A DNA stretch of 64,000 nucleotides from an uncultured Flavobacteriales bacterium (GTDB lineage Bacteria > Bacteroidota > Bacteroidia > CAIKAF01): contig CAILUT010000047.1 of the NCBI GenBank assembly GCA_903837495.1, forward strand, positions 1 through 64,000, written 5' to 3'. Shown here piece by piece: positions 1 to 64,000 of the stretch (the first letter of the stretch is position 1; each line of letters opens with the position of its first letter). Made by a program: the position numbers and the translations under genes. The notes under the pieces are model-generated. The model was not told the DNA's origin. It was given only the letters and a program-made list of their open reading frames with translations, and ran no database searches.

Positions 1-113
1 AGCTCCCAAAATTGAAAGCTAAAAATTACATCTAACATAAACAGTTATGGCAATTGGTACTTTTGATTGAATTGGATTAAAAAATTTGACGACAGTATAA
101 TAGCACGACCGCA

Positions 114-167
114 TAACAGCGCACAAGCGCAACCCGAAAAGGGTATGCGCCTGTGCGCAAAACGTTA
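114..167. repeat. attC-like imperfect hairpin (left cassette boundary)
   Basis: The segment begins TAAC and ends GTTA. Its two halves form a long imperfect palindrome: AGCGCACAAGCGC on the left pairs with GCGCCTGTGCGC on the right, closing on ACCC-GAAAA-GGGT. The next ten bases boundary-inward, GTTACCTGCA at 164-173, recur in inverted orientation as TGCAGGTAAC at 1725-1734, just before the second such element. The layout resembles integron attC or other recombination-folded cassette boundaries. The classical GTTRRRY core is not matched, so the family assignment is inference. Confidence 0.55.
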
Positions 168-197
168 CCTGCAAGCAAAAAATAAAAAACACCAACA

Positions 198-383
198 ATG
201 AGAGTAAATGAATATTACATTAAAGCAAGGCTAATGCCCGCTATCATTACATCAATTCCAATTTTGAGCTTTTACTATTTTGGACTTAGTAAAAAATTGG
301 GAGAATATATGTCTTTTTTGGAAGGTTACAGTATAAAAAATCAAATTAGAGAGAAAATTAAAATAGCTAGCACCTCAAAATAA
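198..383 (+). pseudogene. Truncated N-terminus of a hypothetical membrane protein
   Basis: This 61-codon ORF begins with ATG a few bases inside the cassette boundary. The first 30 or so residues (NEYYIKARLMPAIITSIPI) contain one hydrophobic segment, then a lysine-rich tail that stops abruptly. The start looks like that of longer uncharacterised Bacteroidota membrane proteins seen in accessory regions, recalled from memory, so this is probably a remnant rather than a complete gene. A genuine small single-pass protein cannot be excluded. No function can be assigned. Base composition is AT-rich, like the rest of the 1-1860 patch and unlike the chromosome downstream. Confidence 0.4.
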
Positions 384-450
384 GTTTTACCCAAGTTTTT
401 AATAAAGAAGGATTACCTTTACACAATTAGTATCTTCTAAACAAATAAAT

Positions 451-1720
451 ATGAAAATTTCACAAAGCAAATTGATCTGTTTGTCCATACTGGCTAAACC
501 TCTTTTATATAGTTCTCTTCCGTTTATTTTTACACTTTTTACTTTTTCATCTGTTTCAGCTCAACAAAGGCTTCTTTCTATAAAAAAATACGATTATAAT
601 TTACCAAATATTGGAGATTCAAGTGTGTTCATCTATGGAAATAACCCCGGAACTTTATCCTCAAATGAACCAGTTTTTGAATTTGATGGAACTTTTTTCA
701 ATTGGTTTTACATAAAACCATTAATTAAATGTGATATAGAATATAGATTTGGAGGTTCATCATCTACACCATTCGATACAATAAATTATCAGTTAACCGC
801 TGGCTTGGTTACATCCAACGAAAGCACTTTGAATCCCACGAAAAATTTATACGCCTACAATACAAACAACAACCTTGTTAGTAGCGAAAAACAAGTGCTT
901 TACAGTTTTAGTCCCAATTGGCAAACAGAATCTAAAGAAGAAAATGAATATTATTCAAATGGTCTCAAAAGTGAAACACGAAGATTTTAGTGACCAAATC
1001 TTACTGATATCTATCGATTCTATGTTCTACAATAATAACAATAAGTTGATAAAATTTAAAAAAACCGAATTTAATATATCCACCGGACAACCTACTACTA
1101 TTTTTGAATCAATTATCAGTTACAATGGAAATGAGGTAAGTAATGTGAAAACCTTTTTTGGCAACAGTTTTACTTTTTTCAACTTGCAATTAAATTGGGA
1201 TATAGATTATAACTATGTAGCAGGAAAGGTCAATCAAATAACAGGAACAGGTATAGGTGGAGAAATGGTATTGATTGATTATACCTATGATAATTTGAAT
1301 CAAAAAATTCGTTCTGTGATAGGTTATAAAAATGGTGCATTAGATAGAAAGGAAGAATATGAATATGACAACAATGGATTTATTACTAAAGAAAAGCTTC
1401 AAACAAGTTCTTCACCCGGTGTTTTGTATGTAACTAATGAAAACAAATTCTACTATGAACAAAGCACTACATCAACAGGTATTTATGAAAATTCAAATTC
1501 ATTTTTTTCTGTATTTCCAAATCCGGCATCTGACCAAATTACTATAGAGACCAATGAATATTTAATGGGTAATGAATTCGCTATTTATAATTCGATTGGA
1601 AAATCTGTTCGTAAAGGTTCGATTACAACTAAAGAAACTATTGTAAATTTAAATGACTTAGCGACCGGAATTTATATATTAAGCATAAATAATCAAATAT
1701 ATAAAGTAATTAAGCAATAA
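451..1720 (+). pseudogene. Secreted protein with type IX sorting domain, frameshifted
   Basis: Two overlapping ORFs, 451-990 and 875-1720, read as one protein if a single frame change is allowed near 970-990: the first ends SETRRF-stop and the second continues SDQILLISIDS. The N-terminus has a signal peptide ending FSSVSAQQ. The middle resembles YD/RHS-like or 'KEEYEYDNNGF' repetitive surface proteins. The C-terminus (FFSVFPNPASDQITIETN to GIYILSINNQIYKVIKQ) is a type A C-terminal domain for type IX secretion, which exports proteins across the outer membrane. The gene lies between two cassette-like boundaries and is strongly AT-rich. The break may be a real mutation, a programmed shift or a sequencing error. 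The precise function is unknown. Confidence 0.65.
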
Positions 1721-1730
1721 AGCCTGCAGG

Positions 1731-1856
1731 TAACAGCACCTACAAAAAATTGCCGGTTCAGTGGTTAAATGAAGCTTTGTGCTTCGTATCAAGTTCAGTG
1801 GTGGCAGACAGTTTTGTGCTCCGAAATCGCCAACTTCTTCTAGCTGCAAACCGTTA
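1731..1856. repeat. Second TAAC...GTTA boundary element
   Basis: This 126-bp non-coding segment starts TAAC, directly after TGCAGG, and ends GTTA in CAAACCGTTAGCGG. It contains a central hairpin GAAGC-TTTGT-GCTTC flanked by two direct copies of GTTCAGTGGT. Similar spacers between single-gene units are familiar to me from accessory regions of Bacteroidota genomes, but I cannot name a formal family. With 114-167 it brackets the unit that carries the frameshifted cargo gene. The rest of the gap up to 1890 shows nothing else recognisable. Confidence 0.5.
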
Positions 1857-1896
1857 GCGGTAATTTTCCATACAGATCAATCAAGGAGTCAGGCTT

Positions 1897-2178
1897 TGCA
1901 CCCTAAAGGGTGTAAAAATAGACTCAAGCCCCGAATTTGTACCTGAAAGGGTATACTATAAACGTGAGAAGGGCAAAAACAGCCCAAATTCAGCCGGAAT
2001 GCCCTTAGGTTGTCAAGCGCTGGTGATTCTTTAGAAGCTGAGGCCAGAGCGTCTAAACAGCGCGATTGCCGTTTGCTTTTGGATTTCCCGTTTCTGATGC
2101 GTGGTATGGTTTTCACTAAATACACCCGAACGGGTGCAAGTTAAAAAGAATCCTTACCTTTGTACCCCAAAGGGTGTA
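1897..2178. promoter_or_regulatory. Four 18-bp palindromic operators upstream of hipB
   Basis: Four sites of exactly 18 bp share the pattern TRYACCY-N4-GGGTRYA: TGCACCCTAAAGGGTGTA (1897-1914), TGTACCTGAAAGGGTATA (1938-1955), TACACCCGAACGGGTGCA (2121-2138) and TGTACCCCAAAGGGTGTA (2161-2178). The last overlaps the putative -7 element and ends two bases before the hipB ATG, a position that would block transcription. Other hipB operons are known to be autorepressed through multiple palindromic operators. That the HTH protein encoded immediately downstream binds these sites is inference. Confidence 0.8.
2155..2162 (+). promoter_or_regulatory. -7 promoter element for the hip operon
   Basis: TACCTTTG matches the Bacteroidota -7 consensus TAnnTTTG. 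It lies 18 bp before the ATG at 2181, which implies a very short leader, and overlaps the start of operator 4. No convincing -33 element was identified. Confidence 0.55.
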
Positions 2179-2180
2179 CT

Positions 2181-2390
2181 ATGAGTCTATCAGACTTTGT
2201 AAAAGACAAACGCAAAACGGTGAAGCTCACCCAGCCCGAGCTGGCCGAAAAGGCCGGGGTAGGCTTGCGTTTTATCCGTGAACTGGAACAAGGCAAGGAA
2301 ACCTTGCGGCTGGATAAGGTAAACCAGGTACTGCAACTTTTCGGCTACGAGGTAGGGGCCGTTCCCAAAACCGCCACAGCCGATTCCTGA
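2181..2390 (+). CDS. hipB: HipB-like HTH antitoxin/repressor
   Basis: A 69-residue XRE-type helix-turn-helix protein. The core KLTQPELAEKAGVGLRFIRE gives helices 2-3 of the fold, followed by LEQGKETLRLDKVNQVLQLFGY, as in HipB and y4mF-type antitoxins. The track extends it to a TTG at 2160, but that would place the start inside operator 4 and the -7 element, so the ATG at 2181 is preferred. It is first in an operon with a HipA N-domain gene (23 nt gap) and a HipA kinase gene. Its expected role is DNA binding at the four upstream palindromes and neutralisation of the kinase. The C-terminal tail is short. Confidence 0.88.
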   Translation: MSLSDFVKDKRKTVKLTQPELAEKAGVGLRFIRELEQGKETLRLDKVNQVLQLFGYEVGAVPKTATADS

Positions 2391-2413
2391 TTCAAAATTC
2401 CAGATTCAACCAA

Positions 2414-2746
2414 GTGCGTAAAGCTGCCATAAAAATAGAAGCTCAATTAGCCGGATGGCTCACTCAAGATGAGCAAGGGTATCATTTTATGTACGACCAG
2501 GCGTATGCAGCACAACCGGGAGCCCGACCGGCAAGTTTAACCTTGCCGCTGCGTGAAGCACCTTACACATCAAATGTATTGTTCCCTTTTTTTGATGGCC
2601 TGATACCGGAAGGTTGGTTGCTGGATATAGCAGAAAAAAACTGGAAACTGAATCCGAGAGATCGAATGGGATTATTGCTGGCATGCTGTAAAGATTGCAT
2701 CGGCGCAGTGAGTGTGGAGGAAGTTAAAGAGGAGGATACACCATGA
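2414..2746 (+). CDS. hipS: HipS-like protein (free HipA N-terminal domain)
   Basis: This 110-residue protein starts at GTG. It matches the HipA N-terminal subdomain (Couple_hipA type): YDQAYAAQPGARPASLTLPL, then FPFFDGLIPEGWLLDI, and a terminal CKDCIGAVSV. In classical HipA this module is fused to the kinase; here it is separate and overlaps the kinase gene by four bases (ATGA), which implies coupled translation. The length is close to that of HipS in the E. coli HipBST system, where HipS rather than HipB is the main antitoxin. Function by analogy: binds and inhibits the downstream kinase. Confidence 0.82.
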   Translation: MRKAAIKIEAQLAGWLTQDEQGYHFMYDQAYAAQPGARPASLTLPLREAPYTSNVLFPFFDGLIPEGWLLDIAEKNWKLNPRDRMGLLLACCKDCIGAVSVEEVKEEDTP

Positions 2747-3684
2747 GCAACTGTCTGTTTTGTTATCAACCCCTGGCTGAGAACGAGCAGGATTTTCATA
2801 TTTCCTGCTCCAAGAAGATGTTCGGTCAGCCCACTCCGCCAGCGTTGCCCTATACTGATGAAGACCTAGAGCCATTGGCCAAAGAAGTGATACAGAGCCA
2901 AACAGCAGTAACAGGAGTGCAGGCCAAACTGTCCCTGCACATCACCGGCAATACTAAAGAAGTAACAGAACGAAGATTTACCATTGTGGGCTTATGGGGT
3001 GGGTATATTTTGAAACCGCCCACCGCTTTGTATCCGCAATTGCCTGAAGTGGAAGATGTAACCATGCATTTGGCTCAATTAGCCAAAATAAAAACTGCAC
3101 CACATAGTTTAATTCGTCTGCAATCGGGCAACCTGACGTATCTAACCAAGCGGATAGACCGAACCAAAAAGGGCAAATTGGCCATGGAAGACATGTGCCA
3201 ACTTACCGAACGGCTTACGGAGGACAAATACCAAGGCAGCTATGAGCAGATTGCTAAAGTCATTCAAAGGTATTCAGCAACTCCCGGATTGGATTTGGTG
3301 AACTTTTTTGAACTGCTGATCTTCTCTTTCCTAACGGGAAACGCCGATATGCATTTGAAGAATTTCTCCTTACTGGAGCAGCCGGGTTTGGGCATGACGT
3401 TGTCACCAGCTTACGATTTGGTGAATACCGTTTTGGTTAATCCGGCCGATAAAGAAGAAATGGCATTAACCCTAAATGGGCGAAAGAAAAAACTGAATAA
3501 ACAAGACTTTGTGGCGGCCATGAACACCTTAAAGATGGACGGAAAGCAACAGGATAACATCTTTACTAAGATGGCAAAGGCCCTACCTCAATGGCTGGAA
3601 TTGATCGACAGGAGTTTCATGACAGATGAATTCAAAGAAGGGTATAAAATCATTTTAACAGAACGAACTGGGCGCGTGCTGTAG
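2743..3684 (+). CDS. hipT: HipT-like serine/threonine kinase toxin
   Basis: A 313-residue HipA-family kinase. The N-terminus has a CLFC...HISC cluster, perhaps zinc binding. A glycine-rich loop follows (AVTGVQAK, residues 55-61), then an ATP-site lysine in YILKPP (K91). The catalytic segment is TGNADMHLKNFSLL (D202, K206, N207) and the metal-binding aspartate lies in SPAYDLVN (D225). HipA/HipT kinases inactivate aminoacyl-tRNA synthetases by phosphorylation; the target here is unknown. The loop reads A-V-T where HipT has S-I-S, so only Thr57 could act as phosphoacceptor there. A separate HipS-like gene precedes it, matching the HipBST layout. Confidence 0.85.
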   Translation: MSNCLFCYQPLAENEQDFHISCSKKMFGQPTPPALPYTDEDLEPLAKEVIQSQTAVTGVQAKLSLHITGNTKEVTERRFTIVGLWGGYILKPPTALYPQLPEVEDVTMHLAQLAKIKTAPHSLIRLQSGNLTYLTKRIDRTKKGKLAMEDMCQLTERLTEDKYQGSYEQIAKVIQRYSATPGLDLVNFFELLIFSFLTGNADMHLKNFSLLEQPGLGMTLSPAYDLVNTVLVNPADKEEMALTLNGRKKKLNKQDFVAAMNTLKMDGKQQDNIFTKMAKALPQWLELIDRSFMTDEFKEGYKIILTERTGRVL

Positions 3685-3780
3685 ATGCTCGTTTTAGGGG
3701 CTTGATCCAAATTTATAAAATGCAATGCAGTCTTAGTAAAGGCTGACCAAGACTCAATCTTGTCTATTTCCCCCCAAGCC

Positions 3781-3928
3781 CCCCCGCCGCCCGCGGTGGG
3801 GATGGACCAGGGTTGCCCGCAAAGCCCGAACGGCGGGCTGCGCCAGGCGCAGGGGGCGACCTTGGGAGCCACCCGAAGCCGGCTGCAGCCCCCCGTTCGG
3901 GCTGCGGACTACCCAAGGACAGCCCCTA
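3781..3928 (-). repeat. GC-rich structured intergenic repeat, copy 1
   Basis: This copy fills most of the 3685-4067 gap. Read on the minus strand, it contains GGTGGCTCCCAAGGTCGCC, the core shared by all six copies. The core is enclosed by arms GCCCGAACGG (3824-3833) and CCGTTCGGGC (3893-3902), a perfect 10-bp stem. The preceding flank TAGTCCGCAG is also shared with copy 3. Nothing coding is evident here. Confidence 0.8.
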
Positions 3929-4017
3929 AACCGCCCTAAAAATCCCCTTCCCCTTTTTTGCCCCGCTCTGCACTCAGTTCCTTGGGAAAATTCCCCACAA
4001 CTCTGCTTTTTAATCCC

Positions 4018-4025
4018 TATTTTTG
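4018..4025 (+). promoter_or_regulatory. -7 promoter element for icmF
   Basis: TATTTTTG matches TAnnTTTG and lies about 43-50 bp before the preferred ATG. No clear -33 TTTG was found at the expected spacing. Confidence 0.45.
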
Positions 4026-4067
4026 CGCGGAACGAGGGCCCGCCCTCCGACCCATTTACTTTTGCTG

Positions 4068-7000
4068 ATGCCTATGGAAACCACGCCTTACAGCCCCAAA
4101 CATAAAATACGCATTGTTACTGCCGCCGCCCTGTTCGACGGACACGATGCGGCCATCAATATTATGCGCCGCATTATTCAAGCCAGCGGTGCTGAAGTGA
4201 TTCACCTGGGCCACGATCGCTCTGTGCAAGAAGTCGTGCAAACTGCCCTGCAAGAAGATGCCAATGCCATTGCCATGACTTCGTACCAAGGCGGGCACAT
4301 GGAGTATTTTACTTACATGTACGACCTGCTGAAGGAACACGGGGCCGAACACATTAAAATTTTTGGCGGGGGCGGGGGCGTGATTCTGCCCGAAGAAATT
4401 GAACAACTGCACGCCCACGGAATTGAACGCATTTACAGCCCCGACGACGGCCGATCCCTAGGCCTGCAAGGCATGATCAACGACCTGCTGCGCCGCTGCG
4501 ATTACGCCATAGGCGAATCCATTGCCCATGAATTGACCGAATGGAAACAGGGAAATCCCTCCTTTCGCTGCCTGGCCCGACTGATTTCGGCCGCTGAAAA
4601 TTTTGGCGATGCCCATGCCGAGGCCCTGAAACCCATTCTGAGCGCCGGCGAATCGGCCAAAGTTCCCGTGCTGGGAATTACTGGCACCGGCGGAGCCGGA
4701 AAAAGCTCGCTGGTGGATGAACTGGTGCGCCGATTCCTGCTCGATTTTCCCGATAAAACCATGGCCATTGTTTCGGTGGACCCCAGCAAACGCAAAACCG
4801 GCGGAGCCCTGCTGGGCGATCGGATCCGCATGAACGCCATTAACCATCCCCGCGTTTTTATGCGCTCCATGGCCACCCGGCAAAGCAACCTGGCCCTGAG
4901 CCGGTACGTGAAGGAGTCCATTTGCATTCTGAAAGCCGCCCGCTTCGATTTGATTGTGCTGGAAACCAGCGGAATTGGACAAAGCGATACCGAAATTACT
5001 GAGCATGCCGATTATTCCCTGTACGTGATGACGCCCGAATACGGAGCCGCCACCCAGCTGGAAAAAATCGATATGCTGGATTTTGCCGATGCCATTGCCC
5101 TGAATAAATTCGATAAGCGCGGAGCCCTGGACGCCCTGCGCGACGTGCGCAAGCAATACAAACGCAACCACCAACTTTGGGAAGCCGACGACGATTCTTT
5201 GCCCGTGCTGGGAACCATTGCCTCGCAGTTCAACGACCCCGGAATGAACGCCCTGTACCGCAAGGTCATGGACGGCCTCTCGGCCAAAACCGGAGCCCAG
5301 CTGAACAGCGGCTTGGAAATAAGCCGGGAAATGTCGGAGAAAATTTACATCATTCCCCCGCACCGCACCCGATACCTAAGCGAAATATCAGAGGCCAACC
5401 GGCAGTACAACCGCTGGGCAGAACAGCAAGCCGAGGCCGCCGAAAAAATATATGCCCTGGAGCAATCCTTGCAGATTTTGAGCGCCAAAGGCCAAGGCGA
5501 TTCGCCAACTTATGCCGCTTTAGCACAGGTGCGTGAGCAGCTGGAGCTCGATTTGGACGGACGCAACCGCAAACTCCTAGAGCAATTCCCCGAACTGGTG
5601 GAACGCTTTAAGCAAGATGAATTTGTGTTTCAGGTAAGGGGAAAAGACATACGCATGGCTACCCACAGCCTGAGCTTGTCGCAAACCCGCATTCCCAAAG
5701 TGTCTTCGCCCAGATTTCGAGGTTGGGGCGATCGGCTGCGTTGGATGCTGCAAGAAAACTTTCCCGGATATTTTCCTTACACCTCTGGGGTGTTTCCCTT
5801 TAAACGCGACGGAGAAGATCCCACGCGGATGTTTGCCGGGGAAGGCGGTCCTGAACGCACCAACCGCCGCTTTCACTACGTGTCGAAAGGGCTGCCCGCA
5901 GCTCGGCTTTCCACCGCCTTTGATTCGGTTACCCTGTACGGCAACGACCCCGGCTACCGCCCCGATATTTACGGGAAAATCGGGAATTCGGGCGTGTCCA
6001 TTTGCTGCTTAGACGATGCCAAGAAATTGTATTCCGGCTTTGATTTGAGCGCTCCCAGCACCTCGGTATCCATGACCATCAACGGTCCGGCGGCCATGCT
6101 TACGGCCTTCTTTATGAACGCCGCCGTGGACCAACAGTGCGAAAAATACATTCAAGAACAAGGTTTGGAGGAATCGGTTCGGGCAAAAATCGCCGAACTG
6201 TATGCGAAAAAAGGATTGACCTCCCCCAGCTACCACGGCGAACTGCCCGAAGGCAACGATGGACTGGGCTTGATGCTGCTGGGCGTAACCGGCGATGAGG
6301 TGCTGCCCGCCGAGGTGTACCAACGCATCCGCGAGCAAACGTTGGCGGCAGTGCGGGGAACGGTTCAGGCCGATATTTTGAAAGAGGACCAAGCCCAAAA
6401 CACCTGCATCTTTTCCACCGAATTTAGCCTGCGCCTGATGGGCGACATGCAGCAATTCTTTATTTGGAAAGGCATTCGCAATTTTTATTCGGTTTCCATT
6501 TCGGGTTACCACATAGCCGAAGCCGGGGCCAACCCCATTTCGCAATTGGCGTTTACCTTGGCCAATGGCTTTACTTATGTGGAGTACTACCGTTCTCGGG
6601 GCATGGAGATCGATGCCTTTGCGCCCAACCTAAGTTTCTTTTTCAGCAACGGCATGGATCCCGAGTACGCGGTGCTGGGCCGGGTGGCCCGCCGCATTTG
6701 GTCTAAAGCCATGAAAAACATGTACCAGGCTCAGGAACGCAGTCAAATGTTGAAGTACCACATTCAAACCTCGGGCCGTTCCTTGCATGCGCAAGAAATC
6801 GACTTCAACGACATACGCACCACCTTGCAAGCCTTGTATGCCATTTACGACAACTGCCAAAGCCTGCACACCAACGCATACGACGAAGCCATTACCACGC
6901 CCACCGAAGAATCGGTGCGCCGGGCCATGGCCATTCAGCTCATCATCAACAAAGAATTGGGCCTGGCCAAAAACGAAAATTCCCTGCAAGGTTCGTTCAT

Positions 7001-7454
7001 AATCGAGGAACTGACCGATTTGGTGGAAGAGGCCGTGTACTTAGAGTTTGACCGGATTACAGAACGCGGAGGGGTGCTGGGCGCCATGGAAACCATGTAT
7101 CAGCGCGGAAAAATTCAGGAAGAAAGCCTGTATTACGAGACCCTGAAGCATACGGGCGAATACCCCATTGTGGGCGTAAATACCTTTTTGAGTTCCAAGG
7201 GTTCGCCTACGGTTCGGCCGGGCGAGGTAATTCGTTCCACCACCGAGGAAAAAGAATGGCAAATTAAAACCTGCGAATTTCAGCAGGGCTTCCGTGTTGA
7301 ACAGGCCCAAAATGCCTTGTTGGCCTTGCAGGAAGCCGCCGTACAAAACCGAAACATGTTTGAAGTCTTAATGGAAACCGCCAAAGTATGTACCCTAGGT
7401 CAAATAACCCAGGCCTTATTTGAGGTGGGTGGGCAGTACCGACGCAACATGTAA
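4068..7454 (+). CDS. icmF: IcmF, fused isobutyryl-CoA mutase
   Basis: This 1128-residue fusion interconverts isobutyryl-CoA and n-butyryl-CoA using adenosylcobalamin. Domains in order: a B12-binding Rossmann domain (DGHDA with cobalt-ligand His26, and the [12 protein letters not shown] segment), a MeaB-type GTPase chaperone ([12 protein letters not shown] near residue 203) and the mutase TIM barrel from about residue 560. The segments [19 protein letters not shown] and [17 protein letters not shown] are typical of IcmF rather than methylmalonyl-CoA mutase. The track starts at a TTG at 4023, inside the promoter element; ATG 4068 (or 4074) fits the family N-terminus. A B12-uptake operon lies near 50 kb. 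Some IcmF enzymes prefer pivalyl-CoA, so the substrate is not certain. Confidence 0.93.
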
Positions 7455-7503
7455 TGCAAAACCCCGTTCATTCTGTTACCTTTACCAAAATTTTAAAAAA
7501 AAC

Positions 7504-8262
7504 ATGAAATCATTCGCAATTCGGGCCGCAGCGGTCCTGCTTCTCGCCGGTTTCGGCGGAATCGCCTCGGCTCAGAAACTGAGCGGCGACACCAAAAAGG
7601 CTGTTGATGCGCTTACAAAAGGGCAGCAACCCACCTTGGTAACTTTAGATCAAAAGGTAAGCTATGCCGTGGGCATCGATGTGCTTCAGAATTTACGGCA
7701 GGCTGGCTTGCAGATCGATTTGCTTGCTTTTTTGCAGGGCGCCGTTGACGGATTCGACAGCAGCCGCACCAAATTGGTGAAAGAGGGCGAGACCGAAGAG
7801 ATTTTTGCTCAATTTCAAACGGCCATGATGGAGCGTCAAAAGAAGCAGGCCGATGCAGCCGCTTCGGTAAGCATTGAAGCCGGAAAGAAATTCATGGCTG
7901 ATGAGCGCGGCAAACCCGGGATGAACAGCACCGAATCGGGTTTGATGTACGAGGTGGTTAAGCTGGGCGAAGGCCCGCGCCCCACGGCCGAATCGACCGT
8001 AAAGGTGAACTACGAGGGAACCCTGATTGACGGCACCAAGTTTGACAGCAGCTACGACCGCGGAGAGCCGGCCCAATTCCCGCTGGGCGGAGTGATTCGC
8101 GGCTGGACCGAAGGCCTGCAATTGATGCCCGTCGGCTCCACCTTCCGCTTCATCATCCCCGCCGACTTGGCTTACGGCAACAACGCGCCTCCCGGTTCGC
8201 CCATCAAACCCGGCTCAACGCTGGTTTTCAAAGTAGAACTGCTGGAAATCGTCGAAAAATAA
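7504..8262 (+). CDS. FKBP-type peptidyl-prolyl isomerase, periplasmic
   Basis: This 252-residue protein starts at ATG 7504, with a signal peptide (AAAVLLLAGFGGIASAQ). The track start at 7420 would overlap icmF and precede the signal sequence. An FkpA/Mip-type N-terminal dimerisation region (KVSYAVGIDVLQNL to about residue 130) leads into an FKBP domain with VKVNYEGTLIDGTKFDSS, GVIRGWTEGLQLMPVG and IPADLAYG, the active-site segments of the family. It probably assists proline isomerisation and folding of exported proteins. It lies 49 nt after icmF on the same strand, and a strong hairpin terminator follows. No functional link to the mutase is evident. Confidence 0.92.
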   Translation: MKSFAIRAAAVLLLAGFGGIASAQKLSGDTKKAVDALTKGQQPTLVTLDQKVSYAVGIDVLQNLRQAGLQIDLLAFLQGAVDGFDSSRTKLVKEGETEEIFAQFQTAMMERQKKQADAAASVSIEAGKKFMADERGKPGMNSTESGLMYEVVKLGEGPRPTAESTVKVNYEGTLIDGTKFDSSYDRGEPAQFPLGGVIRGWTEGLQLMPVGSTFRFIIPADLAYGNNAPPGSPIKPGSTLVFKVELLEIVEK

Positions 8263-8282
8263 AGCCAGGCCAATCGGCTCGG

Positions 8283-8323
8283 AAGGCGAGAATGGAAGTA
8301 ATTCCGTTTTCGCCTTTTTTTTT
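8283..8323 (+). terminator. Rho-independent terminator after the FKBP gene
   Basis: AAGGCGAGAATGGAA (8283-8297) pairs with TTCCGTTTTCGCCTT (8302-8316) over about 13 of 15 positions, with a GTAA loop, followed by an uninterrupted run of T. Confidence 0.85.
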
Positions 8324-8342
8324 ATGGAGTTGGGTGATTTTT

Positions 8343-8499
8343 TGGGGGGCGCCTTTTCCCGCTTTCACCTGTAGGTCCACCCAGCCCAACCTGTGCAGGG
8401 GCAGCGGCTGCGGTGGCTCCCGGGGTCGCCTCCTCGCCACGCCTGCACCGGGTTGGGCTGGGCGTCCCTGCCGGTTCAATCGGGGGCGCGGGCCGCTCA
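8343..8499 (+). repeat. GC-rich structured intergenic repeat, copy 2
   Basis: The core is CGGTGGCTCCCGGGGTCGCC, inside arms CCCAGCCCAACC (8380-8391) and GGTTGGGCTGGG (8451-8462), a perfect 12-bp stem. An inner stem TGCAGG/CCTGCA adds to it. Outer flanks GCGCC and GGCGC also pair. It occupies the 8324-8561 gap between the terminator and the convergent DUF2805 gene. ORFs called in it are not real. Confidence 0.8.
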
Positions 8500-8561
8500 A
8501 ATAGAAAAACGTACTTTAAAAGGAAAGGACCTCCAATCGAATTCAGAACGAAAATCGAGGG

Positions 8562-8837
8562 CTAAAAGCGTTTGCTTACTTTGTTTCCGCTGATGCTGCG
8601 CTGCATGGCGCTTTTGTGCGGCCCTTCTACAAAGCCCCGCTTGGCCAGGTGCTTGGTGGCCCGGCCCTGCACCCTTGCCCTCCACATGCGAAAGCTGCTG
8701 CCCTTCATTTCGCGGCGCATTAAATCAATCACGTCGCGCTCTGAAAGGCCAAACTGCACTTGAATGGCTTCAAAGGGGGTGCGGTCTTCCCAGGCCATTT
8801 CTATAACTCGGTCAATCTCAACGGGGTTTAACTCCAT
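8562..8837 (-). CDS. DUF2805 / TIGR03643 family small protein
   Basis: This 91-residue protein matches a family recognised as TIGR03643 (DUF2805): ELNPVEIDRVIEMAWEDRTPF, then FGLSERDVIDLMRREMK and FRMWRARVQGRATKH. The first half looks like a helix-turn-helix-type bundle and the tail is basic (Lys/Arg-rich), so nucleic-acid binding is conceivable, but no function is established to my knowledge. It is monocistronic as far as visible and lies between a repeat element and the desaturase gene on the same strand. Nothing in the 150-bp gap to the desaturase stands out. Confidence 0.8.
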   Translation of the reverse strand: MELNPVEIDRVIEMAWEDRTPFEAIQVQFGLSERDVIDLMRREMKGSSFRMWRARVQGRATKHLAKRGFVEGPHKSAMQRSISGNKVSKRF

Positions 8838-8987
8838 GCTGTGTTAAGAACAAGCCTATTCAGGTTTTTGTTTGCCGCGAGGCCATTCTGCCCAAGGGCA
8901 TGGGGCCGAAACAGCAGAACTGCCCAAAGAGTAGAAGGGCTGTGTTGAACTGAAAAGCCGAAAATTCGTTTAAGCCAAAATGCCTAT

Positions 8988-10130
8988 TTATGCTGGAACA
9001 CCCTGAATCATTCCGGCCGTATGCACGGTAGCTTCTTTGGGAATTTCGGGCAGGCGGCCTAGGTTCTTCAAATGTCGGCTATGTGTTACAAGGGCCTGCC
9101 AAATGCTGGGGGTATTTTCGTAGGGCAATCCAAATTCTTTGGCGGTTTGCCGCACAATGGGCGAAATTTTTCGGTAATGGATGTGGCAAATGTGCGGGAA
9201 CAGGTGGTGTTCGATTTGAAAATTCAATCCGCCGCAATACCAAGAAAACCAGCGATTTGAATTGGCAAAATTCCGAGTGGTTCGAATTTGATGTTCGGCA
9301 AAAGAGTAGGGGAGTTCTCCGTTGACCGGCAGGCCAAAAAAGCTAATTTCGTCGCTAACATGAGCGGGTTGAAAGACCAGGGCCAACAAAAAACCGGCAA
9401 TCAAATGGGCGGTTAAAAAGCCCAGGATAATTTGTCCGAAGGAGAAATCGGTAAAAATCAAGGGCAGTCCAAAGGAAAACATCAATACCCAAACCTTGGT
9501 TAGGATTAGAATGATCAGTTCTTTTGGTTTTGATCCATTAACCTGTTTAATCAGACCTTCTTTGTCGTATTTAGCGAAGCGAAAAAAGTCTTTCATCAAA
9601 ATCCAAAACAAAGTCATCAGCGAGTAAAAAGGCCATACATACCAATGTTGGTAGCGGTGCAGGACTTTGAGGGGAGCGTAGGGGGTAAAACGAAACAGCC
9701 CTCGATTGTCAATGTCTTCGTCGTGTTCAATAACATTGGTATAGGAATGGTGCAGCACGTTGTGTTGAATTTTCCAGTTGAAGCTGCTGGCACCTAAAAA
9801 ATTTAGGGAATAGCCTATAAAATTATTTTCCTTCGGATTTGAAGAATAGGCACCGTGGCAGGCATCGTGCATGACCGAAAGGCCGATACCGGCTAAGCCA
9901 AGACCAATGGCTGCCGAGGCTAAGAGCGCCAGCCAGCCCGACTGAATCACCCCGGTTAACAGCAACACATACGGACCTAAATACAACAAAAACATAACCA
10001 TAGTTTTACCTCGCATGGCCCAACCGCCGTGTTTTGACAGGTTGTTTTCTTTAAAATACTGGTGAATGCGTTTGTTGAGCTCGCGCTGAAATCCCGCACC
10101 TTCCTTTGAAAATCGAAGGTTTGCCTCCAT
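8988..10130 (-). CDS. Membrane fatty acid desaturase (linoleoyl-CoA desaturase type)
   Basis: This 380-residue integral membrane di-iron desaturase has the three histidine boxes: HDACHG (after two N-terminal membrane spans), HNVLHH and QIEHHLFP. The last box, with Gln in place of the first His, is typical of front-end (delta-5/6-like) desaturases. No cytochrome b5 domain is fused. It inserts a double bond in a lipid acyl chain at the cytoplasmic membrane; position and substrate cannot be read from sequence. The start is placed at ATG 10130 (MEANLRFSKEG) rather than 10154, because homologues begin shortly before RFSKEG. It is divergent from the ABC-F gene. Confidence 0.88.
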   Translation of the reverse strand: MEANLRFSKEGAGFQRELNKRIHQYFKENNLSKHGGWAMRGKTMVMFLLYLGPYVLLLTGVIQSGWLALLASAAIGLGLAGIGLSVMHDACHGAYSSNPKENNFIGYSLNFLGASSFNWKIQHNVLHHSYTNVIEHDEDIDNRGLFRFTPYAPLKVLHRYQHWYVWPFYSLMTLFWILMKDFFRFAKYDKEGLIKQVNGSKPKELIILILTKVWVLMFSFGLPLIFTDFSFGQIILGFLTAHLIAGFLLALVFQPAHVSDEISFFGLPVNGELPYSFAEHQIRTTRNFANSNRWFSWYCGGLNFQIEHHLFPHICHIHYRKISPIVRQTAKEFGLPYENTPSIWQALVTHSRHLKNLGRLPEIPKEATVHTAGMIQGVPA

Positions 10131-10239
10131 AATGCATCTGTAATTAGACTGCAAGGTACAACAAATGCAGCAGCCAAAGAAAGGGTATGGGGTTGGGTTG
10201 GGGTTTTGCAGCCTTAAGGCAGCCTGTTTGGCACTGTAA

Positions 10240-11901
<1,662 letters not shown>

Positions 11902-11953
11902 ATTTTAGTTTCGTCAAAAAACTGTAATTTCACTCCATAACATTGCAACCATT

Positions 11954-12352
11954 ATGGCACGTTTCTTCCTCTTTTTTGTGTTCTTTGCTTTGCCTTCTTT
12001 TTTAACGGCCCAGCATATTCCCCAAGACGTTGATGTGGTTACCGATACCATTGAGATTTTTATGGAAGGGCCTGTGGTTAAAAAGGTGGGAATCTTCAAC
12101 CACATCAAAATTGAGAATTGGGACGATTTGGCCAATTTGCCCCTGCTAAAAACAAGGATTGATTTGATGGTAAAAGCCTCAGAAGAGTGGGTAGTGGTGG
12201 GTAAGGCCGAAATTTATCGGTTTAAGGAAAAAGAAAAATTGGTGGAAATCAAATTGTTGGAAGATTTAAAACCACCCAAGGGCCTAAGCAATTGGTCCTT
12301 AGATTCAAAGTCGAAAGTCCGTTTGCGCTGGAAAGAAATTGCGGAGCAATGA
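11954..12352 (+). CDS. Secreted hypothetical protein
   Basis: I do not recognise this 132-residue protein. It starts with a clear signal peptide (ARFFLFFVFFALPSFLTAQ) and the mature part is acidic-to-mixed with alternating beta-like segments (VGIFNHIKIENWDDL, VGKAEIYRFKEKEKLVEIKLL). No cysteines or sorting domain are visible. It sits 53 bp after the ABC-F gene and about 100 bp before sdhC on the same strand. It is probably periplasmic or outer-membrane associated. Confidence 0.6.
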   Translation: MARFFLFFVFFALPSFLTAQHIPQDVDVVTDTIEIFMEGPVVKKVGIFNHIKIENWDDLANLPLLKTRIDLMVKASEEWVVVGKAEIYRFKEKEKLVEIKLLEDLKPPKGLSNWSLDSKSKVRLRWKEIAEQ

Positions 12353-12454
12353 ACCTTTCAGGGATTGAATTTGTTGCCTTTTAGGTTAGCAATCTTGCAG
12401 GTTTTTGATTAATTTCGCCCTGCTTTGAATCGTTGAACTTCGAACAATACACGT

Positions 12455-13156
12455 ATGTCAGGTAAGACAAAAACGGGCTTAATTAAGTCCTCTATTGGTA
12501 AGAAAGTGTTTATGGGCCTAACTGGTCTGTTTCTTTGTCTGTTTTTAGCGGGGCATTTGGCCGGAAACCTACAGTTGCTATTGCCGGCCGAGGTTGCCCG
12601 GGATCAATTTAATGCCTACGCCAAGTTTATGACTACGAATCCCGCGGTCAAATTGCTGTCGTACCTAACCTATTTCAGCATTTTATTTCATGCCGTTGAT
12701 GGATTGTATTTGGCTTGGCAAAACAAACAGGCTAGGCCGCAAGCCTATTATAAAAAAGACGATGCCGCCAACGCCGGTTGGGCTTCACGCAACATGGCGG
12801 TGTTGGGCACCTTGTTGTTGGTTTTTATTGTTATTCACATGAAGTCTTTTTGGTACGAAATGCACTTTGGAAACGTGCCTGTTTACGCTTCCATCGAGCA
12901 CGGCGAGTTAAAAGATTTATATACCCTAACCACCACCGCTTTTACAGAATGGTGGTATGTTCTAATCTATGTTTTGAGCATGGGTGCCGTGGGTTTCCAC
13001 TTGTGGCATGGATTTGGCAGCGGGTTTAAATCGTTGGGCATTAGCCATCCGGTGTACACCCCATTGTTGAACGGATTTGGAAAAGGCTTTGCGGTGGTTG
13101 TTTCGGTGTTGTTTGCCATTCTGCCTGTGTATCTTTTCCTGACCTCCCTAAATTAA
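12455..13156 (+). CDS. sdhC: Succinate dehydrogenase cytochrome b558 subunit
   Basis: This 233-residue membrane anchor of complex II belongs to the b558 type found in Bacteroidota and Bacillus. About five hydrophobic segments are visible; candidate haem-ligand histidines lie in [28 protein letters not shown] and GFHLWHGFG. It starts [17 protein letters not shown], a typical positive-inside N-terminus. It passes electrons between SdhB and menaquinone. It is first in a tight sdhCAB operon, 7 bp before sdhA. A weak -7-like element, TAATTTCG, lies at 12410-12417. Confidence 0.93.
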
Positions 13157-13163
13157 TCTGAAT

Positions 13164-15143
13164 ATGTCAGTTTTGAATTCCAAGATTCCGGCGGGGCCAT
13201 TGGCCGATAAGTGGAAAAACCACAAGAATTCAATTCGCCTGGTAAACCCGGCGAACAAGCGCAGCATCGATGTGATTGTGGTAGGAACCGGCTTGGCCGG
13301 GGCCTCGGCAGCCGCTTCTTTGGCCGAAATGGGCTACAAAGTAAAGGCTTTCTGCTTTCAAGACAGCCCCCGCCGTGCCCACTCGATCGCCGCTCAAGGA
13401 GGCATCAACGCCGCTAAAAATTACCGGAACGATGGGGATTCGGTGCACCGCTTGTTTTACGATACCATCAAAGGGGGCGATTACCGCAGCCGGGAAGCCA
13501 ATGTGCATCGCCTGGCCGAGGTTTCGGTCAACATCATCGACCAATGTGTGGCTCAAGGTGTTCCTTTTGCCCGAGAATACGGGGGCTTGCTCGACAACCG
13601 CTCTTTTGGCGGGGTGCAGGTTTCAAGAACGTTCTACGCCAAAGGGCAAACCGGTCAGCAGTTGCTTTTGGGCGCCTATTCGGCCCTAAGCCGTCAGGTT
13701 TCGGCAGGTCAGGTTAAAATGTACCACCGCCACGAAATGTTGGACGTGGTAATGGTTGATGGGAAAGCCCGGGGAATTATTGCCCGCAATTTGGTTACCG
13801 GTGAACTGGAACGCCACAGTGCCCACGCTGTTTTGCTGTGCACCGGCGGTTATGGCAACGTGTTCTTCCTTTCTACCAACGCCATGGGGTCGAACGTGAC
13901 CGCCACTTGGAAGGCACACCGCAAAGGAGCCTATTTTGCAAATCCCTGTTTTACCCAAATTCACCCCACGTGCATTCCTGTGTCGGGCGATTACCAATCT
14001 AAGCTGACCTTAATGTCGGAATCCCTGCGGAACGATGGCCGCATTTGGGTGCCTCAAAAACAAAACGACCAACGCCGCCCCGTAGATATACCTGAAGAGG
14101 AACGCGATTATTACTTGGAGCGCCGGTATCCGGCTTTCGGAAACCTGGTTCCCAGAGATGTGGCCTCGCGGGCAGCAAAAGAACGCTGCGATGCCGGTTA
14201 CGGCGTAGGGCAGTCGAAAATGGCCGTTTACTTGGATTATGCTTCGGCCATTCAGCGGTACGGTACCTTGGAAGCCAACAAAATGGGCGAAAGCCAGCCC
14301 TCCGTGCAACGCATTACCGAACTGGGAACTCAAGTGGTGGCATCGAAGTACGGGAACTTGTTCGAGATGTATGCGAAAATCACGGGCGATAATCCATACG
14401 AAACCCCCATGCGCATCTATCCGGCGGTGCACTACACCATGGGTGGCCTTTGGGTGGATTACAATTTGATGAGCAATCTGCCCGGTTTGTTTGTGTTGGG
14501 CGAAGCCAATTTCTCGGACCATGGAGCCAACCGTTTGGGCGCTTCGGCCTTGATGCAGGGACTGGCCGATGGTTATTTTGTGGTTCCTTACACCTTAGGG
14601 GACTATTTGGCCGACGACATTCAAACAGGAAACATATCAACCCAACATCCTGCTTTTGATGAAGCAGAGGGGGCTGTTCAAGAGCAAATCAGCCGCATCA
14701 TGAACATCAAGGGCAGCAAATCGGTCGATTTCTTTCACAAGGCCCTTGGCAAAATTATGTGGGATAAATGCGGGATGGCCCGCAGCGAAGAAGGATTAAA
14801 GCAAGCTATTTCTGAAATTCAGGCGCTGCGCACGGAATTTTATGCTCAGGTGCGCGTGCCGGGCTCGGCCTCCGAAATGAATCCCGAATTGGAAAAAGCC
14901 ATTCGCGTAGCCGATTTCTTAGAATTGGGCGAATTGATGTGTTACGACGCTTTAAACCGCAACGAAAGCTGTGGTGGACACTTTCGGGAAGAGTATCAAA
15001 CCGAAGACGGAGAGGCTTTAAGGGACGATACGGACTTCGCCTATGTGGCAGCCTGGGAATATGGGCAGGGAAATTCCCCCATTCTGCACAAAGAAGACCT
15101 GAATTTTGAAAATGTAAAACCCAGTACCCGTTCTTATAAATAA
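13164..15143 (+). CDS. sdhA: Succinate dehydrogenase/fumarate reductase flavoprotein
   Basis: A 659-residue FAD subunit of complex II. The N-terminal dinucleotide-binding site is [21 protein letters not shown]. The FAD-histidyl region is [17 protein letters not shown]. The substrate and capping domain includes [10 protein letters not shown], and the C-terminal FAD contact is [25 protein letters not shown]. It oxidises succinate to fumarate (or the reverse) on the cytoplasmic face. It lies 7 bp downstream of sdhC and 7 bp upstream of sdhB. Length and motifs are normal. Confidence 0.96.
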
Positions 15144-15150
15144 TACGCTT

Positions 15151-15912
15151 ATGTCGTCCAAAAACATGCGATTGAACCTTAAAATCTGGAGGCAGAAAGG
15201 CCCAAAGGCCAACGGTAAAATGGTGGATTATACCTTGAACGAGGTGAATCCGGAAATGTCATTCCTCGAAATGATGGATGTGTTAAACCAGCAATTGGTA
15301 GATGAAGGAGACGAACCTGTGGCCTTTGATCACGATTGCCGGGAAGGCATTTGTGGGATGTGCTCTATGTTCATTAACGGGCGAGCTCATGGGCCAATGA
15401 CAGGAACTACAACTTGCCAGTTGCACATGCGGCATTTTAACGACGGAGACACCATTGTGATTGAACCATGGAGGGCGTCTGCTTTCCCGGTGATTAAAGA
15501 TTTGATGGTAGATCGCTCTGCTTTTGACCGCGTTATTCAGGCCGGGGGTTATATTTCTGTGAATACAGGCTCTGCTCCCGACGCCAACTCCCTGCCGATT
15601 CCCAAACAAAATGCCGATATGGCCTTTGATGCCGCAACCTGCATTGGTTGTGGTGCTTGCGTAGCGACCTGTAAAAATGCTTCGGCCATGCTGTTTGTTG
15701 GGGCAAAAGTAAGCCAACTTTCTTTGCTGCCCCAAGGGCAGCCCGAACGCGAAGAGCGCGCCATTCGTATGGTTGAACAAATGGACAAAGAGGGGTTTGG
15801 CAATTGCACCAACACCGGAGCCTGTGAGGTGGAATGTCCGAAAGGGATTTCTATTGAGAATATTGCCCGATTGAATCGGGAGTACCTGCGCGCAAAAGTA
15901 GTACAGAAATAG
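15151..15912 (+). CDS. sdhB: Succinate dehydrogenase iron-sulfur subunit
   Basis: This 253-residue subunit carries electrons from SdhA to SdhC. The 2Fe-2S domain has [20 protein letters not shown]. The C-terminal cluster domain has [13 protein letters not shown] and [15 protein letters not shown], supplying the cysteines for the other two clusters. It is the last gene of sdhCAB. The stop codon runs directly into a GCCCG-CGGGC hairpin with T-tract that also serves the convergent rnc. Confidence 0.96.
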
Positions 15913-15934
15913 GCCCGCTTTTCGGGCATTTTTG
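15913..15934. terminator. Terminator between sdhB and rnc
   Basis: GCCCG (15913-15917) pairs with CGGGC (15923-15927), loop CTTTT, followed by ATTTTTGTT on the plus strand. It fills the whole gap between two convergent genes. Confidence 0.7.
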
Positions 15935-16693
15935 TTAAACGGGCGAGTTGGCCTTCACTCCCAAGTGGTGGCAGGCCATTTTTGCTGAAACCTGTTGTGC
16001 CTTCCTTTTTGAGCTGGCTCTGCCTTTTCCAACCAGGGTTCCATCGACCCGAACTCCCATTGTATATTCGTTGCCGCTGGAAGAAAGGTGTTCTTCAAGC
16101 AGTTCAAATGCCATTGAAACCCGTTCGCGTTGGCAATGAATCAGCAGGGCGCTTTTGTAATCAAAAATCTCTGAACCCGGTACCGAGCCAAACATGTGCC
16201 CTTTTATTAAGCGTTTTCGGATGAATTTTCGCGTTTTGCTGAAGCCTCTATCCAAAAAAATGGCTCCCAGCAGGGCTTCTAGGGTGTTGCCTTTCACATC
16301 TTCGGGAAGGCGGTTAAAGTTGAACTTTCCGATGACCAAGTTGGACAGGCCGAGTTGATCCGAAATTCGGTTTAGGGTAGCTCGGTTTACCATGGCCGAG
16401 CGCATTCGGGTCATTTCGCCTTCCATTTTATTGGGGTGGTGTTCAAACAAATACTCGGCCATCACCAAATCCAACACCGAATCGCCTAAAAACTCTAAGC
16501 GTTCGTTGTGAACAAGGTGCTCAGAGCCTTTCATGTAAATGGCAGAACTGTGGGTTAAGGCTTGGGCGTAATGCGCGTAGGTTCGGGGTTTGAAGCCTAA
16601 AATGGAAATCAGTTTTTGTTTTGAGGCGGGGCTCAGATTAGGGGTAGAAACGGCAGAGGGGCGCCTCCGAAAAATAAACCAAGGCCACTCCAT
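15935..16693 (-). CDS. rnc: Ribonuclease III
   Basis: A 252-residue double-strand-specific endoribonuclease that processes rRNA precursors and structured RNAs. The catalytic signature NERLEFLGDSVLDL lies near residue 83. A second acidic site lies in NTLEALLGAIFLDRG. A C-terminal dsRNA-binding domain of about 70 residues follows (EYTMGVRVDGTLVGKG to KAQQVSAKMACHHL). The N-terminus MEWPWFIFRRRPSA is slightly extended. It is the third gene of acpP-fabF-rnc, 12 bp after fabF, an arrangement common in Bacteroidota. Confidence 0.95.
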   Translation of the reverse strand: MEWPWFIFRRRPSAVSTPNLSPASKQKLISILGFKPRTYAHYAQALTHSSAIYMKGSEHLVHNERLEFLGDSVLDLVMAEYLFEHHPNKMEGEMTRMRSAMVNRATLNRISDQLGLSNLVIGKFNFNRLPEDVKGNTLEALLGAIFLDRGFSKTRKFIRKRLIKGHMFGSVPGSEIFDYKSALLIHCQRERVSMAFELLEEHLSSSGNEYTMGVRVDGTLVGKGRASSKRKAQQVSAKMACHHLGVKANSPV

Positions 16694-16705
16694 AATCGAA
16701 GAGGG

Positions 16706-17959
16706 TCAGACAAATTTTTTGACAATGACCGAGGCATTATGTCCGCCAAAACCAAAGGTGTTGCATAAGGCGGCTCCAATGCTTCTTTCCTGAGCTGTAT
16801 GAAAGGTCAGGTTAAGATTGGGGTCAATTTCCGGGTCATCGGTAAAATGATTGATGGTGGGGGGCACCTTTCCATTTTTAACGGCCAATACGCAAGCGAT
16901 GGTTTCTATGGCACCGGCGGCACCGAGTAGGTGTCCGGTCATGGATTTGGTGGAGCTAATATTGAGTTTATAGGCGTGGTTGCCGAACACCTTTTTTATG
17001 GCGAGCACCTCGGCAATGTCTCCCAATGGAGTCGAAGTTCCGTGCACATTGATGTAATCTATTTGGTCGGAATTCATTCCGGCGTCTTCCAATGCCAGTT
17101 TCATAACACCGCTGGCGCCCAACCCTTCGGGGTGTGGGGCGGTGATGTGGTGGGCATCGGCCGAAAAAGCTCCGCCGGCCAGTTCTGCGTAAATGTGTGC
17201 GCCTCGGGCCTTTGCATGTTCCAATTCTTCTAAAACCAAAGCTCCGGCTCCTTCGCCCAACACAAAACCATCTCGGTCTTTGTCGAAGGGCCTTGAGGCG
17301 GAACTGGGGTCATCGTTTCGGGTAGAAAGAGCGTGCATGGCGTTAAAGCCTCCGATGCCGGCTACGTTTACTGCGGCTTCAGAGCCACCGGTAACAATGA
17401 CATCGGCTTTGCCGTCGCGGATGCAATGGAAAGCGTCGATCATGGAATGGGTGCTGGAGGCACAGGCTGAAACCGTTGCAAAATTAGGGCCTCGAAATCC
17501 AAATTTAATCGAGATGTGCCCTGCGGCAATATCGATAATGACCTTTGGGATAAAGAATGGGTTGAATCGGGGCGTACCATCGCCAAGGGCAAATTCAGAA
17601 ATCTCCTGAATTAGGGTATCAAGGCCACCAATTCCGGAGGCCCAAATTACCCCTGCCCTGTCGGGATCGACAGCACCCAATTCGGCAAGGCCTGCATCTT
17701 CAACGGCCTCGGTTGCACAAACCATGGCGTATTGAACAAAAGGATCCAGCTTGCGGGCTTCTTTGCGGTCAAGAAACTGCAAGGCATCGAATCCTTTAAG
17801 TTCGCAGGCGAACCGGGTTTTAAATTTTGAGGCATCGAACCGAGTTATGGGGGCCGCACCGCTTCGACCGGATGTCAATCCTTCCCAATATTCCCCTAAA
17901 TTATTTCCAATAGGGGTTAAGGCTCCTAAACCCGTAACAACGACTCTCCGTCCTGCCAT
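16706..17959 (-). CDS. fabF: 3-oxoacyl-ACP synthase II
   Basis: This 417-residue condensing enzyme elongates acyl-ACP with malonyl-ACP in type II fatty acid synthesis. The Cys-His-His triad is visible in VSACASSTHSM, NVHGTSTPLGD and KSMTGHLLGAAG. The start is ATG 17959 (MAGRRVVVTGLG); the track start at 17965 is a TTG two codons upstream. The gene lies about 11 bp after acpP and 12 bp before rnc. This is the housekeeping ketosynthase, distinct from the diverged one at 19.8-21.1 kb. Confidence 0.95.
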   Translation of the reverse strand: MAGRRVVVTGLGALTPIGNNLGEYWEGLTSGRSGAAPITRFDASKFKTRFACELKGFDALQFLDRKEARKLDPFVQYAMVCATEAVEDAGLAELGAVDPDRAGVIWASGIGGLDTLIQEISEFALGDGTPRFNPFFIPKVIIDIAAGHISIKFGFRGPNFATVSACASSTHSMIDAFHCIRDGKADVIVTGGSEAAVNVAGIGGFNAMHALSTRNDDPSSASRPFDKDRDGFVLGEGAGALVLEELEHAKARGAHIYAELAGGAFSADAHHITAPHPEGLGASGVMKLALEDAGMNSDQIDYINVHGTSTPLGDIAEVLAIKKVFGNHAYKLNISSTKSMTGHLLGAAGAIETIACVLAVKNGKVPPTINHFTDDPEIDPNLNLTFHTAQERSIGAALCNTFGFGGHNASVIVKKFV

Positions 17960-17970
17960 ACGCAATAATT

Positions 17971-18207
17971 TTAGTTGGCGTTGCTTTCGATATACGAAAT
18001 GGCCTCTCCAACTGTGCTGATTTTTTCAGCTTGCTCGTCAGGAATAGTGATGTTGAATTCTTTCTCGAATTCCATGATTAGCTCCACTGTATCTAGGCTA
18101 TCGGCACCCAAATCGTCGGTGAATTTAGCCTCGGTTTTTACTTCAGCTTCTTCCACACCGAGTTTGTCAACGATGATGGCTTTAACTCTTGCAGCAATTT
18201 CGGACAT
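17971..18207 (-). CDS. acpP: Acyl carrier protein
   Basis: This 78-residue acidic helical carrier has the phosphopantetheine site [18 protein letters not shown]. It carries growing acyl chains for FabF and the rest of the fatty acid synthase. It is first in acpP-fabF-rnc. The phenolic-lipid-like cluster 1.6 kb away has no ACP gene of its own, so this ACP could serve both pathways (inference). Confidence 0.96.
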
Positions 18208-18261
18208 AAGAATAGATTTTAGTTTTTCGACTGCAAAGTAAACAAAATTACCCCAATAAAC

Positions 18262-18283
18262 ACAGCTTGAATAAAAAAGCTGT
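18262..18283 (-). terminator. Possible terminator after pdeM
   Basis: ACAGCTT and AAGCTGT form a 7-bp stem around an A-rich loop in the gap between pdeM and acpP. The T-tail on the minus strand (GTTTATT) is weak, so a role as acpP upstream structure is also possible. Confidence 0.4.
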
Positions 18284-18365
18284 TTTATTCTTTATTGGCT
18301 TAAGTTGTATTTAATCAGTGGATTAGCTTGATTTCGGGTAAAATGCCAAAGGGAGTAGCCTCCCT

Positions 18366-19046
18366 TTAGCTGTATTTGAATCCGCATTTTAGTACCTGAT
18401 TTGCTTCGAAAATGTAATATGTAATGCCGGTTGATGGCTTTTGAATGTGAAGGCCGGTCAGGCTGCCAAAGGCTGGCAATACAAGTTGGTTTTTTGAAAG
18501 CATACCGCAGGCTACCCGAGCTCTTTGTTTGGCTCCCAATGGCAGGTAGATTCCCGGGTGAATGTGTCCGCAGATGTACGGAGCATCCGTGCATTCTTGG
18601 GGTTCGTGGCACAGGAGTATGCCGTTCCAATTTAGGTTTTTAGCCTGTTTAAAATGGGCGATATCTTGTCCAAACCTATGGGCAGAATGGGCATCGTGGT
18701 TGCCCAATATCCAATGAAAATGGATGTGGTTTAGGGACTGAAGCAGCGATAAGAAATGCTGGGTTTCTAAGGTGGTGGGGCCATGCAGCAGGTCGCCCAG
18801 AATGAAGACTTCTTTAATTTTCTTTTCTTGCAACAATGCGAAAAATCCATCGATTTGGCCTTGGCTTTTTTTTTGGGGTAAGTTGATGCCTGCCCGTTGA
18901 AACGCCTCGGCCTTGCCCAGGTGAAAGTCCGATAAAAAAAGGCTGCCCGAATCGGGATGCCACAGGCTTCGGTTGGGTAGCCATTCCCAGTGTTGGTCTT
19001 GCCACGAAAATTGGGGCGAATCGCTCTCAAACTGCGGAATAATCAC
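18366..19046 (-). CDS. pdeM: Metallophosphoesterase PdeM-like
   Basis: A calcineurin-like phosphoesterase with the ordered metal motifs SDFHLGKAE, GDLLHG, GNHDAH, LLCHEP and GHIHPG. It matches the ligase-associated DNA damage response nuclease family (PdeM, TIGR04123). The usual partners (ligase, exonuclease, Lhr-like helicase) are not adjacent here. The ORF is open to an ATG at 19166, but that would overlap the divergent DUF2911 gene and add an unrelated lysine-rich stretch. The GTG at 19046 (VIIPQFESDSPQFSW) gives 226 residues, near family length, so it is preferred with moderate certainty. Confidence 0.8.
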   Translation of the reverse strand: MIIPQFESDSPQFSWQDQHWEWLPNRSLWHPDSGSLFLSDFHLGKAEAFQRAGINLPQKKSQGQIDGFFALLQEKKIKEVFILGDLLHGPTTLETQHFLSLLQSLNHIHFHWILGNHDAHSAHRFGQDIAHFKQAKNLNWNGILLCHEPQECTDAPYICGHIHPGIYLPLGAKQRARVACGMLSKNQLVLPAFGSLTGLHIQKPSTGITYYIFEANQVLKCGFKYS

Positions 19047-19083
19047 TGGCTTGTTTATCTTCGGGGTACTAAGGGTAAGTAGA

Positions 19084-19653
19084 ATGCACTCAAAGATAAC
19101 AATGCCTTTTCTGTTCTTGTTTTTTTTCGCAGTCCTATTGCTTTCTTGTGGGGATTCGGGTCCCAATACGGCGAAGGCTCCGATTGTTCAGGCGCGTCAG
19201 CAAATCAAGGAGCAACGTACCTCACCGTTGACCTATGTTCGAGGCAAAGTTTCGGGTGCAACGGTGTCGGTGCAGTACGGTGCTCCTTCCGTAAAAGGGC
19301 GCCGCATTTGGGGCGATTTGGTGCCTTATGGAGAAGTGTGGCGTATGGGGGCGAACGAGGCTACTTGGATTGAGCTGGATAAAGGGTTGCGGCTTGCAGG
19401 CAAGGTTTTGCCGGCCGGGAAATACGGGTTGTTTTGCATTCCGGGCGCATCGGTTTGGACCTTAATTTTGAATCGGGAATGGGATCAGTGGGGTGCCTAT
19501 TACTATTCTGAATCGGCAGATGTAGTTCGGATTGAAATTCCGGTCAAGGCCGAGGAGGTGTTTAGCGAGGTGATGTATTTTGGTGTTGAGGCTGGGCAAT
19601 TGCGTTTTGGCTGGGCTGGATTGGCATGGGCAGTTCCAATGGAACCCGTTTAA
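19084..19653 (+). CDS. DUF2911 family lipoprotein
   Basis: This 189-residue protein has a lipoprotein signal peptide ending LLLSCGDSG (lipobox cysteine). It carries a DUF2911 domain recognised by VSVQYGAPSVKGRRIWGDLVPYGEVWRMGANEATWIEL and PAGKYGLFCIPG. The function of DUF2911 is unknown; these proteins are mostly exported in Bacteroidota. ATG 19084 supplies the basic residue of the signal n-region; ATG 19102 is the alternative. A -7-like TATCTTCG at 19056-19063 fits either. It is divergent from pdeM. Confidence 0.82.
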   Translation: MHSKITMPFLFLFFFAVLLLSCGDSGPNTAKAPIVQARQQIKEQRTSPLTYVRGKVSGATVSVQYGAPSVKGRRIWGDLVPYGEVWRMGANEATWIELDKGLRLAGKVLPAGKYGLFCIPGASVWTLILNREWDQWGAYYYSESADVVRIEIPVKAEEVFSEVMYFGVEAGQLRFGWAGLAWAVPMEPV

Positions 19654-19689
19654 AGGTCTATTTTTTAGAGTGAGGCTTTTTAATTGGGA

Positions 19690-19836
19690 GGATTGCGGCA
19701 GGGATTGAACAAGGTAGCCCGCAAAGGCCATGCTGGCTGCCGGGCTGGGAGCAAAAGAGCGACGCGAGGAGCTACTTTTGCCCCTGGCCCGGCCCAGCAT
19801 GGACTGCGGACTACCTGTGAAAGCCCGGCTGCCGCC
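19690..19836 (-). repeat. GC-rich structured intergenic repeat, copy 3
   Basis: Read on the minus strand, the core is AGTAGCTCCTCGCGTCGCTC, inside arms CCATGCTGG (19728-19736) and CCAGCATGG (19794-19802), with further pairing of CAAAAGAG-side bases toward the core. The preceding flank GGTAGTCCGCAG is shared with copy 1. It separates the DUF2911 gene from the convergent ketosynthase gene. Confidence 0.8.
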
Positions 19837-19841
19837 CCAAT

Positions 19842-21125
19842 CTAATCCCTGTTTTTGCCTAGAAAAACCACGGCATTTACATCGCCAAATCCGAATCCCG
19901 CTTTGCCAGCAACCCGCAGTTCTCCGCCGAATTCTATGGTTTTAGAGGGTATGCAGCTTTGGTCGATGAGGTTTAAAATGCTGGGATGTATGCTTTCGGT
20001 GTTGAGCGAGGGGTGGGCAAACTGCCCATCAATTTCGAGAACAAGGGCGACCAATTCGATGGAACCTGCTGCGCCCAGGCAATGCCCGATCATTGATTTG
20101 GTGCTGTTGATTGTGGGGAAATTGCTGCCGCTGCGGTTCAGTGCGCGGGTCCAGTTTTGAATTTCTAAAACGTCGCCTTTGGTGGCGGTTAGGTGGCCTG
20201 AAATAAGATTTACTTGGTTTGCCTGCACCTGTGCGTCAGCCAGGGCTTGTTGTATGCAAAGCACCACGGCATTTGGGTTTGGTGCTGTCATGCTGCCGCC
20301 TTGCCTTTGCCCACCGGCATTTACCGCCCCGCCAAGGTATTCGGCATAAATATGCGCCCCGCGGGCCTTGGCATGTTCGTATTCTTCAAGCACCAGGGCC
20401 GCGGCGCCAGCTCCGGGGACGAAACCGGCGGCGTTTGCCGACATGGGACTTGAAGCTTTGTGCGGCTCGTGGTTGCTGCTTCGGTTTAGCACCTTCATCG
20501 AGTCAAATCCGCCCCACATATAAGGGCCTTCCGCGTCGCAGCTGCCGGCAATCATAATGCTTGCCTTGCCGTATTGAATGCGCTCGGCGGCCAGATACAG
20601 CGCCTCGGTGCCTGTGGCACAGGCCGAAGAATTGGTGTAGCAGTGGTTTCCTAATCCCAATAAACCAGCCACCCAAGCGCTTATTCCCGAGGCCATGGTT
20701 TGCTCCACCACTCGGCTTCCGAGCCGGCGCACTTCGCCTTGGTCAAGCTTATAAATGGCATCGCGCAGGGGTTCAACTCCTGCAAGTCCTGTTCCGAACA
20801 CGGTTCCTGCATGGGCTAAGGGGGCTGCATCTTGCCGGGAATTAACCTGAAAACCTGCGTCTTGCCAGGCTTCTAAAGCCGACAATGCCCCGTACAGCAT
20901 TCCTGAGCTTTTCATAAAGCGCAAGGTCAGCTCGTCAAACCGATTTTGCAGCACATCCGAAGCTACTTGTGGCCGTCCGGAAACTTGGCAATTGAATCCT
21001 TTTTCGGCCAATTCGGGGTCGAATCGAAGGCCAGAACGGCCGGAACGGATGGCCTGTTTAAAGTCGGGAACGCCCACTGCGTTGGGAGCTACTACGCCCA
21101 AACCAGTTATGGCTACCCGTTTCAT
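19842..21125 (-). CDS. Beta-ketoacyl synthase of the phenolic-lipid-like cluster
   Basis: A 427-residue FabF-fold condensing enzyme, clearly diverged from the housekeeping FabF at 16.7 kb. The Cys-His-His triad is present: NSSACATGTEAL, ISGHLTATKGD and KSMIGHCLGAAGS. The start is ATG 21125 (MKRVAITGLGVV), giving a 4-nt overlap with the dehydratase stop; the longer track ORF adds a non-homologous leader. It is last of six overlapping genes. Expected role: dedicated chain elongation that makes the acyl starter for the type III polyketide synthase. No chain-length-factor partner is visible, and the active Cys argues that it is not itself one. Confidence 0.88.
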   Translation of the reverse strand: MKRVAITGLGVVAPNAVGVPDFKQAIRSGRSGLRFDPELAEKGFNCQVSGRPQVASDVLQNRFDELTLRFMKSSGMLYGALSALEAWQDAGFQVNSRQDAAPLAHAGTVFGTGLAGVEPLRDAIYKLDQGEVRRLGSRVVEQTMASGISAWVAGLLGLGNHCYTNSSACATGTEALYLAAERIQYGKASIMIAGSCDAEGPYMWGGFDSMKVLNRSSNHEPHKASSPMSANAAGFVPGAGAAALVLEEYEHAKARGAHIYAEYLGGAVNAGGQRQGGSMTAPNPNAVVLCIQQALADAQVQANQVNLISGHLTATKGDVLEIQNWTRALNRSGSNFPTINSTKSMIGHCLGAAGSIELVALVLEIDGQFAHPSLNTESIHPSILNLIDQSCIPSKTIEFGGELRVAGKAGFGFGDVNAVVFLGKNRD

Positions 21126-21622
21126 GCTGTTTGGTCGGGAACCATCATGCCTGAAAGGGTGCCCGAGCAAACCACCTGGCCTTCTTGATTTTTCATGGTT
21201 ACCTCGCACTGCAATTTTCGGAGCCGAAAGAACAGCTTTTTAGATTCAACCCAAACCAAGTCGCCCGGCAGCACCATTTTTTGAAATTTCACCTCGGACG
21301 AAGTAAAGAAGATTTTAACCGGGGGATTTTCGCCTTTGTGCATGCCCAGGCAAAAAATGCCGAGGGTAACCAGTCCGATTTGGGCCATGGTTTCGGTTAA
21401 AATGACTCCGGGGGTTACGGGGAATCCTGGAAAATGCCCTTGGTAAAACAATTCATTTTCTTTGAATCGGTAGTAACCACGCACAAAATCTTCTGAAATA
21501 TCCGTTAGCCCATCGATAAACCGAAAGGGGGGTTTTTGGGGGACCTTGTCCAAGATGGCATGCACCAACTCCTTGGGTAAGGTATCTGAACTGGGTTGAT
21601 TATATGAGCGATTCTCCTCCAT
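21122..21622 (-). CDS. FabZ-like 3-hydroxyacyl-ACP dehydratase
   Basis: This 166-residue hot-dog-fold protein has the FabA/FabZ catalytic motif QGHFPGFPVTPGVILTETMAQ, with His and the helix-borne acidic residue both present. It is slightly longer than housekeeping FabZ at the N-terminus. Expected role: dehydration of 3-hydroxyacyl chains during starter assembly. Its start overlaps the upstream SDR gene by 23 nt and its stop overlaps the ketosynthase start by 4 nt, so the genes are probably translationally coupled. Confidence 0.87.
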   Translation of the reverse strand: MEENRSYNQPSSDTLPKELVHAILDKVPQKPPFRFIDGLTDISEDFVRGYYRFKENELFYQGHFPGFPVTPGVILTETMAQIGLVTLGIFCLGMHKGENPPVKIFFTSSEVKFQKMVLPGDLVWVESKKLFFRLRKLQCEVTMKNQEGQVVCSGTLSGMMVPDQTA

Positions 21623-22388
21623 CTACAGGAATAACGGCACCGTTGATCCAACGGGCTTCTGGTTGGCACATCAAATATACAACATTTGCGGCGTCTTCGG
21701 CTTGGGTGCCTCGGCCAAGGGGGTGGTTTTGAGCTACATGTTCAAGAAGGATTTTGCTGTTGGGCAAGACGCTTAGGGCTGGGGTGTCGGTGATTCCGAT
21801 TTCCAAAACATTGGTTCTGATGCCTGAGGCTGCAAATTCTACAGCCATGTATTTTCCAAGGGTTTCCAATGCCGATTTGGCCATTCCGATGGCTGCGTAA
21901 CCGGGCAGCACCCGATGTCCGCCGCGGCTGCTAAAGGCCAAATTGCACATGTTTTTTGCGGGCAGCTTGTTTTGAATTAATTCTTGGAGCACATAAAACC
22001 AATTTAGGGCCATTGCGTCGTAAGTCAGGTTGAAGTCTAGGGCGGTCAGCGGCTTTTGGTGGGTATTGGGATTCAGGGTTCCGGGGCTTCCGCGGGCAAT
22101 GCTGTGCAGCAGAACATGAAATTGAATGCCGGCAGCTTGGCAGCTGTTCCATACTTGATTCCGGACTTCGGCTTTGGTGATGTCGCCATTGAAGGGCAGG
22201 ATCAAGCTTGGGTACTGGGATTGAAATTCGGCCAACAGGGTTTCTTCTCGTGCGCGCCGCTCCCGAAACCAAGCAAGCACAGGAATGCCGTGGCTGGCCA
22301 GTTTTTTTACGCTGGCCAATCCCAATCCGCTGGAGCCGCCCAAAACCAAGGCCATGCTTTGGCCTGTAAACTGCGAACCTATTTCCAT
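21600..22388 (-). CDS. SDR enzyme, FabL/FabI-like enoyl reductase candidate
   Basis: This 262-residue Rossmann short-chain dehydrogenase starts at ATG 22388 (MEIGSQFTGQSMALVLGG). It has the cofactor loop GGSSGLGLASVKKLASHG and the active-site region LPGYAAIGMAKSALETLGKYMAVEF, with conserved Tyr and Lys. The HSIARG segment in the middle and the YMAVEFAASGIRTN helix resemble FabI/FabL enoyl-ACP reductases more than FabG ketoreductases. Expected role: reduction of the enoyl intermediate made by the dehydratase. A ketoreductase role cannot be excluded. It overlaps both neighbours. Confidence 0.8.
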   Translation of the reverse strand: MEIGSQFTGQSMALVLGGSSGLGLASVKKLASHGIPVLAWFRERRAREETLLAEFQSQYPSLILPFNGDITKAEVRNQVWNSCQAAGIQFHVLLHSIARGSPGTLNPNTHQKPLTALDFNLTYDAMALNWFYVLQELIQNKLPAKNMCNLAFSSRGGHRVLPGYAAIGMAKSALETLGKYMAVEFAASGIRTNVLEIGITDTPALSVLPNSKILLEHVAQNHPLGRGTQAEDAANVVYLMCQPEARWINGAVIPVDGGESLI

Positions 22389-23449
22389 TCTAAAGCCAGT
22401 TGCTGGGCCGAAAAGCCCGGTCCAAAACTCAACATTATTCCTTTTTGCCCAGAACGGCAACCTTGGTCCAGGCAAGCCTTAAGGACAAACATGACCGTTG
22501 CCGACGACATGTTTCCGATGCTGCTGAGTACATGTCGGGTGTGCCTAAGGTCTTTGCCCATGGGCTGAACCAAAGATTCGACCATTTCAATGATTTTTTT
22601 GCCGCCCGGATGAAACACAAAATGGTCAATCTCTTGCAAAGTCCAGCCAAGGTCCGCCAAAAAGGGGGGAATAATGTGGGGGAAATGCGCTTCAATTTTT
22701 AAAGGTACGCCAGGATCCAGCACAATATGCAGGCCGTTTTCGCGCAGGTCAAATCCCATCATGCGTTCTTCATCAAAAAAATGGTACATGCGGGCATCGG
22801 CAATTTCGGCTTGATTTTCTTGAACATCTTCGGGGGCAGAGCTGAGTAGGGTGCAGGCCAATCCGTCGCCAAAAATGGCTGCCGATACAATGTTGGTAAA
22901 GCTAAAATCGTGAGGTTGGAAGGTGGAGGTGGGCGATTCGAACGAAAGCACGGCCGCTCGTTTTCCGGGCTTGGACTTCATCAATTCGTAGGCGTAGCTA
23001 AGCCCCGAGGTTCCACCGGCACATCCCATTTCTGTAACGGGCAGCCGAAGAACGTCGCCCCTCATTTTTAAACGGTTTACCAGATAGGCGTCCAGCGATG
23101 GAATCATAATCCCCGTACAAGAGGTAGTGATGAGGTAATCCACCTGAGTGGGCAGCCATGCCGCCGCTTCCAAAGCCTTTTTCAGGACTTTTTCGGCCAA
23201 GGGAATCATTTCGCGGATAAAAACATCGTTGCGTTGGGCAAACGATTTCAAGGAAAATACCTCTTCAATAGGAATAATGGAGTGCCGAGCTTGAACCCCC
23301 GAATTTCGAAAAATACGCCTGGCTTTTTCTTTGTCGCGTTCCGATTGCCCCTGCATCCATTGTTCAAGGTAAGTCAATATGGTAGAAGCCTCTTCGCGGT
23401 GAGCGGGAAGTTCTGTGGCAACCTGAACAATTCGAACGGCTTCAGTCAT
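22379..23449 (-). CDS. Type III polyketide synthase (chalcone synthase-like)
   Basis: This 356-residue enzyme has the Cys-His-Asn triad of type III polyketide synthases: EMGCAGGTSGLSYA, VFHPGGKKIIE and LSSIGNMSSATVMFVL. It also has the family landmarks YLITTSCTGIMIPSLD and GFDLRENGLHIVL. The start is ATG 23449 (MTEAVRIVQVA); upstream codons in the track ORF are not conserved-looking. Bacterial members condense a starter acyl group with malonyl-CoA to give alkylresorcinols or alkylpyrones. Neighbouring fatty-acid-type enzymes suggest a dedicated long-chain or unusual acyl starter. It overlaps the SDR (10 nt) and methyltransferase (8 nt) genes. Confidence 0.92.
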   Translation of the reverse strand: MTEAVRIVQVATELPAHREEASTILTYLEQWMQGQSERDKEKARRIFRNSGVQARHSIIPIEEVFSLKSFAQRNDVFIREMIPLAEKVLKKALEAAAWLPTQVDYLITTSCTGIMIPSLDAYLVNRLKMRGDVLRLPVTEMGCAGGTSGLSYAYELMKSKPGKRAAVLSFESPTSTFQPHDFSFTNIVSAAIFGDGLACTLLSSAPEDVQENQAEIADARMYHFFDEERMMGFDLRENGLHIVLDPGVPLKIEAHFPHIIPPFLADLGWTLQEIDHFVFHPGGKKIIEMVESLVQPMGKDLRHTRHVLSSIGNMSSATVMFVLKACLDQGCRSGQKGIMLSFGPGFSAQQLALEWK

Positions 23450-24131
23450 GGTAGGCGCAAATGAAAAAACGGCCAGGAAAGGAGGAATAAAATGCGACTT
23501 TGCCCCAACCGGCCTGCAAAAATACAGATTCCAATTCCCTTTTGCGAAAGGAACGCAAAACAGACAAGGCACCGTCGTGCTTCGACATGGCCGATAAGCC
23601 TAAGAGCTTCGACAAAATGCGGAATCCATAATACGAAAAAGGGCTCCGTTCTAAATCCTCGAAAATCAATCCTCGATGCACCACGGGTTTAAGTTGAGCT
23701 AAAAAGTTGGGCAAAGCCTGGGCATCTATGTGATGCAAAAAAAGGGTTCCTATGGCCCAATCTACGGGCTTGTCTAAATCCCTTAATACCTGCAATGCAT
23801 CGCCTTCCATCCAGGCAATTCCCGATTCTTGGCTTTGCGAGGCTTGGTTTATCGGTTTTGAATTCCAATCGATGCCCAGCCATTCCAGTTGCCGATCTTT
23901 GAACATCTGCTTCAGTTCTATCAATCCTAAACCACGTCCGCAGCCCAATTCTGCAATGCGTTTTCCTCCTTTTGATTCCAGCTGTTTGTTCAGCAGTTTG
24001 GCCCAGCGCTTGTAAATCCCCATTCCTTTATTTAAGCGGTGGATTTCATTTAGGTTTTGAAGCAGCGCCTGTTCCTCTACGGGGCCGTCCATCCATTCGG
24101 CTTCGGTGCTGCGTCTTGAAAAATCAGGCAT
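23442..24131 (-). CDS. SAM-dependent methyltransferase of the cluster
   Basis: This 229-residue class I methyltransferase starts at ATG 24131 (MPDFSRRSTEAEW). The SAM-binding motif I is KRIAELGCGRGLGLIELK, with the acidic end of strand 2 in WLGIDWNS and motif IV-like WAIGTLFLHHIDA. Alkylresorcinol pathways such as srsABC of Streptomyces pair a type III synthase with a methyltransferase and a flavin monooxygenase, and the same three activities are consecutive here. Whether it methylates oxygen or carbon is not decidable from sequence. It overlaps both neighbours by 8 nt. Confidence 0.85.
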   Translation of the reverse strand: MPDFSRRSTEAEWMDGPVEEQALLQNLNEIHRLNKGMGIYKRWAKLLNKQLESKGGKRIAELGCGRGLGLIELKQMFKDRQLEWLGIDWNSKPINQASQSQESGIAWMEGDALQVLRDLDKPVDWAIGTLFLHHIDAQALPNFLAQLKPVVHRGLIFEDLERSPFSYYGFRILSKLLGLSAMSKHDGALSVLRSFRKRELESVFLQAGWGKVAFYSSFPGRFFICAYHD

Positions 24132-25260
24132 GGGGCAAAATGGGTTTTCCGTGTGATTGAGCCAATACATAGCGCAGGGCAAAGGGCAGAGCCTGGGCAC
24201 CCAATAAAGCCAGGTCTGAAATTCCCTGTCGGCCAAACATGTTTTGAACAAAGCGGCTCAAGCTCAACCTTCCCTTAACCTCGATGTTCCAGGCTGCTTG
24301 GTAAGCGTTCAAGGCTTGGTTTTTATTTTCGTATTTAAAATCAACGCTGCGCATGGCCCCATGCAGCAAATGGGCAGTGCGCACAGCCAAGGCCATGCCA
24401 TTTCCAAATAAGGGCGCCACCAGTCCGCTGGCATCGCCCACAAAGGGAATGGAATCTTGAACCGGCTGTTTTTTTCCAAACCGAATTCCACTTATGGCCA
24501 AGGGCTGTTCAAATACGGGTTTGTGGGTTTTAAAAAAGGACAGCAAAGCCTGGTTTTTGTGCATGACCTTTTCTTGAAAAGGCTGCAGCCCCCCGGCGGC
24601 CTGCAATTCCGGAGTTTTTACCAAATAGCATACGTTGATGCGGCCGCCCTCTACTGCCGAAATTCCAGCGTAGCCCCCCTTAAAATTATGCAGGGCCACG
24701 GTATTCTGTGCCCAATTTCCTTCAAAATGCATTTTAATGCCGCTGTACAACTGGGTGTCGGCCAAAAACGGTCGATTAAAATGCGTGTCAAGCCTAGACC
24801 GTTTCCCATGGGCCGAAACAAACCATGGGGCACTGTATTCCTGCCCCGATTTATCCACAATAAGGTTGAGTTGATCTTCCGAATGCTGCCGCAAAACCTC
24901 CGCATTTTCGATGATCTTTGCCCCCTTTTTTTCGGCCTGTTCTTTTAAAAACAGGTCTAAGGCGAAGCGGCTAATGCCCAAGGCCTCCATGTCTAGGCCT
25001 GTTTTAAGGTGGCGGTTTCCCGTACTGCTCAATTCAAAGGTGTTGATGCGCACCGGACTCAGACGGTCTATGGGCAAATCTAGGGAATGCAAATACGGCA
25101 GAACCTCGGTGCTGATAAATTCGCCGCAAACCCGGTGGCGCGGATATTCAGAGGCCTCCAGCACAACCACTTTCAAGCCTTCTTGCTGCAGGGCATTGGC
25201 CAAGACCAACCCTGCAATTCCACCCCCCGAAATCAAAACATCTGACCGTATTCTTGCCAT
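24124..25260 (-). CDS. FAD-dependent oxidoreductase (geranylgeranyl-reductase/monooxygenase family)
   Basis: A 378-residue flavoprotein with N-terminal dinucleotide-binding site LISGGGIAGLVLANALQQEG, the RHRVCGEFIS segment typical of the geranylgeranyl-reductase/halogenase group, and the FAD contact PFVGDASGLVAPLFGNGMALA. It is first in the six-gene operon and overlaps the methyltransferase gene by 8 nt. In alkylresorcinol pathways the equivalent flavoenzyme hydroxylates the aromatic ring toward a quinone, so ring hydroxylation is the leading inference. Reduction of an isoprenoid or other side chain is the alternative. It is divergent from the adhesin gene at 25.4 kb. Confidence 0.83.
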   Translation of the reverse strand: MARIRSDVLISGGGIAGLVLANALQQEGLKVVVLEASEYPRHRVCGEFISTEVLPYLHSLDLPIDRLSPVRINTFELSSTGNRHLKTGLDMEALGISRFALDLFLKEQAEKKGAKIIENAEVLRQHSEDQLNLIVDKSGQEYSAPWFVSAHGKRSRLDTHFNRPFLADTQLYSGIKMHFEGNWAQNTVALHNFKGGYAGISAVEGGRINVCYLVKTPELQAAGGLQPFQEKVMHKNQALLSFFKTHKPVFEQPLAISGIRFGKKQPVQDSIPFVGDASGLVAPLFGNGMALAVRTAHLLHGAMRSVDFKYENKNQALNAYQAAWNIEVKGRLSLSRFVQNMFGRQGISDLALLGAQALPFALRYVLAQSHGKPILPHA

Positions 25261-25403
25261 GCGGGTTAAAATTACAAAAGCAAAGCCCTTGATGGCTCGA
25301 TTTATGGATTTTTAGGCTAAAGGGGTGCATCTTATCCCTTTCATTTTAGTTTCAAAAGGTCGGTTATTATTCTGTTATATTTAATTTAATGCAAACAATG
25401 CGG

Positions 25404-25411
25404 TACATTTG
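25404..25411 (+). promoter_or_regulatory. -7 promoter element for the adhesin gene
   Basis: TACATTTG matches TAnnTTTG, 33 bp before the ATG at 25444, in the 183-bp divergent gap. Confidence 0.5.
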
Positions 25412-25443
25412 TTTTTACCTTTCCTCTTCAAAAACCAAGCCGC

Positions 25444-27918
25444 ATGAATTCCTTTAAATTAAGCCTTAGCCTTTTGTGTTTGACCTTGAGCCTGATGCAT
25501 GCCCAAACAAATCCAGCTCCCCGAACTTTGCCGTACTCAGAAAGTTTCAATTCCATGCTGGCACCTACCTATCCTACGGGCTGGGTGGGCTGGAGCCAAG
25601 GCACCTTGAGTGGAGCTTTCCAAACTGCGGCGCCTACTGGCGACCGCGTTCTTGCAGGCAGTGGAACGGCAGCAAGTATAACCAACAACGTGTACGATTT
25701 TTCTCAAAAATTAGGCTTTTTGAACAGCGGGAGCACCAACCATGGTTTGGCAACGGCTTTGGTAACCACCGGCTTTGCCAGCATCAACGTGGGGTATTCT
25801 ATTATGACCATCCGCGACAACAATGAACGCACTTTGGTGGTTGGTTTGCAATATCGAGTAGGTACATCCGGCCCCTTTACCAACATTTCCGGAACTTCTT
25901 ACCACAATAATTTAACGGTTCAAGTTGCAGGCAATTCAGGAGTCAATGTACAAACCAGAAGCATTACCCTGCCCGCAGTCTGCAACAACCAATCGGTGGT
26001 TCAGCTTCGTTTTATTGCCAAAGATTCCATCGGTGCCGGTGCCCGCCCAAGTTTTGCCATTGACAATTTCTCGGCTTCCGGAACCAGCTGTTCAGGCTTC
26101 TCGATTTCGGCTTCGGCCCAATCTGCCACTACTTTTTGCCAAGGCGGTTCTGTAGTCCTAAAAGCCACCGGAGCCAACAGCTACCTATGGAACAACAATC
26201 AAAGCGGAGATTCCATCGTGGCAACCCAATCTGGTTCTTACACGGTTGTTGGTACCGACCCGTTTGGTTGTACTGCCAGCGCCGGCCCGATTGTGGTTGC
26301 CGTAAACCCTTCCCCTACATTAACTCTAAGCCCCAACGGGCCAACGGTTTTTTGTCAAGGCGGTTCAGTAAGCTTAGTGGCCTCAGGGGCCAACACCTAC
26401 AGCTGGAATACCGGTCAAAACATGGATTCCATTGCAGTGTCAACTGCCGGAACGTATCAGGTTGTTGGCACAGACCAAAACGGATGTTTAGATTCGACCT
26501 CGGTTCAGGTTGGGGTGAATCCGCTGCCTTCCATCAGTATTTCTTCAAACGGGCCTTTAACCTTTTGCCAAGGAGCTCAGGTTACTCTGTTGGCGTTTGG
26601 TGCCCAAACCTACCTCTGGTCTTCCAATGTGCTGGGTGACTCCCTCGATGTTCAGCAATCGGGCGGATACTATGTTGTAGGAACCGACCAAAATGGGTGC
26701 TTTGATACCTCGCAAACCCTGCAAGTTATTGTAAACCCATTGCCTGTGGTTACCATTACTCCAAACGGACCTACCAGCATTTGCCAAGGCGCCTCTGTTC
26801 CATTTACCGCTCAAGGCGGCAGCACTTATGTGTGGCCATGTGGTTGCCCAGGCCAAACCCAAAACATCAACCTTGCTGGGCCGGTAACCGTTTGGGGGAC
26901 CGACCAAAATGGCTGCAGCGATTCTTCCAATACCGTTATGGTTGCCATCAATCCAAACCCAACGGCTCAAATAATTCCCGGCGGGCCCACCGTATTTTGC
27001 CAAGGCGGTTCGGTGAGCCTAAATGGGGCAATCGGCCTTATCAATTCATGGAGCAACGGGCAAACCGCCGATTCAATCACCGTGAACCAGTCGGGATTGT
27101 ACAGCTTAACCGTAACCGACGGCAATGGCTGCACCGACAGTACTTTTATTCAGGTTACGGCCAATCCGCTGCCAACCATTTCTGTTGCTGCCTTAGGAAA
27201 TACGACCTTATGTCAAGGCGATAGCGTTGAAATTGCTGCCACCGGGGGCATTCTTTACCAATGGAACAATGGCTTCAGTTCGGCCAACATTTGGGCCAGC
27301 ACTTCCGGGAATTATTCCGTGTTTGGAACCGATCAGAATGGCTGTTCCGACAGCTCGAATGCAATTGCAATTTCTGTTTTAAATCCCCCCGTTGTTCTGC
27401 AACAACCCGGCAATGTTCAGGAGTCGGTTGGCAACACAGCCACGTTCTCTGTGAGCGCTCAAGACCCCAACGATGCCTTCCAATGGCAGGGCAATACCGG
27501 CTCTGGATTTCAGAATCTAAGCAACGGAGGTCAATACGCGGGAACAACAACAAATCAACTGAGCATCAGTAATTTAACTTTGGCAAATTCGGGCTACACC
27601 TTCCGTTGCCAAATCAGCAATGTGGCTTGCTCTACCAACAGCCAACAGGCTTCCCTAACGGTTGTTCCGAATTCGAGTTTTGCGAACCAGGGAAGTTCAG
27701 ATTTGAGGGTTTTCCCAAATCCTGCCCAAGATTTCATTGCGGTTTGGCAAAGTGGCAAAGGGAGTTCCGTGCCCTACACGCTCAGCAATGTGCAGGGCCA
27801 AATTCTAGGTCAGGGCATGCTGAATTCCAGTTCTACTCCGCTAAACATTGGATTTTTACCCCCCGGCAGCTACCAAATTTCTGTGGGCGGAAGTTCAATT
27901 CGCTTCATCAAAGAGTAA
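25444..27918 (+). CDS. Repetitive surface protein with type IX sorting domain
   Basis: This 824-residue exported protein has a signal peptide (LSLLCLTLSLMHAQ). Next is a beta-rich N-terminal domain of about 190 residues (LPYSESFNSM to DNFSASGTSC). Six tandem Ig/PKD-like repeats of about 72 residues follow, each opening with a CQGxxV-type segment and closing with GTDQNGC. An Ig-like domain (VVLQQPGNVQESVGNTATF) precedes a C-terminal sorting domain (RVFPNPAQDFIAVW to GSYQISVGGSSIRFIKE). The paired cysteines in each repeat are probably disulfide-bonded. Likely a cell-surface adhesin or matrix protein exported by the type IX system; the ligand is unknown. It is related in repeat type to the 28.2-31.7 kb gene. 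Confidence 0.85.
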   Translation: MNSFKLSLSLLCLTLSLMHAQTNPAPRTLPYSESFNSMLAPTYPTGWVGWSQGTLSGAFQTAAPTGDRVLAGSGTAASITNNVYDFSQKLGFLNSGSTNHGLATALVTTGFASINVGYSIMTIRDNNERTLVVGLQYRVGTSGPFTNISGTSYHNNLTVQVAGNSGVNVQTRSITLPAVCNNQSVVQLRFIAKDSIGAGARPSFAIDNFSASGTSCSGFSISASAQSATTFCQGGSVVLKATGANSYLWNNNQSGDSIVATQSGSYTVVGTDPFGCTASAGPIVVAVNPSPTLTLSPNGPTVFCQGGSVSLVASGANTYSWNTGQNMDSIAVSTAGTYQVVGTDQNGCLDSTSVQVGVNPLPSISISSNGPLTFCQGAQVTLLAFGAQTYLWSSNVLGDSLDVQQSGGYYVVGTDQNGCFDTSQTLQVIVNPLPVVTITPNGPTSICQGASVPFTAQGGSTYVWPCGCPGQTQNINLAGPVTVWGTDQNGCSDSSNTVMVAINPNPTAQIIPGGPTVFCQGGSVSLNGAIGLINSWSNGQTADSITVNQSGLYSLTVTDGNGCTDSTFIQVTANPLPTISVAALGNTTLCQGDSVEIAATGGILYQWNNGFSSANIWASTSGNYSVFGTDQNGCSDSSNAIAISVLNPPVVLQQPGNVQESVGNTATFSVSAQDPNDAFQWQGNTGSGFQNLSNGGQYAGTTTNQLSISNLTLANSGYTFRCQISNVACSTNSQQASLTVVPNSSFANQGSSDLRVFPNPAQDFIAVWQSGKGSSVPYTLSNVQGQILGQGMLNSSSTPLNIGFLPPGSYQISVGGSSIRFIKE

Positions 27919-27937
27919 TTTCTTTAAGGAATTTTTT

Positions 27938-28086
27938 GGGCGCTTTTTCCGGCTGTCGCTCCAAGTCCTCGCCCTGCCACGCTGCCGGCTGCGCGCTGCG
28001 GTGGCTCCTCGCGTCGCCTCCTCGCTGCGGCCGGCAGCCGCGGCAGGGCTGTGGGCTTTCCGACTCCATCCGGAGCGCGGCCCCCT
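27938..28086 (+). repeat. GC-rich structured intergenic repeat, copy 4
   Basis: The core is CGGTGGCTCCTCGCGTCGCC, within arms GCCCTGCC (27971-27978) and GGCAGGGC (28042-28049) and an inner stem GCTGCCGGC/GCCGGCAGC. Outer flanks TCCGG and CCGGA, and GCGC with GCGC, also pair. It lies in the 27919-28225 gap between two adhesin genes. The remainder of that gap shows no clear signal. Confidence 0.82.
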
Positions 28087-28225
28087 CAAAACAAGGCCCC
28101 CATTGCGCTGGCATTTCGCCCTTGGCTCTAAACCAATTTGCCTTTAATTCGTTTATAATGCAGTTTTAAAACCTGTATTTCCCCTTTTCCTCTTTGGCGT
28201 ATAGCTCACCTTAGGTCCTAAATTT

Positions 28226-31200
28226 ATGAAGCATTTCCCTTTTATATTAGGCGGTTTTTTCGCTTTTTTCCTTTTGTTTTTTGCGCAACGCATCCATGCT
28301 CAAGTTCCCGCCTATGTAAATCCCGCCGGTTTGGTAGGATGGTGGGGCTTCAATGGAAATGCTCAAGACGCCAGCGGAAACGGTTTTAATGGCTCTGTGA
28401 ACGGTGCCACCTTAAGCAACAACCGATTTGGCAATGCGTTTTCGGCGTATTCTTACGACGGCAACAACGACCGAATCACGGTTTCCAATGCCCAAGCCTT
28501 AAACCCCGGTCAAATGACCATGAGCATTTGGGTGCGCCCCCAGTCCTTTGGCCCCAGTGAACAGTATATTGTAAATAAATCTTTTGACCCCAACCCTAGG
28601 CATTGGTCCATCCGAGTAAATGCTACCGGGCAATTGCAAGTAGAAACCCGCATCAACAATACGTATTATTCGTATTCCGCCACTGGTCCTGCCGCCAATT
28701 TAGCCTTAAATCAATGGGCGTTTTTATGCCTGATTTACGATGGAAATAGAACGCTTCTGTTGCACAACCAAGATACGGTTATAAATGCGGCCCAAAGCGG
28801 AAGCCTTAGCTCTTCTACCCACACCCTAAATTTCGGCTTTTTCCCACACAGCAATATGCCTCCTTTTGGGTATTTTTTCAACGGTCAGCTGGACGATGCT
28901 GGAATGTGGAATCGCCCCCTGAATTCCTGCGAGGTCAAACGCCTGTACAATGCAACCGTTTTAAGCAACAATACCATCCTTTCTTCTACGCCCTATACTC
29001 CAATTACCCGCGTGGTAAACAGCGCTGGTTTGGTGTACAATCCCGATTCCATCAGCATTATTCAAGGAGACCCCGTGCAGTTTCAAATTGGGGGAAGCCA
29101 TGACGCAAGAGAGGTCTCTCAAGCTACCTACACCGCCAACGGAAATGCCTGGAACGGCGGATTCCAAACTGCCTTTGGGGGCGGATTGGTTAATCTTCCC
29201 AACTTAGGTATTTACTATTATGTCTGTACCCCGCACGCCAGTTTTGGCATGAAGGGCCGCATTTTTGTTCAACCCTACACCGGAAACCAATCTCCCATTT
29301 CCATTTGCCAGGGCGATAGTTCTCAGCTGCTGGCAACTGGCTCGCAATCGTACGTGTGGAGCAACGGAAAAACGGGCAGCAATACCTACGTTAAAAATAC
29401 AGGGGTTTATTATGTGGTTGGATTTGACCAGCATGGCTGCCCCGATACTTCGGCAACCATCAATGTAACAGTAAACCCTAGGCCAACGGCAACGGTTTCT
29501 GCTTCTGGCCCCCTTCAATTTTGTCCCGGCGGTTCGGTAACCCTAACGGCTTCGGGGGGTACTTCCTACCTTTGGAATACAGGATCCACCTCGGCAGCCA
29601 TTCAGGTTCAAACGTCTAGCGCGTTTTCGGTCATTGCTACCAATGCCAATGGCTGCAAAGATACCTCGGCAGTTTTTACCACTCAGGTGTTCCCCAATCC
29701 CATTGCTCAAGTTCAAAATCTAGGGCCTACCTCTTTTTGTTCTGGCGGTTCGGTTCAATTGTTGGCCCTAGGTGGCCCCATTGTATTGTGGTCAAATGCT
29801 TCAACCAACGATACGCTCACGGTTTCTCAAAGTGGCTTTTTCCAGGCCACCGTAACCGATACGAACGGATGTTCTGCCCTAAGCCCTTCCGTTCAGGTAA
29901 CCGTTTTCCCGCTTCCAAACGCTCAAATTTCTGCATCGGGACCCACCATGTTCTGCCAAGGTGCCTCGGTACAGCTTTCGGCCACAGGTGGTAGTTCTTA
30001 TTTGTGGAGTACGGGTCAAACAGGGGCATCCATTTCGGTGAATACCGCGGGAACGTATTTTGCAGTGGCTTCTTCCAACCAAGGTTGTCAAGATTCAAGC
30101 AACGTTGTTTCCATCACGGTCAATCCTTTGCCCCAGGTTTCCATCCAAGCACTGGGGCCTTTGGCTTTTTGTCCGGGGCAGTCGGTGGGCATGAATGCCC
30201 AAGGCGCTCAAACCTATTTGTGGAGCAATGGACAAACGGGCAGCAACATACTGGTTTCTCAAGCAGGAACCTTAAGTGCAACGGGCACCGATGCTCAAGG
30301 CTGTCAATCGGTTTCCAACCCATTGACAGCAACCTTGCATCCTGTTCCGGTGGCTCAAATTCAAGTTCAAGGCTCTTTGCAGTTTTGCCCGAGCGACAGT
30401 GTGATTTTGCTGGCCCAAGGCGGCGATGCTTACCTATGGAACAACGGGAGCATTTCGGCTCAACAGGTGGTTCAACAAACCGGGGTCTTTTCGGTTATTG
30501 CCAGCAATAGCTTTGGCTGTTCAGACACTTCAACCACGGTTTCAACCCAGTTGGTTGCGGCTCCTACCGCTCAAATAGTTCCGTCTGGGCCCTTGGCTTT
30601 TTGCCAAGGTGATTCGGTGGTATTGCAGGCTTCGGGTGGAACCACCTACCTATGGAACAACGGCAGCACCAACAGCAGCATTTCGGTTTCTCAAGCAGGA
30701 ACTTGGTCGGTTCAAGCCGCCCTAGGAACGGGTTGCGTAGATACATCTCAAAGTGTAATTACCCAAGTGTTTAACTTGCCGTCTCCGCAGATTTCGGCCT
30801 CAGGGCCCACCGCATTTTGCTCGGGCGGTCAAGTGGTTTTGTTGGCTTCGGGGGCAAATTCATATTTGTGGAGTTCTGGTCTCATTGGCGACTCGATTGT
30901 GGTTTCAAGCTCCGGAACGTTTACCCTTCAAGGTACAGACGCCAATGGCTGCAGCGGTACTTCGGGAGCTTTAACCATCGCTGTTTTTCCTTTGCCAGTG
31001 TTGACCTTGAGTCCAAGTGGTCCTGTTTCTATATGTTTGGGCGACAGCCTAGAACTTAGCCTTCAAGGCGGCATAAATTATGTTTGGAACGATGGCCTTC
31101 AGGCTTTCAGCCGGTACGTGCAATCGCCTGCCGCTTATTGGGCTTCTGGCACCGATGCCAATGGCTGCTCGAACCTTAGCGATACGGCAACGCTTTCTGT

Positions 31201-31747
31201 TTTTCCTTTGCCTCAATGGGTTGTTCAGCCACAAGATAGCTTGGTGCTTGTAGGAACTTCGGTTGGATTTACAGCCCAAGTTCAGGGAAGCAATGCGGTG
31301 TATCAATGGCAAATAAACCGGGGCAACCTCTGGGAAATGCTCTTGGATACGGGAACTGTTGGCGGTTCCAATACATCCAACCTTAGCTTGGCTTCGGTAG
31401 ATTCAGCCTGGAACGGATACCGCTTCCGTTGTATTGCGAGCCTCGATGGTTGTTCCGACACTTCTGATCTGTCAACATTAACCGTTGAAATTCCCGTCAA
31501 TGGCTTTGGGTCGGCCAAAGAATTGGCTTGGTCGATTGTCCGGAATCCTTCGGGTTCCAATTTGCAAATTTCAGGCCCAGAGGCGGAGGTAAGGTACCGC
31601 ATTTTCGATTTTTCCGGACGGTTGCTCTTGCAAGGAAAGGAGTCGGGTAAAGGCCTAACCATTGATGTAGGCAGTTTGCCTTTGGGCTGCTATTTGCTGG
31701 AGCTGAATTCAGAAAATCAGCGTTGGAATGCCCGGTTTTGCCCTTGA
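28226..31747 (+). CDS. LamG-cupredoxin-Ig repeat giant surface protein
   Basis: An 1173-residue exported protein. After the signal peptide (FAQRIHAQ) comes a LamG/concanavalin-type domain (LVGWWGFNGNAQDASGNGFNG to DDAGMWNRPL, about 35-245). Next is a cupredoxin-like domain with spaced ligands His292 (GSHDAREV) and Cys334, His337, Met342 (YVCTPHASFGM), the type 1 copper pattern. Nine Ig-like repeats of about 70 residues follow, then an Ig-like domain and a C-terminal region (WSIVRNPSGSNLQIS to LGCYLLELNS) resembling a divergent type IX sorting domain. Likely an outer-surface protein binding glycans and possibly copper. The LamG domain suggests carbohydrate contact; both roles are inference. 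Confidence 0.82.
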   Translation: MKHFPFILGGFFAFFLLFFAQRIHAQVPAYVNPAGLVGWWGFNGNAQDASGNGFNGSVNGATLSNNRFGNAFSAYSYDGNNDRITVSNAQALNPGQMTMSIWVRPQSFGPSEQYIVNKSFDPNPRHWSIRVNATGQLQVETRINNTYYSYSATGPAANLALNQWAFLCLIYDGNRTLLLHNQDTVINAAQSGSLSSSTHTLNFGFFPHSNMPPFGYFFNGQLDDAGMWNRPLNSCEVKRLYNATVLSNNTILSSTPYTPITRVVNSAGLVYNPDSISIIQGDPVQFQIGGSHDAREVSQATYTANGNAWNGGFQTAFGGGLVNLPNLGIYYYVCTPHASFGMKGRIFVQPYTGNQSPISICQGDSSQLLATGSQSYVWSNGKTGSNTYVKNTGVYYVVGFDQHGCPDTSATINVTVNPRPTATVSASGPLQFCPGGSVTLTASGGTSYLWNTGSTSAAIQVQTSSAFSVIATNANGCKDTSAVFTTQVFPNPIAQVQNLGPTSFCSGGSVQLLALGGPIVLWSNASTNDTLTVSQSGFFQATVTDTNGCSALSPSVQVTVFPLPNAQISASGPTMFCQGASVQLSATGGSSYLWSTGQTGASISVNTAGTYFAVASSNQGCQDSSNVVSITVNPLPQVSIQALGPLAFCPGQSVGMNAQGAQTYLWSNGQTGSNILVSQAGTLSATGTDAQGCQSVSNPLTATLHPVPVAQIQVQGSLQFCPSDSVILLAQGGDAYLWNNGSISAQQVVQQTGVFSVIASNSFGCSDTSTTVSTQLVAAPTAQIVPSGPLAFCQGDSVVLQASGGTTYLWNNGSTNSSISVSQAGTWSVQAALGTGCVDTSQSVITQVFNLPSPQISASGPTAFCSGGQVVLLASGANSYLWSSGLIGDSIVVSSSGTFTLQGTDANGCSGTSGALTIAVFPLPVLTLSPSGPVSICLGDSLELSLQGGINYVWNDGLQAFSRYVQSPAAYWASGTDANGCSNLSDTATLSVFPLPQWVVQPQDSLVLVGTSVGFTAQVQGSNAVYQWQINRGNLWEMLLDTGTVGGSNTSNLSLASVDSAWNGYRFRCIASLDGCSDTSDLSTLTVEIPVNGFGSAKELAWSIVRNPSGSNLQISGPEAEVRYRIFDFSGRLLLQGKESGKGLTIDVGSLPLGCYLLELNSENQRWNARFCP

Positions 31748-31850
31748 TTTTTGAACTTCGGGTGCCGGCCACAAAAGGCATGTTTTTTACCCAGTTGAAT
31801 TTTTGCAGGCATTCTAAGTCCTTATGTGAGCTGTAAAGGTTTTTAATTGC

Positions 31851-31868
31851 AGTCTCTTGCAAGAGACT
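31851..31868. other. 18-bp perfect palindrome
   Basis: AGTCTCTTGCAAGAGACT is a perfect inverted repeat without a spacer, about 100 bp downstream of the giant surface protein gene and 90 bp upstream of the fibrinogen-like gene. There is no T-tract, so it is more like a protein-binding site than a terminator. Confidence 0.5.
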
Positions 31869-31924
31869 CCCCACTTTGCTTAGCCAGGGTTAAATTTGGA
31901 GTTCTTTCCGCAATCTACCGAAAG

Positions 31925-31953
31925 TTGGCTTAATTTTATCCCATATAACTTTA
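31925..31953 (+). promoter_or_regulatory. Candidate promoter for the fibrinogen-like gene
   Basis: TTG at 31925-31927 and TAACTTTA at 31946-31953 lie 18 bp apart, near the Bacteroidota -33/-7 arrangement, although the last base of the -7 element deviates. The ATG at 31958 follows within five bases, so the leader would be minimal or the true start is further in. Confidence 0.35.
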
Positions 31954-31957
31954 CGCT

Positions 31958-33175
31958 ATGCGCTTGCTTTTTTCCCTAATTCTGTTTTTATCGGTTCAAG
32001 CGATTTGGGCTCAAGGTGTTCGAATTGGAAGTAATCCTGGAATGCCGGATTCCTCGGCTATTTTAGATGTGGACGATACCACCAAGGGGTTTTTGCCACC
32101 GCGGTTAACAACGAGCCAGCGGAATTCGATTCAGAATCCCGCCGATGGATTGATTGTGTTTAACATTACAACCAATTGCTTGCAAATGGCTACAACGGGT
32201 ATTTGGTTCGATATTCGGTGCCAATGTACAGCTTTGCCCGACCCCAGCTTTTCTGGCCCAAACCAAGGAATATCCAACCAATCCATTTCCTTTACGCCGG
32301 TAGTTACCCAAGGCCTAACCTATTCATGGACTTTTCAAAGCGGCAGCCCCTCCACCAGCAATAGTTCCAACCCTTCAGTAAGCTGGACACAAACAGGAAG
32401 TTTTAATGTAAGTTTGGTGGTAACCGATGCAAATGGTTGTGTTGATTCCAGTACGCAACAGGTCAGCATTAGCAACCAATCTCCGCAGAGCTGTTGGCAT
32501 ATCAAGCAGAACAATCCCAATGCGACAAGTGGATTGTATTTGTTGGACCCAGATGGTCAAGGAGGAGCGAGCGCAGACCAGTTCTATTGCGATATGACCA
32601 CAAGTGGGGGCGGCTGGACGCTTATTGTTCTCACCAATGGCAACGTTTCAGGGCATCCTAATGTAGGATTATCGGTTGCTAAAAACACCTTAATAAGTGC
32701 CAATGGAGGGCTGGTCTCTGCCAACTTAGATGCTTTCGACCAATGGACGGGAACCAATTTTTGGAATTTACTTGGCAGTCAAGGGCAAATGCTTTGGAAA
32801 GTCGGTTCTTCAAGCGGCAGTATTCTGGATGTGGTTCGAAACAATTTCAATATATACAATGGGGGCGATAGGGTTAGTTTCAGTACCTATCAGGCCTTGC
32901 AAGGCGGGATTCCCAACATCGATTACAACAGCAATGGGTATCTTCAGGCTTCAGGGAGCAGTACGGGAGGAAGCAGCTGTACGGTTGAATCAAGCCCCAG
33001 CGTAGGGTTGCACGGTCCGTGGTTTTACCACAGCTGCAGCAACGTTAGTCCATGGTGTACAGGCCATTCGGATTGCGGTGGCTTGCCCGTGCGTATGCAA
33101 TGGCGAAATCAAGGCAACTATACTTCTGCCACTTCGCCGAGCTGTTCAAACCACGGTGAAATTTATGTGCGATAA
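31958..33175 (+). CDS. Exported fibrinogen-like domain protein with PKD domain
   Basis: A 405-residue exported protein with signal peptide ending QAIWAQG. An N-terminal segment found in Bacteroidota tail-like or adhesin proteins follows (SSAILDVDDTTKGFLPPRLT). A PKD-like domain lies at about 95-170 (LTYSWTFQSGSP to LVVTDANGC). The C-terminal half is a fibrinogen-type recognition domain (SCWHIKQNNPN, FYCDMTTSGGGWTLIV). No standard type IX sorting domain is seen at its end (GEIYVR). Fibrinogen-like domains usually bind glycans or proteins. A paralogue lies at 40.5-42.1 kb. Confidence 0.75.
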   Translation: MRLLFSLILFLSVQAIWAQGVRIGSNPGMPDSSAILDVDDTTKGFLPPRLTTSQRNSIQNPADGLIVFNITTNCLQMATTGIWFDIRCQCTALPDPSFSGPNQGISNQSISFTPVVTQGLTYSWTFQSGSPSTSNSSNPSVSWTQTGSFNVSLVVTDANGCVDSSTQQVSISNQSPQSCWHIKQNNPNATSGLYLLDPDGQGGASADQFYCDMTTSGGGWTLIVLTNGNVSGHPNVGLSVAKNTLISANGGLVSANLDAFDQWTGTNFWNLLGSQGQMLWKVGSSSGSILDVVRNNFNIYNGGDRVSFSTYQALQGGIPNIDYNSNGYLQASGSSTGGSSCTVESSPSVGLHGPWFYHSCSNVSPWCTGHSDCGGLPVRMQWRNQGNYTSATSPSCSNHGEIYVR

Positions 33176-33285
33176 AAATTAAGGGGTGCCAATCGTTAGC
33201 ACAGTGGATTTTTTCCTCTAGGGGAAAACGGACACGCCCTACCAAATATGGAAGGGTTTGGGATTGTGCTTGGGAGCCTTAAACC

Positions 33286-33699
33286 TCAACAAAAATGGTT
33301 GTACACCGCCTTCAAATGTTCAGCCAACATGCTTTCGTTGCTGCCTTCTATTTGGTGGCGCTCTACAAAATGCACCAACTCACCGTTTTTAAAAAGGGCA
33401 ATGCTGGGCGAGGATGGAGGGTAGGGAAGAAAGTATTCGCGGGCCGTCTGAACCGCCTCGGAATCGACTCCGGCAAATACGGTACTCATCGCCGAAGGGC
33501 GTTTTTCGTTTTGCAAACTATGTATAACGCCGGGGCGGGCACCTCTGGCGGCACATCCACAAACGGAATTAACAATCACGACATGAACTCCCTCGGTTTT
33601 TTCTATCGCTTCTCGAACCTGCTCGGCGGTTTCTAAAGAGGCAAACCCATGGTTCACCAATTCTGCCCGACAAGGGGCAACTATTTCTTCTGGATACAT
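33286..33699 (-). CDS. BrxA/BrxB-family bacilliredoxin (YphP-like)
   Basis: This 137-residue thioredoxin-fold protein has the CGC active site in VIVNSVCGCAARGARPG, matching the YphP/YqiW (DUF1094) family. In Bacillus these remove bacillithiol from mixed disulfides on proteins. Whether this organism makes bacillithiol cannot be told from the window. The name shares letters with BREX defence genes but there is no relation. It is monocistronic and convergent with the fibrinogen-like gene. Confidence 0.9.
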   Translation of the reverse strand: MYPEEIVAPCRAELVNHGFASLETAEQVREAIEKTEGVHVVIVNSVCGCAARGARPGVIHSLQNEKRPSAMSTVFAGVDSEAVQTAREYFLPYPPSSPSIALFKNGELVHFVERHQIEGSNESMLAEHLKAVYNHFC

Positions 33700-33842
33700 G
33701 GTTTCTATTCTTTATTTTGATTTCAAATTTACAGGAAATTCGGGGTTTGGACAGAAAATAGGCGGAATTTCGCTCACATTTTAGGGATTTTAAACCTTTG
33801 AATCCGAAAATTTAGGGTTTAAAAACAGAGCGCAATGCCTTT

Positions 33843-35177
33843 TTAAACCCGGTCAAATTCCATGCGCATTCCTGGCCGAACGTCCATCAACTGCCCTTGA
33901 TCCCATACCTTCTCCCCATTCACCCATGTTGTTTCAATGCGGTGTTGAAAGGTTTGTCCTTCCATCGGACTCCAACCGCATTTGTACAGCAACGTTTCTT
34001 TTTTTACCGTTTCAGGGTGGTTGGGGTCAACCAAAATTAAGTCGGCCTGATATCCAGTTTCAATAAACCCCCTGTTTTTGATTTTAAACAATCGGGCCAC
34101 CTGGTGGGCCATTTTATCCACAACCTGTTCTGGACTAATCCAACCCTGCAAGCTCAATTCCAACATAGCCTGAACGCTGTGCTGCACCAACGGCCCACCG
34201 CTGGGGCAATCAAAATAGGCCTGCTGTTTTTCTTCCAGGGTATGCGGTGCGTGGTCGGTGGCTATTACGTCAATTCGACCGTCCAGCAATGCCTGCCGAA
34301 TGGCTGCTCTGTCTTGAATAGTTTTTACCGCAGGATTCCACTTTATAAAGCTGCCTTTTTCTTTGTAATCTTCTTGACTAAACCACAGGTGGTGGATGCA
34401 GGCTTCGGAGGTGATTCTTTTGTTTTCCAACGGACCTGGACGAAACAGGCCGAGTTCTTTTTCTGTAGAAATATGCAAAATGTGGATGCGCGTATTGTAC
34501 TGGGTGGCCAAATCTACAGCTCTGGACGAAGACGCATAACAGGCCTCTGCGTCCCGTATGACGGCATGGTATTCCATGGGCACGTGTTCGCCAAAGCGTT
34601 GCCTTGCAAGTTCTGTGTTCCTGCGAATGTGGCCTTCCGATTCGCAATGCAACGCAATAATTCCCGGAAACTGCCGAAACACCTCTCTCAAAATACTGTC
34701 TTTATCTACCAACATTCCTCCGGTCGAGGAGCCCATGAATATTTTCAGTCCACATACCTGGCTTAAATCTGTTTTAAGGATTTCATCAAGGTTGTCGTTG
34801 CTGGTACCCATGAAAAACGAATAGTTGGCGGGCAAGCGTCCTTCGGCCAAAGCGTACTTGTCGGCCAATAAGGCTTGGGTAGTGGCTGCCGGCTTTGTGT
34901 TTGGCATTTCCATGAACGAGGTGATTCCCCCCGCTACCGCCGCACGGCTTTCTGAAAGCAAATCGGCTTTGTGGGTTAAGCCCGGTTCTCTAAAATGCAC
35001 CTGATCGTCAATGGCTCCGGGCATCAGCCATTTCCCCTTTGCATGAATTACTTCTTCTCCTGGTTCTGCTTGGCTTTTGCCCCAAGCTACTATGGAATGA
35101 ATCTTTCCGCCAAGGATTCGAACATCGGCCTTTTCTCGGCCATGAACTCGAAATACTTCAGCACCGATTATCCACAT
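33843..35177 (-). CDS. pyrC: Dihydroorotase
   Basis: This 444-residue amidohydrolase interconverts carbamoyl-aspartate and dihydroorotate in pyrimidine synthesis. Visible metal-site motifs: DDQVHFREPGLTHKAD (with Asp in place of the usual DxHxH first residue pattern), HCESEGH, the HILHIS segment and ATDHAPHTLEEK. Length fits class I dihydroorotase. It lies 4 bp downstream of the Dol-P-Man-type synthase gene, a pairing I recall as conserved in Bacteroidota. Other cyclic amidases share the fold, but the neighbour and the ATDHAPH motif favour dihydroorotase. Confidence 0.87.
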   Translation of the reverse strand: MWIIGAEVFRVHGREKADVRILGGKIHSIVAWGKSQAEPGEEVIHAKGKWLMPGAIDDQVHFREPGLTHKADLLSESRAAVAGGITSFMEMPNTKPAATTQALLADKYALAEGRLPANYSFFMGTSNDNLDEILKTDLSQVCGLKIFMGSSTGGMLVDKDSILREVFRQFPGIIALHCESEGHIRRNTELARQRFGEHVPMEYHAVIRDAEACYASSSRAVDLATQYNTRIHILHISTEKELGLFRPGPLENKRITSEACIHHLWFSQEDYKEKGSFIKWNPAVKTIQDRAAIRQALLDGRIDVIATDHAPHTLEEKQQAYFDCPSGGPLVQHSVQAMLELSLQGWISPEQVVDKMAHQVARLFKIKNRGFIETGYQADLILVDPNHPETVKKETLLYKCGWSPMEGQTFQHRIETTWVNGEKVWDQGQLMDVRPGMRMEFDRV

Positions 35178-35181
35178 GGGT

Positions 35182-35910
35182 TTATTTTTTTAAATAGCGC
35201 TTTACGCCCGTTAACCGCAAAGATATAACGCCCCAAATGGCTTCTTTGATTATTTTTTTTGAAATTTTCGAGGTGCCCTCCTGCCTATCTGTAAAAATAA
35301 TTGGGACCTCTTTTACTGTAAAGCCTAATCTGAAGGCGATGTATTTCATTTCAATTTGAAAAGCATATCCTTTGAACCGAATCTTATCCAAGTTCAATGC
35401 CTGCAAAAATTCGCGTCGGTAGCATACAAAGCCTGCTGTCGCATCGCGCACCGACATTCCAGTGATGGCCCGTACATAGGCCGAAGCATAGTACGACAAC
35501 ATCACCCGCCCCATCGGCCAATTGACCACATTCACTCCCGTTACATACCTTGACCCGATGGCGATGTGGGCACCTGCTTGGGCAGCAACAAGCAATCTTT
35601 CTAAGTCGGCTGGGTTGTGCGAAAAGTCGCAATCCATTTCGAAAAGGAACTCATAATCTCTGCTTAAGCCCCATTCAAAGGCGGCCAAATAAGCCTTGCC
35701 TAGGCCCTCCTTTTTGCTGCGGTTTAGCAAATGCAGGCGTCCAGCATAGCTGGATTTAAGCCCCTCAACCACCTGTGCTGTTCCGTCCGGCGAACCATCG
35801 TCAACAATCAGTACGTCAAAATTCGAGGGCAGAGCCATAACGGTATGAACCATACGCTCAATGTTCTCAATTTCATTGTAAGTGGGTATGATTACCAGAT
35901 AGGGGCTCAA
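35182..35910 (-). CDS. Polyprenol monophosphomannose synthase-like GT2
   Basis: A 242-residue GT-A glycosyltransferase of the DPM1 type. Its N-terminus is VIIPTYNEIENIERMV, with nucleotide-sugar site VDDGSPDGTAQVVE, DxD-type metal site EMDCDFSHNP and C-terminal FTDRQEGTSKISKKII. It transfers a sugar (mannose in characterised relatives) from a nucleotide to polyprenyl phosphate at the inner membrane. There is no C-terminal membrane domain, so it is the short form. It is translated in an operon with pyrC. Confidence 0.88.
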   Translation of the reverse strand: MSPYLVIIPTYNEIENIERMVHTVMALPSNFDVLIVDDGSPDGTAQVVEGLKSSYAGRLHLLNRSKKEGLGKAYLAAFEWGLSRDYEFLFEMDCDFSHNPADLERLLVAAQAGAHIAIGSRYVTGVNVVNWPMGRVMLSYYASAYVRAITGMSVRDATAGFVCYRREFLQALNLDKIRFKGYAFQIEMKYIAFRLGFTVKEVPIIFTDRQEGTSKISKKIIKEAIWGVISLRLTGVKRYLKK

Positions 35911-35997
35911 GGGATGCTGTTTTTTACAAAGATAGAAAGACTTATTCCAGTTTTAATCTATTTGATGATTGAAAATGGAAGCAAAGGGCGGTGGGCA

Positions 35998-38055
35998 TTA
36001 GGTTGATTTTCCATACATCAATCGTTTCAACAAGGGGTTTAGCGATGCCACCAAAATTCCAGCCGCAACAGGAACAAGGGTGAAAATCAAAAAGAAGGTG
36101 CTTAAGCTGTAATTGGCCGATATGTGTTCGATTTGTCCGCCCAGCGTAGCTGCCAATTTGTTGCCTATCGCAATGGCCAAATACCACATTCCAAACATAA
36201 AGGCAATCATGCGCGGTGGAACCAGTTTTGAAACATTGCTTAGGCCCACTGGCGAAACACACAGCTCACCCAATGTATGGAACAAGTATGCAACCACCAG
36301 CCAAACCATGCTCACCTTTACAAAGCCCGGTGCGGCTCCTTGGGGTATAACTGCCGACCCAATGGCCAAACAGCCAAAGCCCAATCCCATGACGATAAGC
36401 CCCAATCCATATTTTTGAGCCACACTCGGATTGTATTTGCTGTCCCACCATTTGGTAAACAACGAGGCAAAAGCAATAATGAAAAAGGAGTTTAAAATGG
36501 AAAACCAACTTGTGGTGATCTCCACCAAATTTGAAACGGGTTCTATCACCCTGGCAGGAATTAAGGCACTTTCTTTCCCTCTTTGCTGGTATGCTTCCCT
36601 CACCTTTGATTCGGTTTTGGAATCCATTAAGACCCAATTCCCTTTTTCCTTGTGCAAATAAACAACCTGGCTGGCCATCAGCTCCTCCGAAGATTTTAGC
36701 ATGATTGAGGTGTCTCGGCTTAACCCAAACTGGGTTTGGCTTTCGGTTCTTGGTAGCCATTCAACCTCACCCTCTTTGTTGCTTTGTTCCATCAAGGGCA
36801 TAGATATTCGATAAGCCAACTGTTGGCTGTCGTTGTACACCATCCAGCCTACAATACCCCAAACGACGACAAAACTAAAACCCATGATTAGGTTGGCCTT
36901 GGGGATGCTGTTTCGGGTTTCTCGCATCAATTTAATCAATACCCAAGTGATGATTCCAAGTGGAACGGTGGTCAATAGGGCGTTTACAATTCGGTAGGCC
37001 ACCGCAGCAGAATCGGTCAAGGTGCGCTGGGTGAAATCGCGCGCAAAAAGCACCAGCGACGTGGCGCCTTGCTCAAAGGACATCCAGAAGAATACCGTGA
37101 AAAAGGCAAAAATAACCACGGCAATCATCCGGTTTCGAACGGGGGTGCTGTAGCGAATCAACCGGCTCACCACTACCGTTAAAAGGGCCGCCAAACCCAT
37201 TAAGGCAAGTACAACCGGGCCACTCAATGGTCCAATCGATAGAGCCTCTGGAATTAAATTCACCTTGGCAATAGAGCTCAAAGGGTCATTCAGAAGGTAG
37301 GTTAAACCAATGCTGGCAGCGATAAAAATCAAAATTCCATCTACCACGGTAAATGGATTCCGGGGCTCCGAGTCTATCGGTTCTGAATTTTGGATGTTGG
37401 ATTGTTCCGTTTCCTTTTTGGGGCGGTCGCCCAAGGTCCCAAACAAGGGCTTGGCCAACCAAAACTGCAAGGAACCCAGCAACATGAAAATACCTGCCAA
37501 TCCAAATCCCCAACTCCATCCTACATTTTCGGCCAAATAGCCGCAGATTAGCATCCCGAAAAAAGCCCCCGCATTTACACCCATGTAAAATATGGTGTAA
37601 GCCCCGTCTTTCTTTTCCGGCAAATCTTTGTACATCTGCGATATAAAACTAATCATGTTGGGTTTGAAAAAACCCGTTCCCATCACCAACAACCCAAGCC
37701 CGATGTACAACGATGCTTCTGTTTCTAAGGCCATGCTCGCATGACCTACCGTCATTATAAGCGCCCCAATTAAAACCGCCAATCGGTAGCCCAATATGCG
37801 GTCTGCCAAAATTCCACCTACAATCGGACTTAAATACAACAGGCCTGCATACGTGCCAAATAAGGCCCCCGCCTGTTTGCTGGACCACTCCCAGCCAGGA
37901 TTCGAGCCAATGGCCGCCATGGTCAAAAAATTAATGAGCAGAACCCGCATTCCATAAAAGGAAAACCGTTCCCACATTTCGGTAAAAAACAACACAAACA
38001 ATCCCGCAGGATGCCCCAATACGCGGCTCTTAAAAAAATCTGGACTTGCACTCAT
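35998..38055 (-). CDS. POT-family proton-coupled peptide transporter
   Basis: This 685-residue protein has about 12-14 membrane spans and the PTR2 signature region HPAGLFVLFFTEMWERFSFYGMR at its N-terminus, including the ExxER proton-coupling motif, and later GAYTIFYMGVNAGAFFG. It is larger than bacterial POT proteins of about 500 residues because of a hydrophilic insertion in the C-terminal half (about 420-510: DSQQLAYRISMPL to LIPARVIEPV). Such an insert is seen in Bacteroidota members from memory. It imports di- and tripeptides with protons. Confidence 0.88.
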   Translation of the reverse strand: MSASPDFFKSRVLGHPAGLFVLFFTEMWERFSFYGMRVLLINFLTMAAIGSNPGWEWSSKQAGALFGTYAGLLYLSPIVGGILADRILGYRLAVLIGALIMTVGHASMALETEASLYIGLGLLVMGTGFFKPNMISFISQMYKDLPEKKDGAYTIFYMGVNAGAFFGMLICGYLAENVGWSWGFGLAGIFMLLGSLQFWLAKPLFGTLGDRPKKETEQSNIQNSEPIDSEPRNPFTVVDGILIFIAASIGLTYLLNDPLSSIAKVNLIPEALSIGPLSGPVVLALMGLAALLTVVVSRLIRYSTPVRNRMIAVVIFAFFTVFFWMSFEQGATSLVLFARDFTQRTLTDSAAVAYRIVNALLTTVPLGIITWVLIKLMRETRNSIPKANLIMGFSFVVVWGIVGWMVYNDSQQLAYRISMPLMEQSNKEGEVEWLPRTESQTQFGLSRDTSIMLKSSEELMASQVVYLHKEKGNWVLMDSKTESKVREAYQQRGKESALIPARVIEPVSNLVEITTSWFSILNSFFIIAFASLFTKWWDSKYNPSVAQKYGLGLIVMGLGFGCLAIGSAVIPQGAAPGFVKVSMVWLVVAYLFHTLGELCVSPVGLSNVSKLVPPRMIAFMFGMWYLAIAIGNKLAATLGGQIEHISANYSLSTFFLIFTLVPVAAGILVASLNPLLKRLMYGKST

Positions 38056-38144
38056 AAGGCGAAGATAGAAATTTAGGGAAAGGCTTGAACCTCCGTTTGA
38101 TTTACAAGAACTAAGAACCGGATTCAGTGAATCTCTTTCGGGGT

Positions 38145-39242
38145 TTAATCAATCCCCATAGCTTGAATCAATATACGAGCAGATTCGCGGTTTGAATACC
38201 GAGCTTTAAAATTCGCCAAATCCATTTTGCTGCCGGTCTTTAAGCGGTCTTTTATTTCAGAAGCCTTCGAGTAAACATGTATCCAAGGCTCCAATCCCGT
38301 TCCAACAGCCAATTCCCTATTTACCCAAACGGGCTTGCCACTGGCCAAGGCATTTAAAATCCGCAAGGGTACGCCACCCATGTATTCGCCACACAATACA
38401 TGCGCCTCAGCACCTATGTTTAATTCTGTGAGCAACCCTTCGCTGGGATTGAAAATGCATTTTATGGATTTCCCTTCCGTTTGCGCTATGTGCTCCAATC
38501 CTTGACCTGCTGCAATCAGTTCATATTCAAAACCAGAAAAATCCGCTAAAAAATCCTGTAGCTTTCTAGCTTGGTTCGGCTGAGTAAAATTGCCTTGCAT
38601 AAGAACATAGGGCTTATTTTCTGTCGCATTTTTCGGAATTTCTTGAAGTTGCTCCGAATCCCGAAAAAAGGGCATAACCAACTGTACATTTTCTGACCGT
38701 TGTTGAAAATAGGGAAGCTCTTTTTCTGACAGCGGAAATAAAGCGCTAGCAAAACCTAGCTCTTTTTCTTGTTTTTTCAATCGCTGGGCTTCTAGCTTAA
38801 AATAAATGGCTTTCCACCCAGAACTGGCCTTGGCGATTCGATGGTAATAGGCGTACTCTATGTTATGGCATCGAACGAACAATCCCCGCTTTGGCCATGC
38901 TTTCCTCAATTCTTTTAACCAGGCAGTACAATGCTGACCTTCAAATAAAATAGGGGCATTGTCTTTGTTTAATGCCTCCCACAAGGCCTTGGTTTTTCGG
39001 CTTTGTACGATGTAAGGGCTAAAGCTCAGTTGGCTTTTCCATCCAATTTCTCTTTTGTACCGAATTGCTTCAACTCGATCCCATGGGTTTGCTGCTTCCG
39101 ATTGCTTGCCGTAATCAAAATAATGCAAGCGAATTTGCACTCCCCGCTTTTCAAGGGCAGCTATTTTCCAGAAAACATCTACAATTCCTCCGTAGCTTGG
39201 AGGCCAAGGCCGGTCAAACGATACCACATGCAAATCAGGCAT
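38145..39242 (-). CDS. Glycosyltransferase, GT4-like
   Basis: A 365-residue GT-B-like protein starting at ATG 39242 (MPDLHVVSFDRPWPPSYGG). The N-terminal domain opens with the acceptor-site loop PPSYGGIVDV. The C-terminal half has VLMQGNFTQPNQARKLQDFL and the EYMGGVPLRILNALASGKPVWV segment equivalent to the nucleotide-sugar binding E-x7-E region. Donor and acceptor are unknown. It is divergent from a second glycosyltransferase gene 126 bp away; both may act in cell-surface polysaccharide assembly. Confidence 0.72.
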   Translation of the reverse strand: MPDLHVVSFDRPWPPSYGGIVDVFWKIAALEKRGVQIRLHYFDYGKQSEAANPWDRVEAIRYKREIGWKSQLSFSPYIVQSRKTKALWEALNKDNAPILFEGQHCTAWLKELRKAWPKRGLFVRCHNIEYAYYHRIAKASSGWKAIYFKLEAQRLKKQEKELGFASALFPLSEKELPYFQQRSENVQLVMPFFRDSEQLQEIPKNATENKPYVLMQGNFTQPNQARKLQDFLADFSGFEYELIAAGQGLEHIAQTEGKSIKCIFNPSEGLLTELNIGAEAHVLCGEYMGGVPLRILNALASGKPVWVNRELAVGTGLEPWIHVYSKASEIKDRLKTGSKMDLANFKARYSNRESARILIQAMGID

Positions 39243-39367
39243 ACCAAAGCAATGAATCGGCTCTAAAGTAGTCAATCTTGTGCGGCTTTATGTACATTTT
39301 CTGGCCCTAAGCCATTGCCTTGGTTTGATTTTAGGTCGGTTTGCCCCTCTTTATTTACCTTCGACCC

Positions 39368-40492
39368 ATGAAACCCCTTCGGATTTCGGTAGCCGTTATT
39401 ACCGATTTAGAAACCGACCAACGCGTAAGAAAGGTCTGTACCTGGATGCAACAGCAAGGGTATGACCTTGTTGTAACCGGTCTTAAAAGACCTTTTTCTA
39501 CTCAATTGCAAGAGCGGCCCTACACCCAGAATCGCTTAATAACAAGGCAACAAAAGGGCGTTTTGTTTTATGCCGAATGGCAATGGAAGTTGTTTTGGGC
39601 CCTTCGTAAATTGCCTTCCGATGTAATTTATGCCAATGACTTAGATACCTTGTTCCCTGCCTGGTTGGCGGCAAAAATACATGGAGCTGCATTGGTGTAC
39701 GACAGCCACGAATGGTTTACCGAAGTCCCTGAATTGCTTAATCAGCCATTTAAAAAATGGATTTGGAAGAAACTCGAGGCTTTTTTGGTTCCAAAAACGG
39801 CCGGCAGATTGACCGTTAATGCTTCCATAGCTCAGAAACTGAAGGAAGCGCACGGTTTTCCTTTTATGGTTTTACGAAATGTCCCCAATCTAGTTTCAAT
39901 TCAGGCCAATCCCTCTCTATTGCCGGCAGCAGCTCAAGCTAAATTCTGCATCGTTTTGCAAGGAAACGGAATTAACATCGATCGGGGTGCCGAAGAGGCC
40001 ATTCGGGCTCTACATTTTTTACCCGATCAGGTTCATTTGATTCTTGTTGGTGCCGGCGATGTGTTCCCCCTTTTACCCAAGTTCATTGAATCTGAAGGGC
40101 TGCAAAATAGAGTAAGTCTTTTTCACCGCATGCCGTACGAGCAAATGATGCAATTGGCCGCCTCATGCCAACTTGGTCTTTCTCTGGATAAAAACAGAAG
40201 TGGAAACTACCTGTTTTCTCTCCCCAATAAGGTGTTCGACTATTGGATGGCAGGAATTCCGGTCTTGGCTTCAAACCTGCCCGAACTCCAAGCCCTAATT
40301 CATGAAACCGGAGCTGGCGTTTTATGCGAGGCCGTAGAGCCAAAGCTGATCGCCCAAGCCATTCTCCCCGTTTTGGAATCAACAACCCTGCACACGGATT
40401 TGTGCTTCAAGGCCAAAAAGGCCGCCGCCCTTCATTGTTGGGACCACGAGCAGCAGACCTTACAGCAGTTGTTTCAAAACATGGTCTTGTAA
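39368..40492 (+). CDS. Glycosyltransferase, GT4-like
   Basis: This 374-residue GT-B enzyme starts at ATG 39368 (MKPLRISVAVITDLETDQRV). The N-terminal domain contains YANDLDTLFPAWLAAKIHGAALVYDSHEWFTEVPEL, a segment typical of GT4 family transferases. The C-terminal domain has VLQGNGINIDRGAEEAIRAL and the donor-binding region LPNKVFDYWMAGIPVLASNLPEL. A near-consensus -7 element TACCTTCG (39356-39363) sits only five bases before the ATG. Donor and acceptor are unknown. Confidence 0.8.
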   Translation: MKPLRISVAVITDLETDQRVRKVCTWMQQQGYDLVVTGLKRPFSTQLQERPYTQNRLITRQQKGVLFYAEWQWKLFWALRKLPSDVIYANDLDTLFPAWLAAKIHGAALVYDSHEWFTEVPELLNQPFKKWIWKKLEAFLVPKTAGRLTVNASIAQKLKEAHGFPFMVLRNVPNLVSIQANPSLLPAAAQAKFCIVLQGNGINIDRGAEEAIRALHFLPDQVHLILVGAGDVFPLLPKFIESEGLQNRVSLFHRMPYEQMMQLAASCQLGLSLDKNRSGNYLFSLPNKVFDYWMAGIPVLASNLPELQALIHETGAGVLCEAVEPKLIAQAILPVLESTTLHTDLCFKAKKAAALHCWDHEQQTLQQLFQNMVL

Positions 40493-40535
40493 TTTTCAAC
40501 CTCCTGTCCCCCCTTGAAGATTTCCAAGCCACAGG

Positions 40536-42107
40536 CTATTTAATCCAAACCTGATGAATGGTGTGGTTCCCTGGTCCGCTCGGAAAATCATCAACCTCCC
40601 ATCGGTTGCCTTGGCCTTGAATTCCCCAATGGTTTTGGCCGCTTCTGTAAAATGGGAATTCCGTCGCTGCTAAGTTTCCTTGATCGTTAAAATACGCATC
40701 GTTCTGGGCAGGTATATTCGCAGTATGTCCGCTTAAAGGCGTAAACGAGGCATTCAAGCCCGTAAATGAACCATTTCCAGATTTCATGTACGAGCCAACG
40801 GAGTTCAAGGTTGTTTTGAAATGTACAATTCGTCCATGTCCAGATGTGCGGCCATAAAATCGAACCGACGAAAACGAAAGCAGATTCGCCAAACTGTTTG
40901 AAACATGCCCCCAAGCCGTTGGATGGGTGCTCTCATTGCTGCCAAGCGAGGTTGCATTTTGAATCGGCAATCGATTGCTCAATACCAACAAGCTCGGATT
41001 GCTTCCGGCGCTGTGAAAATAATTCAATACCAAGGTCCAGCCCCCTCCATCGGTTGTCATGTCGCAATAACACTGAAAGGGCAGCATCGGCCCAGTCGTG
41101 TCTGGATCCAACCAATAAATCCCCGTCCCAACGCTCTGACCTTGAGAAATGATTTGCTGGCAATTCAAGGCCGGGCTGTTGCTCGCTTCTCCCAATTTCT
41201 TGGTGGTAAACGTGATTTCCGAACCATAGCTTGTTCCTGCTGTATTGCTGGCGTATGCCCGAATATAATAGGTGGTATTGTTTTGTAGATTTTGTAGGGT
41301 CGATGTATATTGTCCCGTTCCTGAACCGGATAGCACGGTTGAATTTAAGGTTGTAGGATTCGCTGAGGTTGAATAACAAATGCCCCGAGCCAAAACCGGA
41401 GCCCCGCCGTCTTGGCTAACATTCCCCCCCGATACTGCTGAATTTCCCCCAATGTTTGTTGCACTGTCTGTGCCAACGGTGGGGGGATTGGGAGTGGTAA
41501 AACTAAGTTCGTTTCCATATCCCGTTCCCTCTGAATTTGTTGCATAGGCCCGAACAAAGTAGTTGCTGCCATTTTGCAGCGGACCCAGGGTGCTGCTGAA
41601 TCCCCCCATGCCAACTCCATCTACCGTAAAGGAATCGCTTAAGGTTGGGCTGGCTGTCGTATCCCAACAAACTCCCCTAGCTGTAACCAAAGTGCCCCCA
41701 TCGTCGGTAACCGTTCCTCCCGACTGAGCCTGAGTTCCTGTAACTCCACTCACCAAGGACGTTAAAACCAAAGGTGGCTTTGGACACATTGAATACCATC
41801 CTGAAGGGCGGTAGTACTGCATGCAATTTACATCCGTATTGAAAACCATTAGGCCAAATGCAGGATTTTGAATCGAATCGCGTTGCCCTGTGTTTAATCT
41901 GGGAGGCAAAAAACCTTTTGAGTTGCTCTCTACATCTAGCATGGCAGCAGGGTGAGGAGGGTTTCCCGTTTGGTTAATACCCACCTGGGCTTGAATTAAA
42001 TTCAAGGCGAACCAAAAGCAAACAACACAAGAAAAACGAAACAGGGTATGCAATAATAATTTTCTGAAAGGCCGTTTAAAAGTAGTGGGTCGGATTTTAA
42101 TGACCAA
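40536..42107 (-). CDS. Exported protein with fibronectin-like repeats and fibrinogen-like domain
   Basis: A 523-residue exported protein. The signal sequence lies well inside the N-terminus (FSCVVCFWFALNLIQAQVG), followed by the same SKGFLPPRLNTGQRDSIQNP segment as the 31.9 kb gene. Two repeats of about 90 residues follow, with GGTLVTARGVCWDT and NNTTYYIRAYASNTAGTSYG, of a fibronectin-III-like surface type. The C-terminal fibrinogen-like domain has QCYCDMTTDGGGWTLVLNYFHSAG. No standard sorting domain is seen (HTIHQVWIK). A paralogue of the 31.9 kb protein with a swapped middle domain. Confidence 0.77.
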   Translation of the reverse strand: MVIKIRPTTFKRPFRKLLLHTLFRFSCVVCFWFALNLIQAQVGINQTGNPPHPAAMLDVESNSKGFLPPRLNTGQRDSIQNPAFGLMVFNTDVNCMQYYRPSGWYSMCPKPPLVLTSLVSGVTGTQAQSGGTVTDDGGTLVTARGVCWDTTASPTLSDSFTVDGVGMGGFSSTLGPLQNGSNYFVRAYATNSEGTGYGNELSFTTPNPPTVGTDSATNIGGNSAVSGGNVSQDGGAPVLARGICYSTSANPTTLNSTVLSGSGTGQYTSTLQNLQNNTTYYIRAYASNTAGTSYGSEITFTTKKLGEASNSPALNCQQIISQGQSVGTGIYWLDPDTTGPMLPFQCYCDMTTDGGGWTLVLNYFHSAGSNPSLLVLSNRLPIQNATSLGSNESTHPTAWGHVSNSLANLLSFSSVRFYGRTSGHGRIVHFKTTLNSVGSYMKSGNGSFTGLNASFTPLSGHTANIPAQNDAYFNDQGNLAATEFPFYRSGQNHWGIQGQGNRWEVDDFPSGPGNHTIHQVWIK

Positions 42108-42255
42108 GCCCTACCGCAAAATTTCACGTCGATTTCTGCCATTTATTTCCATATACGCTCATTAAACTTGGAATGCGCTGCGGATTTGCCTTTTAAAAGC
42201 AAAACAGCCCCCAATTCAAGGCCTATTGTTCCGCGTAATTCTAATCCCCAAAAAT

Positions 42256-43017
42256 CTATTGCAAGGCCGAATACTGAGGATCCCGAAGCAATCGAACTTC
42301 AATGTCTTTCGGAAGATATTGACGGATGACCATTCGGAGTTTTTCCGTGTACAGCTCACGCCGCTCTGACCATCGAATCAAGCCCTGAGCTAGTTGTTCC
42401 GCATCCGGTTTTTGCCCTTTCCTTCGCATGTCGGCCCGCATCAGTCTGAATTTCTTGTAAGAGGGGAAGGTGTTTATGGTTCGCATATAGTCTTTAATCC
42501 CATCGTACAGGGAGGCATACGATTTTAAATAATAGGTGGTTGTTTCAGATTGGGTTACCACCAATCCGTTTGGCCGCCTTTGCGTTAATCCAAAATAATT
42601 GTTGGTTTTGCGTGCCGCAGCTGATTTTCCCCAACCGCTTTCCACAATGGCTTGGGCCAATACCAATTTCTCGGGTACAATGTCGCAGCGTTCTAGGGCA
42701 AGCACAATGCGGTCCATCACCGTTTGCCTAAAATCAGCCATTGCCGGCGTATCCGCCGGCAGCTTATACCTCTGGGCCATTTTGGCAAGAAAATCAATCT
42801 CATGGATGTACAAACCAGCTCCTTTGCTCAGTTTTTTTTGAATGTTCAACAAATGTGCCCGCTGAAATAAAACATCGAGATTTACCCGGCGCACATGCGG
42901 CAAAAAATAGGATACGAATTCTTTTCCTGTCGCAGTAAACGGTACCGCAGCAACTACGGCATGGTTCGCCCAAGCCAGCACCAAACAAAATAGAATCCGA
43001 AACAGGATTGACCTCAT
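42256..43017 (-). CDS. Bax-like exported glucosaminidase
   Basis: This 253-residue protein has a signal peptide ending VVAAVPF and a Bax/FlgJ-type glucosaminidase (GH73) domain. The catalytic glutamate is in LAQAIVESGWGKSAAARKTNNYFGL. TYYLKSYASLYDGIKDYM follows, typical of the family. It cleaves the glycan strands of peptidoglycan in the periplasm. No cell-wall-binding LysM or SH3 domain is attached. Confidence 0.85.
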   Translation of the reverse strand: MRSILFRILFCLVLAWANHAVVAAVPFTATGKEFVSYFLPHVRRVNLDVLFQRAHLLNIQKKLSKGAGLYIHEIDFLAKMAQRYKLPADTPAMADFRQTVMDRIVLALERCDIVPEKLVLAQAIVESGWGKSAAARKTNNYFGLTQRRPNGLVVTQSETTTYYLKSYASLYDGIKDYMRTINTFPSYKKFRLMRADMRRKGQKPDAEQLAQGLIRWSERRELYTEKLRMVIRQYLPKDIEVRLLRDPQYSALQ

Positions 43018-43106
43018 GCAACAAAATTCGGCATTGAGATTCAGCTCTCGCCTGCAACACCTTACAACTTATCTACATTAACCTGTTCACAATCTGTATT
43101 TTCCAC

Positions 43107-44531
43107 TCAGGGCTCTCCCTTTTTTGGGAATTTCCGAAGCCGTAAATAGGTGGCTGCGTGGCCAATACCTAAACCTATTAAGGGCAAATGAAGGACGGCC
43201 ATGTAGCGTGAAATATTGCCTAAAACGGGCATTAAAATGCCCATCAAAAAACCAAGACTAAGCGTCCATATCAGCATTCCACCCAAAAGAACCTCGGGTT
43301 GCTTTGCTCGAATAAATACCCACAGCAGCAAAACCCAAGCCCCCAAAAAGCAAATACGTTCCAAACCCCAAATCCAATATTTCCAATTTAAGCCAAACCA
43401 CTCATATCCGGTCATGCCTCGAAAAATATAGCAAGGACTGTGTACCATCAAATCTGTTAAACTCCCTTCAAAAGGAATTAGAGGAACTCCCGTAGCCGGT
43501 TTTTTTTGCCCGGCCTCTACCTCCAAATCCAACCGTTTAAATTTTAATTTTTCAAGGATGTTTAACCCTGTCTGCTGCACCTGACGGGCGTACGATTCCC
43601 CGTTCTTTCGTTCGTATTCCGCTTGAGTCTGATAGCTTGACCTCAATACCGATGGCTGATGTTTCCATGCCCATATCTGCAGCAGAAAAAGGGCAATCAA
43701 TGGAATTCCAATACCAAGGAAGACCGAAACTCCCACCGACTTTTTAGGCCAAATTCGAACGGCGGTAAAAAATCCCAGCACAGGGAGGGCGCACAGCAAT
43801 AGAAATACACGAAATTCAAAAAGCAAGTATATTCCAAGCAAAACCCCAGCTAAGGCCAACCCCTTTTGGCTTTTCGCCTTTGAAATTCCCCAAAAAATAC
43901 TCCCTATCCCAAACAGCAAAATGCTTTCTTTCCCCGGCAATGCGGTCCATAGTAGGGTAGAGGGCGACAACAACAGCGCCAGCCATATCAGGTTTATTCC
44001 CGCATTTCCGAATGCAACCCTTAAGGCAATTGCCACCCCTTGAATGCCCATCCAAGAAAGGAAGGCAAAAATCCAAAAAACAAAGAAATAACTTCTGCCA
44101 CTTGCCCAAAGCAATAGGGCGGCAGCCCTGACCATGCGCTGTTTTTCATTTCCCAACCCGTAGTGGTTGCTCTTGCTCCATATTTTCATGTGCATCACCG
44201 CCAGTTCTCCCACAGTTGTCTTGGGTTTTCCGGTACCTATCAGCCACCAAAAATCAACCGGACTTTTGCTCTTTACATCCAACAATTTGCTGGCATTTAA
44301 AAACAAGGCCGCAGCATCACCGCCCTCTGAATCTGCGTATTTTTTTGTCTGATACCAATACGTCCCCAAGCCTAAACTCAACTGAATAAAAAACAAGGAA
44401 ATCCAAGCAACTCTTTTTGAAAAGGAGATCCGTTTCAGGTTGAAATACCACCAAATCCCCAAGCACAAAAAAAGGGCCGCTAAGCCCTTTACTAAATCTA
44501 AAAGTAGTATGTCTTCTAAACGCACCAACAT
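43107..44531 (-). CDS. Multi-pass membrane protein of unknown function
   Basis: This 474-residue protein has about ten hydrophobic segments separated by short basic loops. A long extracytoplasmic loop near residues 60-120 contains SEGGDAAALFLNASKLLD. The SPSTLLWTALPGKESILLFGIG segment recalls polysaccharide polymerases and EpsG-like proteins, but I cannot assign a family. Its ATG overlaps the stop codon of the fructose-6-phosphate aldolase-like gene (TAATG), so the two are cotranscribed, although no shared biochemistry is obvious. Confidence 0.6.
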   Translation of the reverse strand: MLVRLEDILLLDLVKGLAALFLCLGIWWYFNLKRISFSKRVAWISLFFIQLSLGLGTYWYQTKKYADSEGGDAAALFLNASKLLDVKSKSPVDFWWLIGTGKPKTTVGELAVMHMKIWSKSNHYGLGNEKQRMVRAAALLLWASGRSYFFVFWIFAFLSWMGIQGVAIALRVAFGNAGINLIWLALLLSPSTLLWTALPGKESILLFGIGSIFWGISKAKSQKGLALAGVLLGIYLLFEFRVFLLLCALPVLGFFTAVRIWPKKSVGVSVFLGIGIPLIALFLLQIWAWKHQPSVLRSSYQTQAEYERKNGESYARQVQQTGLNILEKLKFKRLDLEVEAGQKKPATGVPLIPFEGSLTDLMVHSPCYIFRGMTGYEWFGLNWKYWIWGLERICFLGAWVLLLWVFIRAKQPEVLLGGMLIWTLSLGFLMGILMPVLGNISRYMAVLHLPLIGLGIGHAATYLRLRKFPKKGEP

Positions 44532-45187
44532 TACCCGTTGGCTTTTCGGTAGTCAGCCAAAAATTTCTCTAAACCTAAATCCGTCAACGGATGGTTCAAC
44601 AAAGCTGTTATGGCATTCAAGGGGCAAGTAACTACATCGGCGCCCAATTCGGCGCACTTCACAATATGCAGCGGATGCCGAATGCTGGCCGCCAATACCA
44701 TGGTTGGAAACCCAAAAATGGAATAAATGGATACTATTTGTTCTATCAATTGAATGCCATCGATCGATATGTCATCCAATCTACCTAAAAAAGGAGATAC
44801 ATAGGTGGCGCCGGCTTTGGCTGCCAACAAGGCTTGGCCCGCCGAAAACACCAAGGTGCAATTCGTTTTTACCCCTTTGTTGCTAAAATACCGAATGGCT
44901 TTAATGCCCTCTTTGGTCATAGGAACTTTCACCACAATTTGAGGATGCAAGGCCGCTAAAGCCTCTCCCTCCCTTATCATGCCTTCTACATCCGTTGAAA
45001 TCACTTCGGCACTCACATCCCCATCTACAATTTCGCAAATGGCTTTATAATGAGCAACCACCGCCGCTTCCCCCGTAATCCCCTCCTTGGCCATCAACGA
45101 TGGATTGGTGGTTACTCCATCCAATATGCCCATGTCTTGAGCTTCGCGAATTTGTGCCAGGTTGGCCGTGTCAATAAAAAATTTCAT
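44531..45187 (-). CDS. fsa: Transaldolase / fructose-6-phosphate aldolase (short form)
   Basis: A 218-residue TIM-barrel aldolase of the TalC/MipB/FSA group. It opens [16 protein letters not shown], has [14 protein letters not shown], and the Schiff-base lysine in [48 protein letters not shown] completes the pattern. Members act as transaldolase in the non-oxidative pentose phosphate pathway or as fructose-6-phosphate aldolase; the motif set does not decide between them. It lies immediately downstream of the SRP RNA gene. Confidence 0.9.
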
Positions 45188-45204
45188 ATCGAAGAATTAA
45201 AAAA

Positions 45205-45301
45205 GGGCAAGTTACTTGCATCGCACCGCTACAACCTTCTACCCTTGCTTCATTCCTGACCTAGGGGAGTTCAAAGGGAGCTGGTCGTACAAGACTTGCC
45301 C
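45205..45301 (-). ncRNA. ffs: Small SRP RNA (4.5S-type)
   Basis: Read on the minus strand, the 97-nt segment starts GGGCAAGT and ends ACTTGCCC, closing a perfect 8-bp terminal stem, followed by TTTTTT. Its apex contains CTAGGTCAGGAATGAAGCAAGG, which is domain IV of the signal recognition particle RNA with the GGTCAGG and AGCAAGG internal-loop strands that bind Ffh. A perfect -7 element ends five bases upstream. This RNA targets membrane and exported proteins to the translocon. It overlaps no gene. Confidence 0.88.
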
Positions 45302-45305
45302 GTGC

Positions 45306-45313
45306 CAAAGATA
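45306..45313 (-). promoter_or_regulatory. -7 promoter element for the SRP RNA
   Basis: TATCTTTG on the minus strand is a full match to TAnnTTTG, placed five to six bases before the predicted 5' end of the SRP RNA. This agrees well with the position expected for a transcription start. Confidence 0.75.
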
Positions 45314-45439
45314 GAGAAAAGTTTAGTTCACCTAAAAGGGAATAGCCACAGAAATTGCCCCAGATATTACAGCATTCCTCTTCTAAACCTAGGCATGCAT
45401 TGCTCCGCCTTCTGAACATCCAATCTGTTCAAATCAAAT

Positions 45440-45880
45440 TCAGGCTCCAATCCATTCATATACACCTACTTCCCGCTTTGAAAATCCCAATTTCTCAACC
45501 ATTCGGCATGAGGCTATATTTTCTGGCTTTATCAATGCTATGCATCGAGCGGTCTCTCCCGCCAAGCCTAACCTCAACAAAATCGTTCCATACCCCTTGC
45601 CTCGGTGCTCGGGCGCAATCATCCACGACAGTTCTATTTCCCCTGTCTCCAATTCATCTTTTCTTAAACTTCCCAAGCCTTCGCCCAATTCATTCTCTAA
45701 GATGTAGGTGCGCCGCTTCAGATTCGCCAACGAAGCTGCCCACCAAACCAAATGCGGCTCCAACGGAATGGGGTCCGAATTGAACGAATATTGCCGACTT
45801 AAGGGGTCGTTCCTCCAGCGCCAAATATCTGGACCATCTTCCGGCCTTGCCAACCTTAATCGAATTTGAATGGAATCCAT
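45440..45880 (-). CDS. GNAT-family N-acetyltransferase
   Basis: A 146-residue GNAT acetyltransferase. The acetyl-CoA pyrophosphate loop is APEHRGKGYGTILLRL, preceded by GEIELSWMIA (strand 4). The C-terminal NIASCRMVEKLGFSK segment is typical. The opening RLRLARPEDGPDIWRWRNDPLSRQ resembles RimJ/RimL and sugar-nucleotide acetyltransferases such as PseH. The substrate is unknown. A sugar-metabolism role is possible, since a sugar-type oxidoreductase gene lies just upstream. Confidence 0.8.
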   Translation of the reverse strand: MDSIQIRLRLARPEDGPDIWRWRNDPLSRQYSFNSDPIPLEPHLVWWAASLANLKRRTYILENELGEGLGSLRKDELETGEIELSWMIAPEHRGKGYGTILLRLGLAGETARCIALIKPENIASCRMVEKLGFSKREVGVYEWIGA

Positions 45881-45941
45881 CTGATTTTCTGCTGTTCAGG
45901 CATTGCTTAGAAACCTCGCTTATCGCTACCGCATGAAACCT

Positions 45942-46952
45942 TTACAGGACCCTGCACGCATAAATACGCTCAATAATATCCACCACCTTCAACCCCTCCA
46001 AGGCATTCGTTGTTGCCATGGTGCGCCCTTCTAAGGTGTCCAATACGTTTTGTATTACAAAATGGTGGTTGGCAGCACTCCCTTTGTAGTGCCCATAATC
46101 GTTGGGCGGACTGCTTGGCGGCAACTCGGGCATGCTGTAGTCTTTTACATGGCAATATTCTACTTTGTCCATGTATTGCCCGCCTACCTTTACCGCCCCA
46201 TGCTCCGCAACTATGGTTAAGCTGCTTTCCATATTCGAATTCCAAACCGCCGTTGAATAGTTGATGCTGCCCATCCCGCCCTTCAAAAACGAGAAGTTTA
46301 CAAAACCAGAATCCTCAAAATCGGTTAAATCTGCATGGTTAAAATCGTTGAATCGAGCTTGAATATCAGTGATATCTCCAAAAAGCCAAAACATGATGTC
46401 AATAAAGTGACTAAACTGGGTGAACAAGGTGCCTCCATCCAATTCTTGCTTTCCCTTCCATGTTTTTCCGGTATAATAACGCTCATCTCGGTTCCAATAG
46501 CAATTGATTTGAACCATGTAAATCTTCCCCAATTTCCCCGATTGAACCAATTCTTTTAACCAAGCACTGGGGGGACTATAGCGGTTTTGCATTACACAGA
46601 ATACCAGCCGCTGCGATTGGAGCGATTGAAACAAGACCTCTTCGCATTCGGCTTTGGTTAGCCCCATGGGTTTCTCGCAAACCACGTGGCATTGACGCTG
46701 CAAGGCTTTTAAACTTTGCTCAGCATGCAAGCCATTGGGAGTGCAAATGTTCACTACATCTATTTCAATCCCCGAGGCATACAGGGCTTCCTCCGATTCA
46801 TAAAAGGGAACCTTAAATTCGGCCTCCAAACTTTCCTTAAGCTCTGTCCTTACATCTACCAAGGCAACCAATTCAGCTCCGGCCGTTGACCGAATCATGT
46901 GTGCATGGCGCTGACCTATATGCCCACAACCTACTATAGCAAATTTTTTCAT
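45942..46952 (-). CDS. Gfo/Idh/MocA-family oxidoreductase
   Basis: A 336-residue NAD(P)-dependent sugar dehydrogenase. The Rossmann motif is FAIVGCGHIGQRHAHMI, the family EKP motif is in VVCEKPMGL, and the catalytic GGTLFTQFSHFIDIMFWLFG region supplies the conserved His. It resembles UDP-N-acetyl-glucosamine uronate oxidases of the WlbA/WbpB type in overall shape and in the QNRYSPP segment, so a role in surface-sugar synthesis is plausible but not shown. Confidence 0.82.
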   Translation of the reverse strand: MKKFAIVGCGHIGQRHAHMIRSTAGAELVALVDVRTELKESLEAEFKVPFYESEEALYASGIEIDVVNICTPNGLHAEQSLKALQRQCHVVCEKPMGLTKAECEEVLFQSLQSQRLVFCVMQNRYSPPSAWLKELVQSGKLGKIYMVQINCYWNRDERYYTGKTWKGKQELDGGTLFTQFSHFIDIMFWLFGDITDIQARFNDFNHADLTDFEDSGFVNFSFLKGGMGSINYSTAVWNSNMESSLTIVAEHGAVKVGGQYMDKVEYCHVKDYSMPELPPSSPPNDYGHYKGSAANHHFVIQNVLDTLEGRTMATTNALEGLKVVDIIERIYACRVL

Positions 46953-47073
46953 GCAAAAATTGTTGCATCAAAGGTAGAAATTTGCTTGCATTGAGGGCCT
47001 CCTTTGTTTTTCAATCGACAGAGGCACTTTTCGCGCAATTCGATGATGCCCTTCGTGAGTGGACGCCCTCTTT

Positions 47074-48210
47074 TTAATTTTCAACCATTAGGTCAGCTCC
47101 CATTTTCCCAGCCAATGTGCCTAAGGCTATTCCCATTCCGCCCATCCGAATCGCTGTCCACACGCCTGGCTTCCATAAACCTATTCTTGGCTTTTTGCTG
47201 ATACCAATTCCCATGGTGCCTGCCCAGCTTTCTACCATTTTTGGTGGATTGTTTCTAAACAACTTGGGCAACAATTCCCCCATCAGGTACTGTTTAATTT
47301 GTTCTGAATTTTCCGTGGAAAATGTGGTTTCTTCTTCAAGGGCTATATGCCTTCCGCCACCCAAAATCAAGCGCCCTGCATGGCCTCGAAAATAATTGTA
47401 CCCCTCCTTATGATGAAAGGTTCCCTCTGCAAAGGGCCTAGCCAACACCTCTGAAACCCAAACCTGAGCCCGAGCCGCTTTTACCTGCTCCGGCAACCAA
47501 GCATGGGCAAAGGCATTGTTCGCCACCAATATCTTTCTGCATGGCAATTCAAAGTCTAAACCCAGCAAACGCCCCGATTCGACCTGTTTTACCTCAACTC
47601 CGCTTCGATACTCAACCCCTAATCCCAAGCATTTAACCAACAATGAGTTCCATAGTTTTTGGGGCTGCAATCCACCTTCAAACTTGTTTTTTATCGCCAT
47701 GTGTAGGTCTTTAAAGCCCAGAGCCTCTGTTTCATGCCGCTCTAGTTCCGAAAACACCACACCATCAATCTCCCCGCGCTCATTCAGCTGCCGGTTTACG
47801 TGTTCCAGTTGATCCCGAATTTCTTCTGCTTTCCCTTTTTCATCTCCAAAAAACACCTCAAACCCTCCGCATGCCTCATATTCTAAGGCCATGTCTCCAT
47901 GGATCTCCCTTAACATCTGCAAGCCCCGGTAGCGCTGCCCCGCCAAGCCAAAGGCCTCATCCGCTCCCATTGATTCCACATCCAACAAAAGTTCACTGGC
48001 CGAACCAAAACAGGCAAACCCCGCACTTCGAACCGTAGCTCCTTCGGGCCTTGCACCCTTTTCTAAAACCAAAACTCGGGCCTTAGGATTATGCAGTTTA
48101 AGAAAATAGGCTGCCGAAAGTCCCGTAATTCCCGCCCCCACCACTGCAAAATCGGCAGGGCGGTTCAATCCCTCTTTCTCCCACCAACTAAATTTGGGCT
48201 GTACATTCAT
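47074..48210 (-). CDS. FAD-dependent oxidoreductase (DAO family) in the B12 operon
   Basis: A 378-residue DadA/glycine-oxidase-like flavoprotein. The N-terminal FAD site is DFAVVGAGITGLSAAYFLKLHN and the C-terminal part has AGTMGIGISKKPRIGLW. It is the fourth gene after the cobalamin riboswitch, 49 bp after the DUF6580 gene, so it is probably B12-regulated. A role in corrinoid or side-chain metabolism is conceivable only from position; family members oxidise amines and amino acids. Confidence 0.75.
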   Translation of the reverse strand: MNVQPKFSWWEKEGLNRPADFAVVGAGITGLSAAYFLKLHNPKARVLVLEKGARPEGATVRSAGFACFGSASELLLDVESMGADEAFGLAGQRYRGLQMLREIHGDMALEYEACGGFEVFFGDEKGKAEEIRDQLEHVNRQLNERGEIDGVVFSELERHETEALGFKDLHMAIKNKFEGGLQPQKLWNSLLVKCLGLGVEYRSGVEVKQVESGRLLGLDFELPCRKILVANNAFAHAWLPEQVKAARAQVWVSEVLARPFAEGTFHHKEGYNYFRGHAGRLILGGGRHIALEEETTFSTENSEQIKQYLMGELLPKLFRNNPPKMVESWAGTMGIGISKKPRIGLWKPGVWTAIRMGGMGIALGTLAGKMGADLMVEN

Positions 48211-48259
48211 CTTTATTTTGAATAAAAGGACCTAAGCAATAAGCCCCAAGCCATCAAAA

Positions 48260-48838
48260 TCAGGCAAAATAGGGAACCCAACGGCGGGCGGCCGACCAAG
48301 CCCCAAACAATGCCCCGGAGTACAACAAATCACCAACCACCTGATTCAAGAAAAACGAGCTGCTCAAATCTCCTGCCTGATAGAAGGGAATGCCGGCAGT
48401 CAATGCCAATCCCCAACCAGCCAAATTCATCGGATAAAATCCCGAACTCAACCATACCAAGCTGTTTGAAATTACATAAAAACCAAGCGAAGAGGCCAAA
48501 CTAAAGCCAAAAACCCGCATGCCAGATACCTTCGAGCCTGCTAAAGTGCTGCCCATCCACAACATCCAAGCTAAACCCAAATACACACCCAGGGCCGTTC
48601 CGCCCCAAAAATAGGACAGGCCCTCAGCATAACTAGGTTGGATAAATACATTAACCAGCAAATCACTCATAAACCAAGCTGCAACCGCCACTCCAACGGC
48701 TGCCATTCGGTTGCCGAATGCAACCATGCCAAACAAGGCAATGCCGGCCATCGGCGATACATTCCAGGGGTGAGGAAGCAATCGGCTTACTACCGCCAAT
48801 ACAATCAATGAAACAGCCAATTGCTGTGAAGGTGTCAT
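48260..48838 (-). CDS. DUF6580-family membrane protein, candidate transporter in the B12 operon
   Basis: This 192-residue (or 196 from 48850) protein has about six hydrophobic segments: AVSLIVLAVVSRLLPHP, MAGIALFGMVAFGNRMA, VAAWFMSDLLVNVF and others. The layout resembles S-components of ECF-type vitamin transporters, and I recall the family as DUF6580, a putative transport protein. It lies third in the riboswitch-led operon after btuB and a btuG-like gene. This makes inner-membrane corrinoid transport a reasonable inference; no ATPase partner is encoded next to it. Confidence 0.7.
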   Translation of the reverse strand: MTPSQQLAVSLIVLAVVSRLLPHPWNVSPMAGIALFGMVAFGNRMAAVGVAVAAWFMSDLLVNVFIQPSYAEGLSYFWGGTALGVYLGLAWMLWMGSTLAGSKVSGMRVFGFSLASSLGFYVISNSLVWLSSGFYPMNLAGWGLALTAGIPFYQAGDLSSSFFLNQVVGDLLYSGALFGAWSAARRWVPYFA

Positions 48839-48928
48839 TTGAATACGCATAGCGTTTTTTTAATTGGTTCAAAGGTAAGAAAAGTACGTTTATCCTTTAG
48901 CATGCTTTTAGGTAGGATTCCTATGGCT

Positions 48929-50032
48929 TTAGGGATTTACTGCAAAACTGCTGGGGGCAATCCCTGCCTTAAAGCGGTTTTGCAGCTGACCCTGGGCATT
49001 GTAAATGGCCACATCCGATGCACTCGAAAAATCACCGGATTCCCCAACCAATACATCTCCATTCCGGCTATCTACTCCCAATCCATAGGCGTTGGCCCCC
49101 GAAATCAAAACCCCTACGGTTTCCAAATAGGCGTCTAAAAACCAAACATCTCCTCCAAAAATAAAATAGGCAAACCGTCCATCGGGCGAAGCAACAACTC
49201 GGTTCGGATTTACTTGAGCTTGGTTTAAACTTATTTCGGTTACCACCTGCCCCTGTTCATCCAATTTCATCCAACTGCCATAACTAAAGGCGCCTGTCCA
49301 GTCAGGTTTGCCTCCGTTCAAAACCCAAACCGACCCGTTTAAAGCCAAGCAGGCCTGAGGATAGTCCCCAACAATGTAGTCGGCTGCCTTTGCAAAGGGA
49401 ACCTCTGTTAATACCGAAACCGTATTTTCATACGAATTCGGCACGTATATTTTCCCTTGGTAGGCCAATAGGTGTTCGGGCAAGGCTCCCACCTCTACGC
49501 TGCCTTCCAATTGAGCCGTTTCTGAATTGATTTTGTGCACCCTTCCATTCACCGAAAAGTTCACCCATTCGCTCAAATACAAAGCCTGCTGCCCCTGCAC
49601 CAGATACCTGGGCAAAGCCAAATTGCCAATCTCTCCCTTGTACTCCATTCGGTACCGGTCCAACAGCAGAATCCGATTTGAATTGTTTAGTACGGCAAAC
49701 AAGAGGCTGTCGTTTGCAAATAAACTTTGCAGTACATCCCCGGTAATTAAGCCCTGATTTACGGCGCCCACCACATCTGCTTGGTAGATGCCGCCCGTCA
49801 GAGAACGAAAACCAATGCTCGCATTTGAACTGCCAAAGGCCCCCTCGTTGCCTATCACGTAGCCCTGTTCGTAAGGCAGATTTTCTAAATCCGGATTCTC
49901 GCCGGCAATACAGCCCCAAAAGCCCGAAAGTAGTACAGCCATCCATAGCCCGCTTTGCAGTGCCTTCCATTTTGTTCTAGTGTTCATGGTTTTGATGTTC
50001 ATGGTTTTGATGTTCATGGTTTTGATGTTCAT
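48929..50032 (-). CDS. BtuG-like beta-propeller lipoprotein
   Basis: A 367-residue protein with a lipoprotein signal (WMAVLLSGFWGCIAGENP). The mature part is made of propeller-blade-like segments with YVPNSYENTVSV, CLALNGSVWVLNGG, FAYFIFGGDVWFLD and GNDVLVGES-type strands. The seven-bladed BtuG surface protein of Bacteroides binds cobalamin with very high affinity and hands it to BtuB; this gene is directly downstream of btuB, overlapping by 4 nt. Its first four codon groups are a repeated MNIKT unit (see the repeat entry), so the true start is ambiguous among ATGs at 50032, 50017, 50002 and 49987; 49987 gives the shortest, most normal signal peptide. Confidence 0.82.
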   Translation of the reverse strand: MNIKTMNIKTMNIKTMNTRTKWKALQSGLWMAVLLSGFWGCIAGENPDLENLPYEQGYVIGNEGAFGSSNASIGFRSLTGGIYQADVVGAVNQGLITGDVLQSLFANDSLLFAVLNNSNRILLLDRYRMEYKGEIGNLALPRYLVQGQQALYLSEWVNFSVNGRVHKINSETAQLEGSVEVGALPEHLLAYQGKIYVPNSYENTVSVLTEVPFAKAADYIVGDYPQACLALNGSVWVLNGGKPDWTGAFSYGSWMKLDEQGQVVTEISLNQAQVNPNRVVASPDGRFAYFIFGGDVWFLDAYLETVGVLISGANAYGLGVDSRNGDVLVGESGDFSSASDVAIYNAQGQLQNRFKAGIAPSSFAVNP

Positions 50033-50040
50033 GGTTTTGA
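49981..50040. repeat. Four exact 15-bp tandem repeats across the btuB-btuG junction
   Basis: ATGAACATCAAAACC-type units (15 bp, minus strand) are present four times without a mismatch at 49981-50040. Each unit contains an in-frame ATG. The first copy also supplies the last codons and TGA stop of the TonB receptor gene. A 15-bp period keeps the reading frame, so changes in copy number would add or remove MNIKT and start codons. Confidence 0.95.
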
Positions 50041-51957
50041 TTGAAGAGTAAAAGTGAGGTTCAAAGAAAAGTGCCGTCCCGGTTGCGGACGGCGAAATAC
50101 GGTTTCATAGCGCTCATCAAATAGGTTGTGGCAGCTCAGGCCAAACTTAAATTCATTTCCCTCTGCAAGCTTTATCCGGGCTTGAATTCCCAAATCCACC
50201 AATACATATTCCCCTAAGGCTTGTACTTGATCTTCGCTGGTAAACCGTTCTGAGGTGTATTGCCCCATCAACATTCCCCCCATTCGAAACCGGGCAGATG
50301 GCCCCTTGCCCAGTCCACTTTCCATTTGCATTCCCCCCTGAGCCTGATGGGCTGGAACATAAGCCCAGCGATTCGCCCCAGCCCCTTCGCCTGCATACTG
50401 CCAGTTGTGCTGAAGCCATCCATTAAACTCGGCCATGCCTCCAATTCCTTTCCATTCTACCCGGTTCGATACCCCATGCTGAACGGCTTCAGGCCGCTGG
50501 CTGGCTTGCCATACATTTCCCATGGGCAGCCAAAGCAGGTAGTTTTTCAATGCGCCCATATAGGCTTTGCTTGTCCATGAAATCTGCTGGTTCTCTCTTT
50601 TCCAAACCATTTCCAACTGGGCATCTAGGGTGTATCCGGTCTCTGGCTTTAGCTGGGCATTCCCCCCCGGATTCCAATACAAATCGTTCAGGCTAGGCCA
50701 ACGGTAGTGCTCTCGGTAGGCAATCCCCGGTTGAATGCGCCAATGTTTTTTTGCAAAGCCATAACCCACATACAAACTGCCCACGGGCTTCAATACCTGC
50801 TCGACCGACATCGGTAGCCGAAGGCTGTAGTGTATCTTCCATTTACCCGGATTCATCTCAAGCAGGGCGTAGGGCGAAAAAAAATGCTGGGGGGCCAATC
50901 CCGCGGGATAATTTGTTTGGCTGGCCCAGGCTGCGCTTTGTTCATAACCCAGCAGGGCATTCATCCACCTCAATGCTCTCCATCTCGCTTCCAAACGAAG
51001 GTGGCCAGCCAGCGATCTAAATTCCGATTCCAGCCCCTGTTGCCGGTACACCAATGAATCTGTTACCAAGCCCAAATTCGCCATGATTCTTACATTCGCT
51101 ACCGGTTCCCAATCCAGCCGCTGAACCAGCCTTATTGATAAATCGCTTTGCCGCGCTTCTTGGTGCTGACTTCCCATGGCCGCTGGAATTTCACGCTGTG
51201 CCTGACTTATCCAGGCATGCCAGGCAGCCACCATTTTTCTCACCTTTAGAGCATAACCAGCTACCACATCGTTCTTAAAATACCGGTTGTTGCGCTGCTC
51301 CACAGCCGGAAATCCAACCACCGAAAAGTCCTGAAATTCAAAGTTGTTCTGCGCCCATTGTTGCGAAAAATACACATAACCGCGGCTTTTCCTTCCTTCC
51401 CGATGAAACCCCCAACGCCCAGCTATCCCACCAAAACTTCGGGCCTGCAATCCCCACTCAACCGCCCAGCTCGATTCCCTTAAAAAGGCGGCCGAGGTTT
51501 CAACCAATACCAAACCCCCGATGCCTCCACTGCCCCAACGCCCGGCCTCGCCCCCTTCCAAAACCTGCATGTTTTGCAATGCAGCGCTCGGAAGTATCGA
51601 AAAGTCTGCCTGCCCGGCCGATAAATAATTTAAGGGCATCCCCTCCCAAATCAATGCGGTTCGCCCAGCACCTAAACCCCGAAAAGAAACACTGCTCAAA
51701 CTCCCCGGGCCATAACTCCGCACCTGTGCACCCGTCTGGAAACTCAGCACCGATGCCGCATCCCAATGCCCTAAAGACCGCATGCGCTCTGAATCAATAC
51801 GCTGAGCCCCAGGCATTCCAAGTGCAAAACCTATGGCTTCCGAGAACTCATAGCGTCCCAGCAATATGACATATTTCTTACTGCTGTCGCTCTGCGCGCT
51901 CAGGCTAAAAAAGGAAAGTACATAAAGCCAAACCAATGGCCTTACCCATGTTTGCAT
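50029..51957 (-). CDS. btuB: TonB-dependent cobalamin receptor
   Basis: This 642-residue outer-membrane protein has a signal peptide (VWLYVLSFFSLSAQS) and a plug domain (RMRSLGHWDAASVLSFQTGAQVRSYG). The barrel follows, with terminal strands ending FSLNLTFTLQSKP, the aromatic C-terminus of outer-membrane barrels. The TonB box itself is not obvious. It is the first gene behind a cobalamin riboswitch and the btuG-like gene is directly downstream, which makes cobalamin or cobinamide the substrate. It is energised by TonB-ExbBD, encoded elsewhere. The N-terminus lacks a SusC-type carboxypeptidase-like domain. Confidence 0.9.
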   Translation of the reverse strand: MQTWVRPLVWLYVLSFFSLSAQSDSSKKYVILLGRYEFSEAIGFALGMPGAQRIDSERMRSLGHWDAASVLSFQTGAQVRSYGPGSLSSVSFRGLGAGRTALIWEGMPLNYLSAGQADFSILPSAALQNMQVLEGGEAGRWGSGGIGGLVLVETSAAFLRESSWAVEWGLQARSFGGIAGRWGFHREGRKSRGYVYFSQQWAQNNFEFQDFSVVGFPAVEQRNNRYFKNDVVAGYALKVRKMVAAWHAWISQAQREIPAAMGSQHQEARQSDLSIRLVQRLDWEPVANVRIMANLGLVTDSLVYRQQGLESEFRSLAGHLRLEARWRALRWMNALLGYEQSAAWASQTNYPAGLAPQHFFSPYALLEMNPGKWKIHYSLRLPMSVEQVLKPVGSLYVGYGFAKKHWRIQPGIAYREHYRWPSLNDLYWNPGGNAQLKPETGYTLDAQLEMVWKRENQQISWTSKAYMGALKNYLLWLPMGNVWQASQRPEAVQHGVSNRVEWKGIGGMAEFNGWLQHNWQYAGEGAGANRWAYVPAHQAQGGMQMESGLGKGPSARFRMGGMLMGQYTSERFTSEDQVQALGEYVLVDLGIQARIKLAEGNEFKFGLSCHNLFDERYETVFRRPQPGRHFSLNLTFTLQSKP

Positions 51958-51989
51958 ACGTAAAAGTCCTTAAATGCACACCCCCCGGC

Positions 51990-52165
51990 GCACGATCGGT
52001 TAGGCTGGCAGGTCTCCTGGCTCTTTCCCTGTCGGCGGCCTTCCCATTTCATCGAAACAGTGGCTCAGCATACCGACGCTTATCGGAAATTACAGTTGCG
52101 GGGACAGCTTGTGCTTTTACACAATTCCCTTTTCATTTTGCCCGTAAGCAAAACACCAGCGTGCA
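51990..52165 (-). promoter_or_regulatory. Cobalamin riboswitch
   Basis: Read on the minus strand, the leader contains GCCACTG, then GGGAAGG and the diagnostic B12 box AGCCAGGAGACCTGCC (52007-52022). Upstream are AAAGGGAATTGTGT and CTGTCCCCGCAACTGTAA, matching the conserved class I cobalamin aptamer elements. It lies just upstream of btuB and should lower expression when cobalamin is abundant. Aptamer ends are approximate. Confidence 0.92.
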
Positions 52166-52192
52166 AAGGTGCGTATATTTTTTGATTTTTTT

Positions 52193-52343
52193 TGGCGCCT
52201 TTTCCTGCCGTCCCTTCAAGTCCTCGGCCCAGGGCTGTGCCGGCTGCGGGCTGCGGTGGCTCCCCCTGGTCGCCTCCTCGCTCCGGCCGGCACTAAGCCC
52301 TGCGCCTGTGGGCTTTCCGTGCCCGTCAGGGGCGCGGGCCCCT
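52193..52343 (+). repeat. GC-rich structured intergenic repeat, copy 5
   Basis: The core is CGGTGGCTCCCCCTGGTCGCC, within arms CAGGGCTGTGCCGGC (52230-52244) and its near-complement GCCGGCACTAAGCCCTG. Outer pairing: CCTG with CAGG, and GCGCC with GGCGC. It sits directly upstream (plus-strand sense) of marR and behind the B12 riboswitch, in a gap of about 455 bp between btuB and marR that is fully explained by these elements. Confidence 0.82.
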
Positions 52344-52397
52344 CGTTCTTTTTAAGCCCTGCATGTTGCCCTTTGCTTCAGTCCCTTTTTTATTCTC

Positions 52398-52405
52398 TAT
52401 TTTTG
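52398..52405 (+). promoter_or_regulatory. -7 promoter element for the MarR gene
   Basis: TATTTTTG matches TAnnTTTG, 8 bp before the ATG at 52413, implying an almost leaderless transcript. Confidence 0.5.
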
Positions 52406-52412
52406 GCCCACT

Positions 52413-52874
52413 ATGGCTAGCATTGAAGAAGAAATTAAACAAAAAGCCTTTGTTAGCGAACAAGCCAAGGCAACCATTAACCTGCTCTTTACAGCCAATT
52501 GGTTGCAAAGTCAAATAAGTGCGGTTTTAAGGCCCTATGGCTTGTCGCCCGAACAATTTAATGTTCTACGCATCCTCAATGGCAGCCATCCCAATGCCAT
52601 GAGCCAAAAAGACATTCTAAGCCGCATGATTGCCCCAAAATCCAATCTAACTTTAATTGTTGGCCGACTTAAAGAAAAGAAATTCGTAAACGTCAATAGA
52701 ACCCTCCACGACAAAAGAGAATACAGCATATCCATTACCAACTCGGCTCAATCTATGCTTCAAGACCTCAATCAGGGTATGAATCAACTTCTTCGTGCTA
52801 CCCTTCCTTTAAATGCAATCGAAGCTCAAACACTGAATGCTTTGCTTGATAAAATCCGAACCCCAAATCTTTAA
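52413..52874 (+). CDS. MarR-family transcriptional regulator
   Basis: A 153-residue winged helix regulator. The recognition region LSPEQFNVLRILNGSHPNAMSQKDILSRMI leads to SNLTLIVGRLKEKKFVNVNRTLHDKREYSISIT, the DNA-contact wing (DKRE) of MarR proteins. The ligand and target genes are unknown. No divergent gene lies nearby to suggest a target. The stop overlaps the convergent diheme peroxidase gene by 4 bp. Confidence 0.85.
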   Translation: MASIEEEIKQKAFVSEQAKATINLLFTANWLQSQISAVLRPYGLSPEQFNVLRILNGSHPNAMSQKDILSRMIAPKSNLTLIVGRLKEKKFVNVNRTLHDKREYSISITNSAQSMLQDLNQGMNQLLRATLPLNAIEAQTLNALLDKIRTPNL

Positions 52875-53920
52875 GGGGCCGAAAAGGCAGGATTGCTTAA
52901 AAACTCGGTATCGGTTAAGGCCAATAAAAAGGCAATCAAGGCTTCTTTTTCTTGGGCACTCAAATTGAGCCCTGTGCCAACATGCTTCATCAAAGGGTCT
53001 ATGGTCGCTGAAGGCTGCCCCCCCATATCATAGTGGTCAATCACTTCCTGCAAGGTAGCAAAGCGGCCGTCGTGCATATAAGGAGCCGTTTGGGCAATAT
53101 TTCGCAAGGTTGGAACCTTAAATGCCCCAATTAAATTGGGGTTCGCCACAATGCCGCCCAAACCTGAGTCTTGAAATTCTCCTTCTTTATCCAAGCCATT
53201 GTTCATAAAACTAAAGGTGGTAAACTGAAACCGCTCCTCAAAAGGGTGGCAATGAAAGCAATCGGCCGCTTCGGTGGTGTACAAATTCATGCCATGCAAT
53301 TCTTTGGGGGTCAAGGCTGCCTGACCAAGTATGTATTGGTCAAACCGCGAATTGCCTGAAATCAAAGTCCGTAAAAATTGAGCCAAGGCTTTGGTTACCT
53401 GCGTTGAATCAATATGCTCAGAACCAAACGCTTGTTTAAAAAGGCTAGGATAATCAGCGTGTTGATTTAATCTGTCCATGGCCACTATCCAAGGCAAGTT
53501 CATCTCGATGGCGTTGGGAACCGGTTCCAACAGCTGTTCCTCCAACGAAAAAGCCCTGCCGTCCCAAAACAACCGATTGTGGTAAGCCAAATTGATTAAT
53601 GGCATGGCATTTCTATTGCCTTGAGCCCCCGTAATTCCTGTACTAACCGCCGTTGCTTCAGCAAAGGAAAGCGACTGCTGATGGCAACTGGAACAGGATT
53701 GGGTAAAATCGCCCGATAAAATGGGGTCGTAAAACAACTTGCGGCCCAAAGCAACACCCTCTACGGTCAACGGATTGTCAAACGGTATTTTGGGTTCAGA
53801 AAAATGCGAAGGCAAATCTAAAGCATAGGGCGTTGGGGTATATTGCTCTTCTGCACACGAATACAAGCCCAATATGAGCAGAGGCAACAACAGCAAATAC
53901 CTTCTGTTTTTTTTCATCAA
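52871..53920 (-). CDS. Diheme cytochrome c peroxidase / MauG-type lipoprotein
   Basis: A 349-residue periplasmic-facing protein with a lipoprotein signal (LLPLLILGLYSCAEEQ). Two haem c sites are present: CSSCHQQ (N-terminal domain) and CFHCHPFE (C-terminal domain). The segments KLFYDPILSGDFTQSC and TPYMHDGRFATLQEVIDHYD are typical of the bacterial diheme peroxidase/MauG family. It reduces hydrogen peroxide or oxidises a protein partner; the substrate is unknown. A 4-nt overlap with the next gene suggests cotranscription. Confidence 0.87.
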   Translation of the reverse strand: MMKKNRRYLLLLPLLILGLYSCAEEQYTPTPYALDLPSHFSEPKIPFDNPLTVEGVALGRKLFYDPILSGDFTQSCSSCHQQSLSFAEATAVSTGITGAQGNRNAMPLINLAYHNRLFWDGRAFSLEEQLLEPVPNAIEMNLPWIVAMDRLNQHADYPSLFKQAFGSEHIDSTQVTKALAQFLRTLISGNSRFDQYILGQAALTPKELHGMNLYTTEAADCFHCHPFEERFQFTTFSFMNNGLDKEGEFQDSGLGGIVANPNLIGAFKVPTLRNIAQTAPYMHDGRFATLQEVIDHYDMGGQPSATIDPLMKHVGTGLNLSAQEKEALIAFLLALTDTEFLSNPAFSAP

Positions 53921-54447
53921 TACAAGGTACGGCTTTCTCGTTTAATAGCGTCAATGGCAGCTTGGGCAGGAATATGCTCAAATTCCATCACTACTTCCAA
54001 TATTTTTCGAACCAAATCTATGGAGGGCGATTGAGGTGAAACCTGCGATGCCGCAACATTAACCATTTTAATGCTCTCCTCTTTCGCTTTTTTTATGGCT
54101 TCCCACAAGCCCCTCGAAACATAAATTTGTTGGGTAAGGTTGTGGTCGTATTCTTGTTTTATCGATCCAATTAAATCCAAATGCAGCTCCCCAGCCGTAG
54201 CCTTGCTGCCATTCAAGCGCATCGCCAAATGCGCAGGGTGAACCCGCTCCATCAACAGCACCAAACGCTCATAGGCTTGCAAGCGCAACGGGGTTAAAGT
54301 CTGTTGGTTCAACCGCCGAATATCCATGCTTTCTTTCCGGAGCTGATGCTCTAAAAACTGCTTCATTATCATATATATGGTTATAAAAGCAACAATGGCG
54401 GGCATTGAATACTTGACAATTTCTATAAATAAATCGGCTGCTTCCAT
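53917..54447 (-). CDS. Membrane-anchored hypothetical protein (DUF7935-like)
   Basis: This 176-residue protein has one N-terminal membrane span (IVKYSMPAIVAFITIYMIMKQF), then a soluble, largely helical and charged domain (LRLQAYERLVLLMERVHPAHLAM, DHNLTQQIYVSRGLWEAI). I recall it as conserved in Bacteroidota under DUF7935, without known function. It is translationally linked (4-nt overlap) to the diheme peroxidase gene, which may be coincidental. Confidence 0.7.
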   Translation of the reverse strand: MEAADLFIEIVKYSMPAIVAFITIYMIMKQFLEHQLRKESMDIRRLNQQTLTPLRLQAYERLVLLMERVHPAHLAMRLNGSKATAGELHLDLIGSIKQEYDHNLTQQIYVSRGLWEAIKKAKEESIKMVNVAASQVSPQSPSIDLVRKILEVVMEFEHIPAQAAIDAIKRESRTLY

Positions 54448-54614
54448 ATGGCTTTCTATGCGTTGCGTAACAAAGTATGATGCAAAGGTAATACAGGTAA
54501 ACCAAAGTTTAACCCCAGTTTCCGTTGTTCCGCTTTATTCTACCCAAGAAACAATAAAACCATATCCAATGTTTTTTATAACCTTTGCTCTAACCAAAAT
54601 AACAATCAACATAC

Positions 54615-55823
54615 ATGGATAGGAACTTTGTGGCAAAGCGGGTGGAAACCATGAATGAATCAGAAACCTTGGCCATGGCCCGTAAAAGCCGTGAGCTAAA
54701 GGCTCAAGGGAAAGACATTATTAGTCTTTCGCTGGGGGAACCTGATTTTGACACGCCCGATTTTATAAAAGAAGCCGGAATTTCTGCCATTCAAGACAAC
54801 CATTCCCATTACACGCCCGTTCAAGGGTACGCCGATTTGCTGGATGCCATTGCCCTGAAGCTTAAGCGCGACCAAGGTCTCGACTACAGCCCCAAACAAA
54901 TCATCGCCTCGAACGGCGCCAAGCAAAGCATTGCAAACTTGTGCCTGGCTGTTCTAAATCCCGGCGATGAAGTTTTAGTGCCCGCACCTTATTGGGTAAG
55001 CTACCGAGAAATTATTCGCTTGGCAGGGGGCATCGCCGTAGAACTTAAAGCCGGACACGAACAAGATTTCAAGGTTTCCGCAGCCCAACTCGAACAGGCC
55101 ATTGGGCCCAAAACTAAAATGCTTATTTTCAGCTCTCCTTGCAATCCTACAGGGGCTATGATGTGCAGCTCAGAACTGTTGGAATGGACAGCCGTATTGT
55201 CAAAGCATCCGTCTATTCTTGTAGTTTCAGATGAAATTTATGAGCATATTGCCTTTGACCAACCCCACCTCAGCATCGCAACTTTTCCAGGTATGTTCCA
55301 CCGCACGGTGATCGTAAACGGAATGTCTAAGGGCTTTGCTATGACAGGTTGGCGTTTGGGCTACCTGGCAGGCCCCGTTGATGTTGTGGATGCCTGCCTG
55401 AAAATTCAGGGCCAACTAACATCGGCACCGTCCTCCATCGCTCAAAAAGCTGCCATTGCTGGCTTGTTGGCCAACCCCGCCTCCATTCAATACATGGTAG
55501 ATGCGTTTAAAATCCGCCGAGATAAAATGGCAGCAGCCGTTAAAGACATTCCCGGTTTTGTGTTGACCGTTCCCCCCGGGGCATTTTATTTGTTCCCCGA
55601 TATTTCTGAATGCCTGACCTGGAACTGGGCGGGTAAATCGGTAAAAGATGCCCAAGATTTTTGCAGCCTGATGCTCGAAGAGGCTGGAGTGGCTATGGTG
55701 CCCGGCGATGCATTCGGTGCCCCAGGTTGCGTTCGACTTTCCTATGCCGCCGATTGGTCCATTTTAGAAGACGCAGTTCAGCGAATTAAACGGGTAATTG
55801 AACACCATTATGCCCTTGGCTAA
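54615..55823 (+). CDS. Aspartate-type aminotransferase (class I/II, PLP)
   Basis: A 402-residue PLP-dependent aminotransferase of subgroup I. Landmarks: SLSLGEPDFDTPDFI near the N-terminus, ASNGAKQSIANLCLAVLNPGDEVLVPAPYWVSY, FSSPCNPTGA, VSDEIYEHI and the Schiff-base lysine in NGMSKGFAMTGWRLGY. It transfers an amino group between aspartate and 2-oxoglutarate or a related pair; prephenate or other specificity is possible. The downstream TrkH gene begins inside its 3' end. Confidence 0.88.
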   Translation: MDRNFVAKRVETMNESETLAMARKSRELKAQGKDIISLSLGEPDFDTPDFIKEAGISAIQDNHSHYTPVQGYADLLDAIALKLKRDQGLDYSPKQIIASNGAKQSIANLCLAVLNPGDEVLVPAPYWVSYREIIRLAGGIAVELKAGHEQDFKVSAAQLEQAIGPKTKMLIFSSPCNPTGAMMCSSELLEWTAVLSKHPSILVVSDEIYEHIAFDQPHLSIATFPGMFHRTVIVNGMSKGFAMTGWRLGYLAGPVDVVDACLKIQGQLTSAPSSIAQKAAIAGLLANPASIQYMVDAFKIRRDKMAAAVKDIPGFVLTVPPGAFYLFPDISECLTWNWAGKSVKDAQDFCSLMLEEAGVAMVPGDAFGAPGCVRLSYAADWSILEDAVQRIKRVIEHHYALG

Positions 55824-57654
55824 GTTAATTCGCTCCATCCGCGAACGCATCAATGTTCGCATTTACTCCTCAAAAGGCAAAGCAACCGCTGTTCTTCGCT
55901 TTCTTCGGGTTACGGTCGCCTTTGCTATGGCTGCCATGCTAATTTGGGTGCACGGTTTCCCTCAAACCCTAATCGATTTGCCTTCTTATCAGTACTGGAT
56001 TCGAGCAGCCCTCTTGTTTTTTGTTGTTAGCTTTTTGGTTCGGTGGTTTTTTGACTTCGAACCTTCAAAATACCTTAAATCAAACGCGTTCGAAGCAGGA
56101 ATTCTAAGCGTAATTTTAATAGATGTTTTTTTGCGGGCCAGCTTGGGTATGCCAATGGTCGCATTCCTGTTGCCCGATTTGTCGCCAATCGATATCGCAC
56201 ATTGGAGGTTTGCTATAAGTCAATTTTTGCTCTTTCTGATAATCTTGGTCGAATTGGGCAGGCTCTCTCAACGCTTAGGTCAATTGAAAATCAATCCCTC
56301 TCATTTATTTATATCGAGTTTTATCTTGTTGATGGGCATCGGAACCCTGTTTCTGATGCTGCCCAACATGACCACCGGTCCAGGTTCCATGCCTTTTATG
56401 GACGCCCTTTTTACTTCGGTAAGCGCATCCTGCGTTACAGGTCTTATCGTTGTCGATACCGCCACCTATTTCACATGGAAAGGCCAACTGGTTATTCTGG
56501 TTTTGATTCAACTTGGAGGACTCAACATCATTTCGTTTGCTAGTTTTTTTGGAGCTTTCTTAAAAGGCGGAATCGGATTGAAGCACAACCTCATGATTCG
56601 AGATGTGATGAGTTTTGATACCCTGAGCGATTCCCGAAGCCTGATTAAACGCATCTTTCTGTTCACCTTTCTGCTGGAAGCCGCAGGTGCCCTGTATATT
56701 TATATGACCTGGGACAGTTCTGTGGTGTTTTCAAGTACCGGTTCTCGGATTTTCCATTCTGTTTTCCATTCTGTTTCGGCCTTTAACAATGCCGGATTTA
56801 GCACCTTTACCAACGGCCTGTTTGAGCAGGGTGTACGCAACAGCTATGTGATGCATTTTGGTATTGCAGGACTCATTTTTTTTGGTGGAATTGGCGTTAC
56901 AGTGCTCAACGATTTGTTTGCTCCTGAGGCCCTGCGCATGCGCATGCGTACCCCCTGGCGCCGCCTCGAAACCAGTACCCGCCTTTCTTTGTACACTTCT
57001 TTAATTTTATTGGGTGTTGGTGCCATCGGTTTTGCTGCCCTTGAATCTTTTAATCCAGCCCAACATTCCGAAGGGGGATTTCTTCAAATGAATTGGTTTG
57101 AACAAACCATTGCTTCTATCTTTCAAAGCATGAGCACCCGCACCGCCGGATTCAACAGCATTGATGTTTCCATTCTTGGCGTTCCAACCTTGCTGATGTT
57201 TATGGTTTTGATGTTTATCGGAGCATCCAGTGGAGGTACCGGTGGCGGCATTAAAACCAGTACGTTTGCCGTTGTTTTTTTATCGGCCCTGGCTACCATT
57301 CGCGGAAAAAAATACGTTCAAATTTACCGCAGAACCATTGGCTATGATTTGGTGAACAAAGCATCTTCCATTTTTTTGTTTTCCGTTTCAGTCATTTTCG
57401 TCGGCGTGTTCGCCCTTAGCATACTTGAACCCCATGTCCCTTTTGTGCAGTTGCTGTTTGAGCAAATTTCTGCGGTTGCCACCGTTGGGCTAAGTACTGG
57501 AATTACGGGTGACCTGAGCTCGGGCAGCCGCATTGTAATTATCTTAAGCATGTTTATTGGCAGGGTAGGGGTGCTCACCGTTGCCGTAGCTGTAAGCCGA
57601 AGGGTCGATACGAACAACTACAAATACCGAGAAGCGCACATTATGCTGGGCTAA
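55810..57654 (+). CDS. TrkH/KtrB-type potassium uptake channel subunit
   Basis: A 614-residue membrane protein with four pore repeats. The selectivity-filter loops read SASCVTGLIV, SAFNNAGFST, STRTAGFNSID and SAVATVGLSTG, each with the conserved glycine. An N-terminal extension of about 120 residues has four membrane spans before the first pore unit. It imports K+ driven by ions and needs a TrkA/KtrA-type gating ring, which is not adjacent. ATG 55810 is preferred over a TTG at 55798. The gene overlaps the aminotransferase end by 14 nt. Confidence 0.9.
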   Translation: MPLAKLIRSIRERINVRIYSSKGKATAVLRFLRVTVAFAMAAMLIWVHGFPQTLIDLPSYQYWIRAALLFFVVSFLVRWFFDFEPSKYLKSNAFEAGILSVILIDVFLRASLGMPMVAFLLPDLSPIDIAHWRFAISQFLLFLIILVELGRLSQRLGQLKINPSHLFISSFILLMGIGTLFLMLPNMTTGPGSMPFMDALFTSVSASCVTGLIVVDTATYFTWKGQLVILVLIQLGGLNIISFASFFGAFLKGGIGLKHNLMIRDVMSFDTLSDSRSLIKRIFLFTFLLEAAGALYIYMTWDSSVVFSSTGSRIFHSVFHSVSAFNNAGFSTFTNGLFEQGVRNSYVMHFGIAGLIFFGGIGVTVLNDLFAPEALRMRMRTPWRRLETSTRLSLYTSLILLGVGAIGFAALESFNPAQHSEGGFLQMNWFEQTIASIFQSMSTRTAGFNSIDVSILGVPTLLMFMVLMFIGASSGGTGGGIKTSTFAVVFLSALATIRGKKYVQIYRRTIGYDLVNKASSIFLFSVSVIFVGVFALSILEPHVPFVQLLFEQISAVATVGLSTGITGDLSSGSRIVIILSMFIGRVGVLTVAVAVSRRVDTNNYKYREAHIMLG

Positions 57655-57688
57655 TTCCAGTTCATCCGTTCAATCTACCATTATTGCC

Positions 57689-57696
57689 TACCTTTG
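57689..57696 (+). promoter_or_regulatory. -7 promoter element for ubiE/menG
   Basis: TACCTTTG is a full match to TAnnTTTG, 17 bp before the ATG at 57713, in the 58-bp gap after the TrkH gene. Confidence 0.6.
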
Positions 57697-57712
57697 CAAG
57701 CAAAAGCAAGGC

Positions 57713-58432
57713 ATGAGCGTTACGCCATATACCTCAAGTAAGAGCAAAAAGGAACAGGTAACTCAGATGTTCGATTCCATTTCAGGGAAGTACGATCTGC
57801 TGAACCGCACCCTGAGCATGGGAATAGACCGCATTTGGAGGGCTAGAGTCGTTCGCGAAATACAGCGTCAAAGTCCCGAATCCCTGCTTGATGTAGCAAC
57901 CGGTACCGGCGATTTGATTCTGGCCGCCGCCCCGGCAGTTCAAAAAAGTTTGGTAGGCTTGGATATTTCGCCCGGCATGTTGGAATTAGGAAAACAAAAG
58001 GTCGAAAAAAGCGCTTTTCATAGCCGCATTCAAATGCAGGTTGGTGATGCCGAAAACCTACCCTTTAACGAAGGCTCTTTTCAAGCCATTACTTGCGCCT
58101 TTGGAGTGCGTAATTTTGAAAACCTACAGGCTGGACTGTCTGAATTTTACCGTACGCTAAGCCCGAATGGAAAAACCTATGTTTTGGAGTTTAGCCGCCC
58201 CACTCAGGGGGTATTGGCCGCCCTTTTTCTTTTCTATTTTCGCCATATATTGCCTAAAATAGGACGATTGGTTAGCAAAGACCCGACAGCTTATACGTAT
58301 TTGCCCCAAAGTGTCGCCGCTTTTCCCGACGGAGAAGATTTTTTGAATGAACTGCGGCAGGTTGGCTTTAAAAATGTCCGACAACACCGCATGACTTTGG
58401 GCGTAGCTACCCTGTATATTGCCGAAAAATAA
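57713..58432 (+). CDS. ubiE: Demethylmenaquinone methyltransferase
   Basis: A 239-residue SAM-dependent methyltransferase. It has the UbiE/MenG signatures YDLLNRTLSMGIDRIWR, LLDVATGTGDLILAA, NLPFNEGSFQAITCAFGVRNFENL, and the C-terminal YTYLPQSVAAFPDGEDF. It carries out the last C-methylation of menaquinone, consistent with the b558 succinate dehydrogenase in this window. It is followed by porT with a 14-nt track overlap, a gene order I recall as conserved in Bacteroidota. Confidence 0.95.
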   Translation: MSVTPYTSSKSKKEQVTQMFDSISGKYDLLNRTLSMGIDRIWRARVVREIQRQSPESLLDVATGTGDLILAAAPAVQKSLVGLDISPGMLELGKQKVEKSAFHSRIQMQVGDAENLPFNEGSFQAITCAFGVRNFENLQAGLSEFYRTLSPNGKTYVLEFSRPTQGVLAALFLFYFRHILPKIGRLVSKDPTAYTYLPQSVAAFPDGEDFLNELRQVGFKNVRQHRMTLGVATLYIAEK

Positions 58433-58463
58433 TTCAGCCTTGAGGCCGTTTCCCTTCCATATT

Positions 58464-59180
58464 ATGGTTCAAAGAGGCTTTTTTATGCTCATGGTATTGC
58501 TGCTTGCAGGTCAAGCTCAGGCACAACAACGCCGACGAAGCCAGAAAGCCGTGAAAACAGAAAATATGCCCAAATACGACCGCCGGAAATTTCATTTTGG
58601 CATTAATTTAGGTATCTCGCATGCAGGCTTGGCCATTAGGCCAAGAGGCGATTTGCGGGAGCTGCTTCCCGATACCGTTTATGGGGTACGTTCGGTTTGG
58701 CAGCCTGGTTTCTCGATGGGTATAGAATCCAACATGCGTCTTACCGAGCTTTTAGATCTGAGGTTTACGCCTACCTTGACTCTAGCAAGTCGGTATCTTG
58801 AATTTGACCGACCCAGCGGCATCGATGTGTTCCAGTTTGAATCTACCCTCGCTGAATTCCCCGTTTATATAAAATTCAAGTCGGTGCGGCTTACCAATTT
58901 CAGAATGTATTTAATTGGTGGATTTAAATACACCTTCGATATGGCTAGCAAGGTTGGTGCCGAAGACGGTGCCTCCTATCCCATAAAATTAAGGCCCCAC
59001 GATTTGATTACCGAGGCAGGCATTGGCATGGACTTTTATACGCCCTTTTTTAAGTTTTCACCTCAATTAAAAGTGTCTTGGGGTTTGTTGGATTTGAATT
59101 ACCCAGAATCTAATTTTTACAACCAAAGCATTGATGCCATGCGCACCCGCGCGGTGTACATTAGCTTTTTGTTCGAGTAA
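58464..59180 (+). CDS. porT: PorT-like type IX secretion component
   Basis: This 238-residue outer-membrane-type beta-barrel protein starts at ATG 58464 (MVQRGFFMLMVLLLAGQAQA), which places the signal peptide correctly; the track ORF starts at 58419. Matches include KFHFGINLGISHAGLAI and SNMRLTELLDLRFTPTLTLASRYLEF, with alternating barrel strands to VYISFLFE at the C-terminus. PorT is needed for type IX secretion in Porphyromonas and gliding relatives, and its location after ubiE agrees with known gene order. The sorting-domain proteins in this window would be its clients. Confidence 0.85.
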   Translation: MVQRGFFMLMVLLLAGQAQAQQRRRSQKAVKTENMPKYDRRKFHFGINLGISHAGLAIRPRGDLRELLPDTVYGVRSVWQPGFSMGIESNMRLTELLDLRFTPTLTLASRYLEFDRPSGIDVFQFESTLAEFPVYIKFKSVRLTNFRMYLIGGFKYTFDMASKVGAEDGASYPIKLRPHDLITEAGIGMDFYTPFFKFSPQLKVSWGLLDLNYPESNFYNQSIDAMRTRAVYISFLFE

Positions 59181-60721
59181 TGAGCCTTCGGAATCTAGAA
59201 TGGATTTGTTCGCCCGACCGCATGGAGCATGCCGCCTTGCGTCGGGATTTGGAGCGCGAACTGGGGCATGCCGATTTTGATTATCGGGTGCTGCACCAAA
59301 CCTTAGATGCCCGGCATGGCCGAGTGCGGTATCGCCTTCAAATTCAACTCTCGGAACGCGAAAGGCTGCCCCCAGCTGAACGGCAACAGCCCCAACACAA
59401 ATTGGTGCGGGAATGCCCAGAGGTGGCTGTAATCGGAGCAGGGCCTGCCGGTTATTTTGCAGCCCTACGCTTAATTGAACTGGGCTTTAAACCCATTGTT
59501 TTAGAACGGGGAACCGACGTGCGTGCCCGCCGCCGCGACCTGGTTGATATTACCCGGCATGGGCGGGTTAATCCCGAATCCAATTATTGCTTTGGTGAAG
59601 GGGGAGCCGGAACCTATTCCGATGGCAAATTGTACACCCGCAGCAGCAAACGTGGCAGCGTTAACCGGATTTTAGACTGGCTTATTTATTTCGGAGCACC
59701 AGAATCCATCGCCATCGACAGCCGACCCCACATTGGAACCAATAAGCTGCCCAGCATCATTGCAGATATTCGAGCTTTTATTTTGGATTGCGGCGGAGAA
59801 GTACGCTTTAACAGCCAAGTAACCGACATCCGCGTTGAAGCCGGTAATATGAAAGGTCTTCAACTGAATTATACCGATTCCCTTTCGATTTCAAAGGTGA
59901 TTTTAGCTACCGGGCATTCGGCCTCAGATGTGTTCCGCTTGCTGGTTCAAAGCGGGTTGACTCTTGAATCCAAGCCTTTTGCATTGGGCCTTCGGGTAGA
60001 ACATCCACAAAGCTACATTGACCAACTTCAATACCACGGTTGCCAACTTCAGTATGCCTTGCCCCCCGCCAGCTATCAATTGGTGAGTCAGGTGAAAGGC
60101 CGAGGGGTGTACAGCTTTTGCATGTGCCCCGGGGGAATTATAGCGCCCTGTTCCACCCAACAAGATTTGGTGGTTACCAACGGCTGGTCGCCCAGCAAAC
60201 GCAACAACCCCTTTGCCAATTCGGGCATGGTAACCGAAATTCAGCTGGCGGATGTTGCTCAAACCGATCCGGACGGACTGCACACCTTGGCCTTTCAAAC
60301 TCAGGTTGAACGCCAAGCAGCCCAAGCAGGAGGCGGAAATCAGGTGGCACCGGCGCAACGCCTGCAGGATTTTATAGACCGGAAAACCAGCCAGGGAGAA
60401 TTGATTACTTCCTACCGTCCGGGCGTTCAGTCCGTCGATTTGAATGAGGCCTTGCCTCGATTTGTGGCCGAACGGCTTAGATTGGGATTTCAAGATTTTC
60501 ACCGAAAAATGAAGGGCTTTTTGCATCCCGATGCCGTTTTGGTAGGAGTAGAAAGCCGCACCTCCAGCCCCGTTCGAATTCCCCGCGACCCCATTACCTT
60601 GCAACACCCAGAAGCGCTGGGTCTGTTTCCCTGTGGAGAAGGCGGAGGTTATGCCGGCGGAATTGTTTCCGCAGCCATTGATGGGATTCGCTGCGCAGAA
60701 GCCCTGGCCCTTGGCAGGTAA
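59180..60721 (+). CDS. FAD-dependent dehydrogenase (COG2509-like)
   Basis: A 513-residue flavoprotein. An N-terminal domain of about 90 residues (IQLSERERLPPAERQ) precedes the FAD site PEVAVIGAGPAGYFAALRLIELG. This is followed by GRVNPESNYCFGEGGAGTYSDGKLYTRS and a C-terminal ALGLFPCGEGGGYAGGIVSAAIDG. The gene is joined to porT by a TAATG overlap. Substrate and role are unknown; an oxidation reaction linked to quinone or sugar metabolism would be a guess. Confidence 0.82.
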   Translation: MSLRNLEWICSPDRMEHAALRRDLERELGHADFDYRVLHQTLDARHGRVRYRLQIQLSERERLPPAERQQPQHKLVRECPEVAVIGAGPAGYFAALRLIELGFKPIVLERGTDVRARRRDLVDITRHGRVNPESNYCFGEGGAGTYSDGKLYTRSSKRGSVNRILDWLIYFGAPESIAIDSRPHIGTNKLPSIIADIRAFILDCGGEVRFNSQVTDIRVEAGNMKGLQLNYTDSLSISKVILATGHSASDVFRLLVQSGLTLESKPFALGLRVEHPQSYIDQLQYHGCQLQYALPPASYQLVSQVKGRGVYSFCMCPGGIIAPCSTQQDLVVTNGWSPSKRNNPFANSGMVTEIQLADVAQTDPDGLHTLAFQTQVERQAAQAGGGNQVAPAQRLQDFIDRKTSQGELITSYRPGVQSVDLNEALPRFVAERLRLGFQDFHRKMKGFLHPDAVLVGVESRTSSPVRIPRDPITLQHPEALGLFPCGEGGGYAGGIVSAAIDGIRCAEALALGR

Positions 60722-60821
60722 AACGCCGCTTGTTTGGCTCATTCATTTCGATTTTCCATGCGTTTATCCATTTGTGGAATCGGACCACTTAGATTTGCTT
60801 AATTTTGAACAGTACATATTT

Positions 60822-61007
60822 ATGCCAGCCATACGCCAACTTTTTCTGTTCATTGCCAACCTGTTGGGGTTGTTTGTGTGTGCTCAACCCTTTCACCTTA
60901 GCCACCTTGATGTGGAACAAGGTCTTCCTGCTCCCAGCATTCGAGCCATACGGCAAGACCGAATGAGGATTCAAACGCAATTATTGACATTATACATGAC
61001 CACTTAA
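60822..61007 (+). pseudogene. Truncated start of a two-component regulator-type sensor
   Basis: From ATG 60822 the reading frame gives a signal peptide (LFLFIANLLGLFVCAQPF) followed by HLSHLDVEQGLPAPSIRAIRQDRM, the typical beginning of hybrid or propeller sensors (the Reg_prop region normally continues with a WIGT-type blade). After about residue 47 the sequence degenerates into unrelated residues and stops. This is the 5' end of a sensor gene of about 1000 residues that has lost its body. A perfect terminator hairpin follows. Confidence 0.6.
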
Positions 61008-61045
61008 ACGAGTAGGGATTGGAGTTTGGTTATTTATGTAATTTT

Positions 61046-61076
61046 GAAAGGAGGCTTTGGCCTCCTTTCTTTTTTT
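61046..61076 (+). terminator. Strong rho-independent terminator
   Basis: GAAAGGAGGC (61046-61055), loop TTTG, GCCTCCTTTC (61060-61069) is a perfect 10-bp stem followed by a run of seven T. It lies after the truncated sensor and probably was its terminator or that of the deleted gene. Confidence 0.88.
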
Positions 61077-61129
61077 AGGGCCTCTGCAAATTTAATTGAG
61101 TTGCTTTAGGTATTGTAAATCAGTGCATG

Positions 61130-61276
61130 CAACGAGAGCGCCCCGGATGGCAGCGGCAGGCGGAGCAGACCGGCCGGCAGCTGGCCCAAGGCCGCGGAGG
61201 CGACCTTGGGAGCCCACGCAGGCCCAGGGCCAGCCCGGCTGGGCAAGCCGACTACAGCGGACAGCCGGAAATGGCG
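61130..61276 (-). repeat. GC-rich structured intergenic repeat, copy 6
   Basis: Read on the minus strand, the core is GTGGGCTCCCAAGGTCGCC, within arms GGCTGGCCCTGGGCC and GGCCTTGGGCCAGC. It is similar to copy 1 in its AAGGTCGCC half and shares a CCATCCGGGGCGC-type end with copy 4. It fills most of the 61077-61352 gap between the terminator and the DUF5522 gene. Confidence 0.8.
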
Positions 61277-61352
61277 CCCAAATTCCCCTTTTCTCGTGCT
61301 TGCTGAATTGAATTTCAGGGAATACTTGCGGAGCAATCAGTACCTTTGAGCC

Positions 61353-61547
61353 ATGTGCAGTTCTTCGCCCAACGAATGGGGCAAAACCCCGCTGGAACCC
61401 GGTGATTTTTACAAAAGCCCGGAAGGGTATTTGGTCTTTACCGAACAATACCACCTGAAACGCGGTTATTGTTGCAAAAGCGGCTGCAAACATTGCCCCT
61501 ACGGATTCAATGTGAAAACAGGAAAAATCAAAAAATCTGAGCCATGA
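61353..61547 (+). CDS. DUF5522 small cysteine-rich protein
   Basis: A 64-residue protein with [15 protein letters not shown], the five-cysteine segment of the DUF5522 family, suggesting metal or iron-sulfur binding. Function is unknown. Its stop overlaps the urocanate hydratase start by four bases (ATGA), so it is cotranslated with hutU. Confidence 0.8.
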
Positions 61548-63226
61548 ACCCTACCGATGCCCAGCAAAAATTAGATATGGCCTTGTGGCCTACTCCCACC
61601 GGAACTACCCTGAGCTGCAAGGGTTGGGTGCAAGAAGCGGCCTTGCGCATGCTGCTGAACAACCTGAATCCAGACGTAGCCGAGCGCCCCGAAGATTTGA
61701 TTGTGTACGGCGGCCGAGGCAAAGCCGCTCGAAATGTGGAGGCCTTTTACGCTATTGTGAAGTCCCTGAAAGAGTTGGGCGATACAGAAACCCTGCTGAT
61801 TCAAAGCGGCAAGCCCATTGGAATTTTGCCAACCCATGCCGATGCGCCCCGTGTTTTGATTTCGAACTCGATGCTGGTGCCCAACTGGGCCAACTGGAAG
61901 CATTTTGATGAACTGGAGAAAAAAGGCCTGATGATGTATGGGCAAATGACCGCAGGAAGTTGGATTTACATCGGCTCGCAAGGCATTGTTCAAGGCACCT
62001 ACGAAACCTATGCCGAGTGCGCTCGGCAGCATTTTGGGGGTTCGTTAAAAGGCACATTGAATGTAACCGCCGGTTTGGGGGGCATGGGCGGAGCTCAACC
62101 CCTAGCCATTACCATGAACGAAGGGGTGTGCCTGGCTGCCGAAATGGAAGAGTGGAGAATCGATAAACGCTTGGAAACCCGCTACCTAGATGAGAAATAT
62201 TTGGACGTGGACCAAGCCATTGATCGAGCGCTGGAATGCAAGCGGCAAGGTTTGGCCCTAAGCATTGGAGTGCTGTGCAATGCCATAGAATTGCTGCAAC
62301 GCCTGGTGGACCGAAACATTGTGCCCGATACCCTGACCGACCAGACCTCGGCCCACGATCCATTGGTGGGATATTTTCCAGAGGACATGAGTACCTCCGA
62401 GGCCAATGCACTAAGGGAACTGAATCCGGACGCCTATGTAGAAAAGAGTTTGGACAGCATAGCCCACCATGTACAGTTGATGTTGGAGTTGCAAGCCAGG
62501 GGCAGTGTAACCTTTGATTATGGAAACAATTTGCGGGGTCAGGCCTATGACCGCAGGGGCGTAAAAAATGCCTTTGCTTTCCCAGGTTTTGTACCAGCCT
62601 TTATTCGGCCCTTGTTTTGCGAGGGGAAAGGTCCTTTCCGTTTTGTAGCCTTGAGCGGCGATCCGGCCGATATTCATGCGTTGGACCAAGCCTTGTTGCG
62701 GTTGTTCCCCGAGAATGCCTCTTTGCACCGGTGGCTGCAGATGGCCAAAGAACGCATCGCTTTTCAGGGATTGCCCGCCCGCATTTGTTGGTTGGGGCAG
62801 GGAGAACGGCAGCGTGCGGGCTTGGAATTCAACCGAATGGTACGGGAAGGATTGGTTTCGGCGCCCATTGTGATTGGCCGGGACCATTTGGATACAGGTT
62901 CGGTGGCCTCGCCCAACCGCGAAACCGAAGGCATGCTGGACGGTTCAGATGCCGTGGCCGATTGGCCGATATTGAATGCCTTGGTGAATACCGCCGGCGG
63001 GGCATCTTGGGTGAGTTTGCATCACGGGGGTGGAGTAGGAATGGGTTATTCCATTCATTCGGGCATGGTGATTGTGGCCGATGGAACCGAAGCGGCCGAA
63101 GCACGATTAAAGCGGGTGTTGCACAACGATCCGGGAATGGGGGTGATTCGGCATGCAGATGCCGGTTATGTTTTGGCCCAAGAAACGGCAGAAAAACACG
63201 GATTAACCTTGAACCAACGAATCTAA
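61544..63226 (+). CDS. hutU: Urocanate hydratase
   Basis: A 560-residue NAD+-containing enzyme converting urocanate to 4-imidazolone-5-propanoate, the second step of histidine degradation. Markers: [54 protein letters not shown] (NAD+ site), [12 protein letters not shown], and near the C-terminus [27 protein letters not shown]. Length is normal. The other hut genes (hutH, hutI, hutG) are absent from this window. Confidence 0.94.
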
Positions 63227-63227
63227 G

Positions 63228-63917
63228 GTGCAAGAGTTGTTTCTGGTTACGGGAGCCACGCGAGGAATAGGCCTAGAAATTCGGAAGGCCTTACTGGCTC
63301 AAAACAAGGCGGTATTGAGCTTGTCGCGTTCGGCCGAGACAGGCATGCAGGCTTTTGGGGAATTGGATTTTCGAATGGGTTTTGACTTGACTTCGACGGC
63401 TGACAATCCCGGGCGGGTTTTGGAATGGTTGCAGGGAAAAAACTTTTCTATTAAAGGGCTGGTGAACAATGCAGGTTTGTTGCTGAACCGACCGGCAGAT
63501 CAGATTTCTGTGGAAGAGATGCAGCAAATGTGGTTGGTAAATGTGCTGGGTGCCATGCGTTTGACCCAGGGGATACTGCCTTTTTTGGCTGCCGGATCGC
63601 ATGTGCTGAACATTGGCAGCATGGGCGGATTTCAGGGCAGTCGAAAATATCAGGGTTTGTCGGGGTACAGTGCAAGCAAAGCGGCTCTGGCCAATTTGAC
63701 GGAATGTTGGGCAGAAGAATGGGCTGAGCGGGGTGTTCGGGTGAATTGCTTGGCCTTGGGAGCAGTGGGGACCGATATGCTATCGACCGCGTTTCCCGGT
63801 TATACAGCCCCCCTTAGTTCGACAGAAATGGGTGGGTACATTGCCCGCTTTTTGTTGGAGGGGCATCGGTTTTACAATGGGCAAATATTGCCGGTAACCT
63901 TGTACAATCCAGATTGA
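63228..63917 (+). CDS. Short-chain dehydrogenase/reductase
   Basis: A 229-residue SDR starting with GTG. It has the cofactor site LVTGATRGIGLEIRKALL, VNNAGLL and the catalytic YSASKAALANLTE with Ser/Tyr/Lys arrangement (INIGSMGG-type Ser upstream). It lies one base after hutU and is presumably cotranscribed. The substrate is unknown. The C-terminal region is short, as in 3-oxoacyl-ACP reductase-like members. Confidence 0.82.
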   Translation: MQELFLVTGATRGIGLEIRKALLAQNKAVLSLSRSAETGMQAFGELDFRMGFDLTSTADNPGRVLEWLQGKNFSIKGLVNNAGLLLNRPADQISVEEMQQMWLVNVLGAMRLTQGILPFLAAGSHVLNIGSMGGFQGSRKYQGLSGYSASKAALANLTECWAEEWAERGVRVNCLALGAVGTDMLSTAFPGYTAPLSSTEMGGYIARFLLEGHRFYNGQILPVTLYNPD

Positions 63918-63965
63918 AACGGGGCAAAGACGGGTGCTTTTATTTATCTTGCTGAAAAATCCGTT

Positions 63966-64000
63966 ATGGGCATACAGCGACCTTTTCCATTGCAAGCTTG
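63966..64000 (+). CDS. Start of a further gene, cut by the window edge
   Basis: ATG at 63966 opens a frame MGIQRPFPLQA that runs to the window end. The preceding TTTATTTATCTTG resembles a -7 region. Nothing about its product can be said. Confidence 0.25.
   Translation, partial: MGIQRPFPLQA

Follow-up and report, generated by a model that had tools for sequence, protein, structure and literature searches.

A conserved type III polyketide synthase gene set of Bacteroidota with a putative acyl-chain module and carrier protein of its own

Six closely packed genes in the genome of a lake bacterium (Bacteroidota) raise the question of what a type III polyketide synthase (T3PKS) makes when fatty-acid-type enzymes are encoded beside it, and which carrier protein those enzymes use. 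T3PKS clusters account for 9% of the clusters in Flavobacteriaceae and are among the commoner types (PMC7440613), all nine Aquimarina genomes contain at least one (PMC9323603), and antiSMASH surveys label such clusters 'T3PKS' in Flavobacteriaceae (PMC7440613, PMC9323603). Trios of a T3PKS, a methyltransferase and an FAD enzyme are reported to make alkylresorcinols or quinones (PMC10896814, PMC9927152, PMC5916927). Our literature search for the product of the present gene set returned surveys and analogues only, with no paper naming it; the pathway is widespread in Bacteroidota and chemically uncharacterised.

The genes occupy positions 19842-25260 on the minus strand of a 64,000-nucleotide window (the whole stretch of DNA analysed) and form six open reading frames with successive overlaps of 8, 8, 10, 23 and 4 nt (Table 1). 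The initial annotation had described six genes overlapping by 4 to 23 nt and had named their enzyme families. Both descriptions hold; sequence searches against Pfam, NCBIfam and PDB, through which families were assigned, and the catalytic motifs confirm the latter. No DarB-like gene was found among the ORFs of the six-gene cluster.

Table 1 Features of the T3PKS locus and of related genes in the same genome.
Feature	Coordinates	Strand	Main match
FAD-dependent oxidoreductase/monooxygenase, UbiH / geranylgeranyl-reductase superfamily, operon gene 1	24124..25260	-	PF01494 3.4e-12
Class I SAM-dependent methyltransferase (Methyltransf_25; PRK06202 kin), not ICMT	23442..24131	-	PF13649 5.6e-9
Type III polyketide synthase (T3PKS)	22379..23449	-	PF02797/PF00195
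SDR, FabL/FabI type, probable enoyl-thioester reductase	21600..22388	-	3oic match 1.8e-22
FabZ-like hot-dog 3-hydroxyacyl thioester dehydratase (DH)	21122..21622	-	PF07977 1.2e-15
Divergent FabF/FabB-like ketosynthase (KS)	19842..21125	-	TIGR03150 255.5 bits
Neighbouring FabF	16706-17965		TIGR03150 597 bits
Dedicated ACP, other contig	G000:C66:3554-3805		E 2.3e-27
PPTase-like ORF, same contig as the ACP	G000:C66:3802-4275		Pfam E 0.022

Residue alignment identifies Cys143, His280 and Asn313 as the catalytic triad of the T3PKS, and its nearest solved structure, by sequence and by fold, is M. tuberculosis Pks11. An AF2 model, computed from an alignment without plasmid rows, has a pLDDT of 91 and TM values of 0.91-0.94 against Pks11. 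The fold search found CylI as a second structural family, and THNS (1u0m) is among the nearest structures by both sequence and fold; the best NCBIfam match is DpgA, at 143 bits with a cut-off of 425. The synthase carries Phe233 where Pks11 (W230) and other T3PKSs have Trp. Phe is found at this position, ArsB 281, in every clade sequence examined (37 genomes), while 12 other aligned T3PKSs have Trp. In ArsB, W281 favours aldol cyclisation, giving resorcinol over pyrone, and the pyrone-forming ArsC has Gly (PMC9927152, PMC5916927). As Phe replaces the resorcinol-associated Trp, a pyrone is possible. T3PKSs bearing Trp are also known to make pyrones, so Trp is not a clean predictor of the product. 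A candidate second T3PKS copy in the same genome proved to be only a 24% match (E 2.6e-5, on C51) and, judging by its sequence, is a FabH-like ORF.

The three genes downstream of the synthase were read as suggesting a dedicated acyl-chain module, and the analysis supports this. The SDR has the motif Y-x6-K (YAAIGMAK), as in FabI/FabL, and no Y-x3-K; its best PDB match is B. subtilis FabL (3oic), which bears out its assignment as FabI/FabL-like, and it scores 122 bits on the FabL model, under the curated cut-off. The dehydratase is likewise under the curated cut-off of TIGR01750 (79 bits) and keeps the GHFPGFP motif. Catalytic motifs of the KS are kept (SACATG, the His of GHLTAT, and NSTKSMIGH), and its score does not reach the 493.75-bit cut-off of the housekeeping FabF model TIGR03150. 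In a KS tree it falls far from housekeeping FabF, in a family common to dar-linked and GT2-linked cassettes; a candidate single clade of the T3PKS-linked KSs has support 49/63. None of the clusters examined contains a ketoreductase gene. FabG was found in the bacterium's own genome, and the ketoreductase step is the only one that looks borrowed.

The order FAD enzyme, methyltransferase, T3PKS, (SDR), dehydratase, KS is kept across Bacteroidota. It was found again in 15 flavobacterial-type loci and in same-genus and same-family relatives, and is kept in the bacterium's own order and in three further families of the class. This recurrence is more than chance, and conservation of the six-gene order, proposed earlier as a check, was thus found with one qualification: the SDR is absent from 6 of the 15 flavobacterial-type loci, and at least some lineages can therefore run the pathway without it. 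DH, KS and ACP accompany this synthase clade wherever examined.

In relatives the cluster ends with the KS, then an ACP (PP-binding) and then a PPTase (ACPS). The initial annotation had stated that the cluster lacks an ACP and must borrow parts, pointing to acpP and fabF 1.6 kb away. The first statement is correct locally but misleading, since the cognate ACP lies on another contig; the second is not supported, as a dedicated ACP and a PPTase-like ORF overlapping it by 4 nt exist in trans directly behind accD (Table 1). This ACP shares 70% identity with the ACPs encoded inside the clusters of the same-genus relatives G399 and G401, and the accD-ACP-PPTase arrangement recurs in the close relatives G400 and G402. 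Across 394 Bacteroidota genomes the dedicated ACP (profile score of at least 108 bits) and the synthase clade (at least 50% identity) occur in an identical set of 33, and in 32 of these the ACP lies within 3.1 kb of the synthase. Within the bacterium's own order, six of seven genomes with the synthase contain the ACP, compared with none of eight without it; no dedicated ACP was found in G398, which is 99% complete and has the synthase. Because the dedicated ACP tracks the synthase clade 33/33, simple borrowing of acpP/fabF does not account for the pathway. The adjacent acpP/fabF pair was rejected as the main source also because its proximity is absent in G399, in which one contig carries the acpP-fabF-rnc-sdh block and another the synthase cluster. 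These sequence comparisons show that the co-occurrence is strict and that the ACP gene was once linked to the cluster. Thus, the six genes and the ACP and PPTase genes elsewhere would constitute a conserved eight-gene biosynthetic unit that is split in this lineage, and whole-genome co-occurrence recovers a part of the pathway that a neighbourhood reading missed.

The PPTase-like ORF keeps the motif KEAAWK (W-x-x-KE-A-x-x-K type) and has the marginal Pfam value given in Table 1. Its AF2 model has a low pLDDT of 61; the top nine folds matched are all PPTases, with Z values of 9.0 to 4.3 (the best over 91 residues), followed by 2.3. By its Pfam value and model confidence the ORF is degenerate. 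The genome has a further PPTase candidate, which is Sfp-like.

The FAD enzyme contains the FAD motif GxGxxG (GGGIAG) and GDASG and scores 108 bits on GG-red-SF; the methyltransferase keeps ELGCGRG and scores 87.6 bits on PRK06202. Both are far under the curated cut-offs of any characterised equivalog. The locus had been likened to srsABC, and the analogy is sound for the logic of the trio: srsABC of Streptomyces griseus and pkqABC of Mycobacterium smegmatis likewise combine a T3PKS, a methyltransferase and an FAD oxidoreductase in one operon. Our comparison, which is based on one Streptomyces plasmid locus and on papers, limits the analogy to that logic, because the methyltransferase here is class I (PF13649) whereas SrsB is reported as an ICMT (PMC6669644), and because Phe replaces Trp throughout the clade. 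The Streptomyces plasmid locus carries an ICMT (98 bits), to which our methyltransferase gave no match at E<=10. T3PKS trios are also present in other phyla, including on alphaproteobacterial and Deinococcus plasmids, and the methyltransferases of the alphaproteobacterial and Deinococcus trios are homologous to ours (E 3e-25 to 3e-15). The present pathway differs from srsABC/pkqABC further in adding its own SDR-DH-KS-ACP-PPTase set. The T3PKS-ICMT pairs of other Bacteroidota belong to the same phylum and enzyme superfamily, but have synthases only ~30% identical to this one, keep the Trp, and are without the KS/DH/ACP set. The trio logic is shared by hierridin (hidABC) and planctomycetal operons, for which no dedicated fatty-acid-type cassette has been described, a distinction by description and not by sequence; an acyl-ACP starter has been proposed for HidC (PMC8086630). 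The koreenceine system is a type II system of Pseudomonas and unrelated (PMC6498172).

From these data we consider it probable that the eight-gene unit builds an acyl chain on its own ACP and that the T3PKS turns it into a ring, yielding a methylated and oxidised phenolic or quinone-like lipid. The PPTase would arm the dedicated ACP, on which the dedicated KS, dehydratase and FabL-like reductase, with housekeeping FabG, would build or extend the chain. The T3PKS would take this chain as starter and add malonyl-CoA units to form the ring, the class I methyltransferase would O-methylate it, and the FAD enzyme would hydroxylate or oxidise it. We infer the chain hand-off, ring type, tailoring order and a membrane or redox role. 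The gene set thus offers a directly testable reading, that of a type III PKS supplied with an acyl chain by a dedicated ACP. Azotobacter arsABCD and cylindrocyclophane CylI are precedents for a T3PKS that receives its chain from a fatty-acid or polyketide synthase dedicated to it; there a large type I enzyme or a type I PKS is the supplier, and here it would be discrete proteins with a free ACP. The product is perhaps a quinone-like membrane lipid. An earlier suggestion that it derives from an alkylresorcinol is uncertain, given a methyltransferase that is not of the ICMT type and Phe for Trp throughout the clade.

The most serious alternative, though an improbable one, is that the ring is an alkyl-alpha-pyrone formed by lactonisation, which the methyltransferase and FAD enzyme decorate and no quinone results. 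The clade-wide Phe and the title of the Pks11 structure, which names methyl-branched alkylpyrones, are consistent with this; yet Phe is still a bulky aromatic residue, pyrones from Trp-bearing enzymes deprive the position of clean predictive value, and a UbiH/GGR-superfamily FAD enzyme beside a methyltransferase fits ring hydroxylation better. Less likely again are two products joined late, as flexirubin joins two polyketides: a small aromatic made by the T3PKS from malonyl-CoA only, and an acyl chain from KS, DH, SDR and ACP. The DpgA and THNS matches and the occurrence of the cassette elsewhere without a T3PKS argue for this, but the synthase is closer, by sequence and fold, to the long-chain-using Pks11, and no ligase or acyltransferase that could join the parts is conserved in the clusters examined.

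We regard it as very unlikely that the locus is no more than an srs/pkq-type trio supplied with ordinary fatty acyl-CoA or acyl-AcpP, the fatty-acid-type genes being mere neighbours. Actinobacterial and planctomycete trios do work without such genes (PMC9927152, PMC10896814) and the plasmid-borne trios speak for it too, but the retention of DH, KS and ACP with the synthase clade and the membership of the methyltransferase in a family other than ICMT argue against it. Our preferred reading, a chain made on the dedicated ACP, gains from a related SDR-DH-KS-ACP-PPTase cassette that adjoins darB/darH, the genes of the flexirubin resorcinol (dialkylresorcinol), in G099 and G388, where DarB scores 634 bits, above cut-off; darB was found only there. 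In dar/flexirubin clusters a DarB-type ketosynthase, not a T3PKS, makes the ring, and no class I methyltransferase and FAD pair was seen with these two cassettes. Their position beside darB/darH supports an acyl-chain-supply role for the set and suggests that a single module supplies two ring-makers unrelated to each other. More tentatively, such a free-standing line of separate fatty-acid-type proteins, equipped with an ACP of its own, may pass acyl or beta-ketoacyl chains straight to a T3PKS whose cyclisation residue has become Phe. The product would then be a methylated and oxidised aromatic lipid of the membrane, of a class not yet described, that possibly serves as a redox carrier alongside menaquinone; a sizeable minority of Bacteroidota would make it. 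A polyketide quinone as the sole quinone, following loss of menaquinone, is ruled out, as menA and menB are both present and above cut-off.

The six open reading frames of the initial annotation were recovered at their positions, all on the minus strand, and the overlaps, which had been given as 4 to 23 nt, measure 8, 8, 10, 23 and 4 nt. Pfam and NCBIfam returned the enzyme families originally assigned to the six genes, and the catalytic motifs of the encoded enzymes are undamaged as judged by sequence and alignment. The anatomy of the cluster is well supported, as is an eight-gene unit comprised of the six genes, an ACP and a PPTase. The three repeat-rich proteins beside the cluster carry repeated CQG..LxATG..YLWNNG-like units, and at locus L063 two proteins similar to them adjoin the cluster.

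Cluster genes and neighboring features in the window, with families of the six cluster genes from Pfam and NCBIfam
Feature	Position	Strand	Family or description
FAD enzyme (first cluster gene)	24124-25260	minus	FAD-binding_3/GG-reductase superfamily
Methyltransferase (MT)	23442-24131	minus	Methyltransf_25
Type III polyketide synthase (T3PKS)	22379-23449	minus	chalcone-synthase-like
SDR	21600-22388	minus	FabL-like
Dehydratase (DH)	21122-21622	minus	FabA/FabZ-like
Ketosynthase (KS)	19842-21125	minus	FabF-like, score far under the FabF cut-off
Neighbor ORF	16706-17965		true FabF, 597 bits
Repeat-rich protein	25444-27918		large, apparently secreted
Repeat-rich protein	28226-31747		large, apparently secreted
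Repeat-rich protein	31958-33175		large, apparently secreted

Synthases and ACPs were counted in 394 Bacteroidota genomes sampled across the phylum. A synthase of at least 50% identity is encoded in 33 of them, that of the window counted (E of 1e-109 or better), and below these lies a gap, the next matches being at 33% identity or lower. The initial annotation had proposed conservation of the six-gene order across Bacteroidota as a check; the order FAD-MT-T3PKS-(SDR)-DH-KS was indeed the same in all 15 neighborhoods examined out of the 33 synthase loci, but the SDR gene is present in only nine of the 15. Close relatives from the window's own order share the arrangement. In the tree, window-type synthases form a single clade (support 100/99) that stands apart from ICMT-linked Bacteroidota synthases and from the synthases of alphaproteobacterial and Deinococcus T3PKS-MT-FAD trios, with a program warning that long branches meet between the latter and the clade. 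In one genome (locus L044, 8491-9015) a MepB-like ORF sits between the T3PKS and dehydratase genes.

In relatives, the KS gene is followed first by a gene for a PP-binding protein of 83-100 residues, in which an INS motif is invariant, and next by a PPTase gene. The window's own genome contains one strong match to the profile of this ACP (contig C66, 3554-3805; E of 2.3e-27), the housekeeping ACP encoded in the window being far weaker (5.5e-8). The C66 ACP gene overlaps a 157-residue PPTase-like ORF by 4 nt and lies directly behind accD, which was assigned from its sequence. Both genes are found at the cluster end in a genome of the same genus (G399), where the ACP is 70% identical to that of the window's genome; the ACP of a second congener (G401) is likewise at the cluster end, while the pair of ACP and PPTase-like genes lies behind accD in two close relatives (G400 and G402) and in a third location in G405. 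At a threshold of at least 108 bits, the dedicated ACP occurs in the identical 33 of 394 genomes as the synthase, and the two genes are no more than 3.1 kb apart in 32 of the 33. The chance value calculated for this match is close to zero, but it takes no account of the relatedness of the genomes and does not serve as a probability. Five further genomes scored 75-90 bits; the four opened harbor related cassettes with no synthase of the window-type clade nearby. Within the window's own order, the dedicated ACP is present in six of seven synthase-bearing genomes, G398 being the sole exception, and in none of the eight others. There is also a possible Sfp-type PPTase (weak profile match) beside a thioesterase-like ORF on contig C49 of the window's genome (L065, 5072-6440), which is another candidate for activating the ACP.

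The SDR-DH-KS-ACP-PPTase cassette is found in other contexts as well. In G099 (L073, contig C44) and G388 (L074, contig C1) it lies divergent from DarB, which scored 634.8 and 614.7 bits, respectively, both above the cut-off, and in G099 from DarH as well. An intervening 300-residue ORF, matched by no model, may be DarA; in Chitinophaga, DarA and DarB produce the dialkylresorcinol of flexirubin (PMC3992019). A third context is provided by G046 (L075, contig C51) and G077 (L076, contig C4), where (SDR)-DH-KS-ACP adjoins genes for a GT2 glycosyltransferase and GNAT-like proteins and no T3PKS is present in the locus. The cassette KSs cluster together in the KS tree, distant from FabF. The cassette itself would, we infer, serve to provide acyl chains. 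FabG was found in the window's genome, therefore a ketoreductase can be borrowed.

The AF2 model of the synthase is reliable (pLDDT 91) and its closest folds are Pks11 and CylI, the latter with structures containing acyl and beta-ketoacyl substrates, a helpful precedent for chain-primed type III synthases. Phe233 of the synthase aligns with Trp230 of Pks11, the equivalent of Trp281 in ArsB; ArsC, which forms pyrones, has Gly there (PMC9927152; PMC5916927). This residue is Phe in all 37 aligned genomes of the clade and Trp in 12 outgroup T3PKSs of the same alignment. Because Phe replaces Trp throughout the clade, a resorcinol ring would appear less likely from the alignment. The window's genome encodes both MenA and MenB, therefore any polyketide quinone, if made, would supplement menaquinone. 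Direct hand-off of the chain, like any ring or role assigned to the pathway, is what we infer. The consulted passages of two surveys (PMC7440613, PMC9323603) record related clusters as 'T3PKS' and contain no gene-level analysis of them.

Outside the clade, the window MT resembles those of alphaproteobacterial plasmid T3PKS-MT-FAD trios (E of 3e-25 to 3e-15), as does the FAD enzyme (6e-25 to 2e-17, Psychrobacter included), which shows weaker likeness to a Streptomyces FAD enzyme (5.6e-7) and no clear similarity to that of Deinococcus. Sphingobium yanoikuyae plasmid pKN1 carries an ACP-KS-T3PKS-MT-FAD cluster (L066, 3489-7808). Like the window unit it thus combines the trio with an ACP and a KS, but its KS is closer to FabF, so that the ACP and KS there probably joined the trio in a separate event.
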